35,237 nt of DNA, from the IMG/VR virus record IMGVR_UViG_3300042301_004321, positions 1 to 35,237 of that record; one strand, written 5' to 3'. The translations under genes and the position numbers were made by a program. The DNA comes from a virus. Under the pieces are notes generated by a model. That model made no database searches and had not been told where the DNA came from. It was given only the letters and a program-made list of their open reading frames with translations. Positions 1 through 35,237 of this stretch are shown here, one piece after another; positions within the stretch are counted from its first letter, which is position 1; each line of letters opens with the position of its first letter.

Positions 1-80
1 TCGCAGCCGGTGAGGTGATCAAGCGTGGAGCCCCTAAGAAGGTGACACCAGACACGACACCAGCCGAGGTGGCTGCTTAA
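1..80 (+). CDS. C-terminal end of an upstream gene (partial)
   Basis: Only the last 25 codons are in the window; the reading frame starts at base 3 and stops with TAA at 78-80. The visible tail (ending ...TTPAEVAA) is rich in Ala, Pro, Thr and Lys, like a flexible C-terminus. Nothing identifies its function. It is followed five bases later by a strong terminator, so it is the last gene of its transcription unit. Whether the frame is truly coding is judged from the terminator context and the absence of internal stops. Confidence 0.6.
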   Translation, partial: AAGEVIKRGAPKKVTPDTTPAEVAA

Positions 81-84
81 TTGT

Positions 85-127
85 CCGTGAGGGGTTGGGT
101 TTTTCACCCACCCCTACGGGCTTTTTT
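85..127 (+). terminator. Rho-independent terminator
   Basis: CCGT/ACGG, AGGGG/CCCCT and TGGGT/ACCCA pair into a 14-bp GC-rich stem with two single-base bulges and a TTTTC loop. Six T residues follow (122-127). It ends the transcript of the gene that stops at 80 and insulates the small-gene region downstream. Confidence 0.88.
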
Positions 128-145
128 ATCACCAACATTATTACA

Positions 146-283
146 ATGAAAAAATTTATTATTGCGGTTGTATTGATCTCATTTTTTACATCATGTTCTG
201 TGGAGATGAAGATCAGACGATTTAAGGCACCCAAACGCCAGGTCTGTATAGTAGGAGACCGTAGAGCGGTTTGGCAAAGGTAA
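146..283 (+). CDS. Small predicted lipoprotein, 45 aa
   Basis: The ATG at 146 begins MKKFIIAVVLISFFTSCS: two lysines, a hydrophobic stretch of about 11 residues, then FTSC, a lipobox-like site with Cys17 as the acylated residue. The mature part is only about 29 residues and is basic. A longer frame opens at 95 but would run through the terminator hairpin, so the ATG at 146 is preferred. No early promoter box is visible just upstream, and the next gene's promoter overlaps its 3' end. Small phage lipoproteins can act in superinfection exclusion or envelope change, but nothing here proves a role. It is probably exported to the envelope of the infected cell. Confidence 0.62.
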   Translation: MKKFIIAVVLISFFTSCSVEMKIRRFKAPKRQVCIVGDRRAVWQR

Positions 284-297
284 GATTGTATCTTTAC
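270..297 (+). promoter_or_regulatory. Early-type promoter P1
   Basis: TTTGGCAAAGG (270-280) followed by TATCTTTAC (289-297). It is a slightly divergent member of the promoter family repeated through this arm, 21 nt before the ATG at 319. Its upstream box lies inside the end of the lipoprotein gene. Confidence 0.6.
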
Positions 298-318
298 GTT
301 AACTAAAAACATTAAATT

Positions 319-534
319 ATGATCAAATTATTTGGTTTTCAAGTGGATTTATTGCAATTTTTTACGGCGTTTTTGTTCGGAGTACGTACGGAGGGTGAAC
401 CCATCAATTTAGAGTACGGCGTTGAGCAACCGAAGCGCACTGTAAGGCCCCAGACGCAGCCAGACCAGTTCAAATGGATGAGTGATCTGAGGGTGAGTTC
501 ACTCCATGGGGTGCAACAAAGAGTTTATTATTAG
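319..534 (+). CDS. Hypothetical protein, 71 aa
   Basis: I do not recognise this protein. It starts at ATG 319 after an A-rich leader and its own promoter copy. The N-terminal ~22 residues (MIKLFGFQVDLLQFFTAFLF) are strongly hydrophobic and could form one membrane helix or a membrane-associated amphipathic helix. The remaining ~50 residues are polar with several Arg and Gln and look unstructured. The promoter of the next gene begins just after its stop. Its position in the string of single-promoter small genes suggests an early host-takeover role, but this is guilt by location only. Confidence 0.6.
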   Translation: MIKLFGFQVDLLQFFTAFLFGVRTEGEPINLEYGVEQPKRTVRPQTQPDQFKWMSDLRVSSLHGVQQRVYY

Positions 535-547
535 AAAATAAATTTGG

Positions 548-574
548 AGGTCAGAGTAATTTTTCGTATTTTTC
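548..574 (+). promoter_or_regulatory. Early-type promoter P2
   Basis: Upstream box AGGTCAGAG (548-556) and -7 box TATTTTTCC (567-575) with the family's 19-nt offset; TTTGG lies just upstream at 543-547. The -7 box is weaker than in its sisters. Distance to the ATG at 607 is 32 nt. Confidence 0.55.
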
Positions 575-606
575 CCACATAAATAAAATTTAAAAAATTA
601 ATTGTT

Positions 607-861
607 ATGAACAAGAAACCGTATTTTAGAGTAGAGTTAACAGAAGAAGACCAGATCCACGTAGAGTGTGATGGTTCGGGTCAAGAATTGATGAATTTGT
701 TTGCAAACGTTATCAACGACAATCCTGATCTGGCTGAAGTGATCACTCTTGCTCTAATGGCTGTTTCCATGAGGAAAGATGAGGAAGCAGGTGTTGAGGG
801 GTTAAGTGAAGATGATGTTCTTAACATGTTGGGTGGTGTGAAGCCAGTTGCGGAGGCGTAG
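607..861 (+). CDS. Hypothetical acidic protein, 84 aa
   Basis: Not recognised. It is an acidic, soluble small protein with no signal peptide or membrane helix. The central part (ELMNLFANVINDNPDLAEVI) reads as amphipathic helix, and the C-terminal third contains an acidic stretch (KDEEAGVEGLSEDDVL). The start at ATG 607 is supported by the A/T-rich leader and an upstream promoter copy. The stop at 861 abuts the next promoter, leaving no room for a shared message without passing that promoter. Confidence 0.68.
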   Translation: MNKKPYFRVELTEEDQIHVECDGSGQELMNLFANVINDNPDLAEVITLALMAVSMRKDEEAGVEGLSEDDVLNMLGGVKPVAEA

Positions 862-862
862 G

Positions 863-890
863 CTGGCGTAGTTCTTTAGTGTACATTTAC
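863..890 (+). promoter_or_regulatory. Early-type promoter P3
   Basis: CTGGCGTAG (863-871) and TACATTTAC (882-890), 19 nt apart box start to box start, 22 nt before ATG 913. It begins two bases after the previous stop codon. Confidence 0.72.
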
Positions 891-912
891 GTTATAAATT
901 AAAATTAAAATT

Positions 913-1305
913 ATGGCTACAAGATCATTGATTGGGATTAATTTAGACAACGGGATTACTAAAATTGTTTACTGCCATTGGGATGGGTATCCATCTGGGG
1001 TGGGTCAGACGCTAATGGAAAATTACACTTCACCTACAAAAGTAGATGCGTTGTTGAGATTGGGTGATTTAAGTACACTGGCTTCAACTCCAGAACAATC
1101 AGTGGCTTACCACCGCGATAAGAAGGAACCGTGGGGGATGGTTGAACCCAGGGAAGTGAATACTAGTGAATTGGGTACCGTAGCCCAAGATTATGGGGTG
1201 GATTACGTGTACACTTATAACGATAATTTCGAATGGGATTGCTCCAGACTGAAGTATGCAGAAGGGGAGCTAGTACCAGTAAAGATAGTAGCCGACGTGG
1301 CTTAA
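913..1305 (+). CDS. Phage protein of the YCHWDGYP family, 130 aa
   Basis: The segment IVYCHWDGYPSGVGQTL (about residues 18-34) matches a family I recall as widespread in phages of many hosts: a short protein starting MATRSLIGI with a Y-C-H-W-D-G-Y-P signature followed by a helical region and a C-terminal Y-x-Y part. No biochemical function is known to me. Here the order is leader strand, signature, then YVYTYNDNFEWDCS near residues 98-111. Length fits the family. The gene has its own promoter and is followed by a terminator, so it is a monocistronic early-type unit. The WD/YC residues suggest a compact fold, not an enzyme with an obvious active site. Confidence 0.82.
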   Translation: MATRSLIGINLDNGITKIVYCHWDGYPSGVGQTLMENYTSPTKVDALLRLGDLSTLASTPEQSVAYHRDKKEPWGMVEPREVNTSELGTVAQDYGVDYVYTYNDNFEWDCSRLKYAEGELVPVKIVADVA

Positions 1306-1339
1306 AAACGGTTCATACTTTTAATTTTTAATGGTTAGA

Positions 1340-1371
1340 GGAGCTGGGTGTCTACCCGGCTCCCTCTTTCT
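1340..1371 (+). terminator. Rho-independent terminator
   Basis: GGAGCTGGGT (1340-1349) pairs with ACCCGGCTCC (1354-1363) around a GTCT loop: 10 bp with one G-T wobble. CTCTTTCT follows. It ends the 913-1305 transcript and lies directly before promoter P4. Confidence 0.8.
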
Positions 1372-1383
1372 ATGCTTATGTGG

Positions 1384-1410
1384 CTGGTCAAGGCTAGCAG
1401 CGTACATTGA
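1384..1410 (+). promoter_or_regulatory. Early-type promoter P4
   Basis: CTGGTCAAG (1384-1392) and TACATTGAT (1403-1411) at the standard 19-nt offset, 19 nt before ATG 1430. It supports the internal ATG over a longer frame opening at 1331. Confidence 0.75.
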
Positions 1411-1429
1411 TGTTATAAAATTAAAAGTT

Positions 1430-1567
1430 ATGATTAAAATTATTAAGAACCTATACGGTTATTTGAGTTGTAAGTACTGTGGTAGAGATTGTGGATCGAC
1501 TGGTTCAGGAATGTCTATTAACGGTATGTGTGAAAGATGTTATGAAAACGGAGGTGATGACGAATAG
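1430..1567 (+). CDS. Small zinc-ribbon-like protein, 45 aa
   Basis: Two cysteine pairs, CKYCGRDC (residues 14-21) and CERC (33-36), are spaced as in a treble-clef or zinc-ribbon knuckle and probably bind one Zn ion. The N-terminus MIKIIKNLYGYL is short and basic, and the C-terminus is acidic (GGDDE). The frame is open upstream to 1331, but that would translate through a terminator and the promoter, so ATG 1430 is chosen. Such tiny zinc proteins in phages may bind nucleic acid or RNA polymerase; the partner here is unknown. Confidence 0.66.
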   Translation: MIKIIKNLYGYLSCKYCGRDCGSTGSGMSINGMCERCYENGGDDE

Positions 1568-1582
1568 TTAAACCTAACGTGG

Positions 1583-1610
1583 CGGGGCAGAGTTCACTGC
1601 GTATATTTAT
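1583..1610 (+). promoter_or_regulatory. Early-type promoter P5
   Basis: CGGGGCAGAG (1583-1592) and TATATTTAT (1602-1610), 19-nt offset, 22 nt before ATG 1633. Confidence 0.75.
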
Positions 1611-1632
1611 AACGTAATTAAATTTAAAACGT

Positions 1633-1848
1633 ATGAATATAAGCGCAGACACTCTCGCATTAATCCGCTCCGAAATTGGAGACTTCACAATATCACAGGT
1701 GGGTGGAAGGATCACACTCAGATTTGGCTTCTGGAAACGCGTCAACCTTTATCAACTTCAAGACATCCTAGGATCTCAAGCGATGGTGTTTGAGGACGAA
1801 ATCGAGGATGACGATTGCCGAACCAGATGGAACTACAAGTTAGCTTAA
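1633..1848 (+). CDS. Hypothetical protein, 71 aa
   Basis: Not recognised. The N-terminal half reads as a helix followed by beta strands (DFTISQVGGRITLRFGF, about residues 22-38), and the C-terminal part is acidic (FEDEIEDDD). No Cys pairs, signal peptide or membrane segment. Start ATG 1633 follows the promoter by the usual distance. It is a single-gene unit: the next promoter begins five bases after its stop. Codon use is less AT-biased than in the virion genes. Confidence 0.65.
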   Translation: MNISADTLALIRSEIGDFTISQVGGRITLRFGFWKRVNLYQLQDILGSQAMVFEDEIEDDDCRTRWNYKLA

Positions 1849-1853
1849 CGTGG

Positions 1854-1881
1854 TTGGGCAGGGCTCACATCGTATATTTAC
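1854..1881 (+). promoter_or_regulatory. Early-type promoter P6
   Basis: TTGGGCAGG (1854-1862) and TATATTTAC (1873-1881), 19-nt offset, 22 nt before ATG 1904. It falls inside a longer open frame starting at 1850, which argues against that upstream start. Confidence 0.78.
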
Positions 1882-1903
1882 ACCGTACTTAAAAATAAAA
1901 GTT

Positions 1904-2185
1904 ATGAACAAAAAAGAAATCAAAAACGCGATTAACAAAGCAGCATATCAGTTTGCTGAGTCACTAGGTTACGAAGTGCATGATGATGGAATGGGTGGAT
2001 CGGTTGCGTTCATCAAACCGGAAACAACAAATTCTGATGACACGATCGAGTGGAGCCGTAGTTACCATGATACATGCGTGTTGAATTGGGCTAGTGATGA
2101 GGCGAAAGCCGACGCCGACAAGATCGACATGCACATGGAGTCGATCATTGACGATCTTAAAGCTCAGTACGTTCCGAAAAAATAA
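1904..2185 (+). CDS. Hypothetical protein, 93 aa
   Basis: Not recognised. A helical, Lys-rich N-terminus (MNKKEIKNAINKAAYQFAES) is followed by a stretch with several Asp and Gly, then SRSYHDTC and a final acidic helix. It looks soluble and globular. ATG 1904 is chosen because the frame upstream contains the promoter. The gene is a single unit between promoter copies P6 and P7. Its GC-richer codons (GCC, GAC, ATC) contrast with the virion genes downstream. Confidence 0.66.
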   Translation: MNKKEIKNAINKAAYQFAESLGYEVHDDGMGGSVAFIKPETTNSDDTIEWSRSYHDTCVLNWASDEAKADADKIDMHMESIIDDLKAQYVPKK

Positions 2186-2196
2186 GCGGAACGTGG

Positions 2197-2224
2197 CTGG
2201 TCAAAGCTATCTGCGTACATTTAC
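2197..2224 (+). promoter_or_regulatory. Early-type promoter P7
   Basis: CTGGTCAAAG (2197-2206) and TACATTTAC (2216-2224), 19-nt offset, 21 nt before ATG 2246. This copy is close to the family consensus. Confidence 0.8.
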
Positions 2225-2245
2225 GACGTACTTAAAATTAAACGT

Positions 2246-2521
2246 ATGAACAGAATAAAAATGATGGCTCTATTGAGCGAAAAGTGGAAGGTGAAGTTCG
2301 TAAGAACGACTGAGGAGTTCAATGGTTCAACAGACGGCATCTGGATGTCTGGTGAGAACGGAGAGACAAACGGTGAAGGATTTGAGCTGTTCGATTATTA
2401 TAATGAAAATTACGATCAGTATGAGTTCGGCGTTCACCACAGTATCAAGGAGTGGGCTGAAAGCAGAGGCTGGTACTTCGAGTGGAACGATCCAGGAACA
2501 ATCATGTTGTGGAAGGATTAA
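2246..2521 (+). CDS. Hypothetical protein, 91 aa
   Basis: Not recognised. It is rich in aromatic and acidic residues: FELFDYYNENYDQYEFGVHH in the middle and WAESRGWYFEWNDPGTIMLW near the end. It resembles small single-domain alpha/beta proteins, with a likely terminal strand pair. Alternative frames overlap it on both strands, but only this one has the promoter-proximal ATG and the spacing shared with its neighbours. Monocistronic. Confidence 0.68.
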   Translation: MNRIKMMALLSEKWKVKFVRTTEEFNGSTDGIWMSGENGETNGEGFELFDYYNENYDQYEFGVHHSIKEWAESRGWYFEWNDPGTIMLWKD

Positions 2522-2528
2522 AGCGAGG

Positions 2529-2556
2529 CGGGTCAAGACCCGCTTCATATATTTAA
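2529..2556 (+). promoter_or_regulatory. Early-type promoter P8 with palindromic upstream box
   Basis: CGGGTCAAG (2529-2537) and TATATTTAA (2548-2556), 19-nt offset. The upstream box lies in an inverted repeat, GCGGGTC-AA-GACCCGC (2528-2543), which could be an operator or the stem of a terminator for the previous gene. Confidence 0.74.
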
Positions 2557-2584
2557 CGTATAATAAAAATTAAAAATAAAAGTT

Positions 2585-2803
2585 ATGAAGCAATTATTAG
2601 ATCGCATTGGGTATTCAGTTGTAGGATTAATGGTATTATTATTCTTAGAAGGGATCGTCACATTAGGTAGTGCATTTAAATTCGAGACGTACAACTGGCT
2701 CGGGTACGTTGCACAAGCAATGCTCATTTACCTAGCCGTATGGCTCGCTAATAAAGCCTACGATGATGAAGCACCTAAGAAAAACCGTCCAACTACGTTC
2801 TAA
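2585..2803 (+). CDS. Small membrane protein with two helices, 72 aa
   Basis: Residues about 9-31 (GYSVVGLMVLLFLEGIVTLG) and about 39-55 (LGYVAQAMLIYLAVWL) are hydrophobic enough to span the membrane. They are linked by a short loop and followed by a charged tail (KAYDDEAPKKNRPTTF). No family recognised. A holin is conceivable from topology, but it sits in the early-promoter region away from the lysin, so an early membrane or exclusion role is equally possible. Start ATG 2585 follows promoter P8. Confidence 0.68.
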   Translation: MKQLLDRIGYSVVGLMVLLFLEGIVTLGSAFKFETYNWLGYVAQAMLIYLAVWLANKAYDDEAPKKNRPTTF

Positions 2804-2808
2804 CGTGG

Positions 2809-2836
2809 TTGGTCATAGTTCGGTTCGTATATTCAC
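2809..2836 (+). promoter_or_regulatory. Early-type promoter P9
   Basis: TTGGTCATAG (2809-2818) and TATATTCAC (2828-2836), 19-nt offset, 18 nt before ATG 2855. Confidence 0.75.
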
Positions 2837-2854
2837 GGTATAAAATTAATAAGT

Positions 2855-3085
2855 ATGAAGCGTAAAAGCAAAACAAACGATCAAATGCTGATCGAGTTAA
2901 TCAAGTCAAATACCCCGATGCAAAATGCATTATTAAGGGAACGTATAGTAACTATAATGAATGCTACAGTGGATAGCATCACCAACACCCCTGAGAGTTG
3001 GAGCAACGGGATAATCCATCCAGGATTGTATCTCGAGTTAAACGATAACGTGAACGAGAAAATCGGCTTTCAACTTAACAGTTAA
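2855..3085 (+). CDS. Hypothetical basic/helical protein, 76 aa
   Basis: Not recognised. It begins MKRKSKTNDQMLIELIKSNT, a basic start leading into a helix, and ends with LYLELNDNVNEKIGFQLNS. No zinc ligands or membrane segment. The first ~50 residues read as helices. The start at 2855 follows promoter P9, and the stop is seven bases before the upstream box of P10. Confidence 0.64.
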   Translation: MKRKSKTNDQMLIELIKSNTPMQNALLRERIVTIMNATVDSITNTPESWSNGIIHPGLYLELNDNVNEKIGFQLNS

Positions 3086-3091
3086 GCGGGG

Positions 3092-3119
3092 CGGGGCAAA
3101 GCCCCGTTCGTATATTTAC
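3092..3119 (+). promoter_or_regulatory. Early-type promoter P10 with palindromic upstream box
   Basis: CGGGGCAAAG (3092-3101) and TATATTTAC (3111-3119), 19-nt offset, 20 nt before ATG 3140. CGGGGC-AAA-GCCCCG (3092-3106) is an inverted repeat covering the upstream box, as in P8. Confidence 0.77.
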
Positions 3120-3139
3120 GTCGTAATAAAAAATAAAAT

Positions 3140-3358
3140 ATGAGCATGTTAAAATTCAATGACGGTGAAACGTTTGATTTAAGTGGGCCATTACGTTTAG
3201 AAAGACGAAAAGATGGACTGTATGTGGTGGGTGAAAACAGAATGATGGCTGTAAATGACGCTCTTGAAGGTAAGAAATACATTGAATTCACTAACTACCA
3301 ACTCGCTCAAATGAGAAAGTGGGATGAGATTGACTTCAGAAACGACGATAGATTATAA
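3140..3358 (+). CDS. Hypothetical protein, 72 aa
   Basis: Not recognised. The first half looks like beta strands with turns (MLKFNDGETFDLSGPLRLER, then KDGLYVVGEN), and the second half is helical (TNYQLAQMRKWDEIDF). A second ATG at 3146 is possible. The downstream gene (3379) lies only 20 nt away with no promoter copy between them, so the two are probably cotranscribed, unlike the single-gene units to the left. Confidence 0.66.
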   Translation: MSMLKFNDGETFDLSGPLRLERRKDGLYVVGENRMMAVNDALEGKKYIEFTNYQLAQMRKWDEIDFRNDDRL

Positions 3359-3378
3359 ATCATTAAACTAATAAAAGT

Positions 3379-3585
3379 ATGTTAACGAAACGAATGAACG
3401 ATTTAGAAAGACAAGCAGACGCGATTGAAGAAGCTGCAGTCAATAAGCAAATTAAGGATACAATCGATGTGAACACCTTAATGAACATGAACGATATGTA
3501 TTACGTAGGCAACCTAGTGGATGTAGATGGTAATGGGTGGGTGACTAAAGCTGAAGCGCAAGCGATATTAAATGAAATAAGCTAA
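3379..3585 (+). CDS. Small protein with one EF-hand-like loop, 68 aa
   Basis: Residues about 49-60 read DVDGNGWVTKAE: Asp at loop positions 1 and 3, Asn at 5, Gly at 6, a hydrophobic at 8 and Glu at 12, the classic Ca-binding EF-hand loop. A helix (KAEAQAILNEI) follows. The preceding part (MLTKRMNDLERQADAIEEAA) is a strong amphipathic helix, likely coiled coil. Only one EF-hand is present, so a dimer would be needed to make the usual pair. No promoter copy precedes it; it likely reads through from the 3140 gene. The Ca-binding role follows from the motif, while the biological function is unknown. Confidence 0.72.
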   Translation: MLTKRMNDLERQADAIEEAAVNKQIKDTIDVNTLMNMNDMYYVGNLVDVDGNGWVTKAEAQAILNEIS

Positions 3586-3649
3586 TAATCAGCCATTAAA
3601 TAAGCTATATAAACGATTATCAAGTACTAACCAATAAAGATATAATAAG

Positions 3650-3823
3650 ATGAAAGTATTAATTAATAATAGTTGGATCGAGCTATCAGTATTTACGGGT
3701 ATAATGTTCGGTATCGCTGAGGCCGAGGGTGAATTACTTATTATGGTGGGTCCGTTTGCCGTGATTATTAAGGCGCGGAAGTTTAAAAAACGCAACCGTA
3801 AGAAGCACCCGAACGAGCTGTAA
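3650..3823 (+). CDS. Small basic membrane-associated protein, 57 aa
   Basis: ATG 3650 to TAA 3821-3823 encodes MKVLINNSWIELSVFTGIMF, a hydrophobic stretch with an EAEGE break, then LLIMVGPFAVIIKARKFKKR and a Lys/Arg/His tail. Two short hydrophobic segments with a strongly basic C-terminus suggest a small membrane protein with a cytoplasmic basic tail. An A-rich leader precedes it (AATAAAGATATAATAAG), with no promoter copy of its own, so it is probably the last gene of the 3140-3823 unit. An 85-codon minus-strand frame covers the same bases but lacks context. Confidence 0.6.
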   Translation: MKVLINNSWIELSVFTGIMFGIAEAEGELLIMVGPFAVIIKARKFKKRNRKKHPNEL

Positions 3824-3855
3824 CGGGCACCCGGGCAACCGGGCACTCGGGCGCG
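3824..3855. repeat. Four 8-bp tandem repeats (CGGGCANN)
   Basis: CGGGCACC, CGGGCAAC, CGGGCACT and CGGGCGCG follow each other without gap, starting immediately after the stop codon of the 57-aa gene. They are strikingly GC-rich for this phage. CCCGGG and CCGGG inside allow local pairing. Function is unknown: possibly a terminator-like structure, a protein-binding array or slipped-strand expansion. Confidence 0.75.
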
Positions 3856-3888
3856 TGACCGAAAAACCCTTATAGACGGTATCGAGAC

Positions 3889-3921
3889 GATAGCGGTACA
3901 ATAGCGGTTTGATAGCGAAGT
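3889..3921. repeat. Three 11-bp phased direct repeats (RATAGCGRNNN)
   Basis: GATAGCGGTAC, AATAGCGGTTT and GATAGCGAAGT are spaced exactly 11 bp apart, one helical turn, so the same face of DNA is presented each time. A looser copy, AATTGCGGTCA, follows at 3934. Such phased arrays are typical of binding sites for a protein that oligomerises along DNA (iterons, operators). No coding capacity is apparent. Confidence 0.66.
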
Positions 3922-4127
3922 GCTCCCACGGTAATTGCGGTCAATCGACGGGCCGTAGGCAACGCAAAAAAGCTATGGGTATTCTCAACACAAACACTAT
4001 AAACATGGGCCGACAGGTATATACGAATATATTTGGCTCCAAATCGCGATTCTAATTTCCGAAAATACCCCTTTGTCCCACATTTGCAAATCCCCAAAAA
4101 GAGGTCTTGAACAAAACTCGTTTCAAG

Positions 4128-4153
4128 TGGCAAGGTATATACGTTATATTCAC
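4128..4153 (+). promoter_or_regulatory. Early-type promoter P11
   Basis: TGGCAAGG (4128-4135) and TATATTCAC (4145-4153), the same short spacing as P1 (TGGCAAAGG...TATCTTTAC). It lies 22 nt before ATG 4176, matching other members, and argues for that start over TTG 4107. Confidence 0.6.
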
Positions 4154-4175
4154 CTCAAATGTTAAACCATTAGCC

Positions 4176-4673
4176 ATGATACGCCTCACCCACGATGAAG
4201 CCAAACAATACCGTCAATTAAATCCAGACACCGATTTCAAGTACCACATGAAGTCTGCTATCGGTTACACCCTTACCCCCGATACAAATAATCCAGGCTG
4301 GGAGTCCATCACATATTATGGTGCTAGTTGGATCGATCCTACTCTTACCCCACACAATCCTCATTACGTTTACGTTCTTTGTAACCCATCTATGCCGGGT
4401 ATATGTAAGATTGGGTATACGACGACAACTGTTTATGATCGCGTTCGCCAGCTTAATTTAGCTACGGGTGTGATTACACCATGGTATCCTGTATTTGCAT
4501 ATAAGTGTCCTAACGGCCGTATGTTAGAGAGTGAAGTTCATAATGAACTCGAGAAATTAGGCGCACGGATCAACAAAAAACGTGAGGGTTTCTATATGTC
4601 GTCTGATGATGCGCGTAAAATTATTGAAAAATTAGGTTCTAAATATCAAAATCAATTGAATGAAAAAGATTAA
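4176..4673 (+). CDS. GIY-YIG-superfamily (T5orf172-type) protein, 165 aa
   Basis: Residues ~68-150 carry the T5orf172/MUG113 pattern: YVYVLCNPSMPGICKIGYT, then a DRVRQLN helix with the conserved Arg, ESEVHNEL, and REGFYM near the end. This family belongs to the GIY-YIG nuclease superfamily; the Y-V-Y...K-I-G pair corresponds to the GIY and YIG strands, Arg and Glu to the catalytic positions. Some T5orf172 proteins are endonucleases or nucleic-acid modifiers and others uncharacterised. The first ~60 residues have no clear homology. The start is placed at ATG 4176 because promoter P11 lies inside the longer TTG-start frame from 4107. The stop overlaps the start of the next gene by 14 bases. Confidence 0.8.
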   Translation: MIRLTHDEAKQYRQLNPDTDFKYHMKSAIGYTLTPDTNNPGWESITYYGASWIDPTLTPHNPHYVYVLCNPSMPGICKIGYTTTTVYDRVRQLNLATGVITPWYPVFAYKCPNGRMLESEVHNELEKLGARINKKREGFYMSSDDARKIIEKLGSKYQNQLNEKD

Positions 4674-4854
4674 TTTATTAATGGTTATTATTACTTGGGT
4701 ATTTGCTCACGTATTAGTTTATAACACCCACCACTATTTAGTGGAAATTTATGGTCATTATATCCATTTTATGTTAGCTGTATTTTTACTTGCGGTATAT
4801 GTTCACTATCGTTTGTTTAATCATATGATCTCTAAAATTTCCACATATTTATAG
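4660..4854 (+). CDS. Small membrane protein with two helices, 64 aa
   Basis: Residues about 4-21 (INLLMVIITWVFAHVLVY) and about 35-52 (YIHFMLAVFLLAVYVHY) are hydrophobic. The loop contains several His and Tyr (NTHHYLVEIYGHY). The gene overlaps the T5orf172 gene by 14 bases, suggesting cotranscription and coupled translation. A second ATG at 4681 would shorten it to 57 aa. No family recognised; a holin-like or inner-membrane role is possible, but nothing specific supports it. Confidence 0.58.
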   Translation: MKKINLLMVIITWVFAHVLVYNTHHYLVEIYGHYIHFMLAVFLLAVYVHYRLFNHMISKISTYL

Positions 4855-4881
4855 TATATACGGATAGTTGTAGGGTAGTGG

Positions 4882-4908
4882 CTCTCAAACGGTTTTGACC
4901 AAGGAGAG
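4882..4908. other. Small hairpin, possible weak terminator
   Basis: CTCTC (4882-4886) pairs with GAGAG (4904-4908) around an inner GGT-TTTG-ACC hairpin (4891-4900). There is no U-run after it, so termination is uncertain. It lies between the membrane-protein gene and the late-type motif before 4946. Confidence 0.35.
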
Positions 4909-4929
4909 TTACGTCTTATTTAAACTATT

Positions 4930-4938
4930 TATATTTAT
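4930..4938 (+). promoter_or_regulatory. Late-type motif L1
   Basis: TATATTTAT, seven bases before ATG 4946. It matches the motif repeated before virion genes and has no visible -33 partner. The short distance implies a very short or absent leader. Confidence 0.55.
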
Positions 4939-4945
4939 TGATAGC

Positions 4946-5470
4946 ATGGCAATTTATAAAGTAAAAGCAGAAGATAAAGCAGCGTTGTTAAATCGTTTAG
5001 AAAGACTAAACGTTAATATCAACTCAAACGATTTGAAAAATAAATCTGCATTCCAAAACGGAACTGTTGTAAATTATTTTGAATTGTCTGTTAACGATCC
5101 TGAACAAGAAGAAAAAATTAACTCTATATTAAACCAATCACCCGCAATAAATAAAATAAGCGAAATGGAAAACAAGAAAAAAATGACTAAAGACGAATTA
5201 AAAGAAATGGTTCGTCAAGAATTGCAAGCTGTATTAGCTGAAAAGAAGAAAGTTAAAGACGAAGATAAAAAAGAAAAAATTGATGAGAATGAAGATGTAA
5301 GTGAAAGTTTACTTGCTGATGCTGCTCCAATTTTAGCTACTTTACTTGGTGTAGGTGGTACTTTAGCAGCTTCAATCATTGCTGACTTAAGAAAAGCAAA
5401 AACTCCAGAAGAAAAGAAACAAGTATTACAAAGCGTTGCTAACCAAATCAGCAAATCTAAAGGTTTCTAA
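4946..5470 (+). CDS. Hypothetical, coiled-coil and hydrophobic C-terminal protein, 174 aa
   Basis: Not recognised as a family. Residues ~1-70 form an alpha/beta-like domain (MAIYKVKAEDKAALLNRLER). A highly charged helix follows (TKDELKEMVRQELQAVLAE, ~80-100), of the type often seen in T4-like virion proteins, then a Lys/Glu/Asp-rich linker. Near the end, ADAAPILATLLGVGGTLAAS is a hydrophobic Gly/Ala-rich helix. The frame opens earlier (4895), but the motif at 4930 and the A/T-rich leader favour ATG 4946. A strong terminator follows, making this a single late-type unit. A virion or prohead-core role is a reasonable guess; membrane insertion by the C-terminal helix is possible. Confidence 0.66.
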   Translation: MAIYKVKAEDKAALLNRLERLNVNINSNDLKNKSAFQNGTVVNYFELSVNDPEQEEKINSILNQSPAINKISEMENKKKMTKDELKEMVRQELQAVLAEKKKVKDEDKKEKIDENEDVSESLLADAAPILATLLGVGGTLAASIIADLRKAKTPEEKKQVLQSVANQISKSKGF

Positions 5471-5497
5471 TAACTCCTAGGTAAATTTATAATTATC

Positions 5498-5530
5498 GAG
5501 CGGCTTGTGAAAACAAGTCGCTCTTTCTTT
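5498..5530 (+). terminator. Rho-independent terminator with GAAA loop
   Basis: GAGCGGCTTGT (5498-5508) pairs with ACAAGTCGCTC (5513-5523), 11 bp with one wobble, closed by a GAAA tetraloop and followed by TTTCTTT. Promoter P12 starts right after it. Confidence 0.92.
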
Positions 5531-5532
5531 GG

Positions 5533-5559
5533 CTACACCATTTTCCGTTCGTACATTGA
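5533..5559 (+). promoter_or_regulatory. Early-type promoter P12 (sigma-factor operon)
   Basis: TACATTGAG (5552-5560) preceded by CG, identical in form to P4; TTTGG at 5528-5532 is a plausible upstream box. It lies 20 nt before ATG 5580 and drives the four-gene run that ends with the gp55-like gene. Confidence 0.62.
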
Positions 5560-5579
5560 GTATTAAAAATAATAAAATA

Positions 5580-5747
5580 ATGAGATACAAAGATCTACTA
5601 TTACAAAAAGTTGAGCAGTTGGACATCATGATTAACAACTTGAACCTACTTGCTAGAGAAGGACAAATCAATGATGGTCACTTCGAACAACTAAAAGACC
5701 AAATTGAGGAAATTCGTTATCAAATTTCATTAGAAAACGAAGACTAA
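5580..5747 (+). CDS. Small helical protein, 55 aa
   Basis: MRYKDLLLQKVEQLDIMINN and the remainder (QLKDQIEEIRYQISLENED) form two amphipathic helices with heptad-like hydrophobics, consistent with a helical hairpin or coiled coil. Not recognised. The start is set at ATG 5580 by promoter P12 and the A-rich leader; the frame is open to 5529, but that part carries the promoter. The next gene starts three bases after its stop, so the two are cotranscribed with the late sigma factor. Confidence 0.7.
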   Translation: MRYKDLLLQKVEQLDIMINNLNLLAREGQINDGHFEQLKDQIEEIRYQISLENED

Positions 5748-5750
5748 TAT

Positions 5751-5993
5751 ATGTTAAGTCAAGAATGGCAGGGCATATTACATTGGGTTAAAACAGAATT
5801 AAATGAGCCTCAACGCACTCAACTTCTTACGTTATGTGAGAAGTTTGAGGCGACCCAATTACCTAAGAAAACTTTTTTTAAACTCGAGACGGAAGCCAAA
5901 CCAAAGCGTCAATCTAAAAGAGATATACAGAATAAACTTATATCGGAAAACCCCAACGCAGATAATTTACAAAATATTTTAAAAGGATTTTAA
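5751..5993 (+). CDS. Hypothetical protein in sigma operon, 80 aa
   Basis: Not recognised. Residues 1-40 are helical (MLSQEWQGILHWVKTELNEP, then QRTQLLTLCEKFE), the middle is Lys-rich (PKRQSKRDIQNK), and the end NPNADNLQNILKGF is a short helix. A basic middle and small size would fit a nucleic-acid or RNA-polymerase accessory protein, but that is only suggested by its place before gp55. It is three bases after the previous stop and one base before the next start. Confidence 0.7.
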   Translation: MLSQEWQGILHWVKTELNEPQRTQLLTLCEKFEATQLPKKTFFKLETEAKPKRQSKRDIQNKLISENPNADNLQNILKGF

Positions 5994-5994
5994 T

Positions 5995-6282
5995 ATGGAA
6001 ATAATAATAGGAATATTAGGATTTATAATTATAGTTCTAGGTTTTACAACTTGGAATCTATTAATGAAGAATGAAAAAGCAGAAGATTTAATTAATGAAC
6101 AAGATACGTTAATTAATGATTTAACTTCTAGTGTAATTAAAATAGATGAAGTTATTACACAATTAGACTCATCAGGTGCATTTGAAAACGATGATGAAAT
6201 AGGAACATTTTTTGAACAAATAAAAAGTATGAGAGATACTTTATTAAACAATTTAGATAAAAAAGTAGAAAATAATGTATAA
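5995..6282 (+). CDS. Membrane-anchored coiled-coil protein, 95 aa
   Basis: Residues 2-21 (EIIIGILGFIIIVLGFTTW) form one N-terminal membrane helix. It is followed by a long charged helix (KAEDLINEQDTLINDLTSS) and an acidic stretch SSGAFENDDEIGTFFEQIK. From memory, T4-like marine and Bacteroidetes phages carry a short protein of this plan (hydrophobic anchor, then a coiled coil with a G-x-F-E-x-D-D-E-(I/V)-G-x-F-F motif) next to the late sigma gene. Its role is not known to me. It overlaps the start of the sigma gene by eight bases, so expression is probably coupled. Confidence 0.78.
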   Translation: MEIIIGILGFIIIVLGFTTWNLLMKNEKAEDLINEQDTLINDLTSSVIKIDEVITQLDSSGAFENDDEIGTFFEQIKSMRDTLLNNLDKKVENNV

Positions 6283-7069
6283 CGGATATTACGATAATGA
6301 TAATTTCGATGCTGCTAAGTTTTTAGATGAACAGATGGGTCCTGCTTTAACTAAGAAAGGAAACGTACGTAAACGTAAACCAAAGCAACCTAGAATATAT
6401 TTTACAGAGGATACAGAAAATGCGATTGTTGAATACTTATCACATACTGATCAAGATATTCGTAATAAAATATATAATACCCGTATTGCATATGGTTTTT
6501 ATAAATTAGCAGAAAATATTATCCATACATTTAAGTTTTATTATACTGATATGGATACGATTGAAGATCTAAAACATGAAGTAGTAGCATTTCTTCTTGA
6601 GAAACTCCACCTATATAACCAAGATAAAGGTAAAGCATATTCATATTTCGGTACTATTGCTAAACGTTATTTAATAGTTTACAACCAGAACAACTATAAG
6701 AAACTACAAGAAAAAGTAAATATGGACGAAGTAAACGATGAAAATGATATGTTCGTCGATAATAACATAGGTTTAGATGAGGAGAAGAATGAGCTTAATA
6801 TGTTTTTAGATCAATATGTTGCTTACATTGATAAGCACATTTATACTATATTTCCTAAACAACACGATGCACGAACAGCGGATGCTATTATTGAATTATT
6901 CCGTAAGAGAGAAAATTTAGAAATATTCAATAAAAAAGCATTATACATTTATATTCGTGAAATTACAGATGTTGATACACCTCAAATTACTAAGATCATT
7001 AAAAAATTAGATACAATACGTCTTAAATTATTTAGTGAATTTTATGAACATGGATATATCAAAATGTAA
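6275..7069 (+). CDS. 55: Late-transcription sigma factor, T4 gp55-like, 264 aa
   Basis: The region from IYFTEDTENAIVEYLSHTD (about residues 41-60) through RNKIYNTRIAYGFYKLAENI, HTFKFYYTDMDTIEDLKHE, and SYFGTIAKRYLIVYNQNNYK matches the conserved core of gp55 homologues, the sigma-70-related factor that lets host RNA polymerase read late promoters. This core corresponds to sigma region 2. T4 gp55 is about 185 aa; this one is longer, with a C-terminal extension after ~residue 155 that includes an acidic linker and a helical tail (LEIFNKKALYIYIREITDV). It is the last gene of a unit started by early-type promoter P12, and virion genes preceded by WATATTTAT follow directly, as expected for a late switch. 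In T4, gp33 and gp45 assist; they are not in this window. Confidence 0.9.
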   Translation: MYNGYYDNDNFDAAKFLDEQMGPALTKKGNVRKRKPKQPRIYFTEDTENAIVEYLSHTDQDIRNKIYNTRIAYGFYKLAENIIHTFKFYYTDMDTIEDLKHEVVAFLLEKLHLYNQDKGKAYSYFGTIAKRYLIVYNQNNYKKLQEKVNMDEVNDENDMFVDNNIGLDEEKNELNMFLDQYVAYIDKHIYTIFPKQHDARTADAIIELFRKRENLEIFNKKALYIYIREITDVDTPQITKIIKKLDTIRLKLFSEFYEHGYIKM

Positions 7070-7082
7070 CCTTTATTTTTTT

Positions 7083-7092
7083 CATATTTATA
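7083..7092 (+). promoter_or_regulatory. Late-type motif L2
   Basis: CATATTTATA, 21 nt before ATG 7114, at the head of the hub-wedge block. No -33 box visible. Confidence 0.62.
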
Positions 7093-7113
7093 CGTAAATA
7101 ACACATAAATATC

Positions 7114-7509
7114 ATGGAAAATTTCAACCAAGTCATATTTGGTAAAAAAACTTTCTCGGATTTATTGCAGGATATATATAAGACTACGAAAAAAACTGAG
7201 GATAGAATCGAAGAGCTAATCATGGCTCTTAAACCATTCATCAATACTCCAGCAGATGCTGTGATGATTGTTCCACTTATTAAGGAATATCTGGACGTTC
7301 AGGTAAAAAATAATGATCATTTAGTAAGAATGGCATCTGTTGTTCAGAGAGCCATGACTAACAGCGCTTCTGCTGGTAGTAGTGACTTATTAATTTCTGA
7401 AGAAGAAAAAGAACAATTATTACTTGAAGTTAAGAAAATGGGGGATGAAACAAAACAATTAGAACATATTGATACTAATGCTACTAAAATATTAGAAAAT
7501 GGCAATTAA
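7114..7509 (+). CDS. Conserved T4-like hypothetical preceding gp5, 131 aa
   Basis: A helical protein: KKTFSDLLQDIYKTTKKTED at the start, LKPFINTPADAVMIVPLIKE in the middle (residues ~43-62), and an acidic Lys/Glu-rich helix at the end. From memory, T4-like phages of SAR11 and related hosts carry a similar protein directly before the hub gene; no function is assigned. The last 11 bases overlap the gp5 gene, implying coupled translation and a stoichiometric role in baseplate hub assembly, either as structural subunit or chaperone. Leader and motif L2 support ATG 7114. Confidence 0.74.
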   Translation: MENFNQVIFGKKTFSDLLQDIYKTTKKTEDRIEELIMALKPFINTPADAVMIVPLIKEYLDVQVKNNDHLVRMASVVQRAMTNSASAGSSDLLISEEEKEQLLLEVKKMGDETKQLEHIDTNATKILENGN

Positions 7510-8683
7510 GTATGGTTTATCATCTATAACAAAATCACCTACAACATCATCATCTTCTCCCTTTAAATTTAAGGTTGGGAAGGTGTTTGCTACTGTTATG
7601 GATGAAAAAACTCCTTCTAAAAAGGTTTTTGATGAATGTGGGGGTTGGCAGGGAATAGGTACTGTTTTATTTAAACCTTATAATAGTAGTAGGAACGAAG
7701 ATAATTATATTGAAAACCAAACAAGCAAAACTGTATTAGGTTATTCAAAAGCTAAACCTCTTTTTCCAAATCAAAAATATTATCCTTTAAAAGGAGAATT
7801 AATCTTAATATTTTCTTTACCTTCAATAAACACACAAACAACAGATTCAAGTTCAACTCCATCATATTATTATATTACAAATATAAATTTATGGGGTAAT
7901 AATCATCAAAATGCTCAAACAGCAGATCCAGAAGCTCCTTTAGGTTTAGGTTTTGAGGAAAATCAATCTATTGAATCAATTTTACCTTTTGAAGGTGATT
8001 ATATACTTGAGGGAAGATTTGGAAATACTTTAAGATTTGGTTCTACGAATAAAATTAATACAGGAGAAAATTTTTGGAGTGATAGTGGAAAAAATGGTGA
8101 TCCTATTACTATTTTAGCTAATGGTCATAGTTTTGGCAGTGGTACGTTATATGTTGAAGATATTAATAAAGATGCTTCTGCTTTGTATTTAACATCTACT
8201 CAAAAGGTTCCATTAGAGGTATCTAAGACAAAATTAAATCCTCTTTCTACAACGACCCTACCAAACAAATATTTAGAAGGTTCTCAAGCAATTCTAACAT
8301 CTGATAGAGTTATTATAAATTCTAAAAAAGAAAATGTTTTAGTATTTGCTCAAAATAATATTGAATTATATACAAAAAATACTATTAGTTTAGATGCTGA
8401 TGATAAATTTGTAATTAATTCACCTACTATTTTATTAGGATTAAATGGTAGCTCAGTCCCTGAAGAACCAGTACTATTAGGTAATGAAACTATTAAATTA
8501 TTAAACTCATTACTTACAAGTTTATCTTCATTTAGTACTATATGCTCTTCAGCATTAAATGGATCTAAAGGTAGTCCTATAACTCAACTTAATACTGCCG
8601 CCAGAGGGTTAAAAGAATCAGTAGATAATTTAATCCCTAAATTAGAAAAAATTAAATCACAGAAAGTAAGAGTAGCAAAATAA
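7499..8683 (+). CDS. 5: Baseplate hub protein gp5-like, lysozyme domain absent, 394 aa
   Basis: The middle segment FEGDYILEGRFGNTLRFGS (about residues 164-182), followed by NGDPITILANG and LYVEDINKDASALYLTS, is the conserved signature of gp5-type hub proteins in T4-like phages. The N-terminal ~160 residues would hold the OB-fold. The C-terminal ~150 residues (SDRVIINSKKENVLVFAQN, KNTISLDADDKFVINSPTI) are the short repeated strands of the triple beta-helix needle. T4 gp5 (575 aa) has a lysozyme domain between these parts. Here there is no space for it, as in the shorter cyanophage versions I recall, and a separate GH19 enzyme lies downstream. It acts as the trimeric puncturing device under the tail tube. 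Confidence 0.82.
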   Translation: MAIKYGLSSITKSPTTSSSSPFKFKVGKVFATVMDEKTPSKKVFDECGGWQGIGTVLFKPYNSSRNEDNYIENQTSKTVLGYSKAKPLFPNQKYYPLKGELILIFSLPSINTQTTDSSSTPSYYYITNINLWGNNHQNAQTADPEAPLGLGFEENQSIESILPFEGDYILEGRFGNTLRFGSTNKINTGENFWSDSGKNGDPITILANGHSFGSGTLYVEDINKDASALYLTSTQKVPLEVSKTKLNPLSTTTLPNKYLEGSQAILTSDRVIINSKKENVLVFAQNNIELYTKNTISLDADDKFVINSPTILLGLNGSSVPEEPVLLGNETIKLLNSLLTSLSSFSTICSSALNGSKGSPITQLNTAARGLKESVDNLIPKLEKIKSQKVRVAK

Positions 8684-9966
8684 TGTCTAATACAATCAAC
8701 ATATCAGGGTTAGCATCTAATGCATCAGCCGCTAAAAATAAATTAGAATCTCTTAAAAATATAAATGTAGAGAAATTAGCAAAAGATAAGCTAAAACAAC
8801 TAACAACAAGCCCTATTCAACGTATTTTAAACGATATTGAAGAAGCTAAAAGTAAAGTTGAAACTTTAAAAACAGATACTTTTGGTAAATTTGCAGATTT
8901 AGATAAACGTATTGAGAATAAGTCAATTACTAGGGAAGAGGCTGATAGGATTAAGCAAATTGTACAAGGTAATTTTGATAAGGAACAAGAAGAATTACAA
9001 GATTTTATAGCTGATAAAACAGAGGATTATCAAAAATTAATTAGTAATAGTAAAGAAGCAATTAATGCTAAATTAAAATTAGCAGATGAAAAAATTAAAG
9101 GTATTTTAAGGAAAAGTCATAAAAGAGTTAAAGGCAAAAATGCTAAAATAATAAAAGATTTATTAAGAGGAGCATTAAATGCCGCTAAAAAGAATCCTGT
9201 TCCTATAATCATGGCTTCTTTAACTATAACTTGTCAACTAGTTTCAGTAAGAAATAAAAGAATTGAAGAATTAGTTGATAATGTTAATAGTGTTATTGAT
9301 AATATTCAATCTAAAGAAGACGTTAAAAAAGCAACTTTATTAAGAAATAATGCTATTAGAATTATAAATGAAAATGAAGCTAAAATTAATTCAATAAAGA
9401 GTATTTTAGAAAGAATTTCACTTATATTATCTATATTAGATATCATATTAGTATTAGCTGATGTACTTTTACCATTACCAACACCCCCAGGACCTTTACC
9501 TGATATTGTAACCCCAGCTAAAGAAAAATTTAGAAAAAAATATGAATTAGCTGTTGAAATATTAACTGGGTTATTAGCTGCTATTTCTATTATAAGATTA
9601 TTATTAGACAGAATTATTGAAGAATTAGAAGAACAAAAAGAAAGACTTAAAGAAATTGATAAATTTTTTGACGAGCCTTCAAATCTATCGGCATTTGATA
9701 GAACTGATTTAGATGCAGTTTTACAAACATTATCACCATCAGGAAACTTAGGTACTATAGATTCGGGTTATAAAGGATTTACATTTGCTATAAAAGAAGA
9801 AAACGATTCAAGATTCGTCGTGGCTGGAAATTCTCGTCGTTATGCGGTTGCTTTAAATCGAGATAAGAATGAAGTATTACAATCTCAACGTTCTTTTACA
9901 CTAGACCCTGACATTCTTATTGAAGAACTTAAATTAATCATAGATCAACAAAATCTTAAAGCTTAA
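8683..9966 (+). CDS. Virion protein with coiled coils and membrane-like segments, 427 aa
   Basis: It starts on a TAATG overlap with gp5. Residues 1-160 are Lys/Glu-rich helices with coiled-coil character. NPVPIIMASLTITCQLVSV (~170-188), ISLILSILDIILVLADVLL (~244-262, followed by the Pro-rich PLPTPPGPLPD) and VEILTGLLAAISIIRLLL (~292-309) are hydrophobic enough for membrane insertion. A compact C-terminal domain ends with YKGFTFAIKEE and a strand/helix region to NLKA. No family name is certain. The position between gp5 and gp25 suggests a hub, tail-tip or tape-associated role. The hydrophobic helices hint that it could enter the host membrane during DNA injection; that part is inference. Confidence 0.72.
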   Translation: MSNTINISGLASNASAAKNKLESLKNINVEKLAKDKLKQLTTSPIQRILNDIEEAKSKVETLKTDTFGKFADLDKRIENKSITREEADRIKQIVQGNFDKEQEELQDFIADKTEDYQKLISNSKEAINAKLKLADEKIKGILRKSHKRVKGKNAKIIKDLLRGALNAAKKNPVPIIMASLTITCQLVSVRNKRIEELVDNVNSVIDNIQSKEDVKKATLLRNNAIRIINENEAKINSIKSILERISLILSILDIILVLADVLLPLPTPPGPLPDIVTPAKEKFRKKYELAVEILTGLLAAISIIRLLLDRIIEELEEQKERLKEIDKFFDEPSNLSAFDRTDLDAVLQTLSPSGNLGTIDSGYKGFTFAIKEENDSRFVVAGNSRRYAVALNRDKNEVLQSQRSFTLDPDILIEELKLIIDQQNLKA

Positions 9967-9973
9967 TATTTAT
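9965..9973 (+). promoter_or_regulatory. Late-type motif L3
   Basis: AATATTTAT overlapping the stop codon of the previous gene, only four bases before ATG 9978. If the TSS lies 5-6 nt downstream, as for T4 late promoters, the message would be leaderless. Confidence 0.52.
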
Positions 9974-9977
9974 TATT

Positions 9978-10334
9978 ATGGATGCTAAACAATTCAAATC
10001 AGTTATTAAAGAAGCAGTTCGCGAAGCAGTTCGTGAAGAAATTGGCTTAATGTTATTGGAACAATTAAAAAGTGGAAATGCTGTACAAAGTAAACCACTT
10101 ACTGAAAATCGTTCATTATCATTTGATAGTGGGGATGTTCATAGTGTTGGAATGAGATCACAAGTTGGTAACAAAATGGCAGAAATGTTCGGAATGCCAG
10201 CAGGTGCTAAACCTCAATCAAAAAACCTACAAGTAGATCCAAATAGTGATAACCCATTTGCTGCTTTTATTAATGATACTGCTAATAACCTTAGTCCTCA
10301 AGAAATGAGACAAATGTTACAATCACAAGGATAA
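9978..10334 (+). CDS. Hypothetical virion-block protein, 118 aa
   Basis: The first ~32 residues (MDAKQFKSVIKEAVREAVRE, then EIGLMLLEQLK) are a strong amphipathic helix of the type (I/V)-R-E-E common at the start of T4-like virion-associated proteins. The rest is low-complexity, Asn/Ser/Pro-rich, ending NLSPQEMRQMLQSQ, a short helix. Function unknown; likely a small baseplate or assembly factor, because it is fused by a TAATG overlap to the gp25 gene. Confidence 0.7.
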   Translation: MDAKQFKSVIKEAVREAVREEIGLMLLEQLKSGNAVQSKPLTENRSLSFDSGDVHSVGMRSQVGNKMAEMFGMPAGAKPQSKNLQVDPNSDNPFAAFINDTANNLSPQEMRQMLQSQG

Positions 10335-10744
10335 TGCCTACACCAAGAATATATCGTGTTGATCCTAGAGATTTGCAAAAAAATATTGCAATTGGTCTTA
10401 GTATTCCTTTTAATAAGTTCTCTGCTTTTAAAAGCACGTATAGTACTAAAGAACAGGTAAAATATAATTTAATTAATCTTTTATTAACTAATAAAGGTGA
10501 AAGAGTTGAAAATCCTGAATTTGGTTGTGATATTAAAAAGTCTATATTTGATTTTATCAACACGGATAATATTAATAAAATTAATAATAACATAAGGGTT
10601 GGTGTACAAACATTTATACCTGAAATAAATTTAGAAAACGTAATCATTACCCCTGAACCAGATCAAAACTATGTAAATGTAAAAGTTGAATATAGTATGA
10701 GAATATCAGGAGAAGCGGATGAAATACAAATTAACTTTGAATAA
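10334..10744 (+). CDS. 25: Baseplate wedge subunit gp25-like, 136 aa
   Basis: The central signature NLINLLLTNKGERVENPEFG (residues ~46-65), followed by CDIKKSIFDFIN, is typical of gp25/GpW-gp25 family wedge proteins, and the C-terminal strands (VNVKVEYSMRISGEADEIQI) complete the fold. Length is close to T4 gp25 (132 aa). In T4, gp25 joins the (gp6)2-gp7 heterotrimer core and forms the start of the sheath; the next gene here is gp6, joined by a TAATG overlap, so stoichiometric coupling is likely. Old annotations call this family lysozyme-like, but it has no such activity that I would infer. Confidence 0.93.
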   Translation: MPTPRIYRVDPRDLQKNIAIGLSIPFNKFSAFKSTYSTKEQVKYNLINLLLTNKGERVENPEFGCDIKKSIFDFINTDNINKINNNIRVGVQTFIPEINLENVIITPEPDQNYVNVKVEYSMRISGEADEIQINFE

Positions 10745-12573
10745 TGTCTGAAACAAAAAACATATCGTATTTAAACAAAAGTTTTAGTGATTTTAAATCA
10801 ACTTTGATTAATCATGCTAAGACTTATTTCCCTACAGTACATAATGATTTTTCAGATGCATCACCAGGAATGATGTTTATTGAAATGGCTTCTTATGTAG
10901 GAGACGTTTTATCTTTTTATCTAGACACTCAATTCCAAGAAAATTTACTCTTATACACAAAAGAAAAAAGCAATGCTTTATCTTTAGCTTATGCTTTGGG
11001 GTATAGACCTAAAATGTCATATGCTTCATATGTTGATTTACAAATGTCTCAAAGAGTACCTTTGATTACAAATTTATTAAACAATACACAAATTCCAGAT
11101 AGTAATTATTATATGATAATTCCTGAGAATAGTGTTGTTGAAAGTATAAATGGTGTAAAATTTTTAACTACTGAATTGGTTGATTTTTCTAAAGAAGAAA
11201 ATAGAACTATATTCTTTGAAAACACAGGATTTGCTAGAGTTACAAAAACCGTAAAAGCAATCTCAGCAGAAATTAAAACAACTACTGTTGATTTTGGACA
11301 AACCCCACAAAAATTCACAAGTACTACTATATCTGATAATCGAATATTAAATATATTACAAGTAACCGATAGTACAAATGGAATTTGGTATGAAGTACCA
11401 TATTTAGCGCAACAAGGTATCCCACAAAGAGCAACAAACCCAACTTATAATACAGATTCTATTCCGTATTTATTAAGTTATATAGAATCACCTAAAAGAT
11501 TTGTTACTAGATTTAAAGAAAATGGCGATTTAGAATTACAATTTGGAGCAGGTATTAATTCATCTTCAGATTCTTCTATATTACCTAATCCAAATAATTT
11601 AAGTATTGGTATAGATGCTAACGTATATGACCCAGCTAATTCATTTAATAAAGCAACCGTAGTAACTACTAGAGAATATGGATTAGCACCAACAGGTGTT
11701 TTAACTATAAAATATCTTGTAGGTGGTGGTGTTGCTTCTAATATTTCATCTAATGAAATCGTAAATAGAAAGTTTAATTTAGCTGATATTACTTTTAATG
11801 GTAATGTAACATCTCCACAAAACACTGATATTTTTAATAGTATGATTATAACTAATCCTGAACCTGCGGTTGGGGGTAGAGATGAAGATACTGTTGAAGA
11901 AATTAGACAAAATACCCTTTATTCATTCTCTTCTCAAAATAGAGTAGTAACTAAAGAAGATTACATTAATAGAGTACTTAGCATGCCTAGTCATTTTGGT
12001 TCTGTAGCTAAAGTATATGCAATTAATGATTTTGCTCTATCTCAAAATTCAGGAAATGATCGTTTATTAGATAATAACCCACTATCTATTAGTTTATATA
12101 CTTTAGGATATAACGCTAATAAACAATTAATCATGCCATCTTCTGTATTAAAAAATAACATTAAAAATTATTTATCACAGTATAGAATGGCCACTGATGC
12201 TATTAATATTAAAAATGCTTATTATCTTAATATAGGTATTAATTTTGATATTTCTGTTTTACCAACGTTTAATAATAAAGAAGTATTAAGTAATTGTATA
12301 AAAGCATTAAAAGATAAATTTAGCATTGAAAATATGCAAATAAATAAACCATTAGTTATATCTGATGTAAATTCAACTTTATTACAAGTTAGAGGAGTTC
12401 AATCAATATCTAAGGTTGAAATTGTAAATAAATCTGGAGGTAATTATTCTCCATATAGCTATGATATTAATGGTGCTATTAGAAATAATATATTGTATCC
12501 TTCATTAGACCCATCTATATTTGAAATCAGATTCCCAGATATAGATATACAAGGAAGAATTGTAACTTTATAA
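10744..12573 (+). CDS. 6: Baseplate wedge subunit gp6-like, 609 aa
   Basis: The N-terminus has the hallmark DASPGMMFIEMASYVGDVLS (residues ~38-57) followed by FYLDTQFQENLLLYTKEKSN and LAYALGYRP, typical of T4 gp6 and the Baseplate_J family. PAVGGRDEDTVEEIRQNTLY and TKEDYINRVLSMPSHFGSVA (~375-420) form the conserved central J-like part, and the C-terminus includes a YLNIGINFDISVLPTF strand region. T4 gp6 is 660 aa, so the length fits. Two gp6 copies form the fastener of each wedge around gp25 and gp7. It lies immediately after gp25; the lysin gene follows 12 nt later. Confidence 0.93.
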   Translation: MSETKNISYLNKSFSDFKSTLINHAKTYFPTVHNDFSDASPGMMFIEMASYVGDVLSFYLDTQFQENLLLYTKEKSNALSLAYALGYRPKMSYASYVDLQMSQRVPLITNLLNNTQIPDSNYYMIIPENSVVESINGVKFLTTELVDFSKEENRTIFFENTGFARVTKTVKAISAEIKTTTVDFGQTPQKFTSTTISDNRILNILQVTDSTNGIWYEVPYLAQQGIPQRATNPTYNTDSIPYLLSYIESPKRFVTRFKENGDLELQFGAGINSSSDSSILPNPNNLSIGIDANVYDPANSFNKATVVTTREYGLAPTGVLTIKYLVGGGVASNISSNEIVNRKFNLADITFNGNVTSPQNTDIFNSMIITNPEPAVGGRDEDTVEEIRQNTLYSFSSQNRVVTKEDYINRVLSMPSHFGSVAKVYAINDFALSQNSGNDRLLDNNPLSISLYTLGYNANKQLIMPSSVLKNNIKNYLSQYRMATDAINIKNAYYLNIGINFDISVLPTFNNKEVLSNCIKALKDKFSIENMQINKPLVISDVNSTLLQVRGVQSISKVEIVNKSGGNYSPYSYDINGAIRNNILYPSLDPSIFEIRFPDIDIQGRIVTL

Positions 12574-12585
12574 ATTAAATAAAAT

Positions 12586-13185
12586 ATGAACCTAGAAAAA
12601 TTAAAAGGACACATTCCCGAGGCGGTCATAGCCCAAATTCCAGGAGTTATGGAAAAATTCCAAATAAATACTCCATTAAGATTAGCTCATTTCTTAGCAC
12701 AATGTGGTCATGAATCAGGTGGATTTAGACTAACAAAAGAAAATTTGAATTACAGTGCTAAAGGATTAACAAACACATTTAGAAAATATTTTCCAACAGA
12801 AGCATCAGCTGCGGCATATGCTAGAAAACCTGAAAAAATTGCTAACAAGGTTTACGGTAATAGAATGGGTAATGGACCTGAATCTTCTGGTGATGGTGCT
12901 AAATTCTGTGGCCGTGGTTATATTCAATTAACAGGAAAAGACAATTATACTGCATTTGGTAAATCTATTAATGAAGACTTAATATCAGACCCAACAGTAG
13001 TAGCAGGAAAATATGCTTTACTATCAGCTGCATGGTTCTTCAGTAAAAATGGTTTACATAAATTAGCAGATGGTGGTGCAACTGATGCAGTTGTTACACA
13101 AATCACTAAGCGTGTTAACGGTGGAACTATTGGATTAGCAGATAGAATTAAACACTTTAAAGAATATCATGCATTATTAGCATAA
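12586..13185 (+). CDS. GH19 chitinase-like lysin, 199 aa
   Basis: HFLAQCGHESGGF (residues 35-47) holds the first catalytic Glu (E43); GNRMGNGPESSGDGAKF (91-107) with E99 and GRGYIQLTGKDNY (109-121) complete the glycoside hydrolase 19 core used by many phages as peptidoglycan lysin. It lacks a signal peptide, cell-wall-binding domain or membrane anchor, so it is a single-domain muralytic enzyme. It sits inside the baseplate unit just after gp6 and directly before a strong terminator. As gp5 here lacks a lysozyme domain, this enzyme could be the virion-associated lysin; a standard endolysin role is equally possible. No holin is adjacent. Confidence 0.92.
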   Translation: MNLEKLKGHIPEAVIAQIPGVMEKFQINTPLRLAHFLAQCGHESGGFRLTKENLNYSAKGLTNTFRKYFPTEASAAAYARKPEKIANKVYGNRMGNGPESSGDGAKFCGRGYIQLTGKDNYTAFGKSINEDLISDPTVVAGKYALLSAAWFFSKNGLHKLADGGATDAVVTQITKRVNGGTIGLADRIKHFKEYHALLA

Positions 13186-13210
13186 TATTTTAAATAACAC
13201 ATAATTAAAT

Positions 13211-13260
13211 AGGAGTTTCCGGTTGCTATATTTATATGTAGCATAACCGGAAACTCTTTT
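13211..13260 (+). terminator. Strong hairpin terminator with a late promoter motif in its loop
   Basis: GAGTTTCCGGTT (13213-13224) pairs perfectly with AACCGGAAACTC (13245-13256); an inner GCTA/TAGC pair extends it across a 2-nt bulge, leaving a ~10-nt loop. TTTT follows at 13257-13260. The loop contains TATATTTATA. It ends the hub-wedge-lysin transcript while offering a start site for the next unit. Confidence 0.88.
13227..13236 (+). promoter_or_regulatory. Late-type motif L4
   Basis: TATATTTATA lying in the loop of the terminator hairpin, 26 nt before ATG 13263. A transcript started here would carry only the 3' half of the hairpin and so escape termination. Confidence 0.6.
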
Positions 13261-13262
13261 AC

Positions 13263-14330
13263 ATGGCCGTATATAAATTATTCCCTGAAAAGGACGCAAC
13301 AATTTTCTCATATTACCCTGCAGTTAATACAGGGATAGACGAGATTCTAGAAATTAGCACATTTGAAAGTGCATTCACAAATACAAGAGAATCTTCTAGA
13401 GCTCTTATTAAATTTTCAACAAGTGAAATAAGTGATATTATTTCAAATAAAGTGTCTGGAAGTAATTACAAAGCATATCTAAAACTATATTTAGCAAATG
13501 CTTCTGAAATCCCAGCAGATTATAGAATAATGTGTCACCCTATTTCAGGATCTTGGGATGTTGGTACAGGTCGTTTAGCAAATTCTCCATCTACAACAGA
13601 TGGTGTAAGTTGGAGTAATAAAACTGTAGTAAACACTTGGATAAGTGGAGGTGGTGATTGGCATACAACCCCAACATCTTCTCAATCATTTACTAATAGT
13701 GATGAAAAAGACATTGAAATAGATGTTACATCAACTGTAGCTGCGTTTTATGCTTATGAAACAAATCCATTTGCTTCTGTAAAAATACAAAATGAGGGTT
13801 TTATATTAAAACATTCAAGTAGTATAGAATTTTCAACAGGAAGTTCACCATTCGAGTTAAAATATTTTTCATCAGATACTCATACTATTTATCCTCCTTG
13901 TTTGGAAATTAGATGGAATGATAGTACATTCGTTACTGGTAGTTTAACTGTAACTAATAATCATAAAGCTGTTGTTTCTTTAAAGAATAACAAATCTGAA
14001 TTTCAACAAGATTCGGTTAATAAATTTAGATTAGGAGTTAGAGATCAATATCCACCAAGAACATTTAATACTAACCAATTGTATATAACTGGGTCTAAGT
14101 TATTACCTAGTTCATCATATTGGGCTATTAAAGATTTAGATACAGATGAATGGGTAGTTGATTTTGATACTAATTATACTAAAATAAGTGCTGATCCTAC
14201 TTCAAGTTTCTTTACAGTTCATATGAATGGATTACAACCTGAAAGGTTCTACAAGATTTTGATTAAATCAGTAATTGATGGTTCAACTATTGTATTTGAT
14301 GAAGATTATATTTTTAAAGTAATTAGATAA
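13263..14330 (+). CDS. DNRLRE-domain-like structural protein, 355 aa
   Basis: The N-terminal ~200 residues read as a DNRLRE-type beta-sandwich: LFPEKDATIFSYYPAVNTG, then SRALIKFSTSEIS, YLKLYLANA, WSNKTVVNTWISGGGDW and a later KIQNEGFILKHSS strand. This carbohydrate-binding-like fold is common in bacterial surface proteins and some phage tails. Residues ~240-355 form one or two further beta domains. The gene starts a new unit under motif L4 and is joined by TAATG to the next. Role: tail or baseplate-peripheral subunit, possibly binding surface glycans; the binding is inferred from fold type. Confidence 0.76.
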   Translation: MAVYKLFPEKDATIFSYYPAVNTGIDEILEISTFESAFTNTRESSRALIKFSTSEISDIISNKVSGSNYKAYLKLYLANASEIPADYRIMCHPISGSWDVGTGRLANSPSTTDGVSWSNKTVVNTWISGGGDWHTTPTSSQSFTNSDEKDIEIDVTSTVAAFYAYETNPFASVKIQNEGFILKHSSSIEFSTGSSPFELKYFSSDTHTIYPPCLEIRWNDSTFVTGSLTVTNNHKAVVSLKNNKSEFQQDSVNKFRLGVRDQYPPRTFNTNQLYITGSKLLPSSSYWAIKDLDTDEWVVDFDTNYTKISADPTSSFFTVHMNGLQPERFYKILIKSVIDGSTIVFDEDYIFKVIR

Positions 14331-14659
14331 TGGCTAATATAAAAGTTGATAAAACTATTTTAGGAAGGAATGAAAGTGTATTAGACACAAATTTTAGTTT
14401 TTTTTCTAGAATTAATGCGACTCCTGATTTTAATATTGAAGATTTTTTTCAATTGTATGAGGAGTTATTTTATCAAATTCCTAAAGAAGATGAAGTTGAA
14501 TCTCATAGATATATTTTAAATAAAGAAGCCGAATATTTGGGAGTTAAATTAGCTGATGATTTAGATATTCAAGCATTGCTTGATGAAATTACTTCTTTAA
14601 GACAACAACTTTTAGAAGCAAAAACAATTATTACGGATTACACAAATAATAAAAAATAA
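14330..14659 (+). CDS. Small hypothetical tail-block protein, 109 aa
   Basis: Starts and ends with TAATG overlaps, sandwiched between two structural genes. The first part, ILGRNESVLDTNFSFFSRIN followed by FNIEDFFQLYEELFYQIP, is rich in Phe, and the final third (LLDEITSLRQQLLEAKTIIT) is a coiled coil. I recall similar short proteins at this place in other T4-like phages but no named function. Its coupling suggests a fixed ratio to the 1469-aa protein, for which it could be a connector or chaperone. Confidence 0.7.
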   Translation: MANIKVDKTILGRNESVLDTNFSFFSRINATPDFNIEDFFQLYEELFYQIPKEDEVESHRYILNKEAEYLGVKLADDLDIQALLDEITSLRQQLLEAKTIITDYTNNKK

Positions 14660-17600
14660 TGGCTGAAATAAGGATCATAGGGAATATTAATAGTACTACT
14701 CAAACAAATAGATTTGATGAGAAAGATATTGCTTTACTAGGCCAAAATATTATTGCAAATAATTTTGGATTAGCAAATGATTATATAGAATACCATATTA
14801 CTGATGCTTTAGATAAGATTTTATCCCAATCTTATTCCTATCTATCATACAAATCTCCCTCAGATGTCGCTTTAAATTTAGATGGTACTTATTCTTCTTT
14901 AGAAATAGATCCTGTAGAAGATTTAAAACAACAATATAATAATGGTGAATTTCGAGTAATATATAACTTTTTTAGAAATAAAATAGGAACACCAGTTTCA
15001 CCGCTTTTTATTAAAGAAATATCTGATGATAGAACAGAAATTAGAGTAGGTTCTACTTTTTTAAATAATGATTTAATAAAAGAACAAACAGATATTTTAA
15101 TTAATGAGATTAATAATACTCCTTATTTAAAGTACTATTTAGCAAACTTTAGTAGAAATAATACACCTGTTATTATCAATATTGATCTAGATACAACAGA
15201 AGACACATTCTATATCTTAATCAAATTCTACAAACCACTCTCAGAAAGTATTTCTATAAAAGATACTTTTTGGATTGTAGATGAAATTATTGATAGTTAT
15301 AATTTTAATATTAACTTAGATAGATTACTAATATTAGATGCAGCTCCTACTATTAAAGGACCTAATTTTAGTGTTAAAGTAGATTTTAATAATTTAAGTA
15401 CACCTTACCATAATTACAATAGTTTAGTTAATCAATTAACAGGTTCTAATCATAATTTTATTAATCAGTATTTAGAAGGATCTATTGATCTTAATACAGA
15501 CTATACAAATTTTGATGATTTTATTAGATTTAGTTCAGCCGAGAGTAGAATTTCAAATTTTGTAAGTAAAGTTACTACAATTCAGAATTATGAAATTACA
15601 TCATCAATTGTAAGTTCTAGTAATTTAGCAAATAAAGCAACCGAATTAGCATATTATTCATCAAGTATTAATTCAATTATTACTGGATTTGATGGGTATG
15701 AAAAATATATGTATTTTGAATCAAGCTCATACGCTTATCCAAAAACAACAAGTACAAAGCCTTTTATTTTACAACCAGTAACATCATCTGTTGTTACTAA
15801 CTGGTATAATAATAGAATAATAGCAGCACAAGATTATGATTTAGATAATCAAGACCATTTAATACAATTAATTCCTAGCTATCTTCTTGAAGATCCAGAA
15901 AATACTCCATACTTAACATTTGTTAATATGATGGGTCAGTATTTTGATAATATATGGATTTATTTAAAATCAGTAACCGATTTATATAAGAACGAGAATA
16001 ATCTTGAAGAAGGTATATCTAAAGATATTGTATTCCATGCTTTACAATCATTAGGAGTTCATTTATATAATAGTAAAGCAGATGTAGATTTAGATTTAGC
16101 TTTATTGGGAGCTAATAGTGGAAGTATTGGTAATTTAAACAATATTCCTAAAAAAGATTTAGTTGCTGAAGTATATAAAAGAATATATCATAATATTCCT
16201 TTACTATTTAGCTCAAAGGGTAGTAATAAAGGATTAGATCATTTAGTTAATATATTTGGTATTACAGGTAGTATTTTACCTATTAAAGAATATGGTGGTA
16301 ATACTAAACAAAATACATTACTAGATAGTAATAATGATAAAATTAGAGTTATCTCTACTCAAATTACAGGAAGTGTTTTATCTCCTTATGTACGTCTTGA
16401 AGAAGAATCAACTAATATCACATTAGTTAGATCAACTGATTATCACAAGATTGATATTTCATTCTCACCTCAAAATGAAATAGATAACGTTTTATCATCA
16501 TCTATTTCTTCTGTTATTTCTAACTTTGAGATTGACAACTATGTTGGTGATCCTCGATTTGAACTTAGTGGAAGTTATCCTACATTAAATACTTTAAGAC
16601 AATCTCATATAACTTCAAGTTTTACAACAGAGTTTGATTATGCTGGTTTTATTGGGTTAATTAAATTTTTTGATAATTCTTTATTTAAAATGTTGAAGGA
16701 TTATGTACCTGGAAGATCTACGTTATTAACCGGTATTACTATTCGTCCACAAAATTTAGAAAGAATTAAGTTTAAAAGATTACAACCTAATATTACTAAT
16801 CAAACAATACATGAAGCAAATTATAATGGGCCTATAATTACTGAGGATAATGATTATTTATATAGTTTATTGCCTGGTAATAGAGAAGCATTTTATAGTG
16901 GAGAATTAAGTGGAAGTTGGCCTGATATTAATGAATATTTTGAAGATTCAAACCCAAATCCATTCTTAGTTACAACAACTTCAAGTTCATATGAATTTGA
17001 ACGTACTGATTTTAATGTTACTTTAAATAATTCTCTTATAAGTAGACCTTCAACTAAAGTTCAAAAATTAACTCCAATATATTCTTATAATGTAAGTGGT
17101 GTTTTACAACAAAGTTCTGAAATTCAAGTTCAAACAGATGTTCAAGATAGTAATGAATCTTTAAAATCATTTGAACGTTCTAGACATGCTGGGGTTAAAT
17201 TAACAGGTGCAACATATAACGATTATACTGATGGAGATATATCATTTGGTAAAACTGCTGTTATAAATAATCAAGTTAGAAAATTAGGTTTATTTTCTGA
17301 AGTAGTTAAAAGTAAATTTTTACCAAATAGAAATAATGTAGTAACTAAGTATCTTGTAGATGAAGAAGGTAATTTAACTGAACTAAACCAACGTAATAAA
17401 AATTGGGAGGAAGTTCAAAGGACATTCCCCACAAATGATACTTTAGACGTTTCATTATTTGATAACCAAAAATATAGCAATCAGAAAAATTTAGATGGAA
17501 CTAAATTAATATTTGAAAGTGGATATTCATATTCTCCATTATTATACATTAGCGGAAGTGATACTATCTTGTATTTCCAATCAGATATTGGTAATATTTC

Positions 17601-19068
17601 TAAAGAATTAGAAGCTACCCATTCTATAGGTCTTATTACTAGTTCATTAGGGGGTTCACCAGATTATCCTTTGTTCACAACAGGGTCAGATAAAACTATA
17701 TTTAATGTATTTACATTTTTAAATAGAAATATTAACTCAACAAATGATTATCATGGGGGTACGTTAAGCCCAAATACTTACCCATCATATTCAGTTCCAG
17801 AAACAGGATTATATGATATTACAGCAAGTGTTGGTTATGAAATTACTATGTCTGATGGAGGAAATGTTACTTGGTCTTTAGAGATAGTGAGTGGAAGTAC
17901 AATCATAGCGAGTGGTAGTCAAGTTGTAATTATAGAAGACAAAGTTGAAGCAACTCAATTTACTGGAGGGGGTGTATTTTATCAAAATTATGGAGGTGGT
18001 AGTGAAACATTTACTTATCAAGGATATGCATACCAGTTAACCACAGACATAGTTAATTCAGTGGGTACAGTTATATTTCCTAAAGGACAAACAATTTATG
18101 GATATAATGTATTTGATACTGTAAACCCACCAAACCAAAATGATTGTAACAATTGTTTCCCATCTTTCTTAAACAGTATATCGTTATGGGGATTGCAAGA
18201 AAGTATAACAATGTGGAGAGATACAGGTCAATGTTTTGCAGGATTTGGCCAAACATTTCCTTGTGATTCTTATAGTTATTATGAATACTATGACACTTAT
18301 AATTTGTATGAAATTCCTAACATATATAGTGTTGCTGAGTCTACAACTATTAATCTTAGTGTAACAACACAACAAAGTTTAAATAAAGATGCTAATATTG
18401 AATTTAGAATAAAACAAAAGAATTTATCTGCAACTAATTATACTGCTAGATTCAATACTAGAGGATCTTTACAAATAAAATCAGTATCAAATCAAATAAA
18501 CCAACTACCTAGTGCAACTACTGGATCTACTGGATTTATTGATTCTGTACAACCCACATCAGGATCTGTTACTAGTAGTATTACTTTAAATAATCAATTA
18601 ACTAGTTTTTTAGGATATACTTTTATTCCACTACCTCCAACTGGATCCGGAATACCCCAACATTCTTTATATCCTACTTATGGAGATGTAGATTATAAAT
18701 TCGAATTAGGATACTATGATATGATAATTCACCATGATACTAGTGGATCAATATCTGAATATAGAATTTTAAATACTAAAGTAGTAAATTCTAAATTAGT
18801 AATAGATATCTCTCCAGCGTTTGATAATGATGATAAAGCAAGAGATTTTGAAGATCCAAGTAAATACTCAAAAATATTATTCTTAAAAAGATTAAAAGAC
18901 GAAACAAATACAATTATAAACTTTATAAAACGTGATGGTAAAACATCATATGGTTTTATAATCCCTGATGATATACACCCAGACGTATTCGCAAACATCG
19001 ACACAATTACTCGTGAAGTAAAAACAAAAATGATTGAAGGTGGTGGTATGGATGGTGGTACATTATAA
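14659..19068 (+). CDS. Giant tail/baseplate-peripheral structural protein, 1469 aa
   Basis: The first ~400 residues are mixed alpha/beta with many Asn/Ser. A helical core at about 440-545 contains YLTFVNMMGQYFDNIWIYLK, FHALQSLGVHLY, EVYKRIYHNIPLLFSSKGSN and KGLDHLVNIFGI. Next comes LLTGITIRPQNLERIKFKRL (~690-710), a pattern I associate with large structural proteins of such phages. The C-terminal half is beta-rich, with repeated Gly-Ser turns, a Cys cluster (NDCNNCFPSF, then GQCFAGFGQTFPCDS; ~1157-1202) and a final helix-strand end. Likely a long wedge-peripheral or proximal-fibre protein, in the place of T4 gp7/gp10-type genes, but I cannot assign homology. It has no internal promoter motif I trust. 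Confidence 0.8.
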   Translation: MAEIRIIGNINSTTQTNRFDEKDIALLGQNIIANNFGLANDYIEYHITDALDKILSQSYSYLSYKSPSDVALNLDGTYSSLEIDPVEDLKQQYNNGEFRVIYNFFRNKIGTPVSPLFIKEISDDRTEIRVGSTFLNNDLIKEQTDILINEINNTPYLKYYLANFSRNNTPVIINIDLDTTEDTFYILIKFYKPLSESISIKDTFWIVDEIIDSYNFNINLDRLLILDAAPTIKGPNFSVKVDFNNLSTPYHNYNSLVNQLTGSNHNFINQYLEGSIDLNTDYTNFDDFIRFSSAESRISNFVSKVTTIQNYEITSSIVSSSNLANKATELAYYSSSINSIITGFDGYEKYMYFESSSYAYPKTTSTKPFILQPVTSSVVTNWYNNRIIAAQDYDLDNQDHLIQLIPSYLLEDPENTPYLTFVNMMGQYFDNIWIYLKSVTDLYKNENNLEEGISKDIVFHALQSLGVHLYNSKADVDLDLALLGANSGSIGNLNNIPKKDLVAEVYKRIYHNIPLLFSSKGSNKGLDHLVNIFGITGSILPIKEYGGNTKQNTLLDSNNDKIRVISTQITGSVLSPYVRLEEESTNITLVRSTDYHKIDISFSPQNEIDNVLSSSISSVISNFEIDNYVGDPRFELSGSYPTLNTLRQSHITSSFTTEFDYAGFIGLIKFFDNSLFKMLKDYVPGRSTLLTGITIRPQNLERIKFKRLQPNITNQTIHEANYNGPIITEDNDYLYSLLPGNREAFYSGELSGSWPDINEYFEDSNPNPFLVTTTSSSYEFERTDFNVTLNNSLISRPSTKVQKLTPIYSYNVSGVLQQSSEIQVQTDVQDSNESLKSFERSRHAGVKLTGATYNDYTDGDISFGKTAVINNQVRKLGLFSEVVKSKFLPNRNNVVTKYLVDEEGNLTELNQRNKNWEEVQRTFPTNDTLDVSLFDNQKYSNQKNLDGTKLIFESGYSYSPLLYISGSDTILYFQSDIGNISKELEATHSIGLITSSLGGSPDYPLFTTGSDKTIFNVFTFLNRNINSTNDYHGGTLSPNTYPSYSVPETGLYDITASVGYEITMSDGGNVTWSLEIVSGSTIIASGSQVVIIEDKVEATQFTGGGVFYQNYGGGSETFTYQGYAYQLTTDIVNSVGTVIFPKGQTIYGYNVFDTVNPPNQNDCNNCFPSFLNSISLWGLQESITMWRDTGQCFAGFGQTFPCDSYSYYEYYDTYNLYEIPNIYSVAESTTINLSVTTQQSLNKDANIEFRIKQKNLSATNYTARFNTRGSLQIKSVSNQINQLPSATTGSTGFIDSVQPTSGSVTSSITLNNQLTSFLGYTFIPLPPTGSGIPQHSLYPTYGDVDYKFELGYYDMIIHHDTSGSISEYRILNTKVVNSKLVIDISPAFDNDDKARDFEDPSKYSKILFLKRLKDETNTIINFIKRDGKTSYGFIIPDDIHPDVFANIDTITREVKTKMIEGGGMDGGTL

Positions 19069-19084
19069 TAAAATTTAAAACTTG

Positions 19085-19094
19085 TATATTTATA
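19085..19094 (+). promoter_or_regulatory. Late-type motif L5
   Basis: TATATTTATA in the 44-nt gap between the giant gene and the next, 18 nt before ATG 19113. Confidence 0.66.
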
Positions 19095-19112
19095 TACAGT
19101 AACTAATAAACT

Positions 19113-19772
19113 ATGGCAATATTAAATCCTTCTTTTGTAACTGTCGATGCGGTTTTAACCAAAAAGGGCCGCGAACTGTTAGCTCGTAATGATGGCTCAT
19201 TCCAGATTACACAATTTTCATTAGCAGATGATGAAGTTGATTATACTCTATATAACCCAACTCATCCATCAGGCTCAGCATATTATGGTGAAGCAATCGA
19301 AGCTATGCCTATCATTGAAGCTTTCCCAGATGAAGCTCAAATTATGCGATATAAGTTAGTAACTTTACCAAGAGGTACAAGCAAAATGCCTGTTATTTCT
19401 TTAGGTTCTTCTTCAATAATTTTGAAACAAGGTGCTTCTTTAAGTATTACTCCTCAAACATTAAATTATCTAGGTGCAAATAGTACTTTTGAAACTAATG
19501 GATATGTAATGAGTGTTGCTGATGTTCGTTTAGTTTCTACTTTTAGAGGTGCTGGTATTACTGGTGCTACTGTAGGTACTAACACATTAAATACAACAAG
19601 TGGTACTAAATTATCTAAAGCAGAAATTGGTACTTCATTCACATTAACTGGAACTACAATTAATACATTATTTGGTACTACTGCCACTTCATTAACTACT
19701 ACAATTACTGTAACTGGTAGAGATAGTGGTTCTAGAATTACAGTTCCTTTAATCATTCAAAAAGTTAATTAA
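19113..19772 (+). CDS. Conserved T4-like structural protein (VDAVLTKKGRELLAR), 219 aa
   Basis: The N-terminal ~90 residues, including VDAVLTKKGRELLARNDGSF, SLADDEVDYTLYNPTHPSGS and a YGEAIEAMPIIEAFPDEAQ stretch, are highly characteristic of a protein I recall beside tail fibre genes in marine T4-like phages, annotated only as structural. The C-terminal part is Thr/Gly/Ser-rich beta with an Ig-like look (VMSVADVRLVSTF, then TTTITVTGRDSGSRI). It probably forms an adaptor between baseplate and fibre. It leads a run of four consecutive fibre-type genes under motif L5. Confidence 0.8.
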   Translation: MAILNPSFVTVDAVLTKKGRELLARNDGSFQITQFSLADDEVDYTLYNPTHPSGSAYYGEAIEAMPIIEAFPDEAQIMRYKLVTLPRGTSKMPVISLGSSSIILKQGASLSITPQTLNYLGANSTFETNGYVMSVADVRLVSTFRGAGITGATVGTNTLNTTSGTKLSKAEIGTSFTLTGTTINTLFGTTATSLTTTITVTGRDSGSRITVPLIIQKVN

Positions 19773-19779
19773 TTAACAT

Positions 19780-20736
19780 ATGTCATTTAATAGATACAAC
19801 ACAGAAGATTCAGTAATAAGCTCAGAAACCGTAGTACGTGGTTTATGGAGTGGAGATAGTGCTACACTTTCAGCCGTAGCTACTTCATCAACTCAAGCAG
19901 CTGCTTCAAAATTTTATTTAGACGTATACAATGCAGGTGAAGTAGCATTTTCTATTGAATATGCACATATTTCTGGTTCAGGCTCAACTTATTTTAATTC
20001 AAGTGTAACTAGTTCTACTTCTACTAAAGTTGTATATGGACAATATAGAAACCTAATTTATGGTAGTGAAGAAGCAACTTTTCAAATTGGAGGTTCTACT
20101 GTAAGTCAATTTTATGTAATTAACGTAGCAAGATCTCGATACAAAGAATCTTTACATCCTGGTTCTTTAACCTTAGCATTAAGTGGAAGTTCTGGAATTA
20201 TTTCTTTAACAGATAATAGCACTGTTTTAACTACTAGTCAATTTATTGATAGTAATAGATATTTTAATATTGTTAGTGGATCTGCAGGAACACCTGCTAA
20301 TACAACAGTATATGGTCATATGTTCCCTGATTTAGGTTTAATCGTTCTGAATCCAGGTGCATTAACAGGATTTATGACAGCTCCTGCTGTAACAACAAAC
20401 ACTTACGAAAACAATAATGCTAAATTATATACTTCTATATTAGGTGCTACAACAGCTGGAAGATTATTTAGATTACAATCATCTGAAACTATTTCATCAC
20501 GTTTCTTCTTTACAAGAATTAAGAACAGTGAATATAATTATACTTCGAATCCATCAATTATTGATAGTAAAGGCAATATTCTTTATACTACATTAATTGA
20601 TAATCCACAAACTTATATCACAACTGTAGGGTTATATAACGATAATAATGAATTATTAGCAGTTGCTAAATTAAGCAAACCATTAGTAAAAGACTTTACT
20701 AAAGAAGCATTAATTCGTATTAAGTTAGACTACTAA
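19780..20736 (+). CDS. Tail-fibre-region structural protein, 318 aa
   Basis: The N-terminal part (RYNTEDSVISSETVVRGLWS, about residues 5-24) and the long beta-rich middle with many Ser/Thr are typical of fibre-associated proteins. The last ~75 residues form a separate module: FFTRIKNSEYNYTSNPS, then YITTVGLYNDNNELLAVAKL and IRIKLDY. The same module forms the whole second half of the 102-aa protein at 24883, so it is probably a common docking or folding unit. Starts seven bases after the previous stop; late and cotranscribed with its neighbours. Confidence 0.78.
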   Translation: MSFNRYNTEDSVISSETVVRGLWSGDSATLSAVATSSTQAAASKFYLDVYNAGEVAFSIEYAHISGSGSTYFNSSVTSSTSTKVVYGQYRNLIYGSEEATFQIGGSTVSQFYVINVARSRYKESLHPGSLTLALSGSSGIISLTDNSTVLTTSQFIDSNRYFNIVSGSAGTPANTTVYGHMFPDLGLIVLNPGALTGFMTAPAVTTNTYENNNAKLYTSILGATTAGRLFRLQSSETISSRFFFTRIKNSEYNYTSNPSIIDSKGNILYTTLIDNPQTYITTVGLYNDNNELLAVAKLSKPLVKDFTKEALIRIKLDY

Positions 20737-20756
20737 TATAAAAGAAATGTTATTAA

Positions 20757-23700
20757 ATGGCATCATTCAAAAAACTGAGTACTCCAGACGTATTCGTTGT
20801 TCCGTATACAGCTAATAAAAACTGGGACCTTGATTTCGCTTGTGTTCCTCAGGATGGTGCTTACTTTACTATATTCAAGGGTAAAAATATAACTGGTAGT
20901 ATTGATTTAGTTAATGGTCCTATAACTGAAGGTCAATATGAATCTTTAGTTTATCGCCAAATAAATCACTTATATTACCAATATCATTCTTCCAGCATTC
21001 TTAATTCTCATTCATTATTAGATTCATTATATTATGAGTCTTATATGACAGAATCTAGTACAATTTCTACTAGTTCTTATTTTGATTTTAATGAGAATCC
21101 ATCATTTGTAAATAATTTTCCTACTTCATCTAACGATATTATTAGAGTAATGTCGTTTAATCAAAACATTTACGGTGAACAAATAAAACCTAATAACTTT
21201 ATATTAACAGCAAGTGGTAGTTATCAACTAGCTGATGATGGATTAGGAAATATATATGATATCTCTTTTACAGGATATTATGTACAACCTGGCTATTATG
21301 CTCCTCCGGGATATATTGCTGAATTACAAAATAAAGTTCATGTAGGAAATATATTTTATTCTCAAGGTTTAGTAGTAATAACAAATCAAAACTATAAATG
21401 TTTTTTACCTACTCCCCCTAATGCTATAAATGATTATTTTAGAGTATTAAACGTACAGAGAGTTAAAAAATTAGATATTTTAGCTAATGACTATATTGAT
21501 AGTTGTAATTCTACAGCTCTTGCTACTGGCTCAGTAGTCACATATCCTTATACAGGATATAGTTTTCCTGATGTTACTTTAATTACAGGTTCTCTTTTTG
21601 TAGATGAATGTGAAACTTTAGGAGTAACACCAGGTAATTATAAATTATATTATACTGTAAATGATAATACTTGTTTAAAAAGCAATACCGCTAGTATTGA
21701 TTTAGAACTTTATAAATTACCTTTAGAAATATCCCAATCAGCATACCAATCAATTGTTTGTACTGGGGGAGTTTCTGCTGTGAATTTTTCAATAAATTAT
21801 GGTGTTCCTCCTTATCAATATTCATTAGGTGGAGGAACTTACAACAATTTACCTAACTGTGATTGGTACCAACCAACAGCATCAATTAATGCTCCTATTG
21901 GTAATAATATTTTTTACGTAAAAGATAGTGAAGGAACAATAGTTTCTAAATCCTTTACTGTATCTGCAAATATATTCACTGTTACAACTAATAAAACTGA
22001 TATAACTTGTGGTGGGGCGGGTGATGGAAAAATAGCAGTTACTGGATCTTCTACTTATGGAGCTCCATATTCTGCCTCTATAAATGGTGGATCTAGTTGG
22101 AATGGTTTTACTACTAATACTTTATTTTCAAACTTAACACCAGCTACTTATACAGTAACTGTAAAAGATAATTTATGTAGTACTTCATCTTTAGTTACTA
22201 TTACTCAACCAACCCCAATATCAGTTACTATTAATTCAACAACATCAGATTGTCCTGAACCAGGTCAAGATGTTGGATCTATTAGTATAACTGTTTCTGG
22301 AGGTACATCTCCTTATACTTATTCTTGGGTTACAGGTTCTACTCAAGTAAGAACCGTAGAAGATCCAACAGGTTTACCTGCGGGTTCATATACAGTAACT
22401 GTAACTGATGCTAATAATTGTACTGCTACAGGTAGTGCTACAATTAGTTCTACTAATCTTATTTCTATAGTATTAACTCCAACGGGTGAAACTTGTGGAA
22501 ATGGAGCAGGCTCTATTAGTGCCACAGTAACAGGTGGAAGTGGTAATGGATTTACTTATTCTTGGAATACAAACCCAATTAGAACAACAAAAGATATTAG
22601 TGGGTTAGGAAGCGGTACTTATACTTTAACTGTAACTGATACAGGTACAGGATGTACATCTTCTGGAAGTGCAACAGTTACATCAACACCAGGAATATCT
22701 TCAGTAAGTGCTTCTGTTACTTATAATCAATGTGATAGTAGTTTAGTAATTACAGCTACTGGAGGAACAGCACCTTATACATTTGTAGCAGTAAATGGAG
22801 GAACTACAAGATCAGTAGGTCCTACTACTAGCCCAGGTACTATTGTTTTAAATAGTGGATTAGCTGGTGGTACATGGAATATTACAGTAGCAGATGCTAA
22901 TGGATGTACAGCAACAACAACTAGAGCAGTAAGAGCTAGAGAATATAGATACACAGATCCAGTTTGTCAAGAATTAAATGCTGTTATTTTAATTGATGAA
23001 TCTAAGGGAGTTGGAACTAATCTTAAAGTTAAAGGAAGTGGTCAAGATATAACTACATTATTCTCAACAGCAGCAAATTATATCCAAATGCATAATGGAA
23101 CTTCATATTCTTTTGAAGCACCTTTATATCCACCAGCAGATCCAGGATGGGTTGGAAATTATGCTTCTGCTTCTCATACAATGTCTGTTTATACTACAGG
23201 TTCATTAACATTTACAACTTCTAGTATTGAAACAGGAAGTGCTTATTGGCCATTCTATAGTTTAACAGGAAATTCAAGTAGATATTATTTAATTAAAGCA
23301 GAAGCTAATTTAGTAGTTGCTCCGAGCCCAAGTCCGTCTCCGAGCCCAAGTCCGTCTCCGAGTCCGAGCCCGTCTCCGAGCCCAAGTCCTTCTCCAAGTC
23401 CGACATGTGTAACATCAGTAAATTTTGAAGTTAACACTGCGGGTAACGTTAGTTATTTGGATTGTTGTGAACAAGCCGTAGTTGGATTTTATGGTATTGG
23501 GCCACAAGTTATTAATGGTTGTATTAAAAATGGCACATTGGCTGGTGCTGGTGCTACTATATCAGATATTTCATATAATAGTACTTCTTGTAATTGTAGC
23601 CCGAGCCCGTCTCCGAGTCCATCTCCGAGCCCAAGCCCAAGTCCTTCTCCAAGTCCGAGCCCGTCTCCAAACCCGGCCCCAGTATATTATTATATTTTAA

Positions 23701-24023
23701 ATAAATGTGATAATTCAGGTACAGTAATTGGTAGAAGTTCTAGTAATGCTTTATTAAGTGAAATTAATTTAGTTTATGTACTCACTGGTACTACATGTGC
23801 TACTCTTAGTAGTTTTGATAATGACAATAACGGTACTTTTGATTATGCCTTAGATGGTTTAACTCCATTATCAGATTGTAATGCTTCAGCTTGCCAATCA
23901 GGAGGTTCAGGTAGCCCAGGAGGGGGAGGTAGCCCAGGAGGAATAGGTGGACCACCTCCAGAAAGCCCACCAAGTCCTCCAAGTGGTGGTGGTGGAGGTG
24001 ATGATGAATTGACACCAGGATAA
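20757..24023 (+). CDS. Modular fibre/adhesin with SprB-like repeats and Pro-Ser linkers, 1088 aa
   Basis: Order of parts: an N-terminal domain (~1-320; KLSTPDVFVVPYTANKNWDL) likely attaches to the virion. About five SprB/PKD-like repeats follow (~321-724), each ending with a pattern such as GSYTVTVTDANNCTATGSA and containing GGTSPYTYSW-like turns. Then comes a globular segment, (PS)13P (~856-882), a Cys-rich ~65-aa module (TCVTSVNFEVNTAGNVSYLD...), (SP)12 (~948-971), a further module with a Ca-loop-like DNDNNGTFD (~1021-1029), and a Gly/Pro/Ser-rich tail. SprB repeats are known from flavobacterial gliding adhesins. The modular plan and repeat linkers point to a host-range determinant. Late gene, 20 nt after the previous stop. 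Confidence 0.82.
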   Translation: MASFKKLSTPDVFVVPYTANKNWDLDFACVPQDGAYFTIFKGKNITGSIDLVNGPITEGQYESLVYRQINHLYYQYHSSSILNSHSLLDSLYYESYMTESSTISTSSYFDFNENPSFVNNFPTSSNDIIRVMSFNQNIYGEQIKPNNFILTASGSYQLADDGLGNIYDISFTGYYVQPGYYAPPGYIAELQNKVHVGNIFYSQGLVVITNQNYKCFLPTPPNAINDYFRVLNVQRVKKLDILANDYIDSCNSTALATGSVVTYPYTGYSFPDVTLITGSLFVDECETLGVTPGNYKLYYTVNDNTCLKSNTASIDLELYKLPLEISQSAYQSIVCTGGVSAVNFSINYGVPPYQYSLGGGTYNNLPNCDWYQPTASINAPIGNNIFYVKDSEGTIVSKSFTVSANIFTVTTNKTDITCGGAGDGKIAVTGSSTYGAPYSASINGGSSWNGFTTNTLFSNLTPATYTVTVKDNLCSTSSLVTITQPTPISVTINSTTSDCPEPGQDVGSISITVSGGTSPYTYSWVTGSTQVRTVEDPTGLPAGSYTVTVTDANNCTATGSATISSTNLISIVLTPTGETCGNGAGSISATVTGGSGNGFTYSWNTNPIRTTKDISGLGSGTYTLTVTDTGTGCTSSGSATVTSTPGISSVSASVTYNQCDSSLVITATGGTAPYTFVAVNGGTTRSVGPTTSPGTIVLNSGLAGGTWNITVADANGCTATTTRAVRAREYRYTDPVCQELNAVILIDESKGVGTNLKVKGSGQDITTLFSTAANYIQMHNGTSYSFEAPLYPPADPGWVGNYASASHTMSVYTTGSLTFTTSSIETGSAYWPFYSLTGNSSRYYLIKAEANLVVAPSPSPSPSPSPSPSPSPSPSPSPSPSPTCVTSVNFEVNTAGNVSYLDCCEQAVVGFYGIGPQVINGCIKNGTLAGAGATISDISYNSTSCNCSPSPSPSPSPSPSPSPSPSPSPSPNPAPVYYYILNKCDNSGTVIGRSSSNALLSEINLVYVLTGTTCATLSSFDNDNNGTFDYALDGLTPLSDCNASACQSGGSGSPGGGGSPGGIGGPPPESPPSPPSGGGGGDDELTPG
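23322..23402 (+). repeat. Pro-Ser coding tandem repeat, array 1
   Basis: 27 codons alternate Pro and Ser (CCG/CCA/CCT and AGC/AGT/TCT) with an 18-bp higher-order unit resembling CCGAGCCCAAGTCCGTCT. The segment is conspicuously GC-rich against its surroundings. Confidence 0.93.
23598..23669 (+). repeat. Pro-Ser coding tandem repeat, array 2
   Basis: 24 codons of (Ser-Pro)12, about 195 bp after array 1 and sharing a run of more than 20 identical bases with its end. It ends in Asn-Pro-Ala-Pro. Recombination between the arrays would remove or swap the Cys-rich module between them in frame. Confidence 0.92.
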
Positions 24024-24031
24024 ACAAAATA

Positions 24032-24041
24032 AATATTTATA
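24032..24041 (+). promoter_or_regulatory. Late-type motif L6
   Basis: AATATTTATA, four bases before ATG 24046, in the 22-nt gap after the adhesin gene. Again a leaderless-like spacing. Confidence 0.55.
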
Positions 24042-24045
24042 ATTA

Positions 24046-24861
24046 ATGATAAGAAGATCAGGAAATAAGATTTATACAAAGGTAACACAATACTTTACAG
24101 ATGACAGTTCAGCTGTGGGGTATAGTCATTCTCTTACTTCCCCAACTGAAAGTTTTTGTGGAACTAATTTCTTTTATGAACAACGCTTAACCAGTAGTTT
24201 AGCTAATGGTAAATGGAGAGATTGTTTATATGGTCCTTTTACTTTCTGTTCTGGTTCTACTTCTAGCAGTGCTTGTGAAAGTGGAAACTGTAATCAATTT
24301 TATTTAGATACAGCAACTATTAATATAGATCCTACAGGTGTTATGTTAGATGAAACTTCTAATGTAACCTTATATACTGGTTCTCGTATGTATTTGTCTT
24401 CAAGCTTAGAATTAGCCCCAGATGCATATTATGCTTCTGGTAGTATTTGGTATCAAGTAGGAACAGGAAATGCTTATGGATATAATGCAGGTACTATAAT
24501 TATTAGTGGAAGTTGCCCTCCACCACCTTCAACTCCTACAGCTACATTTGATTATAGTAGTGGTACTAATACAAGTAGTTCAGGAACAGGACTTACTACA
24601 ATTAATCCAACAATAACAATTACAAACGGCCCTGTAACAATTAGATTAAGAATTACAGTAACAACAGGATTTAGAGGAAATACAACATTAATAATACCAG
24701 GATATGGAAGTTTCTCACCTACACCACAACCAGAAGGTGCTGGTGATAGTACATTCCTTGATATTACTTTAGTTACAGGAATTTACTATTGTACTTGGGA
24801 AATAAATGCAATATCTCAAGGTGAGTTTACACTTGCACAATCAACATTAATTCAAATATAA
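24046..24861 (+). CDS. Cys-rich tail-fibre-type protein, 271 aa
   Basis: The N-terminal half contains several Cys: FCGTNFFYEQR, GKWRDCLYGPFTFCSGS, SACESGNCNQFYLD (~residues 37-87), suggesting disulphides or a metal site in an extracellular protein. The second half, after CPPPPSTPTATFDY (~155-168), is a Thr/Gly-rich beta-sandwich ending TWEINAISQGEFTLAQSTLI. No signal peptide. It is preceded by motif L6 and followed by the 102-aa module protein. Probably a distal fibre or receptor-binding component; no family recognised. Confidence 0.72.
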   Translation: MIRRSGNKIYTKVTQYFTDDSSAVGYSHSLTSPTESFCGTNFFYEQRLTSSLANGKWRDCLYGPFTFCSGSTSSSACESGNCNQFYLDTATINIDPTGVMLDETSNVTLYTGSRMYLSSSLELAPDAYYASGSIWYQVGTGNAYGYNAGTIIISGSCPPPPSTPTATFDYSSGTNTSSSGTGLTTINPTITITNGPVTIRLRITVTTGFRGNTTLIIPGYGSFSPTPQPEGAGDSTFLDITLVTGIYYCTWEINAISQGEFTLAQSTLIQI

Positions 24862-24866
24862 TTTAT
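24858..24866 (+). promoter_or_regulatory. Degenerate late-type motif
   Basis: ATAATTTAT, 16 nt before ATG 24883. It deviates from WATATTTAT, so it could be chance in AT-rich DNA. Confidence 0.3.
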
Positions 24867-24882
24867 TTCTAAATAAATAATT

Positions 24883-25191
24883 ATGGCAGTTTATACAGGA
24901 TCGTTTAATATTAATTTTAGAAATGAACATACAGTTTACGAAAATTTTGTAAAATGTACTGTTGAGGAAAGTGAATATAATTTATCTTATAATCCTACTT
25001 TGCTATCTGATAAAACTAACGTATCATCATCATTGGCTGGTTTTACAACAGGTTCTGATTTTAAACCATATGTTACAACATTAGGTTTATATAATGAACA
25101 AAATGAACTTTTAATGGTTGCAAAATTTGGAAAACCAATCCCCATTTCATCAGAAACAGATATGACGTTTTTGGTGAAATACGACACATAA
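24883..25191 (+). CDS. Fibre-region module protein, 102 aa
   Basis: The second half, VEESEYNLSYNPTLLSD then YVTTLGLYNEQNELLMVAKF, GKPIPISSETDMTFLVKYD, aligns with the C-terminal module of the 318-aa protein at 19780 (NSEYNYTSNPS, YITTVGLYNDNNELLAVAKL, KPLV...IRIKLDY). The N-terminal ~35 residues (YTGSFNINFRNEHTVYENFV) also read as strands. It is therefore a free-standing copy of that module and likely occupies an equivalent binding site, or works as an assembly partner for fibres. It closes the structural block. Confidence 0.76.
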   Translation: MAVYTGSFNINFRNEHTVYENFVKCTVEESEYNLSYNPTLLSDKTNVSSSLAGFTTGSDFKPYVTTLGLYNEQNELLMVAKFGKPIPISSETDMTFLVKYDT

Positions 25192-25205
25192 AATAAAATA
25201 TAGTT

Positions 25206-25661
25206 ATGGTACAAGTTATGGAACCTGTTACACAGGTTGAGGATCTAATCAATGATCCTAATTTTGATCCCTCTGAATATTATGGATATGTTTATTGTAC
25301 TTTAGATACAACAACAGGCAAACAATATATTGGTAAAAAAGCATTCTTTCATAAACAAAATAAAAAATTAGGAAAGAAAGAATTAGCAACACTACCCGTG
25401 GCTCGCGGTAAAAAACCAAGCAAAAAACTAGTCATATCAGAAAGTGACTGGAAGACCTACTATGGTTCTTCTCTTGAAGTAAAGAAATTACCAAAAGAAA
25501 ATCTAAAGCGATATGTGTACAAATTGTGCAAAACAAGTAAACAACTAACATATTGGGAAACAAAATATCTATTTCAACATAATGTGTTGGAAGATGATCG
25601 TTATTTAAATGATAACATTTTAGGTAAATTTTTCCGCAAAGACTTGTTTGAGGCAGAATAA
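25206..25661 (+). CDS. SegE-like GIY-YIG protein, 151 aa
   Basis: YGYVYCTLDTTTGKQYIGKK (residues ~26-45) gives the GIY and YIG-like strands (YVY...YIG). SESDWKTYYGSS (~77-88) follows, then a helix RYVYKLCKTSKQLTYWETKY with a conserved Glu, and NVLEDDRYLNDNILGKFF near the end. This fits the SegE-type GIY-YIG family found free-standing in many T4-like phages, where relatives are homing endonucleases. It sits between the fibre block and replication genes. Whether it homes or serves DNA metabolism cannot be read here. A start at M5 is also possible. Confidence 0.83.
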   Translation: MVQVMEPVTQVEDLINDPNFDPSEYYGYVYCTLDTTTGKQYIGKKAFFHKQNKKLGKKELATLPVARGKKPSKKLVISESDWKTYYGSSLEVKKLPKENLKRYVYKLCKTSKQLTYWETKYLFQHNVLEDDRYLNDNILGKFFRKDLFEAE

Positions 25662-25675
25662 GATCGTATATTCAT
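25648..25675 (+). promoter_or_regulatory. Early-type promoter P13 before the primase gene
   Basis: TTGAGGCAG (25648-25656) and TATATTCAT (25667-25675) with CG before the -7 box and the 19-nt offset. It overlaps the end of the GIY-YIG gene and lies only six bases before ATG 25682, so the transcript would be nearly leaderless. Confidence 0.52.
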
Positions 25676-25681
25676 GCTTAT

Positions 25682-26650
25682 ATGGTTGAAAATGCAGCAT
25701 TATTAGTTCTAGTCGAATCAGTACTAGGCAAAGGGCAAGTCACAAGTAAGGGCAATTATGCTTTTAAATGCCCATTCTGTTCGCACCACAAAAACAAATT
25801 AGAAGTTAGTTTACGTACTACTGCTAAAAAAGAAAATTTTTGGCATTGTTGGGTTTGTGATGCGAAGGGTAAAACTATACGTGCTTTATTCAAACAAGCT
25901 CAAGCAACACCAGATAAATTTAAAGACTTAAGTTTACTCATTCAACCTACTGCTTTCAATACAAACGATGTTTCTAATGAAGTAATCGTTTTACCCGCAG
26001 AATTCATATCAGTAAGCAACCCAATACCTCATATAATGACCGATAAAGGTCTTGACAGAATAGCTCAAATCGAAGCAAAACATGCTTTCAGGTTTTTGAC
26101 TAAGAGAGGTATTACTATGGATGATATGATTAAATATAATATTGGTTTCTGTAAAGAAGGACCATATGCTGGACGAGTTATTATTCCTTCTTATGATGCT
26201 AATGGTATGTTGAATTATTTTGTAGCTCGCGCTTATAAAGATTCAGATCGTAAATACAAAAATCCACCTGTAGCTTCTAAAGAAATTATAGGTTTAGAGT
26301 TATATATAAATTGGAATGCACCAATCATACTATGTGAAGGTATGTTTGATGCAATTACAATTAAACGCAATTGCATTCCATTACTTGGAAAGGTATTACA
26401 TAACAAGTTAATGGAAAAAATAGTAAAATCAAATGTTGATCGAATTTACATCGCATTAGATAATGATGCCAAAAAAGACGCCTTAAAACACGCTGAGAAA
26501 TTAATGTCGTATGGTAAGGAAGTTTATATGGTTGAATTAGATGGTAAAGATGCAAATGAAATTGGCTTTGATTCATTTCTAACTACTCTTGAGAAAACAG
26601 AACCTCTGAATCTTCAGAGTTTACTTAAGAAAAAACTACAATTAATATGA
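25682..26650 (+). CDS. 61: DNA primase, T4 gp61-like, 322 aa
   Basis: An N-terminal zinc site, CPFCSHH (C30, C33, H35/H36) with CWVC (C56, C59), and a TOPRIM domain with CEGMFDA (E219) and ALDNDA (D260, D262) give the standard primase plan. T4 gp61 has 342 aa, so the length fits; no helicase domain is fused. It makes RNA primers for the lagging strand with the gp41-type helicase, which is not in this window. The stop overlaps the nuclease gene by four bases. It follows a candidate early-type promoter, fitting a replication gene placed after the late structural block. Confidence 0.9.
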   Translation: MVENAALLVLVESVLGKGQVTSKGNYAFKCPFCSHHKNKLEVSLRTTAKKENFWHCWVCDAKGKTIRALFKQAQATPDKFKDLSLLIQPTAFNTNDVSNEVIVLPAEFISVSNPIPHIMTDKGLDRIAQIEAKHAFRFLTKRGITMDDMIKYNIGFCKEGPYAGRVIIPSYDANGMLNYFVARAYKDSDRKYKNPPVASKEIIGLELYINWNAPIILCEGMFDAITIKRNCIPLLGKVLHNKLMEKIVKSNVDRIYIALDNDAKKDALKHAEKLMSYGKEVYMVELDGKDANEIGFDSFLTTLEKTEPLNLQSLLKKKLQLI

Positions 26651-27429
26651 TTGACAAAAATGTAAATATTATCAAAGATCCAAAGATCAAGCGTATTGTT
26701 GAATACAGCAATGATAATAAACAAGTAAATGTATTAGATCAAAGATTCTACAGAAGAGATGGTAAATACTATCCTTCAGTGTCTAGTATTTTGAATTATT
26801 TTCCTAAGAATCAATTCTTTCATTCTTGGTTAAAGGATGTAGGACATAACAGTGATATCATTGCTCAAAAAGCAGCAGGTGAAGGTACTCAAGTACACAA
26901 TGCTGTTGAAGCATTTTTGAATGGGGAAGAAATTAATTGGATTGATGAATATGGTAATGCTAAGTATAACTTAGACGTTTGGAGAATGATTCTTAAATTT
27001 GCAGATTTTTGGAACACACATAAACCAGAATTAATTGCAACAGAATACCATTTATTTTCAGACGAACATGAATATGCAGGTACTGCGGATTTAGTTGTTC
27101 GTTTATTTGATAATATATGGTTACTAGATCTTAAGACATCAAACAGTTTACACACATCATATGATTTACAATTAGCCGCTTATGCTCAAGCTTGGAATGA
27201 AACTCATAATGAAAAAGTAACTCATACAGGTATTTTATGGGTTAAAGCAAATACACGTGGTGAAGGTAAAGGTGATAAAATTCAAGGTAAAGGTTGGGAA
27301 TTAAAAGTTGTAAGTGATATTGAATCTAACTTTAAAATGTTTAAAAATATCCAAGAAATATACAAATTAGAAAATCCAAATTCTAAACCTATGACTGAAT
27401 TATTACCAACATCAGTTAAAATTTCTTAG
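26647..27429 (+). CDS. PD-(D/E)XK nuclease, RecB/Cas4-like, 260 aa
   Basis: Residues 79-89 (EGTQVHNAVEA) carry the H84 motif, E133 lies in ATEYHLFSDE, EYAGTADLVV gives D148, LLDLKTS gives D161 and K163, and YDLQLAAYAQAW gives Q175. This order is diagnostic of RecB-type PD-(D/E)XK exonucleases (motifs I-III plus the Q motif). It overlaps the primase gene by four bases (ATGA), so it belongs to replication or recombination. It could degrade host DNA or process ends. The C-terminus (~200-260) has no recognisable extra domain and no Fe-S cysteines, unlike Cas4 or AddB. Confidence 0.87.
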   Translation: MIDKNVNIIKDPKIKRIVEYSNDNKQVNVLDQRFYRRDGKYYPSVSSILNYFPKNQFFHSWLKDVGHNSDIIAQKAAGEGTQVHNAVEAFLNGEEINWIDEYGNAKYNLDVWRMILKFADFWNTHKPELIATEYHLFSDEHEYAGTADLVVRLFDNIWLLDLKTSNSLHTSYDLQLAAYAQAWNETHNEKVTHTGILWVKANTRGEGKGDKIQGKGWELKVVSDIESNFKMFKNIQEIYKLENPNSKPMTELLPTSVKIS

Positions 27430-27430
27430 A

Positions 27431-27439
27431 AATATTTAT
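27431..27439 (+). promoter_or_regulatory. Late-type motif L7
   Basis: AATATTTAT directly after the nuclease stop codon, four bases before the GTG start at 27444; the same geometry as L3. Confidence 0.5.
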
Positions 27440-27443
27440 TTAT

Positions 27444-28148
27444 GTGAATAATAATCAATTTACTATTGTAATTCCTTGTAAAAACGAAAGTATTAATATA
27501 TACGATTGTTTAGGATTTATATGCAAGCAAAAAAACATTGCAGGAACTAAAGTAATAATTGCGGATAATTCTGATGATAAAGAATCATTAGAATGGTTAT
27601 ATAGAGCACAAATTGATTATAAGCATTCTCTTAACATAGAAGTAATTAAAGGGGGGTATCCATCTAAAGCGCGTCTTGAAGGCTCGAAATTAGTTGATAC
27701 CCCCTATATTTTATTTATAGATGCTGATATAATGTTACTTGATAAAACAGTTTTAGATATTATATCTGATTTTAAAGGAGATTTATTAACAGTACCATTC
27801 CAAACTGAAAAGGGGTGGAATTGGGTTTTTCGATTATTTGATTTATTTCAACTATTAAGTATAAAATTAGGAACACCATTTGCAGTAGGTGGTTTTCAAT
27901 ACTGGAATACTAAAAAATATTGGGAATTAGGTGGATACAAAGAAGACGAATTATTCGCAGAAGATTATTCATTATCATCTAAAGTAAAATCTAATAAATT
28001 TTGGATCCATAAATCAAATGGAATATTTACCTCAGCACGAAGATTTAAAAATAAGGGAGTTAGTTATATGTTTTGGATTATGATTAAAAGCTATATTAAT
28101 CGAAACAACCCAGAATTTTTTAAACACCATCACGATTATTGGAAATGA
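27444..28148 (+). CDS. Family 2-type glycosyltransferase, 234 aa
   Basis: FTIVIPCKNESINIYDCLGF (residues 6-25) is the GT-A start; VIIADNSDD, PSKARLEGSKLVDTPYILF and IDAD (~92-95, the DxD metal/sugar-nucleotide site) follow, with YKEDELFAEDYSLSSKV as the acceptor-side acidic motif. GTG at 27444 is used because the in-frame upstream codons include no ATG, and the nearby ATG is out of frame and meets an immediate stop. No membrane helices are obvious apart from a Phe/Trp-rich middle. It overlaps the phosphoesterase gene by ATGA. Possible roles: sugar on phage DNA, on virion proteins or on the host surface. Confidence 0.87.
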   Translation: MNNNQFTIVIPCKNESINIYDCLGFICKQKNIAGTKVIIADNSDDKESLEWLYRAQIDYKHSLNIEVIKGGYPSKARLEGSKLVDTPYILFIDADIMLLDKTVLDIISDFKGDLLTVPFQTEKGWNWVFRLFDLFQLLSIKLGTPFAVGGFQYWNTKKYWELGGYKEDELFAEDYSLSSKVKSNKFWIHKSNGIFTSARRFKNKGVSYMFWIMIKSYINRNNPEFFKHHHDYWK

Positions 28149-28885
28149 AATATCAAGCAATTATAGTATCGGATTTACATCTAGGAACTAAAGATTCTAA
28201 AGCAGAAGAATTTATAGAATTTTTAGAAAAACATCCAACACCTTTATTAATCCTTAATGGGGATATAGTAGATGGATGGGCAATAAACAGAGGTTCTAAA
28301 TGGAAAAAACACCATACTAAAGTTATTTCAAAACTATTAAAATTATCTAATAAAACCCAGATAATCTGGATTAGAGGAAATCATGACGAATTTATACAAG
28401 AATTTATTGGAATGCACTTCGGCGGCATTGAAATTAGAGAAGATTATGTATTCAATACAAAAGTTTGGGTTGAAAATGATGTATATAGGAATGAAAATTA
28501 TTATATTTTTCACGGAGATGTTGTGGATGTTTTTATAACAAAATATAAATGGTTAGCTAAAATAGGGGCAGTTGGGTATGATTTTGCATTATGGTTAAAT
28601 AGAGTATATAATAATTACCGCAAATGGAGAAAATTACCTTATCAATCTATATCACAAAAGATCAAGGGTGGAGTTAAAGCTGCTACAAACTATATTAATG
28701 ATTTTGAAACCACAGCACTATCCATGGCTCATAAAAAAGGTTGTAATGGTGTAATTTGTGGTCATATTCATCAACCTGAGGATAGAATTATTAATGGTAA
28801 ACGTTACTTAAATAGTGGCGATTGGATTGAAAATATGAGTGCTATATTGATTGATAATAATGGTAATGTAACTTTACATAAGTAA
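28145..28885 (+). CDS. Calcineurin-like metallophosphoesterase (LpxH-like), 246 aa
   Basis: SDLHLG (D10, H12), NGDIVDGW (D40), RGNHDE (N79, H80, D81), FHGDVVD and CGHIHQP are the five metal-binding motifs of the family. The order and the long helical insertion with DFALWLNRVYNNYRKWRK resemble LpxH/UDP-diacylglucosamine pyrophosphatase-like bacterial enzymes. The ATG at 28145 forms an ATGA overlap with the glycosyltransferase stop; a TTG two codons earlier is less likely. Pairing with a glycosyltransferase suggests envelope or lipid-sugar modification, but the substrate is unknown. Confidence 0.86.
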   Translation: MKYQAIIVSDLHLGTKDSKAEEFIEFLEKHPTPLLILNGDIVDGWAINRGSKWKKHHTKVISKLLKLSNKTQIIWIRGNHDEFIQEFIGMHFGGIEIREDYVFNTKVWVENDVYRNENYYIFHGDVVDVFITKYKWLAKIGAVGYDFALWLNRVYNNYRKWRKLPYQSISQKIKGGVKAATNYINDFETTALSMAHKKGCNGVICGHIHQPEDRIINGKRYLNSGDWIENMSAILIDNNGNVTLHK

Positions 28886-28895
28886 TTAATAAATT

Positions 28896-28904
28896 AATAT
28901 TTAT
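28896..28904 (+). promoter_or_regulatory. Late-type motif L8
   Basis: AATATTTAT followed at once by a hairpin, 42 nt before ATG 28947. It heads the cargo-like cluster. Confidence 0.58.
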
Positions 28905-28931
28905 AGGTGGCTTGGTTTATCCAGGTCACCT
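28905..28931 (+). other. Hairpin in leader of kinase gene, or weak terminator
   Basis: AGGTGGCTTGG (28905-28915) pairs with CCAGGTCACCT (28921-28931), 11 bp with two wobbles, loop TTTAT. The following ATTTACATTTAG is only loosely T-rich. It may stop upstream transcripts or shield the 5' end of the message started at L8. Confidence 0.62.
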
Positions 28932-28946
28932 ATTTACATTTAGTAT

Positions 28947-29783
28947 ATGATCAAACTAATTGACTTATTAATGGAAGCAGCAATGCCTCAAAATAAAATG
29001 ATAATCATGGCGGGAGGCGCCGGAGCTGGGAAGTCTACTTTAATAAATAAAATTAAAGGTGTAACACCTGGATTTGAAATAATCAACCCAGATAAGTATA
29101 TTGAAGATAAATCAAGTGAAATGTTCAACAATCTTACAGCGGCTTCTGCTCAAGTAGATGATGTTGACGTACCTAATGCACTTTCATCAGGTAAGGCGTT
29201 TATTTGGGATACTACCGCGTCTAACGCAGCTAAATTAATCGGTGGTCTATATAAAAGAAAAGAAGTACCAGGTTTATTAAATACCGCGTCTAATTATGAT
29301 ACATTAATGATTATGGTGTATGCTCACCCCATTGTATCATTTTTAAGGAACTTTAAACGTGAACGTAGAGTGCCTAAAGTTGGTGTTATCCAAACATGGA
29401 ATAGTGTTTATGGAAATATAGATACTTATAAAAGTAAATTAGGAGATAATTTTGTATTATATCAAGCTCCTGATCAAGAGTATCAAAAAGAAATTAATGG
29501 GTTTAATCAAGCCGTTCAACAAGGTAAATTATTTGATTGGTTAGAACAATTAACCCAAACAAACCCAGAACAGTTTATATCAACTTTTCGTAAAACTCAA
29601 GATGAACCTTTATCACCTGATGAGCAGGCTAAAAAGGATAAAGCGTCAGAAAAATCAAGAGAAAACTATAAAAAACAAGTAGAGCAGTTAGAACGCGAAT
29701 TCATTAATATTGATAAAAAAATCAAAGAATCCGTTTTATCTGAATCAGAAATTATATCTAAAGTAAAATCATTTGTGCAGTAA
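28947..29783 (+). CDS. P-loop kinase, zeta-toxin/AAA-type, with capsid-leader-like N-terminus, 278 aa
   Basis: Walker A is GGAGAGKST (residues 23-31; K29), followed by INPDKYIED and FIWDTTAS, a Walker B-like strand; RERRVPKVG provides lid arginines. This order is that of zeta-toxin-like or polynucleotide-kinase-type small-molecule kinases. The C-terminal ~60 residues form a charged coiled coil. The first ten residues, MIKLIDLLME, precede the fold and end L-M-E before Ala, like the T4 prohead-targeting leaders; the gene at 32675 starts almost identically. The stop is joined by TAATG to the next gene. The substrate is unknown. Confidence 0.8.
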   Translation: MIKLIDLLMEAAMPQNKMIIMAGGAGAGKSTLINKIKGVTPGFEIINPDKYIEDKSSEMFNNLTAASAQVDDVDVPNALSSGKAFIWDTTASNAAKLIGGLYKRKEVPGLLNTASNYDTLMIMVYAHPIVSFLRNFKRERRVPKVGVIQTWNSVYGNIDTYKSKLGDNFVLYQAPDQEYQKEINGFNQAVQQGKLFDWLEQLTQTNPEQFISTFRKTQDEPLSPDEQAKKDKASEKSRENYKKQVEQLEREFINIDKKIKESVLSESEIISKVKSFVQ

Positions 29784-31174
29784 TGAATTTAGGACAACAC
29801 ATAGCAAAACAATTATTAGAGGAAAAACAATACGTTATTGGTGTATTCCCAGGTGCATTTAAACCACCACATAAAGGTCATTTTAATGTTGTTAAGCGTT
29901 TATCAGATATGTGTGATGAAGTTCAAGTCTTTATCTCTCCTAAAACTCGTGAAGGAATCACAGCTGATGAAAGTTATAGAGTATGGGAATTATATAAAAC
30001 ATTATTACCAGGAAATGTTAATTTTTTAGTTGTGGATGAAAATCCTGTTAGAGAAACCTATGATATAATAACATCAAACCCAGAAGCTAAAATTATAGCA
30101 GCATTTGGTAAAGATGAATTTACTCGTTTTAATTCTATTCTTTCAAATGAAAAATATAGAAATGCTGAGTTATTTAATGCAGGAACATTTGATAATATAA
30201 GTGCTACTAATTTTAGAATAGCAATTAAATCTAAAAAAGAAGACTTAATTAAAAAATTCTTACCAGATGGCATTGATGTGAAGCAATTCATGGATGCTGC
30301 TGGTTATACAATGGGCGACACGGAAAAAGAAGAGTTAAAAGAAGGCCAAGAAAACTTGTCTTTATTAAAGGAGTTCATTAGATTTACCCTACGTGAATTG
30401 GGTATTGAGGGGGGAGGGGGAAAAATCGTGATAAGTAGGGATACGGAGAAAGCGAGAGAAATGAGGTCAATGGGGTTATATAGTCCACAAGACGACAAGA
30501 TTTGGATTTATACGGGTAACCGTAATATGGCTGATATTTGCCGAACTGTTTCTCATGAATTGGTACACTTATCACAAAAACAAAAAGGCCAAGCTTTAGA
30601 CGGAACTACAGGTTCTGATACTGAAAATGAAGCAAATTCTAAAGCAGGGCAAATAATGAGAAAATTTGCACAAATTAATCCTATGATATTCGAAGCACAA
30701 GACTCACCACAATATAGAATCTATTGCGATATGGATGGTGTTATTGTTGACTTTGAAGGTGCCTATGAAAACTTAACAGGTAAAAATATTAGAGGAAATC
30801 ATGTTAAGGGTGATGCTGATTTTTGGCAACCAATAACTGATGCTGGTGAATCATTTTGGACTGAAATGGAGTGGATGGAAGATGGTCAAGAACTATGGAA
30901 TTACATTAAACCATATTCTCCTAAATTACTTTCAGCTCCTTCAAGACAAGAATCTTCAAGAACAGGAAAACAAAAATGGGTAGAACAAAATCTCCCAGGT
31001 ACAGTATTACTTCTTAAATCAGCAGAGTATAAACAATTTTATGCGTCTCCTAAATCAATATTGATTGATGATAGAGCAGATAATATTCAAAGATGGAAGG
31101 ATGCAGGTGGTGTAGGTGTATTACATACTTCAGCTGCTGATACAATTCAACAATTAAAAGAATTAGGTTTATGA
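29783..31174 (+). CDS. Three-domain fusion: nucleotidyltransferase, HExxH metallopeptidase-like, HAD 5'-nucleotidase-like, 463 aa
   Basis: Residues ~16-160: VFPGAFKPPHKGHFNVVKRL with HxGH (H30-H33) and ISATNFR (139-145), the two signatures of NMNAT/PPAT-type nucleotidyltransferases. Residues ~190-300: a small domain with HELVH (258-262) and downstream ENEA (281-284), a zinc metallopeptidase pattern. Residues ~311-463: CDMDGVIVDF (D316, D318) and ILIDDRADN (D429, D430), a HAD fold close to phage 5'(3')-deoxyribonucleotidases. Junctions contain L-K-E-G (185-188), L-R-E-L and I-F-E-A (302-305), possible protease sites. A G6AG5A5 tract at 30409-30425 codes the second linker. The parts may be separated after translation. 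Confidence 0.82.
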   Translation: MNLGQHIAKQLLEEKQYVIGVFPGAFKPPHKGHFNVVKRLSDMCDEVQVFISPKTREGITADESYRVWELYKTLLPGNVNFLVVDENPVRETYDIITSNPEAKIIAAFGKDEFTRFNSILSNEKYRNAELFNAGTFDNISATNFRIAIKSKKEDLIKKFLPDGIDVKQFMDAAGYTMGDTEKEELKEGQENLSLLKEFIRFTLRELGIEGGGGKIVISRDTEKAREMRSMGLYSPQDDKIWIYTGNRNMADICRTVSHELVHLSQKQKGQALDGTTGSDTENEANSKAGQIMRKFAQINPMIFEAQDSPQYRIYCDMDGVIVDFEGAYENLTGKNIRGNHVKGDADFWQPITDAGESFWTEMEWMEDGQELWNYIKPYSPKLLSAPSRQESSRTGKQKWVEQNLPGTVLLLKSAEYKQFYASPKSILIDDRADNIQRWKDAGGVGVLHTSAADTIQQLKELGL

Positions 31175-31752
31175 TGAATGAAAGTGTTTTGAAAAAAGAG
31201 TTTCGAGAAAAAGATGTACAGAGAGTAAGAAATATAGTAAATAAAAAATACGGAGATAAGATCTCAACTCAAGTAGGTTATACTAAAGAAAATATTGATC
31301 GTAAAGAAGGCGATATTTGGGAAGAAAATGGGAAAAATTGGACCATTAAAAATGGTATCAAGATGACCATATCCAAATTAGATTTAGTTAAGAAAGCCCT
31401 TCAAATTCCTCTTACATGTCCTAAGTGCGGTAAAGCAATGAAGAAAAAAGTATTGGATACTAAAATGTATGCAATACATAAAGAATGCTTTGATTGTGTT
31501 ATTACAAGAGAAACTAAATTACGTTTAGATGGTCAATACGAAGCATATGTTCAAGACATGGTTCAACGTAACGCTAAAGGATTTATTGGTGATCTTGAAC
31601 AAATATTACAAGATTTAATTAATGATGTACACCCAGAACAAATTGTTACTGAGAATGGTGAAATGGAACAATGGTCTGGTGGGAATAATAGCGAATTAGT
31701 TAAAGAGTTCCAAGAGTATATTGAAAAAGTAAAATCAATAACCCAATCGTAA
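31171..31752 (+). CDS. Zinc-ribbon protein, 193 aa
   Basis: CPKC (C83, C86) and CFDC (C106, C109), 19 residues apart, form one four-Cys zinc site in the middle. The N-terminal region is basic and helical (VLKKEFREKDVQRVRNIVNK), then WEENGKNWTIKNGIKMTIS reads as strands. The C-terminal ~60 residues are helical and acidic. I recall similar proteins in T4-like phages near this cluster but no function. It starts by an ATGA overlap with the fusion gene. A nucleic-acid-binding role is plausible from the zinc site. Confidence 0.74.
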   Translation: MMNESVLKKEFREKDVQRVRNIVNKKYGDKISTQVGYTKENIDRKEGDIWEENGKNWTIKNGIKMTISKLDLVKKALQIPLTCPKCGKAMKKKVLDTKMYAIHKECFDCVITRETKLRLDGQYEAYVQDMVQRNAKGFIGDLEQILQDLINDVHPEQIVTENGEMEQWSGGNNSELVKEFQEYIEKVKSITQS

Positions 31753-31759
31753 TATTTAT
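31751..31759 (+). promoter_or_regulatory. Late-type motif L9
   Basis: AATATTTAT overlapping the previous stop codon, 32 nt before ATG 31792. Confidence 0.5.
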
Positions 31760-31791
31760 TGCTATCAATAACTCAAATATAAGTACACATA

Positions 31792-32070
31792 ATGGAGAAT
31801 ATCTATTCAGTATTAATAACAGCAATTACAGTTTTAGGAGGTACTACAGCATTTCGCTATTATGAAAAACGTGCTATAAAGAAAGAACGTGATGATGATT
31901 TTATCAAACATGATTGTAAAGATAGAATATCTAAACTAGAAGCATTGTTAGAAAAATCATCTCAAGAAAAAGATGAAATGCGTAAACAAATCTTAGATTT
32001 AGTAGCTGAAGTAGCAGCACTACGTACCGAAATTAAGTACCTAACTGATAAACGTATTGGAAGTATATGA
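31792..32070 (+). CDS. Membrane-anchored coiled-coil protein, 92 aa
   Basis: Residues ~4-22 (IYSVLITAITVLGGTTAFRY) form one N-terminal membrane helix with a short outside end. The rest is a charged coiled coil (KLEALLEKSSQEKDEMRKQI, then VAALRTEIKYL). The topology would fit an i-spanin or a holin-like anchor, and such short proteins sit near lysis or packaging genes in related phages. No lysin is adjacent, so the lysis idea is weak. The stop overlaps the next start by four bases. Confidence 0.7.
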   Translation: MENIYSVLITAITVLGGTTAFRYYEKRAIKKERDDDFIKHDCKDRISKLEALLEKSSQEKDEMRKQILDLVAEVAALRTEIKYLTDKRIGSI

Positions 32071-32675
32071 TAAATTTACAAGAAGAACAAGATTGTGGCT
32101 GCAATGGCCCTCAAATAATATCTGAAGGTAAAGAATCAATATTGTTATCTGAAGGTATGAAATACCATATAACTGAAGGTAGACAGTTAATTCATAATAT
32201 CTACCGTCCCCTATCAAATAATTATTTTGCTTTATTTCGTGAAGCACGTGAATTATATAATAAAGGTATATTATCTGTAACTGAAGATGATGCTGAATTG
32301 TTAGAATCTAATATTGGTGAAATTGATAATTATAATGGATTCAATGTTCCTTTAGATTACCCAATCAGTTTAGAAGAAATTATAAACGAAGTAGATAAAA
32401 AGAAAACACCTCCTATTGGTAAACCAAAACGTGGTGGTTCTAAAAAGTTTTATGTATATGTTCGTAAACCGGGTGGGGGTATTAAAAAAGTATCATTTGG
32501 TGATACTACAGGATTAAGAGCTAAATTAAATAATCCAAAAGCCCGTAAAGCATTTGCAGCTCGCCATAAATGCGCTCAGAAAAAAGATAGAACAAAAGCA
32601 TCATATTGGTCATGTCGTTTACCAAGATATGCTAAATTATTAGGCTTTAAAACATCATTTGGTGGATTTTGGTAA
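32067..32675 (+). CDS. Basic protein with processed-leader-like N-terminus, 202 aa
   Basis: Two parts. Residues 1-110 are acidic and carry repeated L/I-x-E sites: IISEG (17-21), LLSEG (26-30), HITEG (34-38) and IINEV (105-109). Residues 111-202 are strongly basic: KRGGSKKFYVYVRKPGGGIK, then KKVSFGDTTGLRAKLNNPKA and ARHKCAQKKDRTKASYWSCR, a family I recall as small basic proteins of T4-like phages. This layout (acidic propeptide with several prohead-protease-type sites, then a basic, probably DNA-binding body) is like T4 internal proteins. ATGA overlap before and TAATG after. Confidence 0.76.
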   Translation: MINLQEEQDCGCNGPQIISEGKESILLSEGMKYHITEGRQLIHNIYRPLSNNYFALFREARELYNKGILSVTEDDAELLESNIGEIDNYNGFNVPLDYPISLEEIINEVDKKKTPPIGKPKRGGSKKFYVYVRKPGGGIKKVSFGDTTGLRAKLNNPKARKAFAARHKCAQKKDRTKASYWSCRLPRYAKLLGFKTSFGGFW

Positions 32676-33088
32676 TGATTAAATTATTCGACATATTAAA
32701 AGAAATTACAGATTCTGTTCAATATAGCAATCCTAATTTTGAAAAAGAATGGATGGAAGCAAAACGCTATCCTGAATTTAAAAAATTAGGTAAAGCTAAA
32801 TGGGTAGAATTAGCTAAGACTGGTAAACCTGTTAATTTAACTTCTGCAAAGGATATAAATAATACTAACGCAGATGAACCAAGTACTTTTAAAACTTTAA
32901 ACCCAGAAAAACAAAAAAGAGCATTAGCTCAAATTGAAGCAGGCAATGTAGAAATGCCAATTGTTGCTTTATATTCAGATGGATACAAAGAATTGATTGG
33001 TGGTAATACTAGACTTACAGCATTGATGCTACAAAAGGGTAAAGCTACTATATGGCAGTTTAAAGTACCAGATGAAATATTGTTATGA
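32675..33088 (+). CDS. ParB-like domain protein with capsid-leader-like N-terminus, 137 aa
   Basis: LNPEKQKRALAQIEAGNVEM, PIVALYSDGYKELIGGNTRL and TALMLQKGKATIWQF (residues ~77-131) match the ParB/sulfiredoxin-like fold, whose G-G-N-x-R motif binds nucleotide or DNA. The leader MIKLFDILKE ends L-K-E at residue 10 exactly where the kinase at 28947 has L-M-E. The TTG two codons upstream is disregarded because ATG 32675 sits in a TAATG overlap. The N-terminal ~70 residues contain a helix with PEFKKLGKAKWVELAKTGKP. Enzymatic function (nuclease, ATPase or kinase) is unknown. Confidence 0.77.
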   Translation: MIKLFDILKEITDSVQYSNPNFEKEWMEAKRYPEFKKLGKAKWVELAKTGKPVNLTSAKDINNTNADEPSTFKTLNPEKQKRALAQIEAGNVEMPIVALYSDGYKELIGGNTRLTALMLQKGKATIWQFKVPDEILL

Positions 33089-33348
33089 GTCATCCTTATA
33101 CTGATTTAGAGATAACAAAAGAATATGTTATTAGAGAGTTCGATGAAAATATAGATCCCATCGAACTTCTTTGGCATCGTGATAATGAAGACCGTCTTAT
33201 TGAACCCACACAACCCACAGATTGGTTTATACAACTTGAAGACGAATTACCAACACTTATAAATAAATCGATATTTATACCAAAACATACCTGGCATCGC
33301 ACTATTAAAGGCAATGGCTCGTTGGTAATCAAAATTCAAAAATTGTGA
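33085..33348 (+). CDS. Cupin-like small protein, 87 aa
   Basis: ELLWHRDNEDRLIEP (residues 28-42), DWFIQLEDELP and IFIPKHTWHRTIKGNGSLVI (63-82) give the paired His/Glu pattern of a small jelly-roll cupin; H31 and H68/H71 could bind a metal. From memory, short proteins with H-R-x-(I/V)-K-G near the end occur in T4-like marine phages with no assigned function. It overlaps both neighbours by four bases (ATGA, GTGA), so it belongs firmly to this unit. It lacks the MIKL leader. Confidence 0.72.
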   Translation: MSHPYTDLEITKEYVIREFDENIDPIELLWHRDNEDRLIEPTQPTDWFIQLEDELPTLINKSIFIPKHTWHRTIKGNGSLVIKIQKL

Positions 33349-33764
33349 TTAAATTACAAGAAATACTAGACCAGATCATTGTAGAAAAGCTTTGCAAAAA
33401 AGGTAAAACTTATTATGATCGTCGCAGAGCTGCTGGTGAAAAACCATCAGCTTATCTTTCTGGTCGTGCTGTTAAGGTATGTAAAGGATTAATGGAAGAA
33501 GATGATTTAGATTTACATGAATCTCTTCGTGATTGGTTTAAAAAAGAAGATTGGGTTCGTATTGATACACAAGGTAACATAACTGGTCCTTGTGGTACAA
33601 TGAAAAAAGATAAAGCAACAACTCGTTGTTTACCTCGTGCTAAGGCAAATCGTTTAACTAAAGCTGAACGCGCTGCTACATCACGTAAAAAAGTAGCTGG
33701 GTCTAAAAAAGGTAAGCAATTTGTATCTAATACAGATAAAGCAAAAGTAAAGTTTAATAAATAA
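33345..33764 (+). CDS. Two-part basic protein, probable polyprotein, 139 aa
   Basis: GTG at 33345 starts within a GTGA overlap. After the leader MIKLQEILDQIIVE (I-V-E at 12-14) comes a first basic module, KKGKTYYDRRRAAGEKPSAY and VKVCKG (18-48). The linker LMEEDDLDLHES has two L-x-E sites (51, 59). The second basic module is LRDWFKKEDWVRIDTQGNIT, CGTMKKDKATTRCLPRAKAN and RAATSRKKVAGSKKGK (61-125), a family I recall in several phages (possibly DUF5872; name uncertain). Both modules look like small DNA-binding or condensing domains. Separation at the linker would give two peptides, as in processed T4 internal proteins. Confidence 0.78.
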   Translation: MIKLQEILDQIIVEKLCKKGKTYYDRRRAAGEKPSAYLSGRAVKVCKGLMEEDDLDLHESLRDWFKKEDWVRIDTQGNITGPCGTMKKDKATTRCLPRAKANRLTKAERAATSRKKVAGSKKGKQFVSNTDKAKVKFNK

Positions 33765-35237
33765 TGAGAGCAATTGACAAATTCATAATTCACGTAACAC
33801 ACAATTTATTTTCCCTTAATGAATACTCAGAAGGTGAGATTAATAAATTGATGACTAAATTTAAAGAAGAAGCTGATGATTTAAATATTGAAATTGCTGA
33901 TGATAAATTAAAAGCATATATTGAACGTTTTGATTCTTTAAAAAATTCACCTAAAGTTACTGAAAAAGATTTACGTAAATATAGTTTATCTAAATTAATA
34001 AAATTAGTAACTTCAACTAAAGGTGTTGAAGAACCTGAAGAAGAAGTTGACATTACTCCAGATGTGGTTTATGACCAGAATGGTTTAATTATATATAATG
34101 GTTCTAAAGAAGAAAACTGTTTAAATTTCGGTAGAGGTGAATCTTGGTGTATTACCAGAGGTTCATTTGGTAACTATCGTTATGATGATAATAGAAAAAA
34201 CCCAACATTTTATTTAGTAAAAGATACAAATTTACCTAATAGCGATCGTAAGAGTTTCTTTGTTGTGGTTGTTGGTAAAGATGACACTTATAAAGCATCA
34301 GACAGATCAAATAATGATGTTGGTGGTAGAGCTACAGAATGGGATAGATGGGAACCATGGAGCTTTATTGAACAAAATTTCCCTTCAGTTACTGGTTTAA
34401 GAAGTGTATTCAAATATATTCCTTTATCTAACAAAGAAAAAATAAATCAATTATATAAAAATAATCCCATTGGTGTTAGAGAGTGGGCTAAACTTCCTTT
34501 TAAAGCTAAAGAACAATATTTAGTTGTTAGAAAAGGTAGAGAATTATTCCAAGATATTAGTAATGATACTTTTGTAGAAAAATACTTACCAAAATATCCA
34601 CAAATTGCTAATACTATTGCTACTAATTTTGGTATTTTAAATAGTATAACTTTAGTTAAAAATTTAGATAAATTCTCAAATGGAGATACAAGATCAATCA
34701 TAGCAAATATGAGAGATAAAATAGAGTTGAAATATCTAACTCTAGATTCTATTTCATTTGAAATTAAGAAATTTTTAGTTAAATTTGATAAATGGGATGT
34801 TCCTAAAAATGAAAGGATATATGTTACCAAAGATAATGAAAGTATTATTAAATTAACTTTTGGTGAAGACATTAAAGTAGGATTATATACTGAAGATGAT
34901 GATTATCCTAATATTAAATTAAATAAACGTACATCACGTTACTTATTAGACTACCCAGATTTAGATAAGATTCCTTTTAAAAATTTAATAACATTAGTTT
35001 CTAATGAAGTAATTGATAAAAGTGTATTAGATAACGTAATCGAAAAAGCAAAAACAGACAGCAACTCAGCTATTATTGCTAAAGATATTAATAACAAAAC
35101 AATATTAATTGATTCTAATTCATTTGTATCTTATAAAATAGACGGTGATAAAGTTTCTAAAGTACCATTCGATGATGAAGAGGTACAAGAAGTATTTACA
35201 CAACAAAAAGATAATGAAGGATTCCAAAAGAATGCAT
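33764..35237 (+). CDS. Large hypothetical protein, runs off window (491 codons seen)
   Basis: The TAATG start at 33764 gives MRAIDKFIIHVTHNLFSLNE (L-N-E at 18-20), again a leader-like end. An acidic helical region follows to ~110, then a conserved-looking part NGLIIYNGSKEENCLNFGRG, ESWCITRGSFGNYRY, NPTFYLVKDT (~125-180) and WDRWEPWSFIEQNFP (~207). The remainder is helical/strand repeats rich in Leu and Lys. I associate WCI(T/S)R...TFY(L/F)V(K/F)D with large phage virion proteins, but cannot name the family. The frame is open to the last base, so the true C-terminus is unknown. Likely a packaged or virion protein by context. Confidence 0.72.
   Translation, partial: MRAIDKFIIHVTHNLFSLNEYSEGEINKLMTKFKEEADDLNIEIADDKLKAYIERFDSLKNSPKVTEKDLRKYSLSKLIKLVTSTKGVEEPEEEVDITPDVVYDQNGLIIYNGSKEENCLNFGRGESWCITRGSFGNYRYDDNRKNPTFYLVKDTNLPNSDRKSFFVVVVGKDDTYKASDRSNNDVGGRATEWDRWEPWSFIEQNFPSVTGLRSVFKYIPLSNKEKINQLYKNNPIGVREWAKLPFKAKEQYLVVRKGRELFQDISNDTFVEKYLPKYPQIANTIATNFGILNSITLVKNLDKFSNGDTRSIIANMRDKIELKYLTLDSISFEIKKFLVKFDKWDVPKNERIYVTKDNESIIKLTFGEDIKVGLYTEDDDYPNIKLNKRTSRYLLDYPDLDKIPFKNLITLVSNEVIDKSVLDNVIEKAKTDSNSAIIAKDINNKTILIDSNSFVSYKIDGDKVSKVPFDDEEVQEVFTQQKDNEGFQKNA

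Follow-up and report, generated by a model that had tools for sequence, protein, structure and literature searches.

The stretch of DNA analysed here, hereafter the window, comprises 35,237 nucleotides of a viral record (IMGVR_UViG_3300042301_004321). Between positions 266 and 5560, always on the + strand, a promoter-like cassette recurs before 12 small genes, ten times in a clear and twice in a weak form (Table 1), in line with the roughly one cassette per small gene described in a first-pass annotation. Counted from the TA of the -7 box, the ATG follows at 27–37 nt in eleven sites and at 40 nt in P2. The weak copies are P2, which has a poor -7 box (TATTTTTCC) and a GGTCA one base off the usual spacing, was missed by the position weight matrix (PWM) and was read from the sequence, and P12, which lacks the GGNCA box. 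P11 also scores below the PWM threshold and was picked up by the consensus scan. The genes at 3379, 3650, 4660 and 4946, located in the same stretch, have no cassette upstream, and Rfam and tRNA scans of the window gave no match. P12, a counterpart of which is present in a sister phage (G006), heads a group of tightly packed genes (5580–7069) ending with a sigma-factor-like gene.

Table 1. Cassette copies, sigma-factor-like gene and late-type motifs in the window.
Feature	Coordinates	Strand	-33 slot	Other upstream elements	-7 box or motif	Gene start and remarks
P1	266..297	+	GCGG (266-269)		TATCTTTAC (289-297)	ATG 319
P2 (weak)	544..575	+	TTGG (544-547)	GGTCA (549-553)	TATTTTTCC (567-575)	ATG 607
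P3	859..890	+	TAGG		TACATTTAC (882-890)	ATG 913 (phrog_1987 protein)
P4	1380..1411	+	GTGG	GGTCA	TACATTGAT (1403-1411)	ATG 1430
P5	1579..1610	+	GTGG	GGGCA	TATATTTAT (1602-1610)	ATG 1633
P6	1850..1881	+	GTGG	GGGCA	TATATTTAC (1873-1881)	ATG 1904
P7	2193..2224	+	GTGG	GGTCA	TACATTTAC (2216-2224)	ATG 2246
P8	2525..2556	+	GAGG	GGTCA, within strong hairpin (z -3.5)	TATATTTAA (2548-2556)	ATG 2585
P9	2805..2836	+	GTGG	GGTCA; hairpin over upstream part (z -4.7)	TATATTCAC (2828-2836)	ATG 2855
P10	3088..3119	+	GGGG	GGGCA, within hairpin GGGGCAAAGCCCC (z -3.8)	TATATTTAC (3111-3119)	ATG 3140
P11	4122..4153	+	TTCA	GGCA, off by one	TATATTCAC (4145-4153)	ATG 4176
P12	5529..5560	+	TTGG	no GGNCA box; TTCG	TACATTGAG (5552-5560)	ATG 5580
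Sigma-factor-like gene (264 aa)	6275..7069	+				last gene of P12 operon; candidate late sigma
Late-type motif	4926..4933	+			TATTTATA	precedes gene 4946
Late-type motif	7085..7092	+			TATTTATA	precedes gene 7114, first gene past the sigma operon
Late-type motif	13229..13236	+			TATTTATA	precedes gene 13263
Late-type motif	19087..19094	+			TATTTATA	precedes gene 19113

By scanning the window with the consensus of the first-pass annotation (KGGNCANAG-N7-CGTAYATTTAC) and up to four mismatches, we found 8 sites on the + strand and none on the - strand, against a mean of 0.27 in first-order Markov shuffles of the whole window (maximum of 2 in 60). Five mismatches added two sites (864 and 4127), at a level where shuffles already yield 3.3. 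These counts bear out the idea of a near-identical, repeated regulatory cassette with near-constant geometry. Also, de novo motif finding without this seed returned the cassette motif in three phages, namely a 132-kb record of the same phage (G001), the sister G006 and an isolated relative, Flavobacterium phage immuto (MW353175). The PWM scan of the full genome that had been called for earlier gave 36 forward and no reverse sites in G001, using a score threshold hardly attained in 10 shuffled genomes; seven of the 36 fall inside ORF calls, at least two of them (P1 and P4) covered by doubtful ORFs only. G006 has 32 forward and no reverse sites (3 inside ORF calls), and immuto 54 and 1 (9 of the 54 inside ORF calls). 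The family initially placed at 270–5559 is thus present there but reaches well beyond these coordinates. Motif finding brought out no convincing promoter motif in phages FCL-2, 6H, 11b and phi38:1.

The TGGTCA sequence had been taken for the upstream (-33) box. We rejected GGNCA in this role because motif finding places TTG or KTGG 5–6 nt upstream, at host spacing. The true slot, about 5 nt upstream of the proposed one, reads KTGG in this phage and GTTG in immuto, with the layout TTG-N20-TATATTTA. Among non-coding sites, TTG occupies this slot in 43 of 45 in immuto, 13 of 29 in G006 and 11 of 29 in G001, and in the window in two of the 12 copies (P2 and P12). The GG(G/T)CA sequence forms an additional box in the spacer that is specific to the lineage, ends 9 nt from the -7 box TA and is absent from immuto (0/45 non-coding sites). 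The -7 box TAnnTT stands at a near-fixed place before the start, with the T found in 35, the A in 36 and the TT in 36 of the 36 G001 sites. It had been matched to TAnnTTTG, and it is indeed of the Bacteroidota type, with TA and TT kept, but the last base does not fit: all 29 non-coding sites of G001 and all 29 of G006 carry A at position -5, as do 39 of the 45 of immuto, and G occurs there in none of them (0/29, 0/29 and 0/45).

As described in the available text of two papers, Bacteroidota primary-sigma promoters read TTTG / TAnnTTTG (PMC2483708, PMC6847099), with a nearly invariant G at -5 in F. johnsoniae (PMC6847099). The TA and TT of the -7 box are common to both, and the -33 spacing is that of the host rRNA promoter, whereas the cassettes have A instead of G at -5 and often C at -4; their TTC and GG(G/T)CA elements are not described for Bacteroidota promoters in the available text of the same papers. 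The Flavobacteriaceae rRNA promoter reads TTTG-N20-TATATTTG, the spacing of the phage TTG-N20-TA, in a single example from seven loci in five genomes, because only locus L225 holds more than 273 nt upstream. In six host-family genomes the -33/-7 pair is in excess (228 vs 76). In hosts, the A form at -5 shows no excess (132 vs 119) and the GG(G/T)CA box is only weakly present (52 vs 29). This raises the question of how promoters with a constant A at -5 can work with a host polymerase that prefers G there.

Together, these data suggest, with a probability of about 0.7, that the cassettes are early-class promoters of a large tailed Bacteroidota phage, read by the host primary-sigma RNA polymerase, and that a phage sigma then opens the late class. 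The host RNA polymerase with its Bacteroidota primary sigma would read a composite site in which TATATTTA, at about -12 to -5, is preceded by a TTCn extension, the GG(G/T)CA spacer box and a -33 TTG-like box. From each cassette a short RNA would start that mostly covers one gene and encodes a small protein, probably involved in take-over, and P12 would head the operon making the sigma-like factor, which might then open the separate TATTTATA promoters of structural genes. Transcription from the cassettes, the polymerase reading them and the timing are what we infer here, the label “early” coming from position, gene class and the sigma-operon arrangement. The constant A at -5, the presence of TTG in only two of 12 window copies and the missing spacer box of P12 count against reading by the host sigma.

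The cassettes most likely represent a Bacteroidota counterpart of T4 early promoters, which according to the accessible part of PMC2988021 are composite (UP/-35/TGn/-10) and read by the host sigma70 polymerase. As in T4, going by the same part, many near-identical composite copies precede small early-region genes, here all on one strand, host-like elements are combined with extra conserved bases, one of them just upstream of the -7/-10 box, and a separate, probably late class goes along with a candidate phage sigma. In contrast to T4, the cassettes use the Bacteroidota -33 TTG and TATATTTA, an added GG(G/T)CA box and a fixed departure from the host at -5. T4 middle promoters, as that text presents them, likewise place a box foreign to the host ahead of a -10/-7 element of host type. 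A phage DNA-binding protein on the GG(G/T)CA box, perhaps with a co-activator, could redirect the host polymerase as T4 MotA/AsiA does, leaving the -7 box host-like and the -33 box dispensable. We consider this unlikely. The box is strongly conserved in the lineage, weak in hosts (52 vs 29) and missing in immuto (0/45), and ten of the 12 window copies have a degraded -33 slot, but TTG and the box occur independently rather than as alternatives (p 0.71 and 0.27), which also led us to reject GGNCA as a stand-in for -33. Moreover, immuto manages without the box, and both sequence and spacing differ, the 9 nt to the TA comparing with 12 ± 1 bp between -10 and a MotA box that replaces -35 (PMC2988021, same part), while many cassettes retain the -33 slot beside the box.

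A second motif, TATTTATA, which has no -33 box, marks structural genes, with strand counts of 28/2, 39/2 and 28/3. In immuto it precedes nine of 21 structural and none of 28 small-cluster genes, the early motif being found before two and 18 of them, respectively. A separate motif thus serves the structural genes, which supports that the cassettes are not the late class. The feature set of T4-type late promoters is an 8-base AT box without -35, structural genes and a phage late sigma; regarding the last, the sigma-like protein has a Sigma70_r2 match below the curated cut-off and no r4 match. Its model has C-terminal helices beyond region 2, a fold search aligned about 250 columns to full sigma factors with weak scores, and a PDB sequence search gave nothing credible. 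Also, the -7 box of P5 (TATATTTAT) can be read as a late-type TATTTATA.

Both here and in immuto, an early-type promoter lies upstream of the sigma-like gene and a late-type one follows it; the early class should therefore be able to do without freshly synthesised phage sigma. If a phage sigma, either the 6275–7069 product or one carried in the virion, nevertheless read the cassettes, this would account for A instead of the host G at -5, and the constancy of this A in the phage group as well as the extra helices and the long, weakly scoring alignment would fit. We give this only a slim chance, since the sigma gene itself sits behind such a promoter, the TATTTATA sites offer that sigma a class of their own, and base tallies also favour A in Chryseobacterium phage MA9V-3 and in phiST, an unrelated phage of Cellulophaga.

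For the A at -5, we also considered that the phage may have adapted to the chemistry of its own DNA, with relatives devoid of the preQ0 pathway keeping TAnnTTTG. The single G of the -7 box read by the host primary sigma might have been bred out because 7-deazaguanine genes are present and part of the DNA G is probably replaced. QueC- and PTPS-family genes are both found in G001, G006, G002, G003 and immuto, which lean towards A; phiST and MA9V-3 (A 10, G 3) have PTPS alone and lean the same way, and phage 11b has neither gene (A 2, G 9). In 19 upstream regions of the relative Mel-JY01, which has neither gene in 190 kb, we read six TAnnTTTG and one TAnnTTTA, sites that the automatic tally of this stretch (A 1, G 0) missed, perhaps because the ORF mask covers them. 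The pooled A:G counts are 155:14 in six phages with the pathway and 65:51 in 11 without, but they merge related phages, cover only the first 50 kb for some and are no proper test; ten of the 11 without the pathway show no significant lean. Loci of a further eleven relatives were tallied, six being short on sites. Furthermore, phi38:2 has both genes yet reads TATATTTG (A 3, G 4), and in G004, whose 124 kb are perhaps incomplete, neither gene was found and the locus tested has A 8 and G 0. We rejected 7-deazaguanine as a general account, given that it is a correlation with one clear counterexample (phi38:2), and find the adaptation itself improbable; if true, it would directly link phage DNA modification to promoter evolution.

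Some copies overlap strong hairpins. Among sites overlapping called ORFs over no more than 60% of their length, z falls below -2 in 10 of 27 in G001, 7 of 28 in G006 and 15 of 44 in immuto, which could mean that the cassettes mainly are terminators or RNA-processing hairpins of upstream genes rather than promoters. This deserves very little credence, as by the same measure folding is almost as strong in the remaining upstream regions of G001 and G006 (7/33 and 10/49; 6/39 in immuto) and most copies are hairpin-free yet retain the -7 box and an almost constant distance from the start codon. A terminator-promoter fusion as a general rule was likewise rejected, hairpins being confined to a subset and not clearly above other upstream regions in G001 and G006.

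The immuto promoters resemble the cassettes in gene order around the sigma-like gene, -7 box, spacing and about one copy per small gene. They differ by a clear GTTG[CG] -33 box, the lack of GGNCA and a larger number of promoter-overlapping hairpins with a UUCG loop or a T-tract. Among the open PMC matches listed, we found none dealing with repeated early promoters in phages of Flavobacterium or Cellulophaga and none on immuto transcription, the primary immuto paper lying outside that scope. Transcription control in Bacteroidota phages is hardly mapped, and the cassettes, which are also natural promoter parts with many variants, form with TATTTATA a testable early/late code in a widespread phage group. 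Of the first 600 pattern matches in IMG/VR, 595 encode a relative of the sigma-like protein.

The twelve promoter-like copies before small genes on the forward strand of the window (P1 to P12) belong to a real, conserved, early-class family of putative promoters. Using the consensus KGGNCANAG-N7-CGTAYATTTAC of the first-pass annotation with up to four mismatches, we found eight sites on the forward strand and none on the reverse strand, versus 0.27 per window in shuffles, which upholds its view of a true repeated regulatory cassette. P3 and P11 match only at five mismatches, where chance alone gives 3.3 sites, and P2 and P12 were weaker by that annotation's own terms. The proposal of one copy per small gene nearly holds, the exceptions being genes 3379, 3650, 4660 and 4946, which no copy precedes.

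Over bases 1-20,751, this 35,237-base virus record exactly matches the end of a 132-kb IMG/VR record (G001, IMGVR_UViG_3300042569_002050). A second record of 171 kb (G006) represents a sister phage, the aligned blocks listed being about 74-93% identical. Scans of the window for tRNA and Rfam families gave no match. Among named relatives, the immuto phages, whose host is Flavobacterium sp. LMO8, come nearest as judged by the sigma-like protein (264 aa) and one baseplate protein (49% and 44% identity, respectively), followed by Microcystis phage Mel-JY01 (40% and 40%). Several genes of Mel-JY01 (PP395634.1, 130001-170000) are preceded by sites of Bacteroidota type, such as TTG-N20-TATATTTG, and the true host of this phage may be a Bacteroidota companion in the Microcystis culture. 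G+C content is about 41% in the small-gene stretch (window 1-4000) versus mostly 25-36% elsewhere (6000-35237); the small genes may differ in origin or mutational history.

By running an unseeded expectation-maximisation search over the upstream regions of three phages, we obtained tTGg.tgGgCAa...t...tTcgTAtATTTAc for G001 and a closely matching motif for G006; the immuto motif was GTTG.tt.tT..aA..ttt.TTC.TATaTTTA. Log-likelihoods were 354, 371 and 533, respectively, versus 90-101 for shuffled sets. The whole-genome matrix scan that had been proposed as a check, with its threshold at a level barely reached by ten shuffled genomes, bore the family out: forward and reverse sites numbered 36/0 (G001), 32/0 (G006) and 54/1 (immuto), of which 7, 3 and 9 forward sites lie inside called ORFs. 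A looser pattern is present, largely on a single strand, in 13 of 14 whole records. Shorter loci of other relatives also have -7 boxes of the TATATTTA kind; of the 16 tried, one was left out for having too few regions, and several gave likelihoods little above shuffled. Chryseobacterium phage MA9V-3 (PV245944.1) has repeats of its own, of the TTG-N20-TAYCTTTAC kind, another set of near-identical putative promoters in a seemingly unrelated flavobacterial phage.

Numbering the T of TA as 0, the sites comprise a -33 slot (-23 to -20), GG(G/T)CA (-17 to -13), TC (-3/-2) and TATATTTA (0 to +7). Given these positions, the upstream box that the first-pass annotation compared with TTTG (TGGTCA) is not the -33 box. 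Its view that canonical TTTG is mostly absent from the window copies was correct, since five of them have GTGG in the -33 slot and two have TTGG. Among non-coding sites of immuto, G006 and G001, respectively, a correctly placed TTG occurs in 43/45, 13/29 and 11/29, exact GGNCA in 0/45, 15/29 and 15/29, and TCn in 39/45, 15/29 and 17/29. Strong hairpins overlap P8, P9, P10 and several immuto copies, the latter with UUCG loops or T tracts. Hairpins with z < -2 were found at 10/27 (G001), 7/28 (G006) and 15/44 (immuto) sites versus 7/33, 10/49 and 6/39 other upstream regions; they are a trait of a subset of sites, clearer in immuto. Where they overlap a site, one gene's terminator could occupy the same stretch as the following gene's promoter.

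Published work gives the host consensus as TTTG / TAnnTTTG (PMC2483708), refined to TAHHTTTG with a nearly invariant G at -5 (PMC6847099). In six Flavobacteriaceae genomes, TTTG-N18..20-TAHATTTG was in excess (228 matches on both strands versus 76 for the reversed control), and the same pattern ending in A was not (132 versus 119). The spacer box with TAHATTTG is in only weak excess in hosts (52 versus 29). One host rRNA operon has TTTG-N20-cgTATATTTG, the same geometry as the phage sites but with G where the phage has A. The phage layout is therefore host-like, one base off the host consensus. The -7 box had been said to fit TAnnTTTG; because G at -5 was looked for and not found, we do not class the family as plain host-consensus promoters. 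The early promoters of T4 are of the same kind, the present family being built on Bacteroidota elements instead.

When TAHHTTTx boxes preceding genes were tallied separately, A:G at x was 38:1 (G001), 40:2 (G006) and 39:0 (immuto), with A/(A+G) of 0.64-0.66 in coding DNA. Cellulophaga phage phiST (25:4) and MA9V-3 (10:3) also lean to A, and phage 11b leans to G (2:9). Guanine modification is an unlikely cause: it fits most phages with preQ0 genes and fails for phi38:2, so we keep it only as a bold reading. On a simpler reading, A at -5 may make open complexes less stable and promoter escape quicker.

Positions of individual features in the window and in related records
Feature	Record	Position	Strand	Context
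Terminator-like G+C-rich hairpin, then T-rich DNA	window	86-127		upstream of P1
Terminator-like G+C-rich hairpin, then T-rich DNA	window	1340-1372		upstream of P4
G+C-rich run, repeated CGGGCAC/CGGGCAA units	window	3822-3860		directly after last small gene of first block
P12	window	5529-5560	+	heads tightly packed genes 5580-7069, the last being the sigma-like gene
Late-type motif	window	7085		before gene 7114, next after the sigma-like gene
PTPS (QueD-type) match	G001	58533-58958		reads through one TAA; may join two frames or pieces
PTPS (QueD-type) match	G006	53850-54275		reads through one TAA; may join two frames or pieces

A further search, confined to upstream regions that lack the early motif, turned up TATTTATA in each of the three phages; [AC]TATTTATA is strand-biased (28/2, 39/2 and 28/3). 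In immuto, 9 of 21 structural genes, picked by product name, have [AC]TATTTAT within 70 nt and 2 have the early motif; in the small-gene cluster (66811-76986), none of 28 genes has the former and 18 have the latter. The late box of T4 is TATAAATA, which this late-type motif resembles.

The sigma-like protein matches Sigma70 region 2 below the curated cut-off (E 1.9e-4 in G001, 1.2e-4 in G006), with no such match in the immuto record, and sigma region 4 was found in none of the three. Its predicted model (mean pLDDT 71, pTM 0.41) has additional C-terminal helices; Foldseek gave no match at E <= 0.001, and many of its top 20 were sigma factors. Immuto keeps the order seen in the window (P12, sigma-like gene, late-type motif), with an early match before 76986, the sigma-like gene at 78174 and a late-type motif before 78906. 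A promoter preceding the sigma gene should not require newly made sigma, and this arrangement favours host polymerase as the putative reader of the early class.

Follow-up and report, generated by a model that had tools for sequence, protein, structure and literature searches.

SprB-type adhesin repeats in a probable adsorption fibre of a T4-like phage related to Flavobacterium phage immuto

Organization of the fibre locus

The window, which is the whole 35,237-base virus record analysed here (IMG/VR IMGVR_UViG_3300042301_004321), contains an ORF of 1088 aa at positions 20757-24023 on the + strand within a tail and baseplate module. Genes for gp25-like and gp6-like baseplate wedge proteins and an endolysin are located upstream of this ORF, and a GIY-YIG gene, a primase and an exonuclease are located downstream. 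The features of the locus are as follows.

10334-12573, + strand: gp25-like and gp6-like genes of the baseplate wedge, markers of the structural module
19113-19772, + strand: 219-aa conserved structural-module protein, homologue of immuto gp107 and query for collecting related loci
19780-20736, + strand: 318-aa protein, homologue of immuto gp106, with a C-terminal domain resembling the 102-aa ORF
20757-24023, + strand: fibre gene, comprising anchor, Ig-like domain, SprB-type repeats, conserved domain, Pro/Ser linkers and exchangeable tip
20757-21404, + strand: N-terminal anchor, residues 1-216, homologous to the N-terminal part of a structural protein of ~300 aa (immuto gp105; L121, L124 and others)
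21405-21725, + strand: Ig/cadherin-like domain (fold by inspection), residues 217-323, with 'NDYFRVLN..ILANDY', just past the break point
21726-21968, + strand: repeat r1, degenerate, residues 324-404; 10.9 bits with the bacterial profile, marginal
21975-22208, + strand: SprB-type repeat r2, residues 407-484, Cys418/Cys474; 31.3 bits
22212-22451, + strand: SprB-type repeat r3, residues 486-565, Cys499/Cys555; 84.9 bits, the best match
22467-22685, + strand: SprB-type repeat r4, residues 571-643, Cys580/Cys633; 51.9 bits
22698-22931, + strand: SprB-type repeat r5, residues 648-725, Cys659/Cys717; 41.1 bits
22938-23327, + strand: domain kept in the window clade ('RAREYRYTDPVCQELN...'), residues 728-857; dN/dS 0.40
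23328-24020, + strand: Pro/Ser-repeat linkers and C-terminal module, residues 858-1088, with unrelated sequence instead in L005/L008 and in L010
24046-24861, + strand: 271-aa ORF, probable second small adhesin, conserved in its N-terminal part to about residue 155
24883-25191, + strand: 102-aa ORF, a detached domain that forms the C-terminal end of the same protein to whose N-terminal part the fibre anchor corresponds

Among cultured phages, the closest is Flavobacterium phage vB_FspM_immuto (Immutovirus), which is syntenic with the window in the structural module and shows 32-68% identity in core and structural genes, including the gp6-like wedge protein (44%), the 219-aa protein (68%) and the exonuclease (57%), while weaker matches are to a Microcystis phage and a Rhodothermus phage. 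This synteny makes a Bacteroidota host likely, and the phage is probably a T4-like myovirus infecting members of this phylum. At the position of the fibre, immuto has gp105 followed by annotated tail fibre and tail spike genes, and two differences are apparent: immuto combines the anchor and the 102-aa domain in the single gene gp105, whereas these are split in the window, and the fibres and spikes of immuto are separate genes, unlike the arrangement seen here. The SprB-type repeat was not found in the immuto genome. The 1088-aa ORF was originally predicted to encode a phage fibre protein, and this is very probable given its location downstream of the gp25- and gp6-like genes, its synteny with the fibre and spike genes of immuto, and its combination of a conserved anchor with an exchanged C-terminal part.

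Repeats of the SprB subtype

A 77-position profile built from 1264 bacterial SprB-type domains only identifies five domains in the phage protein, at residues 324-725, of which four are clear (r2-r5, 31-85 bits) and r1 is marginal, and the same profile finds zero domains in 200 shuffles of the repeat region. The original prediction of about five repeats at residues ~321-724 is thus correct to within a few residues, but the motifs on which it was based, GGTSPYTYSW and GSYTVTVTDANNC, occur in exact form only once each, in r3, with variants in the other repeats, so that a description of five repeats with these patterns is slightly generous. Each of the r2-r5 repeats contains two cysteines, 53-58 residues apart, that are invariant in six phages. 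At the DNA level the repeat copies have diverged, and just one segment, of 36 nt, is shared: it occurs three times, spaced 240 and 231 nt apart.

The Pfam SprB family PF13573, a model of 37 residues that takes its name from SprB, the gliding adhesin of Flavobacterium johnsoniae, scores 34.2 bits over the whole fibre protein vs a cut-off of 28 (best single stretch 30.9), and the cut-off is also passed in six relatives. No PKD family of Pfam is above cut-off in the fibre protein, and the comparison of SprB with generic PKD/Ig profiles that had been proposed as a check is thereby decided for SprB. The fibre shares with SprB repeats the profile match, the paired cysteines, a period of ~80 residues and the tandem array. 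The GGTSPYTYSW motif by itself does not prove SprB type, as the unrelated phage tail protein L033 carries it yet matches a PKD family, stays below the SprB cut-off and scores 18.7 bits against the profile of bacterial repeats. With that profile a decoration domain of the T5 type, which lacks the cysteines, scores 37.5 bits. When phage and bacterial repeats are combined in one profile, it also detects Hoc, a neck-whisker protein and the grappling hook of Aureispira; SprB repeats are therefore regarded as one branch of a broad Ig-like family, in which the comparisons support a placement of the phage repeats closer to the SprB subtype than to PKD or other Ig families.

Ig-like modules are familiar on virions, where the Hoc protein, the T5-type decoration protein and the BACON/PKD adhesins of gut phages (PMC13370021) show profile-level kinship to the repeats of the window. 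These proteins are of generic Ig, PKD or BACON types, in contrast to the SprB subtype found here between an anchor and a swappable tip, and SprB is not mentioned in the cited account. A related cellular example is GhpA (Grappling hook protein A) of Aureispira, a long Ig-repeat adhesin of Bacteroidota that gives a weak profile match and is the best structural match of a low-confidence model of the repeats; it differs in being thousands of residues long and not of phage origin. An alternative is that the protein decorates the head or neck in the manner of Hoc or a whisker rather than the baseplate, and the best PDB sequence matches (the T5-type decoration protein and the neck-whisker protein) and a weak PHROG match to Hoc-like proteins point in this direction. 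These matches are explained by the common Ig fold alone, no head protein matches the N-terminal anchor, and the gene follows the baseplate genes at the position of the tail fibre and spike genes of immuto, making a head or neck location unlikely. As profile and PDB searches gave no identifying PHROG or PDB match for the anchor, the assignment of the attachment site rests on gene order, and residues 1-216 would most likely fix the fibre to the virion at the baseplate.

A structural gene probably opened at a fixed point

Immuto gp105 is matched at its N-terminus by residues 1-103 of the fibre and at its C-terminus by the 102-aa ORF at 24883-25191. The conserved 219-aa neighbour served to collect 80 viral loci, some of them contig fragments. 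A single ORF of 269-374 aa (~300 aa) holds both the anchor and the 102-aa domain in 38 loci, and in 17 loci, plus the window, adhesin sequence lies between an ORF with the anchor and another with the domain of ~100 aa; 23 of the collected loci were assigned to neither the fused nor the split arrangement. The junction lies just after a conserved 'ITNQ(D/N/S)YQ', and the sequences lying there are diverse, including SprB-type arrays (the window clade, L149, L161 and L170), Thr/Pro/Ser-rich linkers and 'NMSSMF' repeats, the last of which we take to resemble BspA-like repeats. The Ig/cadherin-like domain at residues 217-323 shows 39-44% identity to L149, L161 and L170.

Parsimony favours derivation of the split state from a fused gene of ~300 aa. 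Adhesin sequence would have come to lie at a fixed point of this structural gene, and its C-terminal domain would have been left as the separate downstream 102-aa ORF. The unsplit protein L124 gives a good structure model (pLDDT 77) with no PDB structure match, and the viral structure matches of this model include proteins named lectin-like and laminin-G-like, which is in line with sugar-binding modules at the break point. It is possible, at somewhat less than even odds, that the collected loci represent a family of Bacteroidota-infecting myoviruses with a dedicated fibre-cassette site, in which a small structural protein has been opened at one fixed point, its C-terminal domain kept as a separate gene of ~100 aa, and whole adhesin arms, partly host-derived, exchanged as SprB-type arrays, Thr/Pro/Ser-rich linkers or BspA-like repeats, with both halves still co-assembling on the virion. 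The split ~100-aa domain offers a precise genomic marker for locating receptor-binding genes in the poorly known phages of Bacteroidota. A further fibre, encoded at L163:12396-16184, contains hundreds of residues of 'TPSISISKTPS'-like low complexity where the window has SprB repeats.

Shaft, tip and rates of evolution

Rates of evolution increase along the fibre in a comparison of six relatives, with dN/dS values of 0.10 in the anchor, 0.16 in the mid part, 0.25 in r1-r2, 0.26 in r3, 0.39 in r4-r5 and 0.40 at residues 728-850. Past residue ~858 the sequence is replaced altogether: the window, L006 and L009 have one module, with Pro/Ser linkers, L005 and L008 have another, and L010 has a third. 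The next ORF, of 271 aa, likewise combines a conserved N-terminal part with a C-terminal part that is swapped among relatives. The rate gradient and the replacement of the tip are as would be expected for a fibre whose base is fixed and whose receptor-binding end can be exchanged, and the C-terminal module past the Pro/Ser linkers would be the receptor-binding tip that is swapped between close relatives. T4-like long tail fibres are similarly composed of a conserved anchor, a shaft and an exchangeable distal receptor-binding part; their shafts are fibrous trimers made with dedicated chaperones, unlike the shaft of Ig-like domains in the window, whose gene is also split from its C-terminal partner domain.

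The SprB array is best read as a shaft or stalk because other phages have low-complexity linkers at the same place, and weak adhesion could occur in addition. The Ig-like domain and the four to five SprB-type repeats may form a stiff or extensible shaft in which each repeat is probably locked by one disulfide. The full-length model of the fibre is poor (pLDDT 35.5), only parts of residues 487-726 exceeding 50, and the low-confidence model of the repeats matches, after the grappling-hook protein, other Ig-repeat adhesins, with the central fibre of the T5 tail tip also listed. A different role is that the repeats are themselves adhesive, like Hoc and other phage Ig-like adhesins, with weak binding of glycan, capsule or matrix raising the encounter rate and the tip giving specificity. 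Adherence mediated by Ig-like domain proteins of phages has been demonstrated (PMC13370021), the repeats are related to Hoc and decoration proteins at profile level, and the faster evolution of r4-r5 than of the anchor could mean that the repeats bind something variable. The Thr/Pro/Ser-rich linkers at the same place in other phages argue for a spacer role instead, and a ligand-binding site is not identifiable in the repeats, leaving this alternative a serious but less probable one. Taken together, an adsorption fibre with an anchored base, an SprB-type shaft and a swapped tip, encoded by a gene split by adhesin sequence, is the preferred explanation, to which we assign a probability of about 0.7.

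Origin of the repeats

In a pattern-limited genome scan, the nearest bacterial loci among the matches listed are all (78/78) from Bacteroidota or close relatives, one being from Chlorobiota and one from Kapaibacterium, with identities among these matches of up to 67% over part of r3. The module is therefore probably host-derived, from surface-adhesin genes, and the transfer would have proceeded from host adhesin to phage. The SprB-type array would be one of several shafts used at the break point, and the fibre an example of host-type adhesin repeats serving as building material for a phage. The suggestion that the repeats were captured from a host is thus likely with regard to their source, given that the nearest listed relatives are surface proteins of Bacteroidota, and is left without a date, as a phylogeny of phage and host repeats (173 repeats, 77 columns) has branching too poorly supported to name the donor or to time the transfer.

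Convergence would offer another explanation, in which GG..PYTYSW...G.YTVTVTD is a general Ig-like solution that was not taken from Bacteroidota. The 37.5-bit score of the T5-type decoration domain, and the presence of GGTSPYTYSW in L033 despite the PKD-type repeats of that protein, are consistent with such an origin. It is made improbable by the 84.9-bit score of r3, the paired cysteines, the period of 75-80 residues and the restriction of the nearest listed loci to the Bacteroidota group. A recent tandem duplication within the phage was also considered and is not favoured, because neighbouring repeats have low identity (32-47%) and each repeat has a bacterial match that is at least as good, in a comparison biased toward bacterial matches by a bacterial repeat set far larger than the phage set.

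Relation to gliding motility

The original prediction held that the repeats could bind the partners of SprB or let the phage ride on the gliding machinery. The C-terminal 368 aa of SprB bind the carrier SprF, and fusion to this region alone is enough for sfGFP to be propelled along the cell (PMC9143113), with SprF in turn disulfide-linked to the GldK track (PMC12635249). Unlike SprB, the fibre has no signal peptide, no T9SS sorting domain, a virion-type anchor and 4-5 repeats only: its N-terminus (MASFKKLSTPDVF) is by inspection not a signal peptide, none of CHU_C, TIGR04131 and Por_Secre_tail passes its cut-off, and TIGR04183 reaches 16.6 bits vs a cut-off of 23 with a match that falls inside a repeat. 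The ORFs neighbouring the fibre match phage families or nothing, and a gene of the sprF/PorP family is not apparent among them in searches run without a PorP profile.

PF13573 is spread over many ORFs in three Flavobacterium genomes, in which the probable gliding SprB was identified by position only, as a repeat region of ~20 kb ending beside a gene of the SprF family. Against phage r2-r5, the repeats of this region give 54, 49, 50 and 50 bits, compared with 53, 72, 52 and 50 bits for the best other SprB-repeat protein; the 72-bit match of r3 lies in a protein without a nearby SprF-family gene. The phage repeats, judged by these scores, have no special closeness to the gliding SprB in Flavobacterium. 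A connection with gliding is made conceivable by the truly SprB-type nature of the repeats and by F. columnare, in which phage resistance accompanies the loss of gliding (PMC7345892). Motor coupling, by contrast, uses a C-terminal region of SprB (PMC9143113) that is absent from the fibre, the repeats have no special similarity to the gliding protein (49 vs 72 bits for r3), and the phage transport described in the cited literature is that of lambda, which is carried by gliding swarms along the fluid flow with no need for binding (PMC10434198). The gliding link is rejected on the lack of a T9SS tail, the literature on SprB coupling and the comparison with probable SprB genes, and we regard it as highly improbable. 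The Pfam name 'SprB' does not imply gliding, and a tempting inference is thereby corrected.

As a separate observation, PF13573 is distributed over at least 10 ORFs in the Flavobacterium genome G009 (the genome behind L052), where it is not the probable gliding SprB that gives the strongest Pfam matches but proteins whose genes have no SprF-family gene nearby.

Other SprB-repeat proteins on phage or virus-classed contigs

A literature search for phage proteins with SprB repeats turned up no relevant account, the one paper naming both being on an unrelated subject. A second phage lineage with SprB-type repeats is represented by L029/L031:5407-7668 (IMG/VR contigs of up to 304 kb), where a 753-aa ORF with about six such repeats and no signal peptide stands among large ORFs without a PHROG match. 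Proteins of another kind combine SprB repeats with an apparent signal sequence and a T9SS sorting domain, of type A at L026:3193-8733 and type B at L027:4861-6663, both on virus-classed contigs. The protein at L011:5217-10229, in a 642-kb 'uncultured phage' record (LR756502.1), is 1670 aa long; it carries 13-14 SprB repeats together with an apparent signal sequence and a T9SS sorting domain of type B, and would be a host-secreted SprB-like surface adhesin if LR756502.1 is truly a phage. At the end of one phage contig, the ORF at L005:15170-16738 starts like a secreted outer-membrane receptor (MKKAILSLILSVSVLMGFGQ...) and is either a carried host gene or the product of a chimeric assembly.

Follow-up and report, generated by a model that had tools for sequence, protein, structure and literature searches.

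The window analysed here is a 35,237-nucleotide stretch of viral DNA (IMG/VR record IMGVR_UViG_3300042301_004321) that ends in a run of nine plus-strand genes (28947–35237), whose ORFs and N termini are as given in the first-pass annotation. The first gene (28947–29783) encodes a P-loop kinase of polynucleotide-kinase/zeta-like fold, a candidate packaged enzyme. It starts with the leader MIKLIDLLME (28947–28976, plus strand), which has the 4/7/8/10 spacing of the phage T4 capsid-targeting sequence (CTS), and carries VLSE↓S near its C terminus (arrows mark candidate cuts). Its profile matches are AAA_33/Zeta_toxin, below cut-off, and phrog_2071. In Foldseek searches with a model of the L014 homologue, the C. 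thermocellum polynucleotide kinase 4gp6 is the best single-domain match (TMt 0.64), and thymidylate kinases and zeta-type toxins score too; tblastn of the kinase against isolates gave no match.

The second gene (29783–31174) encodes a fusion in which the leader MNLGQHIAKQLLEE precedes NMNAT/cytidylyltransferase-like, metallopeptidase-like (HELVH) and HAD 5′-nucleotidase domains. It matches phrog_2643 and phrog_395, and its nucleotidyltransferase domain matches NadM, NadD and CoaD in Foldseek. This cargo-type fusion, with its two internal sites, had been overlooked in the first-pass annotation. Further downstream are a protein with a basic C-terminal domain and the sequences IISE↓G, LLSE↓G and HITE↓G (32067–32675; phrog_7595), a protein with the leader MIKLFDILKE (32675–33088) that had been called ParB-like but has no match in Pfam or PHROG, a basic protein with the leader MIKLQEILDQIIVE followed by K, a site LDLHE↓S ahead of an SLRDWF module and a weak DUF5872 match (33345–33764), and a large protein that is truncated at the window end (33764–35237; 874 aa in the relative G003). 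The remaining three of the nine genes have no leader: a conserved neighbour of zinc-ribbon type (CPKC...C..C; 31171–31752), a small membrane/coiled-coil protein with a holin-like PHROG match (phrog_2658; 31792–32070) and a small conserved protein (33085–33348).

A recurrent A/T intergenic motif, AATATTTATA, lies upstream of the kinase gene (28896–28905, plus strand, as ATATTTATA) and is a candidate promoter of the cargo operon. Further copies occur in the window at 9965, 24032, 27431 and 31751, the last being a variant. Of the 76 upstream intergenic regions of G003, 28 contain ATATTTAT, compared with 1.0 expected.

In the T4 CTS, targeting maps to residues 4 and 7 and processing to residues 8 and 10, with cleavage after L/I-x-E (PMC9026906). 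The first-pass annotation had offered five proteins of the interval as bearing leaders of this kind, and three of them carry such a motif. The kinase (MIKLIDLLMEA) and the 32675 protein (MIKLFDILKEI, with its ATG within TAATG and a TTG two codons upstream) match the CTS at each position, with hydrophobic residues at 4 and 7, L or I at 8 and E at 10. The 33345 protein, which starts at GTG and reads MIKLQEILDQIIVEK, has matching residues at a shifted spacing. The other two examples are weak. The motif fails in the window copy of the 32067 protein (MINLQEE), which looks like a shortened leader because the orthologue in record G001/L005 begins MIKLSDLIEEQ. In the 33764 protein (MRAIDKFIIH..FSLNE), I4, F7 and I8 are possible targeting residues, but position 10 is occupied by H, and the sole site-like sequence, SLNE, comes at residue 20. 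The 4/7/8/10 pattern is absent from the window copies of the 29783, 32067 and 33764 proteins. A T4-derived motif, Phi..Phi[LI].E, sought in the first 25 residues, is present in three of the nine ORFs (28947, 32675 and 33345); given an internal-window rate of ~0.02–0.03, the binomial estimate for this is ~0.002. Sequence homology to MKTYQEFIAE is not seen in these leaders, which lack aromatic residues at 4 and 7 and have the pattern alone in common with it, and they may work like the T4 CTS rather than being homologous leaders. The proposed G or A after the cleavage site is unsupported: among 57 body clusters surveyed there is no clear preference, the P1′ residue being spread over L, N, A, I, E, V, G, S and others.

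Proteins of the same fold retain the leader. Of 23 kinase homologues, 22 still have it, even where identity falls to 28%; the L046 match, which sits in a disrupted or fused ORF, was scored as leaderless. In the model of the L014 kinase homologue, residues 1–14 have pLDDT below 50. Leader-type starts are also enriched across whole genomes, with motif matches 2–9-fold above shuffles in near-complete relatives (12 versus 4.1 in G003, 14 versus 4.9 in G001, 11 versus 1.3 in G006, and 20 versus 5.2 in the closest isolate, Flavobacterium phage vB_FspM_immuto, hereafter immuto). Pairs of non-homologous proteins with at least 6 of 10 N-terminal residues in common number 15 in immuto (0.6–0.8 expected) and 9 in G002 (0.5–0.9 expected), counts that include signal peptides. 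Such pairs exceed controls in G002, G003 and immuto, and the three in G001 fall inside its shuffle range. The kinase of G002 and the protein of the adjoining gene agree at nine of ten leader residues; in T4, the positive control for this test, the top pair is IPII/IPIII. It is very improbable that the similarity is merely compositional, reflecting phage N termini rich in M, K, I, L and E and the commonness of L-x-E. L/I-x-E alone is indeed frequent, and two of the five original examples are weak, but shuffle, column-permutation and internal-window controls yield fewer matches, and E10 is retained across aligned kinases at 28–40% body identity.

Several of the cargo proteins are modular fusions that keep L-x-E at their junctions, within predicted flexible linkers. 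In the predicted structure of the 29783 protein, the candidate cut site ELKE↓G (E187) falls inside one low-confidence linker (177–190), and the candidate cut site MIFE↓A (E304) lies beside another (306–309). At the HAD boundary a site lies at most 16 residues away in 20 of 20 cases, and at the SLRDWF boundary [LIVM]xE occurs in 11 of 14 and E in 14 of 14, compared with a background of 0.017 per position. In L048, the 32675-type protein is embedded as a module within a 628-aa fusion. These proteins may be packaged polyproteins, built from interchangeable modules (kinase, NMNAT-like, metallopeptidase-like, HAD nucleotidase, 32675-type, DUF5872-type and phrog_7595) joined by protease-site linkers, with combinations that differ from phage to phage and a single leader importing several enzymes that the head protease separates before injection; we hold this tentatively, at slightly below an even chance.

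The prohead protease and major capsid protein could be located in relatives, and comparison of their cleavage sites favours the proposal. A gp21-type (S77) protease is encoded in six of six long relatives, including the near-identical G003 and G001, by a gene that lies outside the window; in immuto the protease is gp070. Its catalytic His, Ser and Asp are conserved when aligned with T4, and [LIV]-x-E sites are found at both ends of the protease and in the major capsid protein, at the T4 positions. In the capsid alignment, the sequence opposite the T4 cleavage site FLTE↓A is IVAE↓A or LVVE↓S; the capsid P3 residue in this clade is therefore V and not L/I. Where record length permits, leader motifs cluster at the head genes. 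Comparing genes at most 32 genes from the capsid gene with the rest gives 10/65 versus 2/126 (p = 4e-4), 12/65 versus 2/153 (p = 1e-5) and 14/65 versus 6/151 (p = 1e-4) in three relatives, two of them near-identical, G004–G006 being too short for this test. In T4 itself the motif is not clustered at the gp23 capsid gene (4/65 versus 12/186), and therefore position at the capsid gene is not general to CTS cargo. The immuto start MIKLIDLLTE (24569) is leader-like and lies away from the head block.

These data bear on an alternative in which the leader has no connection with the head and is a helix for docking or membrane binding, one that might, for instance, tether late enzymes to the membrane or to one another. 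The leader is amphipathic, some leader-like starts lie away from the head block (such as immuto 24569), and stand-alone NMNAT lacking a leader adjoins leader-bearing partners. The stand-alone NMNAT homologues of L007, L009, L014, L017 and L020 have no N-terminal leader. Against this, leaders cluster at the capsid and protease genes and have E where cleavage would occur, the protease and capsid protein contain [LIV]xE, and sites are retained at fusion junctions, which makes the docking helix an improbable explanation.

NMNAT-like enzymes have been detected in the virions of four cyanophages by published mass spectrometry, and all four bear a T4-type leader: MKKFSAFLNE↓A in S-SM1, MKSFLQFLKE↓A in S-SCSM1, MRFRQFIIE↓A in S-SZBM1 and MKNFSSFLTE↓A in S-CREM2. 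In S-CREM2, five of five proteins with T4-form leaders near the N terminus are virion-detected (p = 6.5e-4, which is exploratory because we settled on the aromatic T4 form with the virion list already in view). The general hydrophobic motif is weakly associated with virion presence in this phage (p = 0.03–0.08), whereas the aromatic form separates well. S-SCSM1 gives no statistical support alone because its genome has only two leader ORFs, one of them flagged as a virion protein. The S-SCSM1 authors caution that the enzymes they detected could be carry-over that survived purification, and the S-CREM2 authors voice similar doubt; we found no mention of the leader in the S-CREM2 paper. Profile searches of the other window proteins against S-CREM2 virion proteins gave no link beyond a weak peptidase match to the gp18 region. 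That region is absent from the S-CREM2 virion list.

Leaders that target the prohead need not mark injected cargo: the proteins that bear them could be core components or assembly factors broken down in situ, as T4 gp22, gp67 and gp68 are. Scaffold-type proteins of the same block have similar starts (immuto gp071 and gp067; G003 genes 142 and 145), and several leader proteins, such as 32067, contain multiple [LIV]xE sites. We nonetheless judge it unlikely that many of the proteins have this fate: several fold as enzymes and retain catalytic motifs, their candidate sites lie in or beside linkers and not inside domains, and enzymes of the same superfamily occur in mature cyanophage virions.

We consider it likely that the shared N termini are T4-type capsid-targeting leaders of a packaged-enzyme system. 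The computable checks support the packaged-cargo proposal of the first-pass annotation, and from them we infer that the leader proteins of this clade are packaged, cleaved and injected. Several observations weigh against this reading: the leaderless stand-alone NMNAT homologues, the three leaderless genes of the interval, the missing aromatic residues, the lack of a P1′ preference, the unclustered motif in T4, the G001 pair count and the doubts over carry-over in cyanophage virions. Late in infection, the leader, a short amphipathic helix, would dock each protein into the prohead scaffold core. The gp21-type (Peptidase S77) prohead protease would then remove the leader by cutting after [L/I/V]-x-E, and would also separate the modules of fused proteins by cutting the linkers that join them. 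Once released, the P-loop kinase, NMNAT-like, metallopeptidase-like and HAD nucleotidase enzymes and small basic proteins would remain alongside the DNA inside the head until infection delivers them to the host. The most likely roles of the enzymes, as we infer them, lie in counter-defence or in the metabolism of NAD/nucleotides and nucleic-acid ends at the very start of infection. Because related enzymes with the T4-form tag have been found inside cyanophage particles, the family of this marine T4-like phage probably packs a considerable set of enzymes and injects them.

The T4 head takes only a handful of proteins, and its targeting code has mainly served to find the internal proteins of T-even phages. 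If our reading is correct, a readable N-terminal code would predict which proteins are injected by a broad set of uncultured marine T4-like phages, and would explain the recurrent NMNAT-like enzymes and kinases in cyanophage virions that their authors could not separate from carry-over. It would also allow a pool of candidate injected enzymes, some probably counter-defence, to be listed from genomes alone.

The proposed system resembles the T4 CTS and its cargo IPI–IPIII and Alt (PMC9026906, PMC12373910) in having an N-terminal leader of about ten residues common to unrelated proteins, with hydrophobic residues at 4 and 7, L/I at 8 and E at 10, and relatives that encode a gp21-type protease of L/I-x-E specificity. 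Unlike T4, the leader reads MIKLxxILxE in place of MKTYQEFIAE, many more proteins carry it, several of them enzymes and multi-domain fusions, the leader genes adjoin the head block, and packaging is read from sequence. The cyanophages S-SM1, S-SCSM1, S-SZBM1 and S-CREM2 have the same nucleotidyltransferase superfamily, T4-like head genes and leaders ending [LFI]xE, and S-CREM2 also has a packaged kinase, as is a candidate here; they differ in that virion presence was measured and that their leaders have the aromatic T4 form (MKxFxxFLxE-A), whose aromatic residues the window leaders lack. Immuto (genus Immutovirus; 44% identity in the baseplate wedge protein) has the same order of primase, exonuclease, cargo cluster, terminase, portal, protease and capsid, with leader proteins at the same place, but its leaders are mostly of other classes (MKKSQLRxIIKE, MENFDLKKFLVEN and MKKQILSEQF) and its domain fusions differ. 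There is also a likeness to the inner-body and ejection proteins of phiKZ and SPN3US, head proteins in these phages being trimmed by a gp21-related protease after x-x-E. The SPN3US propeptides are mostly far longer, four exceeding 100 residues (PMC5694885), whereas here a 10-residue leader is held in common.

The window, 35,237 bases long, is a piece of an uncultured T4-like phage genome in IMG/VR, and its 3′ end falls inside the open reading frame (ORF) starting at 33764. Longer relatives were retrieved through kinase similarity: G003 (160,926 bases, kinase 99% identical), G001 (171,171 bases, 98%), G002 (139,243 bases, 82%) and the more distant G004–G006. Each of the six encodes a T4-type Gp23 capsid protein together with a prohead protease of the Peptidase S77 type. 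Among isolates, Flavobacterium phage immuto is the closest (baseplate wedge protein, 44%) and has the same order of primase, exonuclease, small-gene cluster, terminase, portal, protease and capsid.

The 10-residue T4 leader acts in targeting through residues 4 and 7 and in processing through residues 8 and 10, and is cut after L/I-x-E (PMC9026906). The first-pass annotation proposed similar leaders on packaged cargo at 28947–35237, and re-reading the ORFs shows that the N-termini it quoted are real. The kinase at 28947 (MIKLIDLLME) and the 32675 protein (MIKLFDILKE) satisfy all four T4 positions, and the 33345 leader matches the motif but with a shifted site. The window copies of the two remaining examples, 32067 and 33764, do not match, and the leader is absent from three genes of the interval. 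The 33764 N-terminus retains I4, F7 and I8 and has H at position 10. Because the 32067 orthologue in G001 and contig L005 starts MIKLSDLIEE, this leader has probably been shortened in the window's phage. The G or A placed after the site by the annotation does not hold up, as the residue following E shows no preference.

Conservation in homologues of the same fold was borne out: the leader is present in 22 of 23 kinases with body identities of 28 to 99%, at the called start in 21 and from an internal start (MISLMQLLKE) in L048. E10 is retained, whereas the stretch linking the leader to the P-loop is variable. The one leaderless homologue, in L046, has a disrupted ORF. There (7684–9246) the kinase body is joined to a lipoprotein-like, leaderless start, the junction probably being a frameshift or assembly error.

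We then counted protein pairs with non-homologous bodies sharing at least 6 of 10 N-terminal residues (shuffled expectation below 1 per genome). The test is validated by T4, whose top pair is IPII/IPIII, bearers of the known capsid-targeting sequence. Immuto gives 15 pairs and G003 and G002 9 each; G001 gives only 3, inside the range of its own shuffles. Once signal peptides and tail proteins are set aside, the top pairs are these leaders, and the G002 kinase and its neighbour are identical at 9 of 10 residues. Across the relatives' contigs this leader type occurs on many unrelated families (157 distinct proteins in 57 body clusters, some of which are chance matches). Immuto (L062–L064) has at least three more leader classes common to unrelated proteins, MENFDLKKFLVENKLT, MKKQILSEQFRRMQKLAGIITE and MKKSQLRxIIKE, which lie at 1803, 25061, 102294, 102880, 103806, 111675, 113188, 117631 and 118632.

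A search of the full relatives, as the annotation had suggested, used a T4-derived motif (hydrophobic-x-x-hydrophobic-[LI]-x-E within the first 24 residues) with shuffled N-termini and internal windows as controls. Matches exceed the shuffled number in G003 (12 against 4.1), G001 (14, 4.9), G002 (14, 5.1), G004 (9, 2.1), G005 (11, 1.3), G006 (11, 1.3), immuto (20, 5.2) and T4 (16, 6.9). They are concentrated no more than 32 genes from the capsid gene in G003 (p = 4e-4) and G001 (p = 1e-5), which are near-identical in that region and so not independent, as well as in immuto (p = 1e-4). The p value for G002 is 0.01, and G004–G006 were too short for this test. The T4 genome is enriched for the motif, yet shows no clustering at its capsid gene.

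The protease and major capsid site were also located in the relatives. The protease aligns to T4 gp21 with GELDHP, GISSRG and the aspartate region kept, and carries L-x-E sites at its N terminus (for example SLLKES) and C terminus (SLNEG, TLQEG and YMSLSEG; T4 counterpart EITES). The capsid protein has IVAE|A or LVVE|S aligned to the T4 cleavage site FLTE|A. These protease-end and capsid sites give [LIV]-x-E as the clade's own consensus, which is compatible with the leaders.

Similar sites occur at module junctions. The contexts counted there were selected on inspection, many of them being related to one another, which makes the counts descriptive rather than a test. In most relatives the HAD nucleotidase stands alone and bears its own leader. 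Fusions join it to the kinase in G002, L007, L009 and L012, to the NMNAT-like/metallopeptidase-like protein in the window (ORF 29783) and, in L048, to a larger fusion. [LIVM]-x-E lies within 16 residues before the HAD domain in 20 of 20 distinct contexts. The sequence preceding the SLRDWF module (part of the DUF5872-type protein) differs greatly between phages; directly before the module there is E in 14 of 14 contexts and [LIVM]-x-E in 11 (background 0.017 per position). AlphaFold confidence is low at residues 1–14 (containing E10) and 281–287 (E285) of the L014 kinase–HAD fusion, and at 177–190 (E187) and 306–309, immediately after E304, of the window fusion.

A shared leader, the presence of the protease and matching sites are thus supported for this clade. 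The leader would dock the protein into the core and then be trimmed, and the cargo would be retained and injected. Stand-alone NMNAT homologues without a leader exist, which counts against this reading. The kinase appears close to polynucleotide kinases and zeta-type kinases, and the set of NMNAT-like enzyme, kinase, nucleotidase and small basic proteins suggests work for the first minutes of infection. The small basic proteins might bind DNA. Any role of the cargo in NAD restoration, end repair or counter-defence is a guess.

Two other features were seen. An A/T motif, ATATTTAT(A), occurs genome-wide in G003 and G001 (28 of 76 and 36 of 97 intergenic upstream regions, respectively) and in the window at 9965, 24032, 27431, 28896 and 31751, ending about 4–5 bases 5′ of the start codon at three window copies. 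This spacing would fit a promoter whose mRNA is leaderless or has a very short leader, or a signal for translation where the host group makes no use of Shine-Dalgarno sites. At 20757–24023 the window also encodes a large protein of the tail region, with long stretches of repeated serine-proline (SPSPSP).

T4-like cyanophages encode a related nucleotidyltransferase (single BLASTP comparison: E = 3e-4, with 22% identity across the HxGH region). In S-CREM2, all five ORFs with an aromatic leader near the start (SAM hydrolase, a small protein, APH-like kinase, gp136 and cytidylyltransferase) are in the virion list of 52 of 219 genes (p = 6.5e-4, exploratory since the regex was chosen post hoc from that list). 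Within the first 30 residues the motif also occurs in the Cas9-like gp12 (FASFMAEA), which is in the list, and in the short ORF gp71, which is absent from it. gp12 is next to gp13, which bears a leader, and to the APH-like kinase gp14, making this (gp12–gp15; L112 7704–13331) a second cyanophage cargo cluster. In S-SCSM1 the regex used for S-CREM2 picks out just two ORFs, the listed NMNAT and the unlisted gp30 (L121 44215–44535), a 106-aa hypothetical protein with a T4-type leader (MKTFKQFMSES). gp30 lies inside the structural block between virion genes 29 and 31 and could be a core protein that is degraded or cargo that escaped detection. A text search of the S-CREM2 paper (PMC10665884) found no mention of a leader, and our literature search found no paper on cyanophage capsid targeting apart from a T4 review. 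Mass spectrometry has found the nucleotidyltransferase itself in the virions of S-SM1 (PMC3037559), S-CREM2 (PMC10665884), S-SCSM1 (PMC9602691) and S-SZBM1 (PMC9146016), and its N-termini in these phages, MKKFSAFLNE|A, MKNFSSFLTE|A, MKSFLQFLKE|A and MRFRQFIIE|A, respectively, are almost the T4 pattern MKTYQEFIAE|A.
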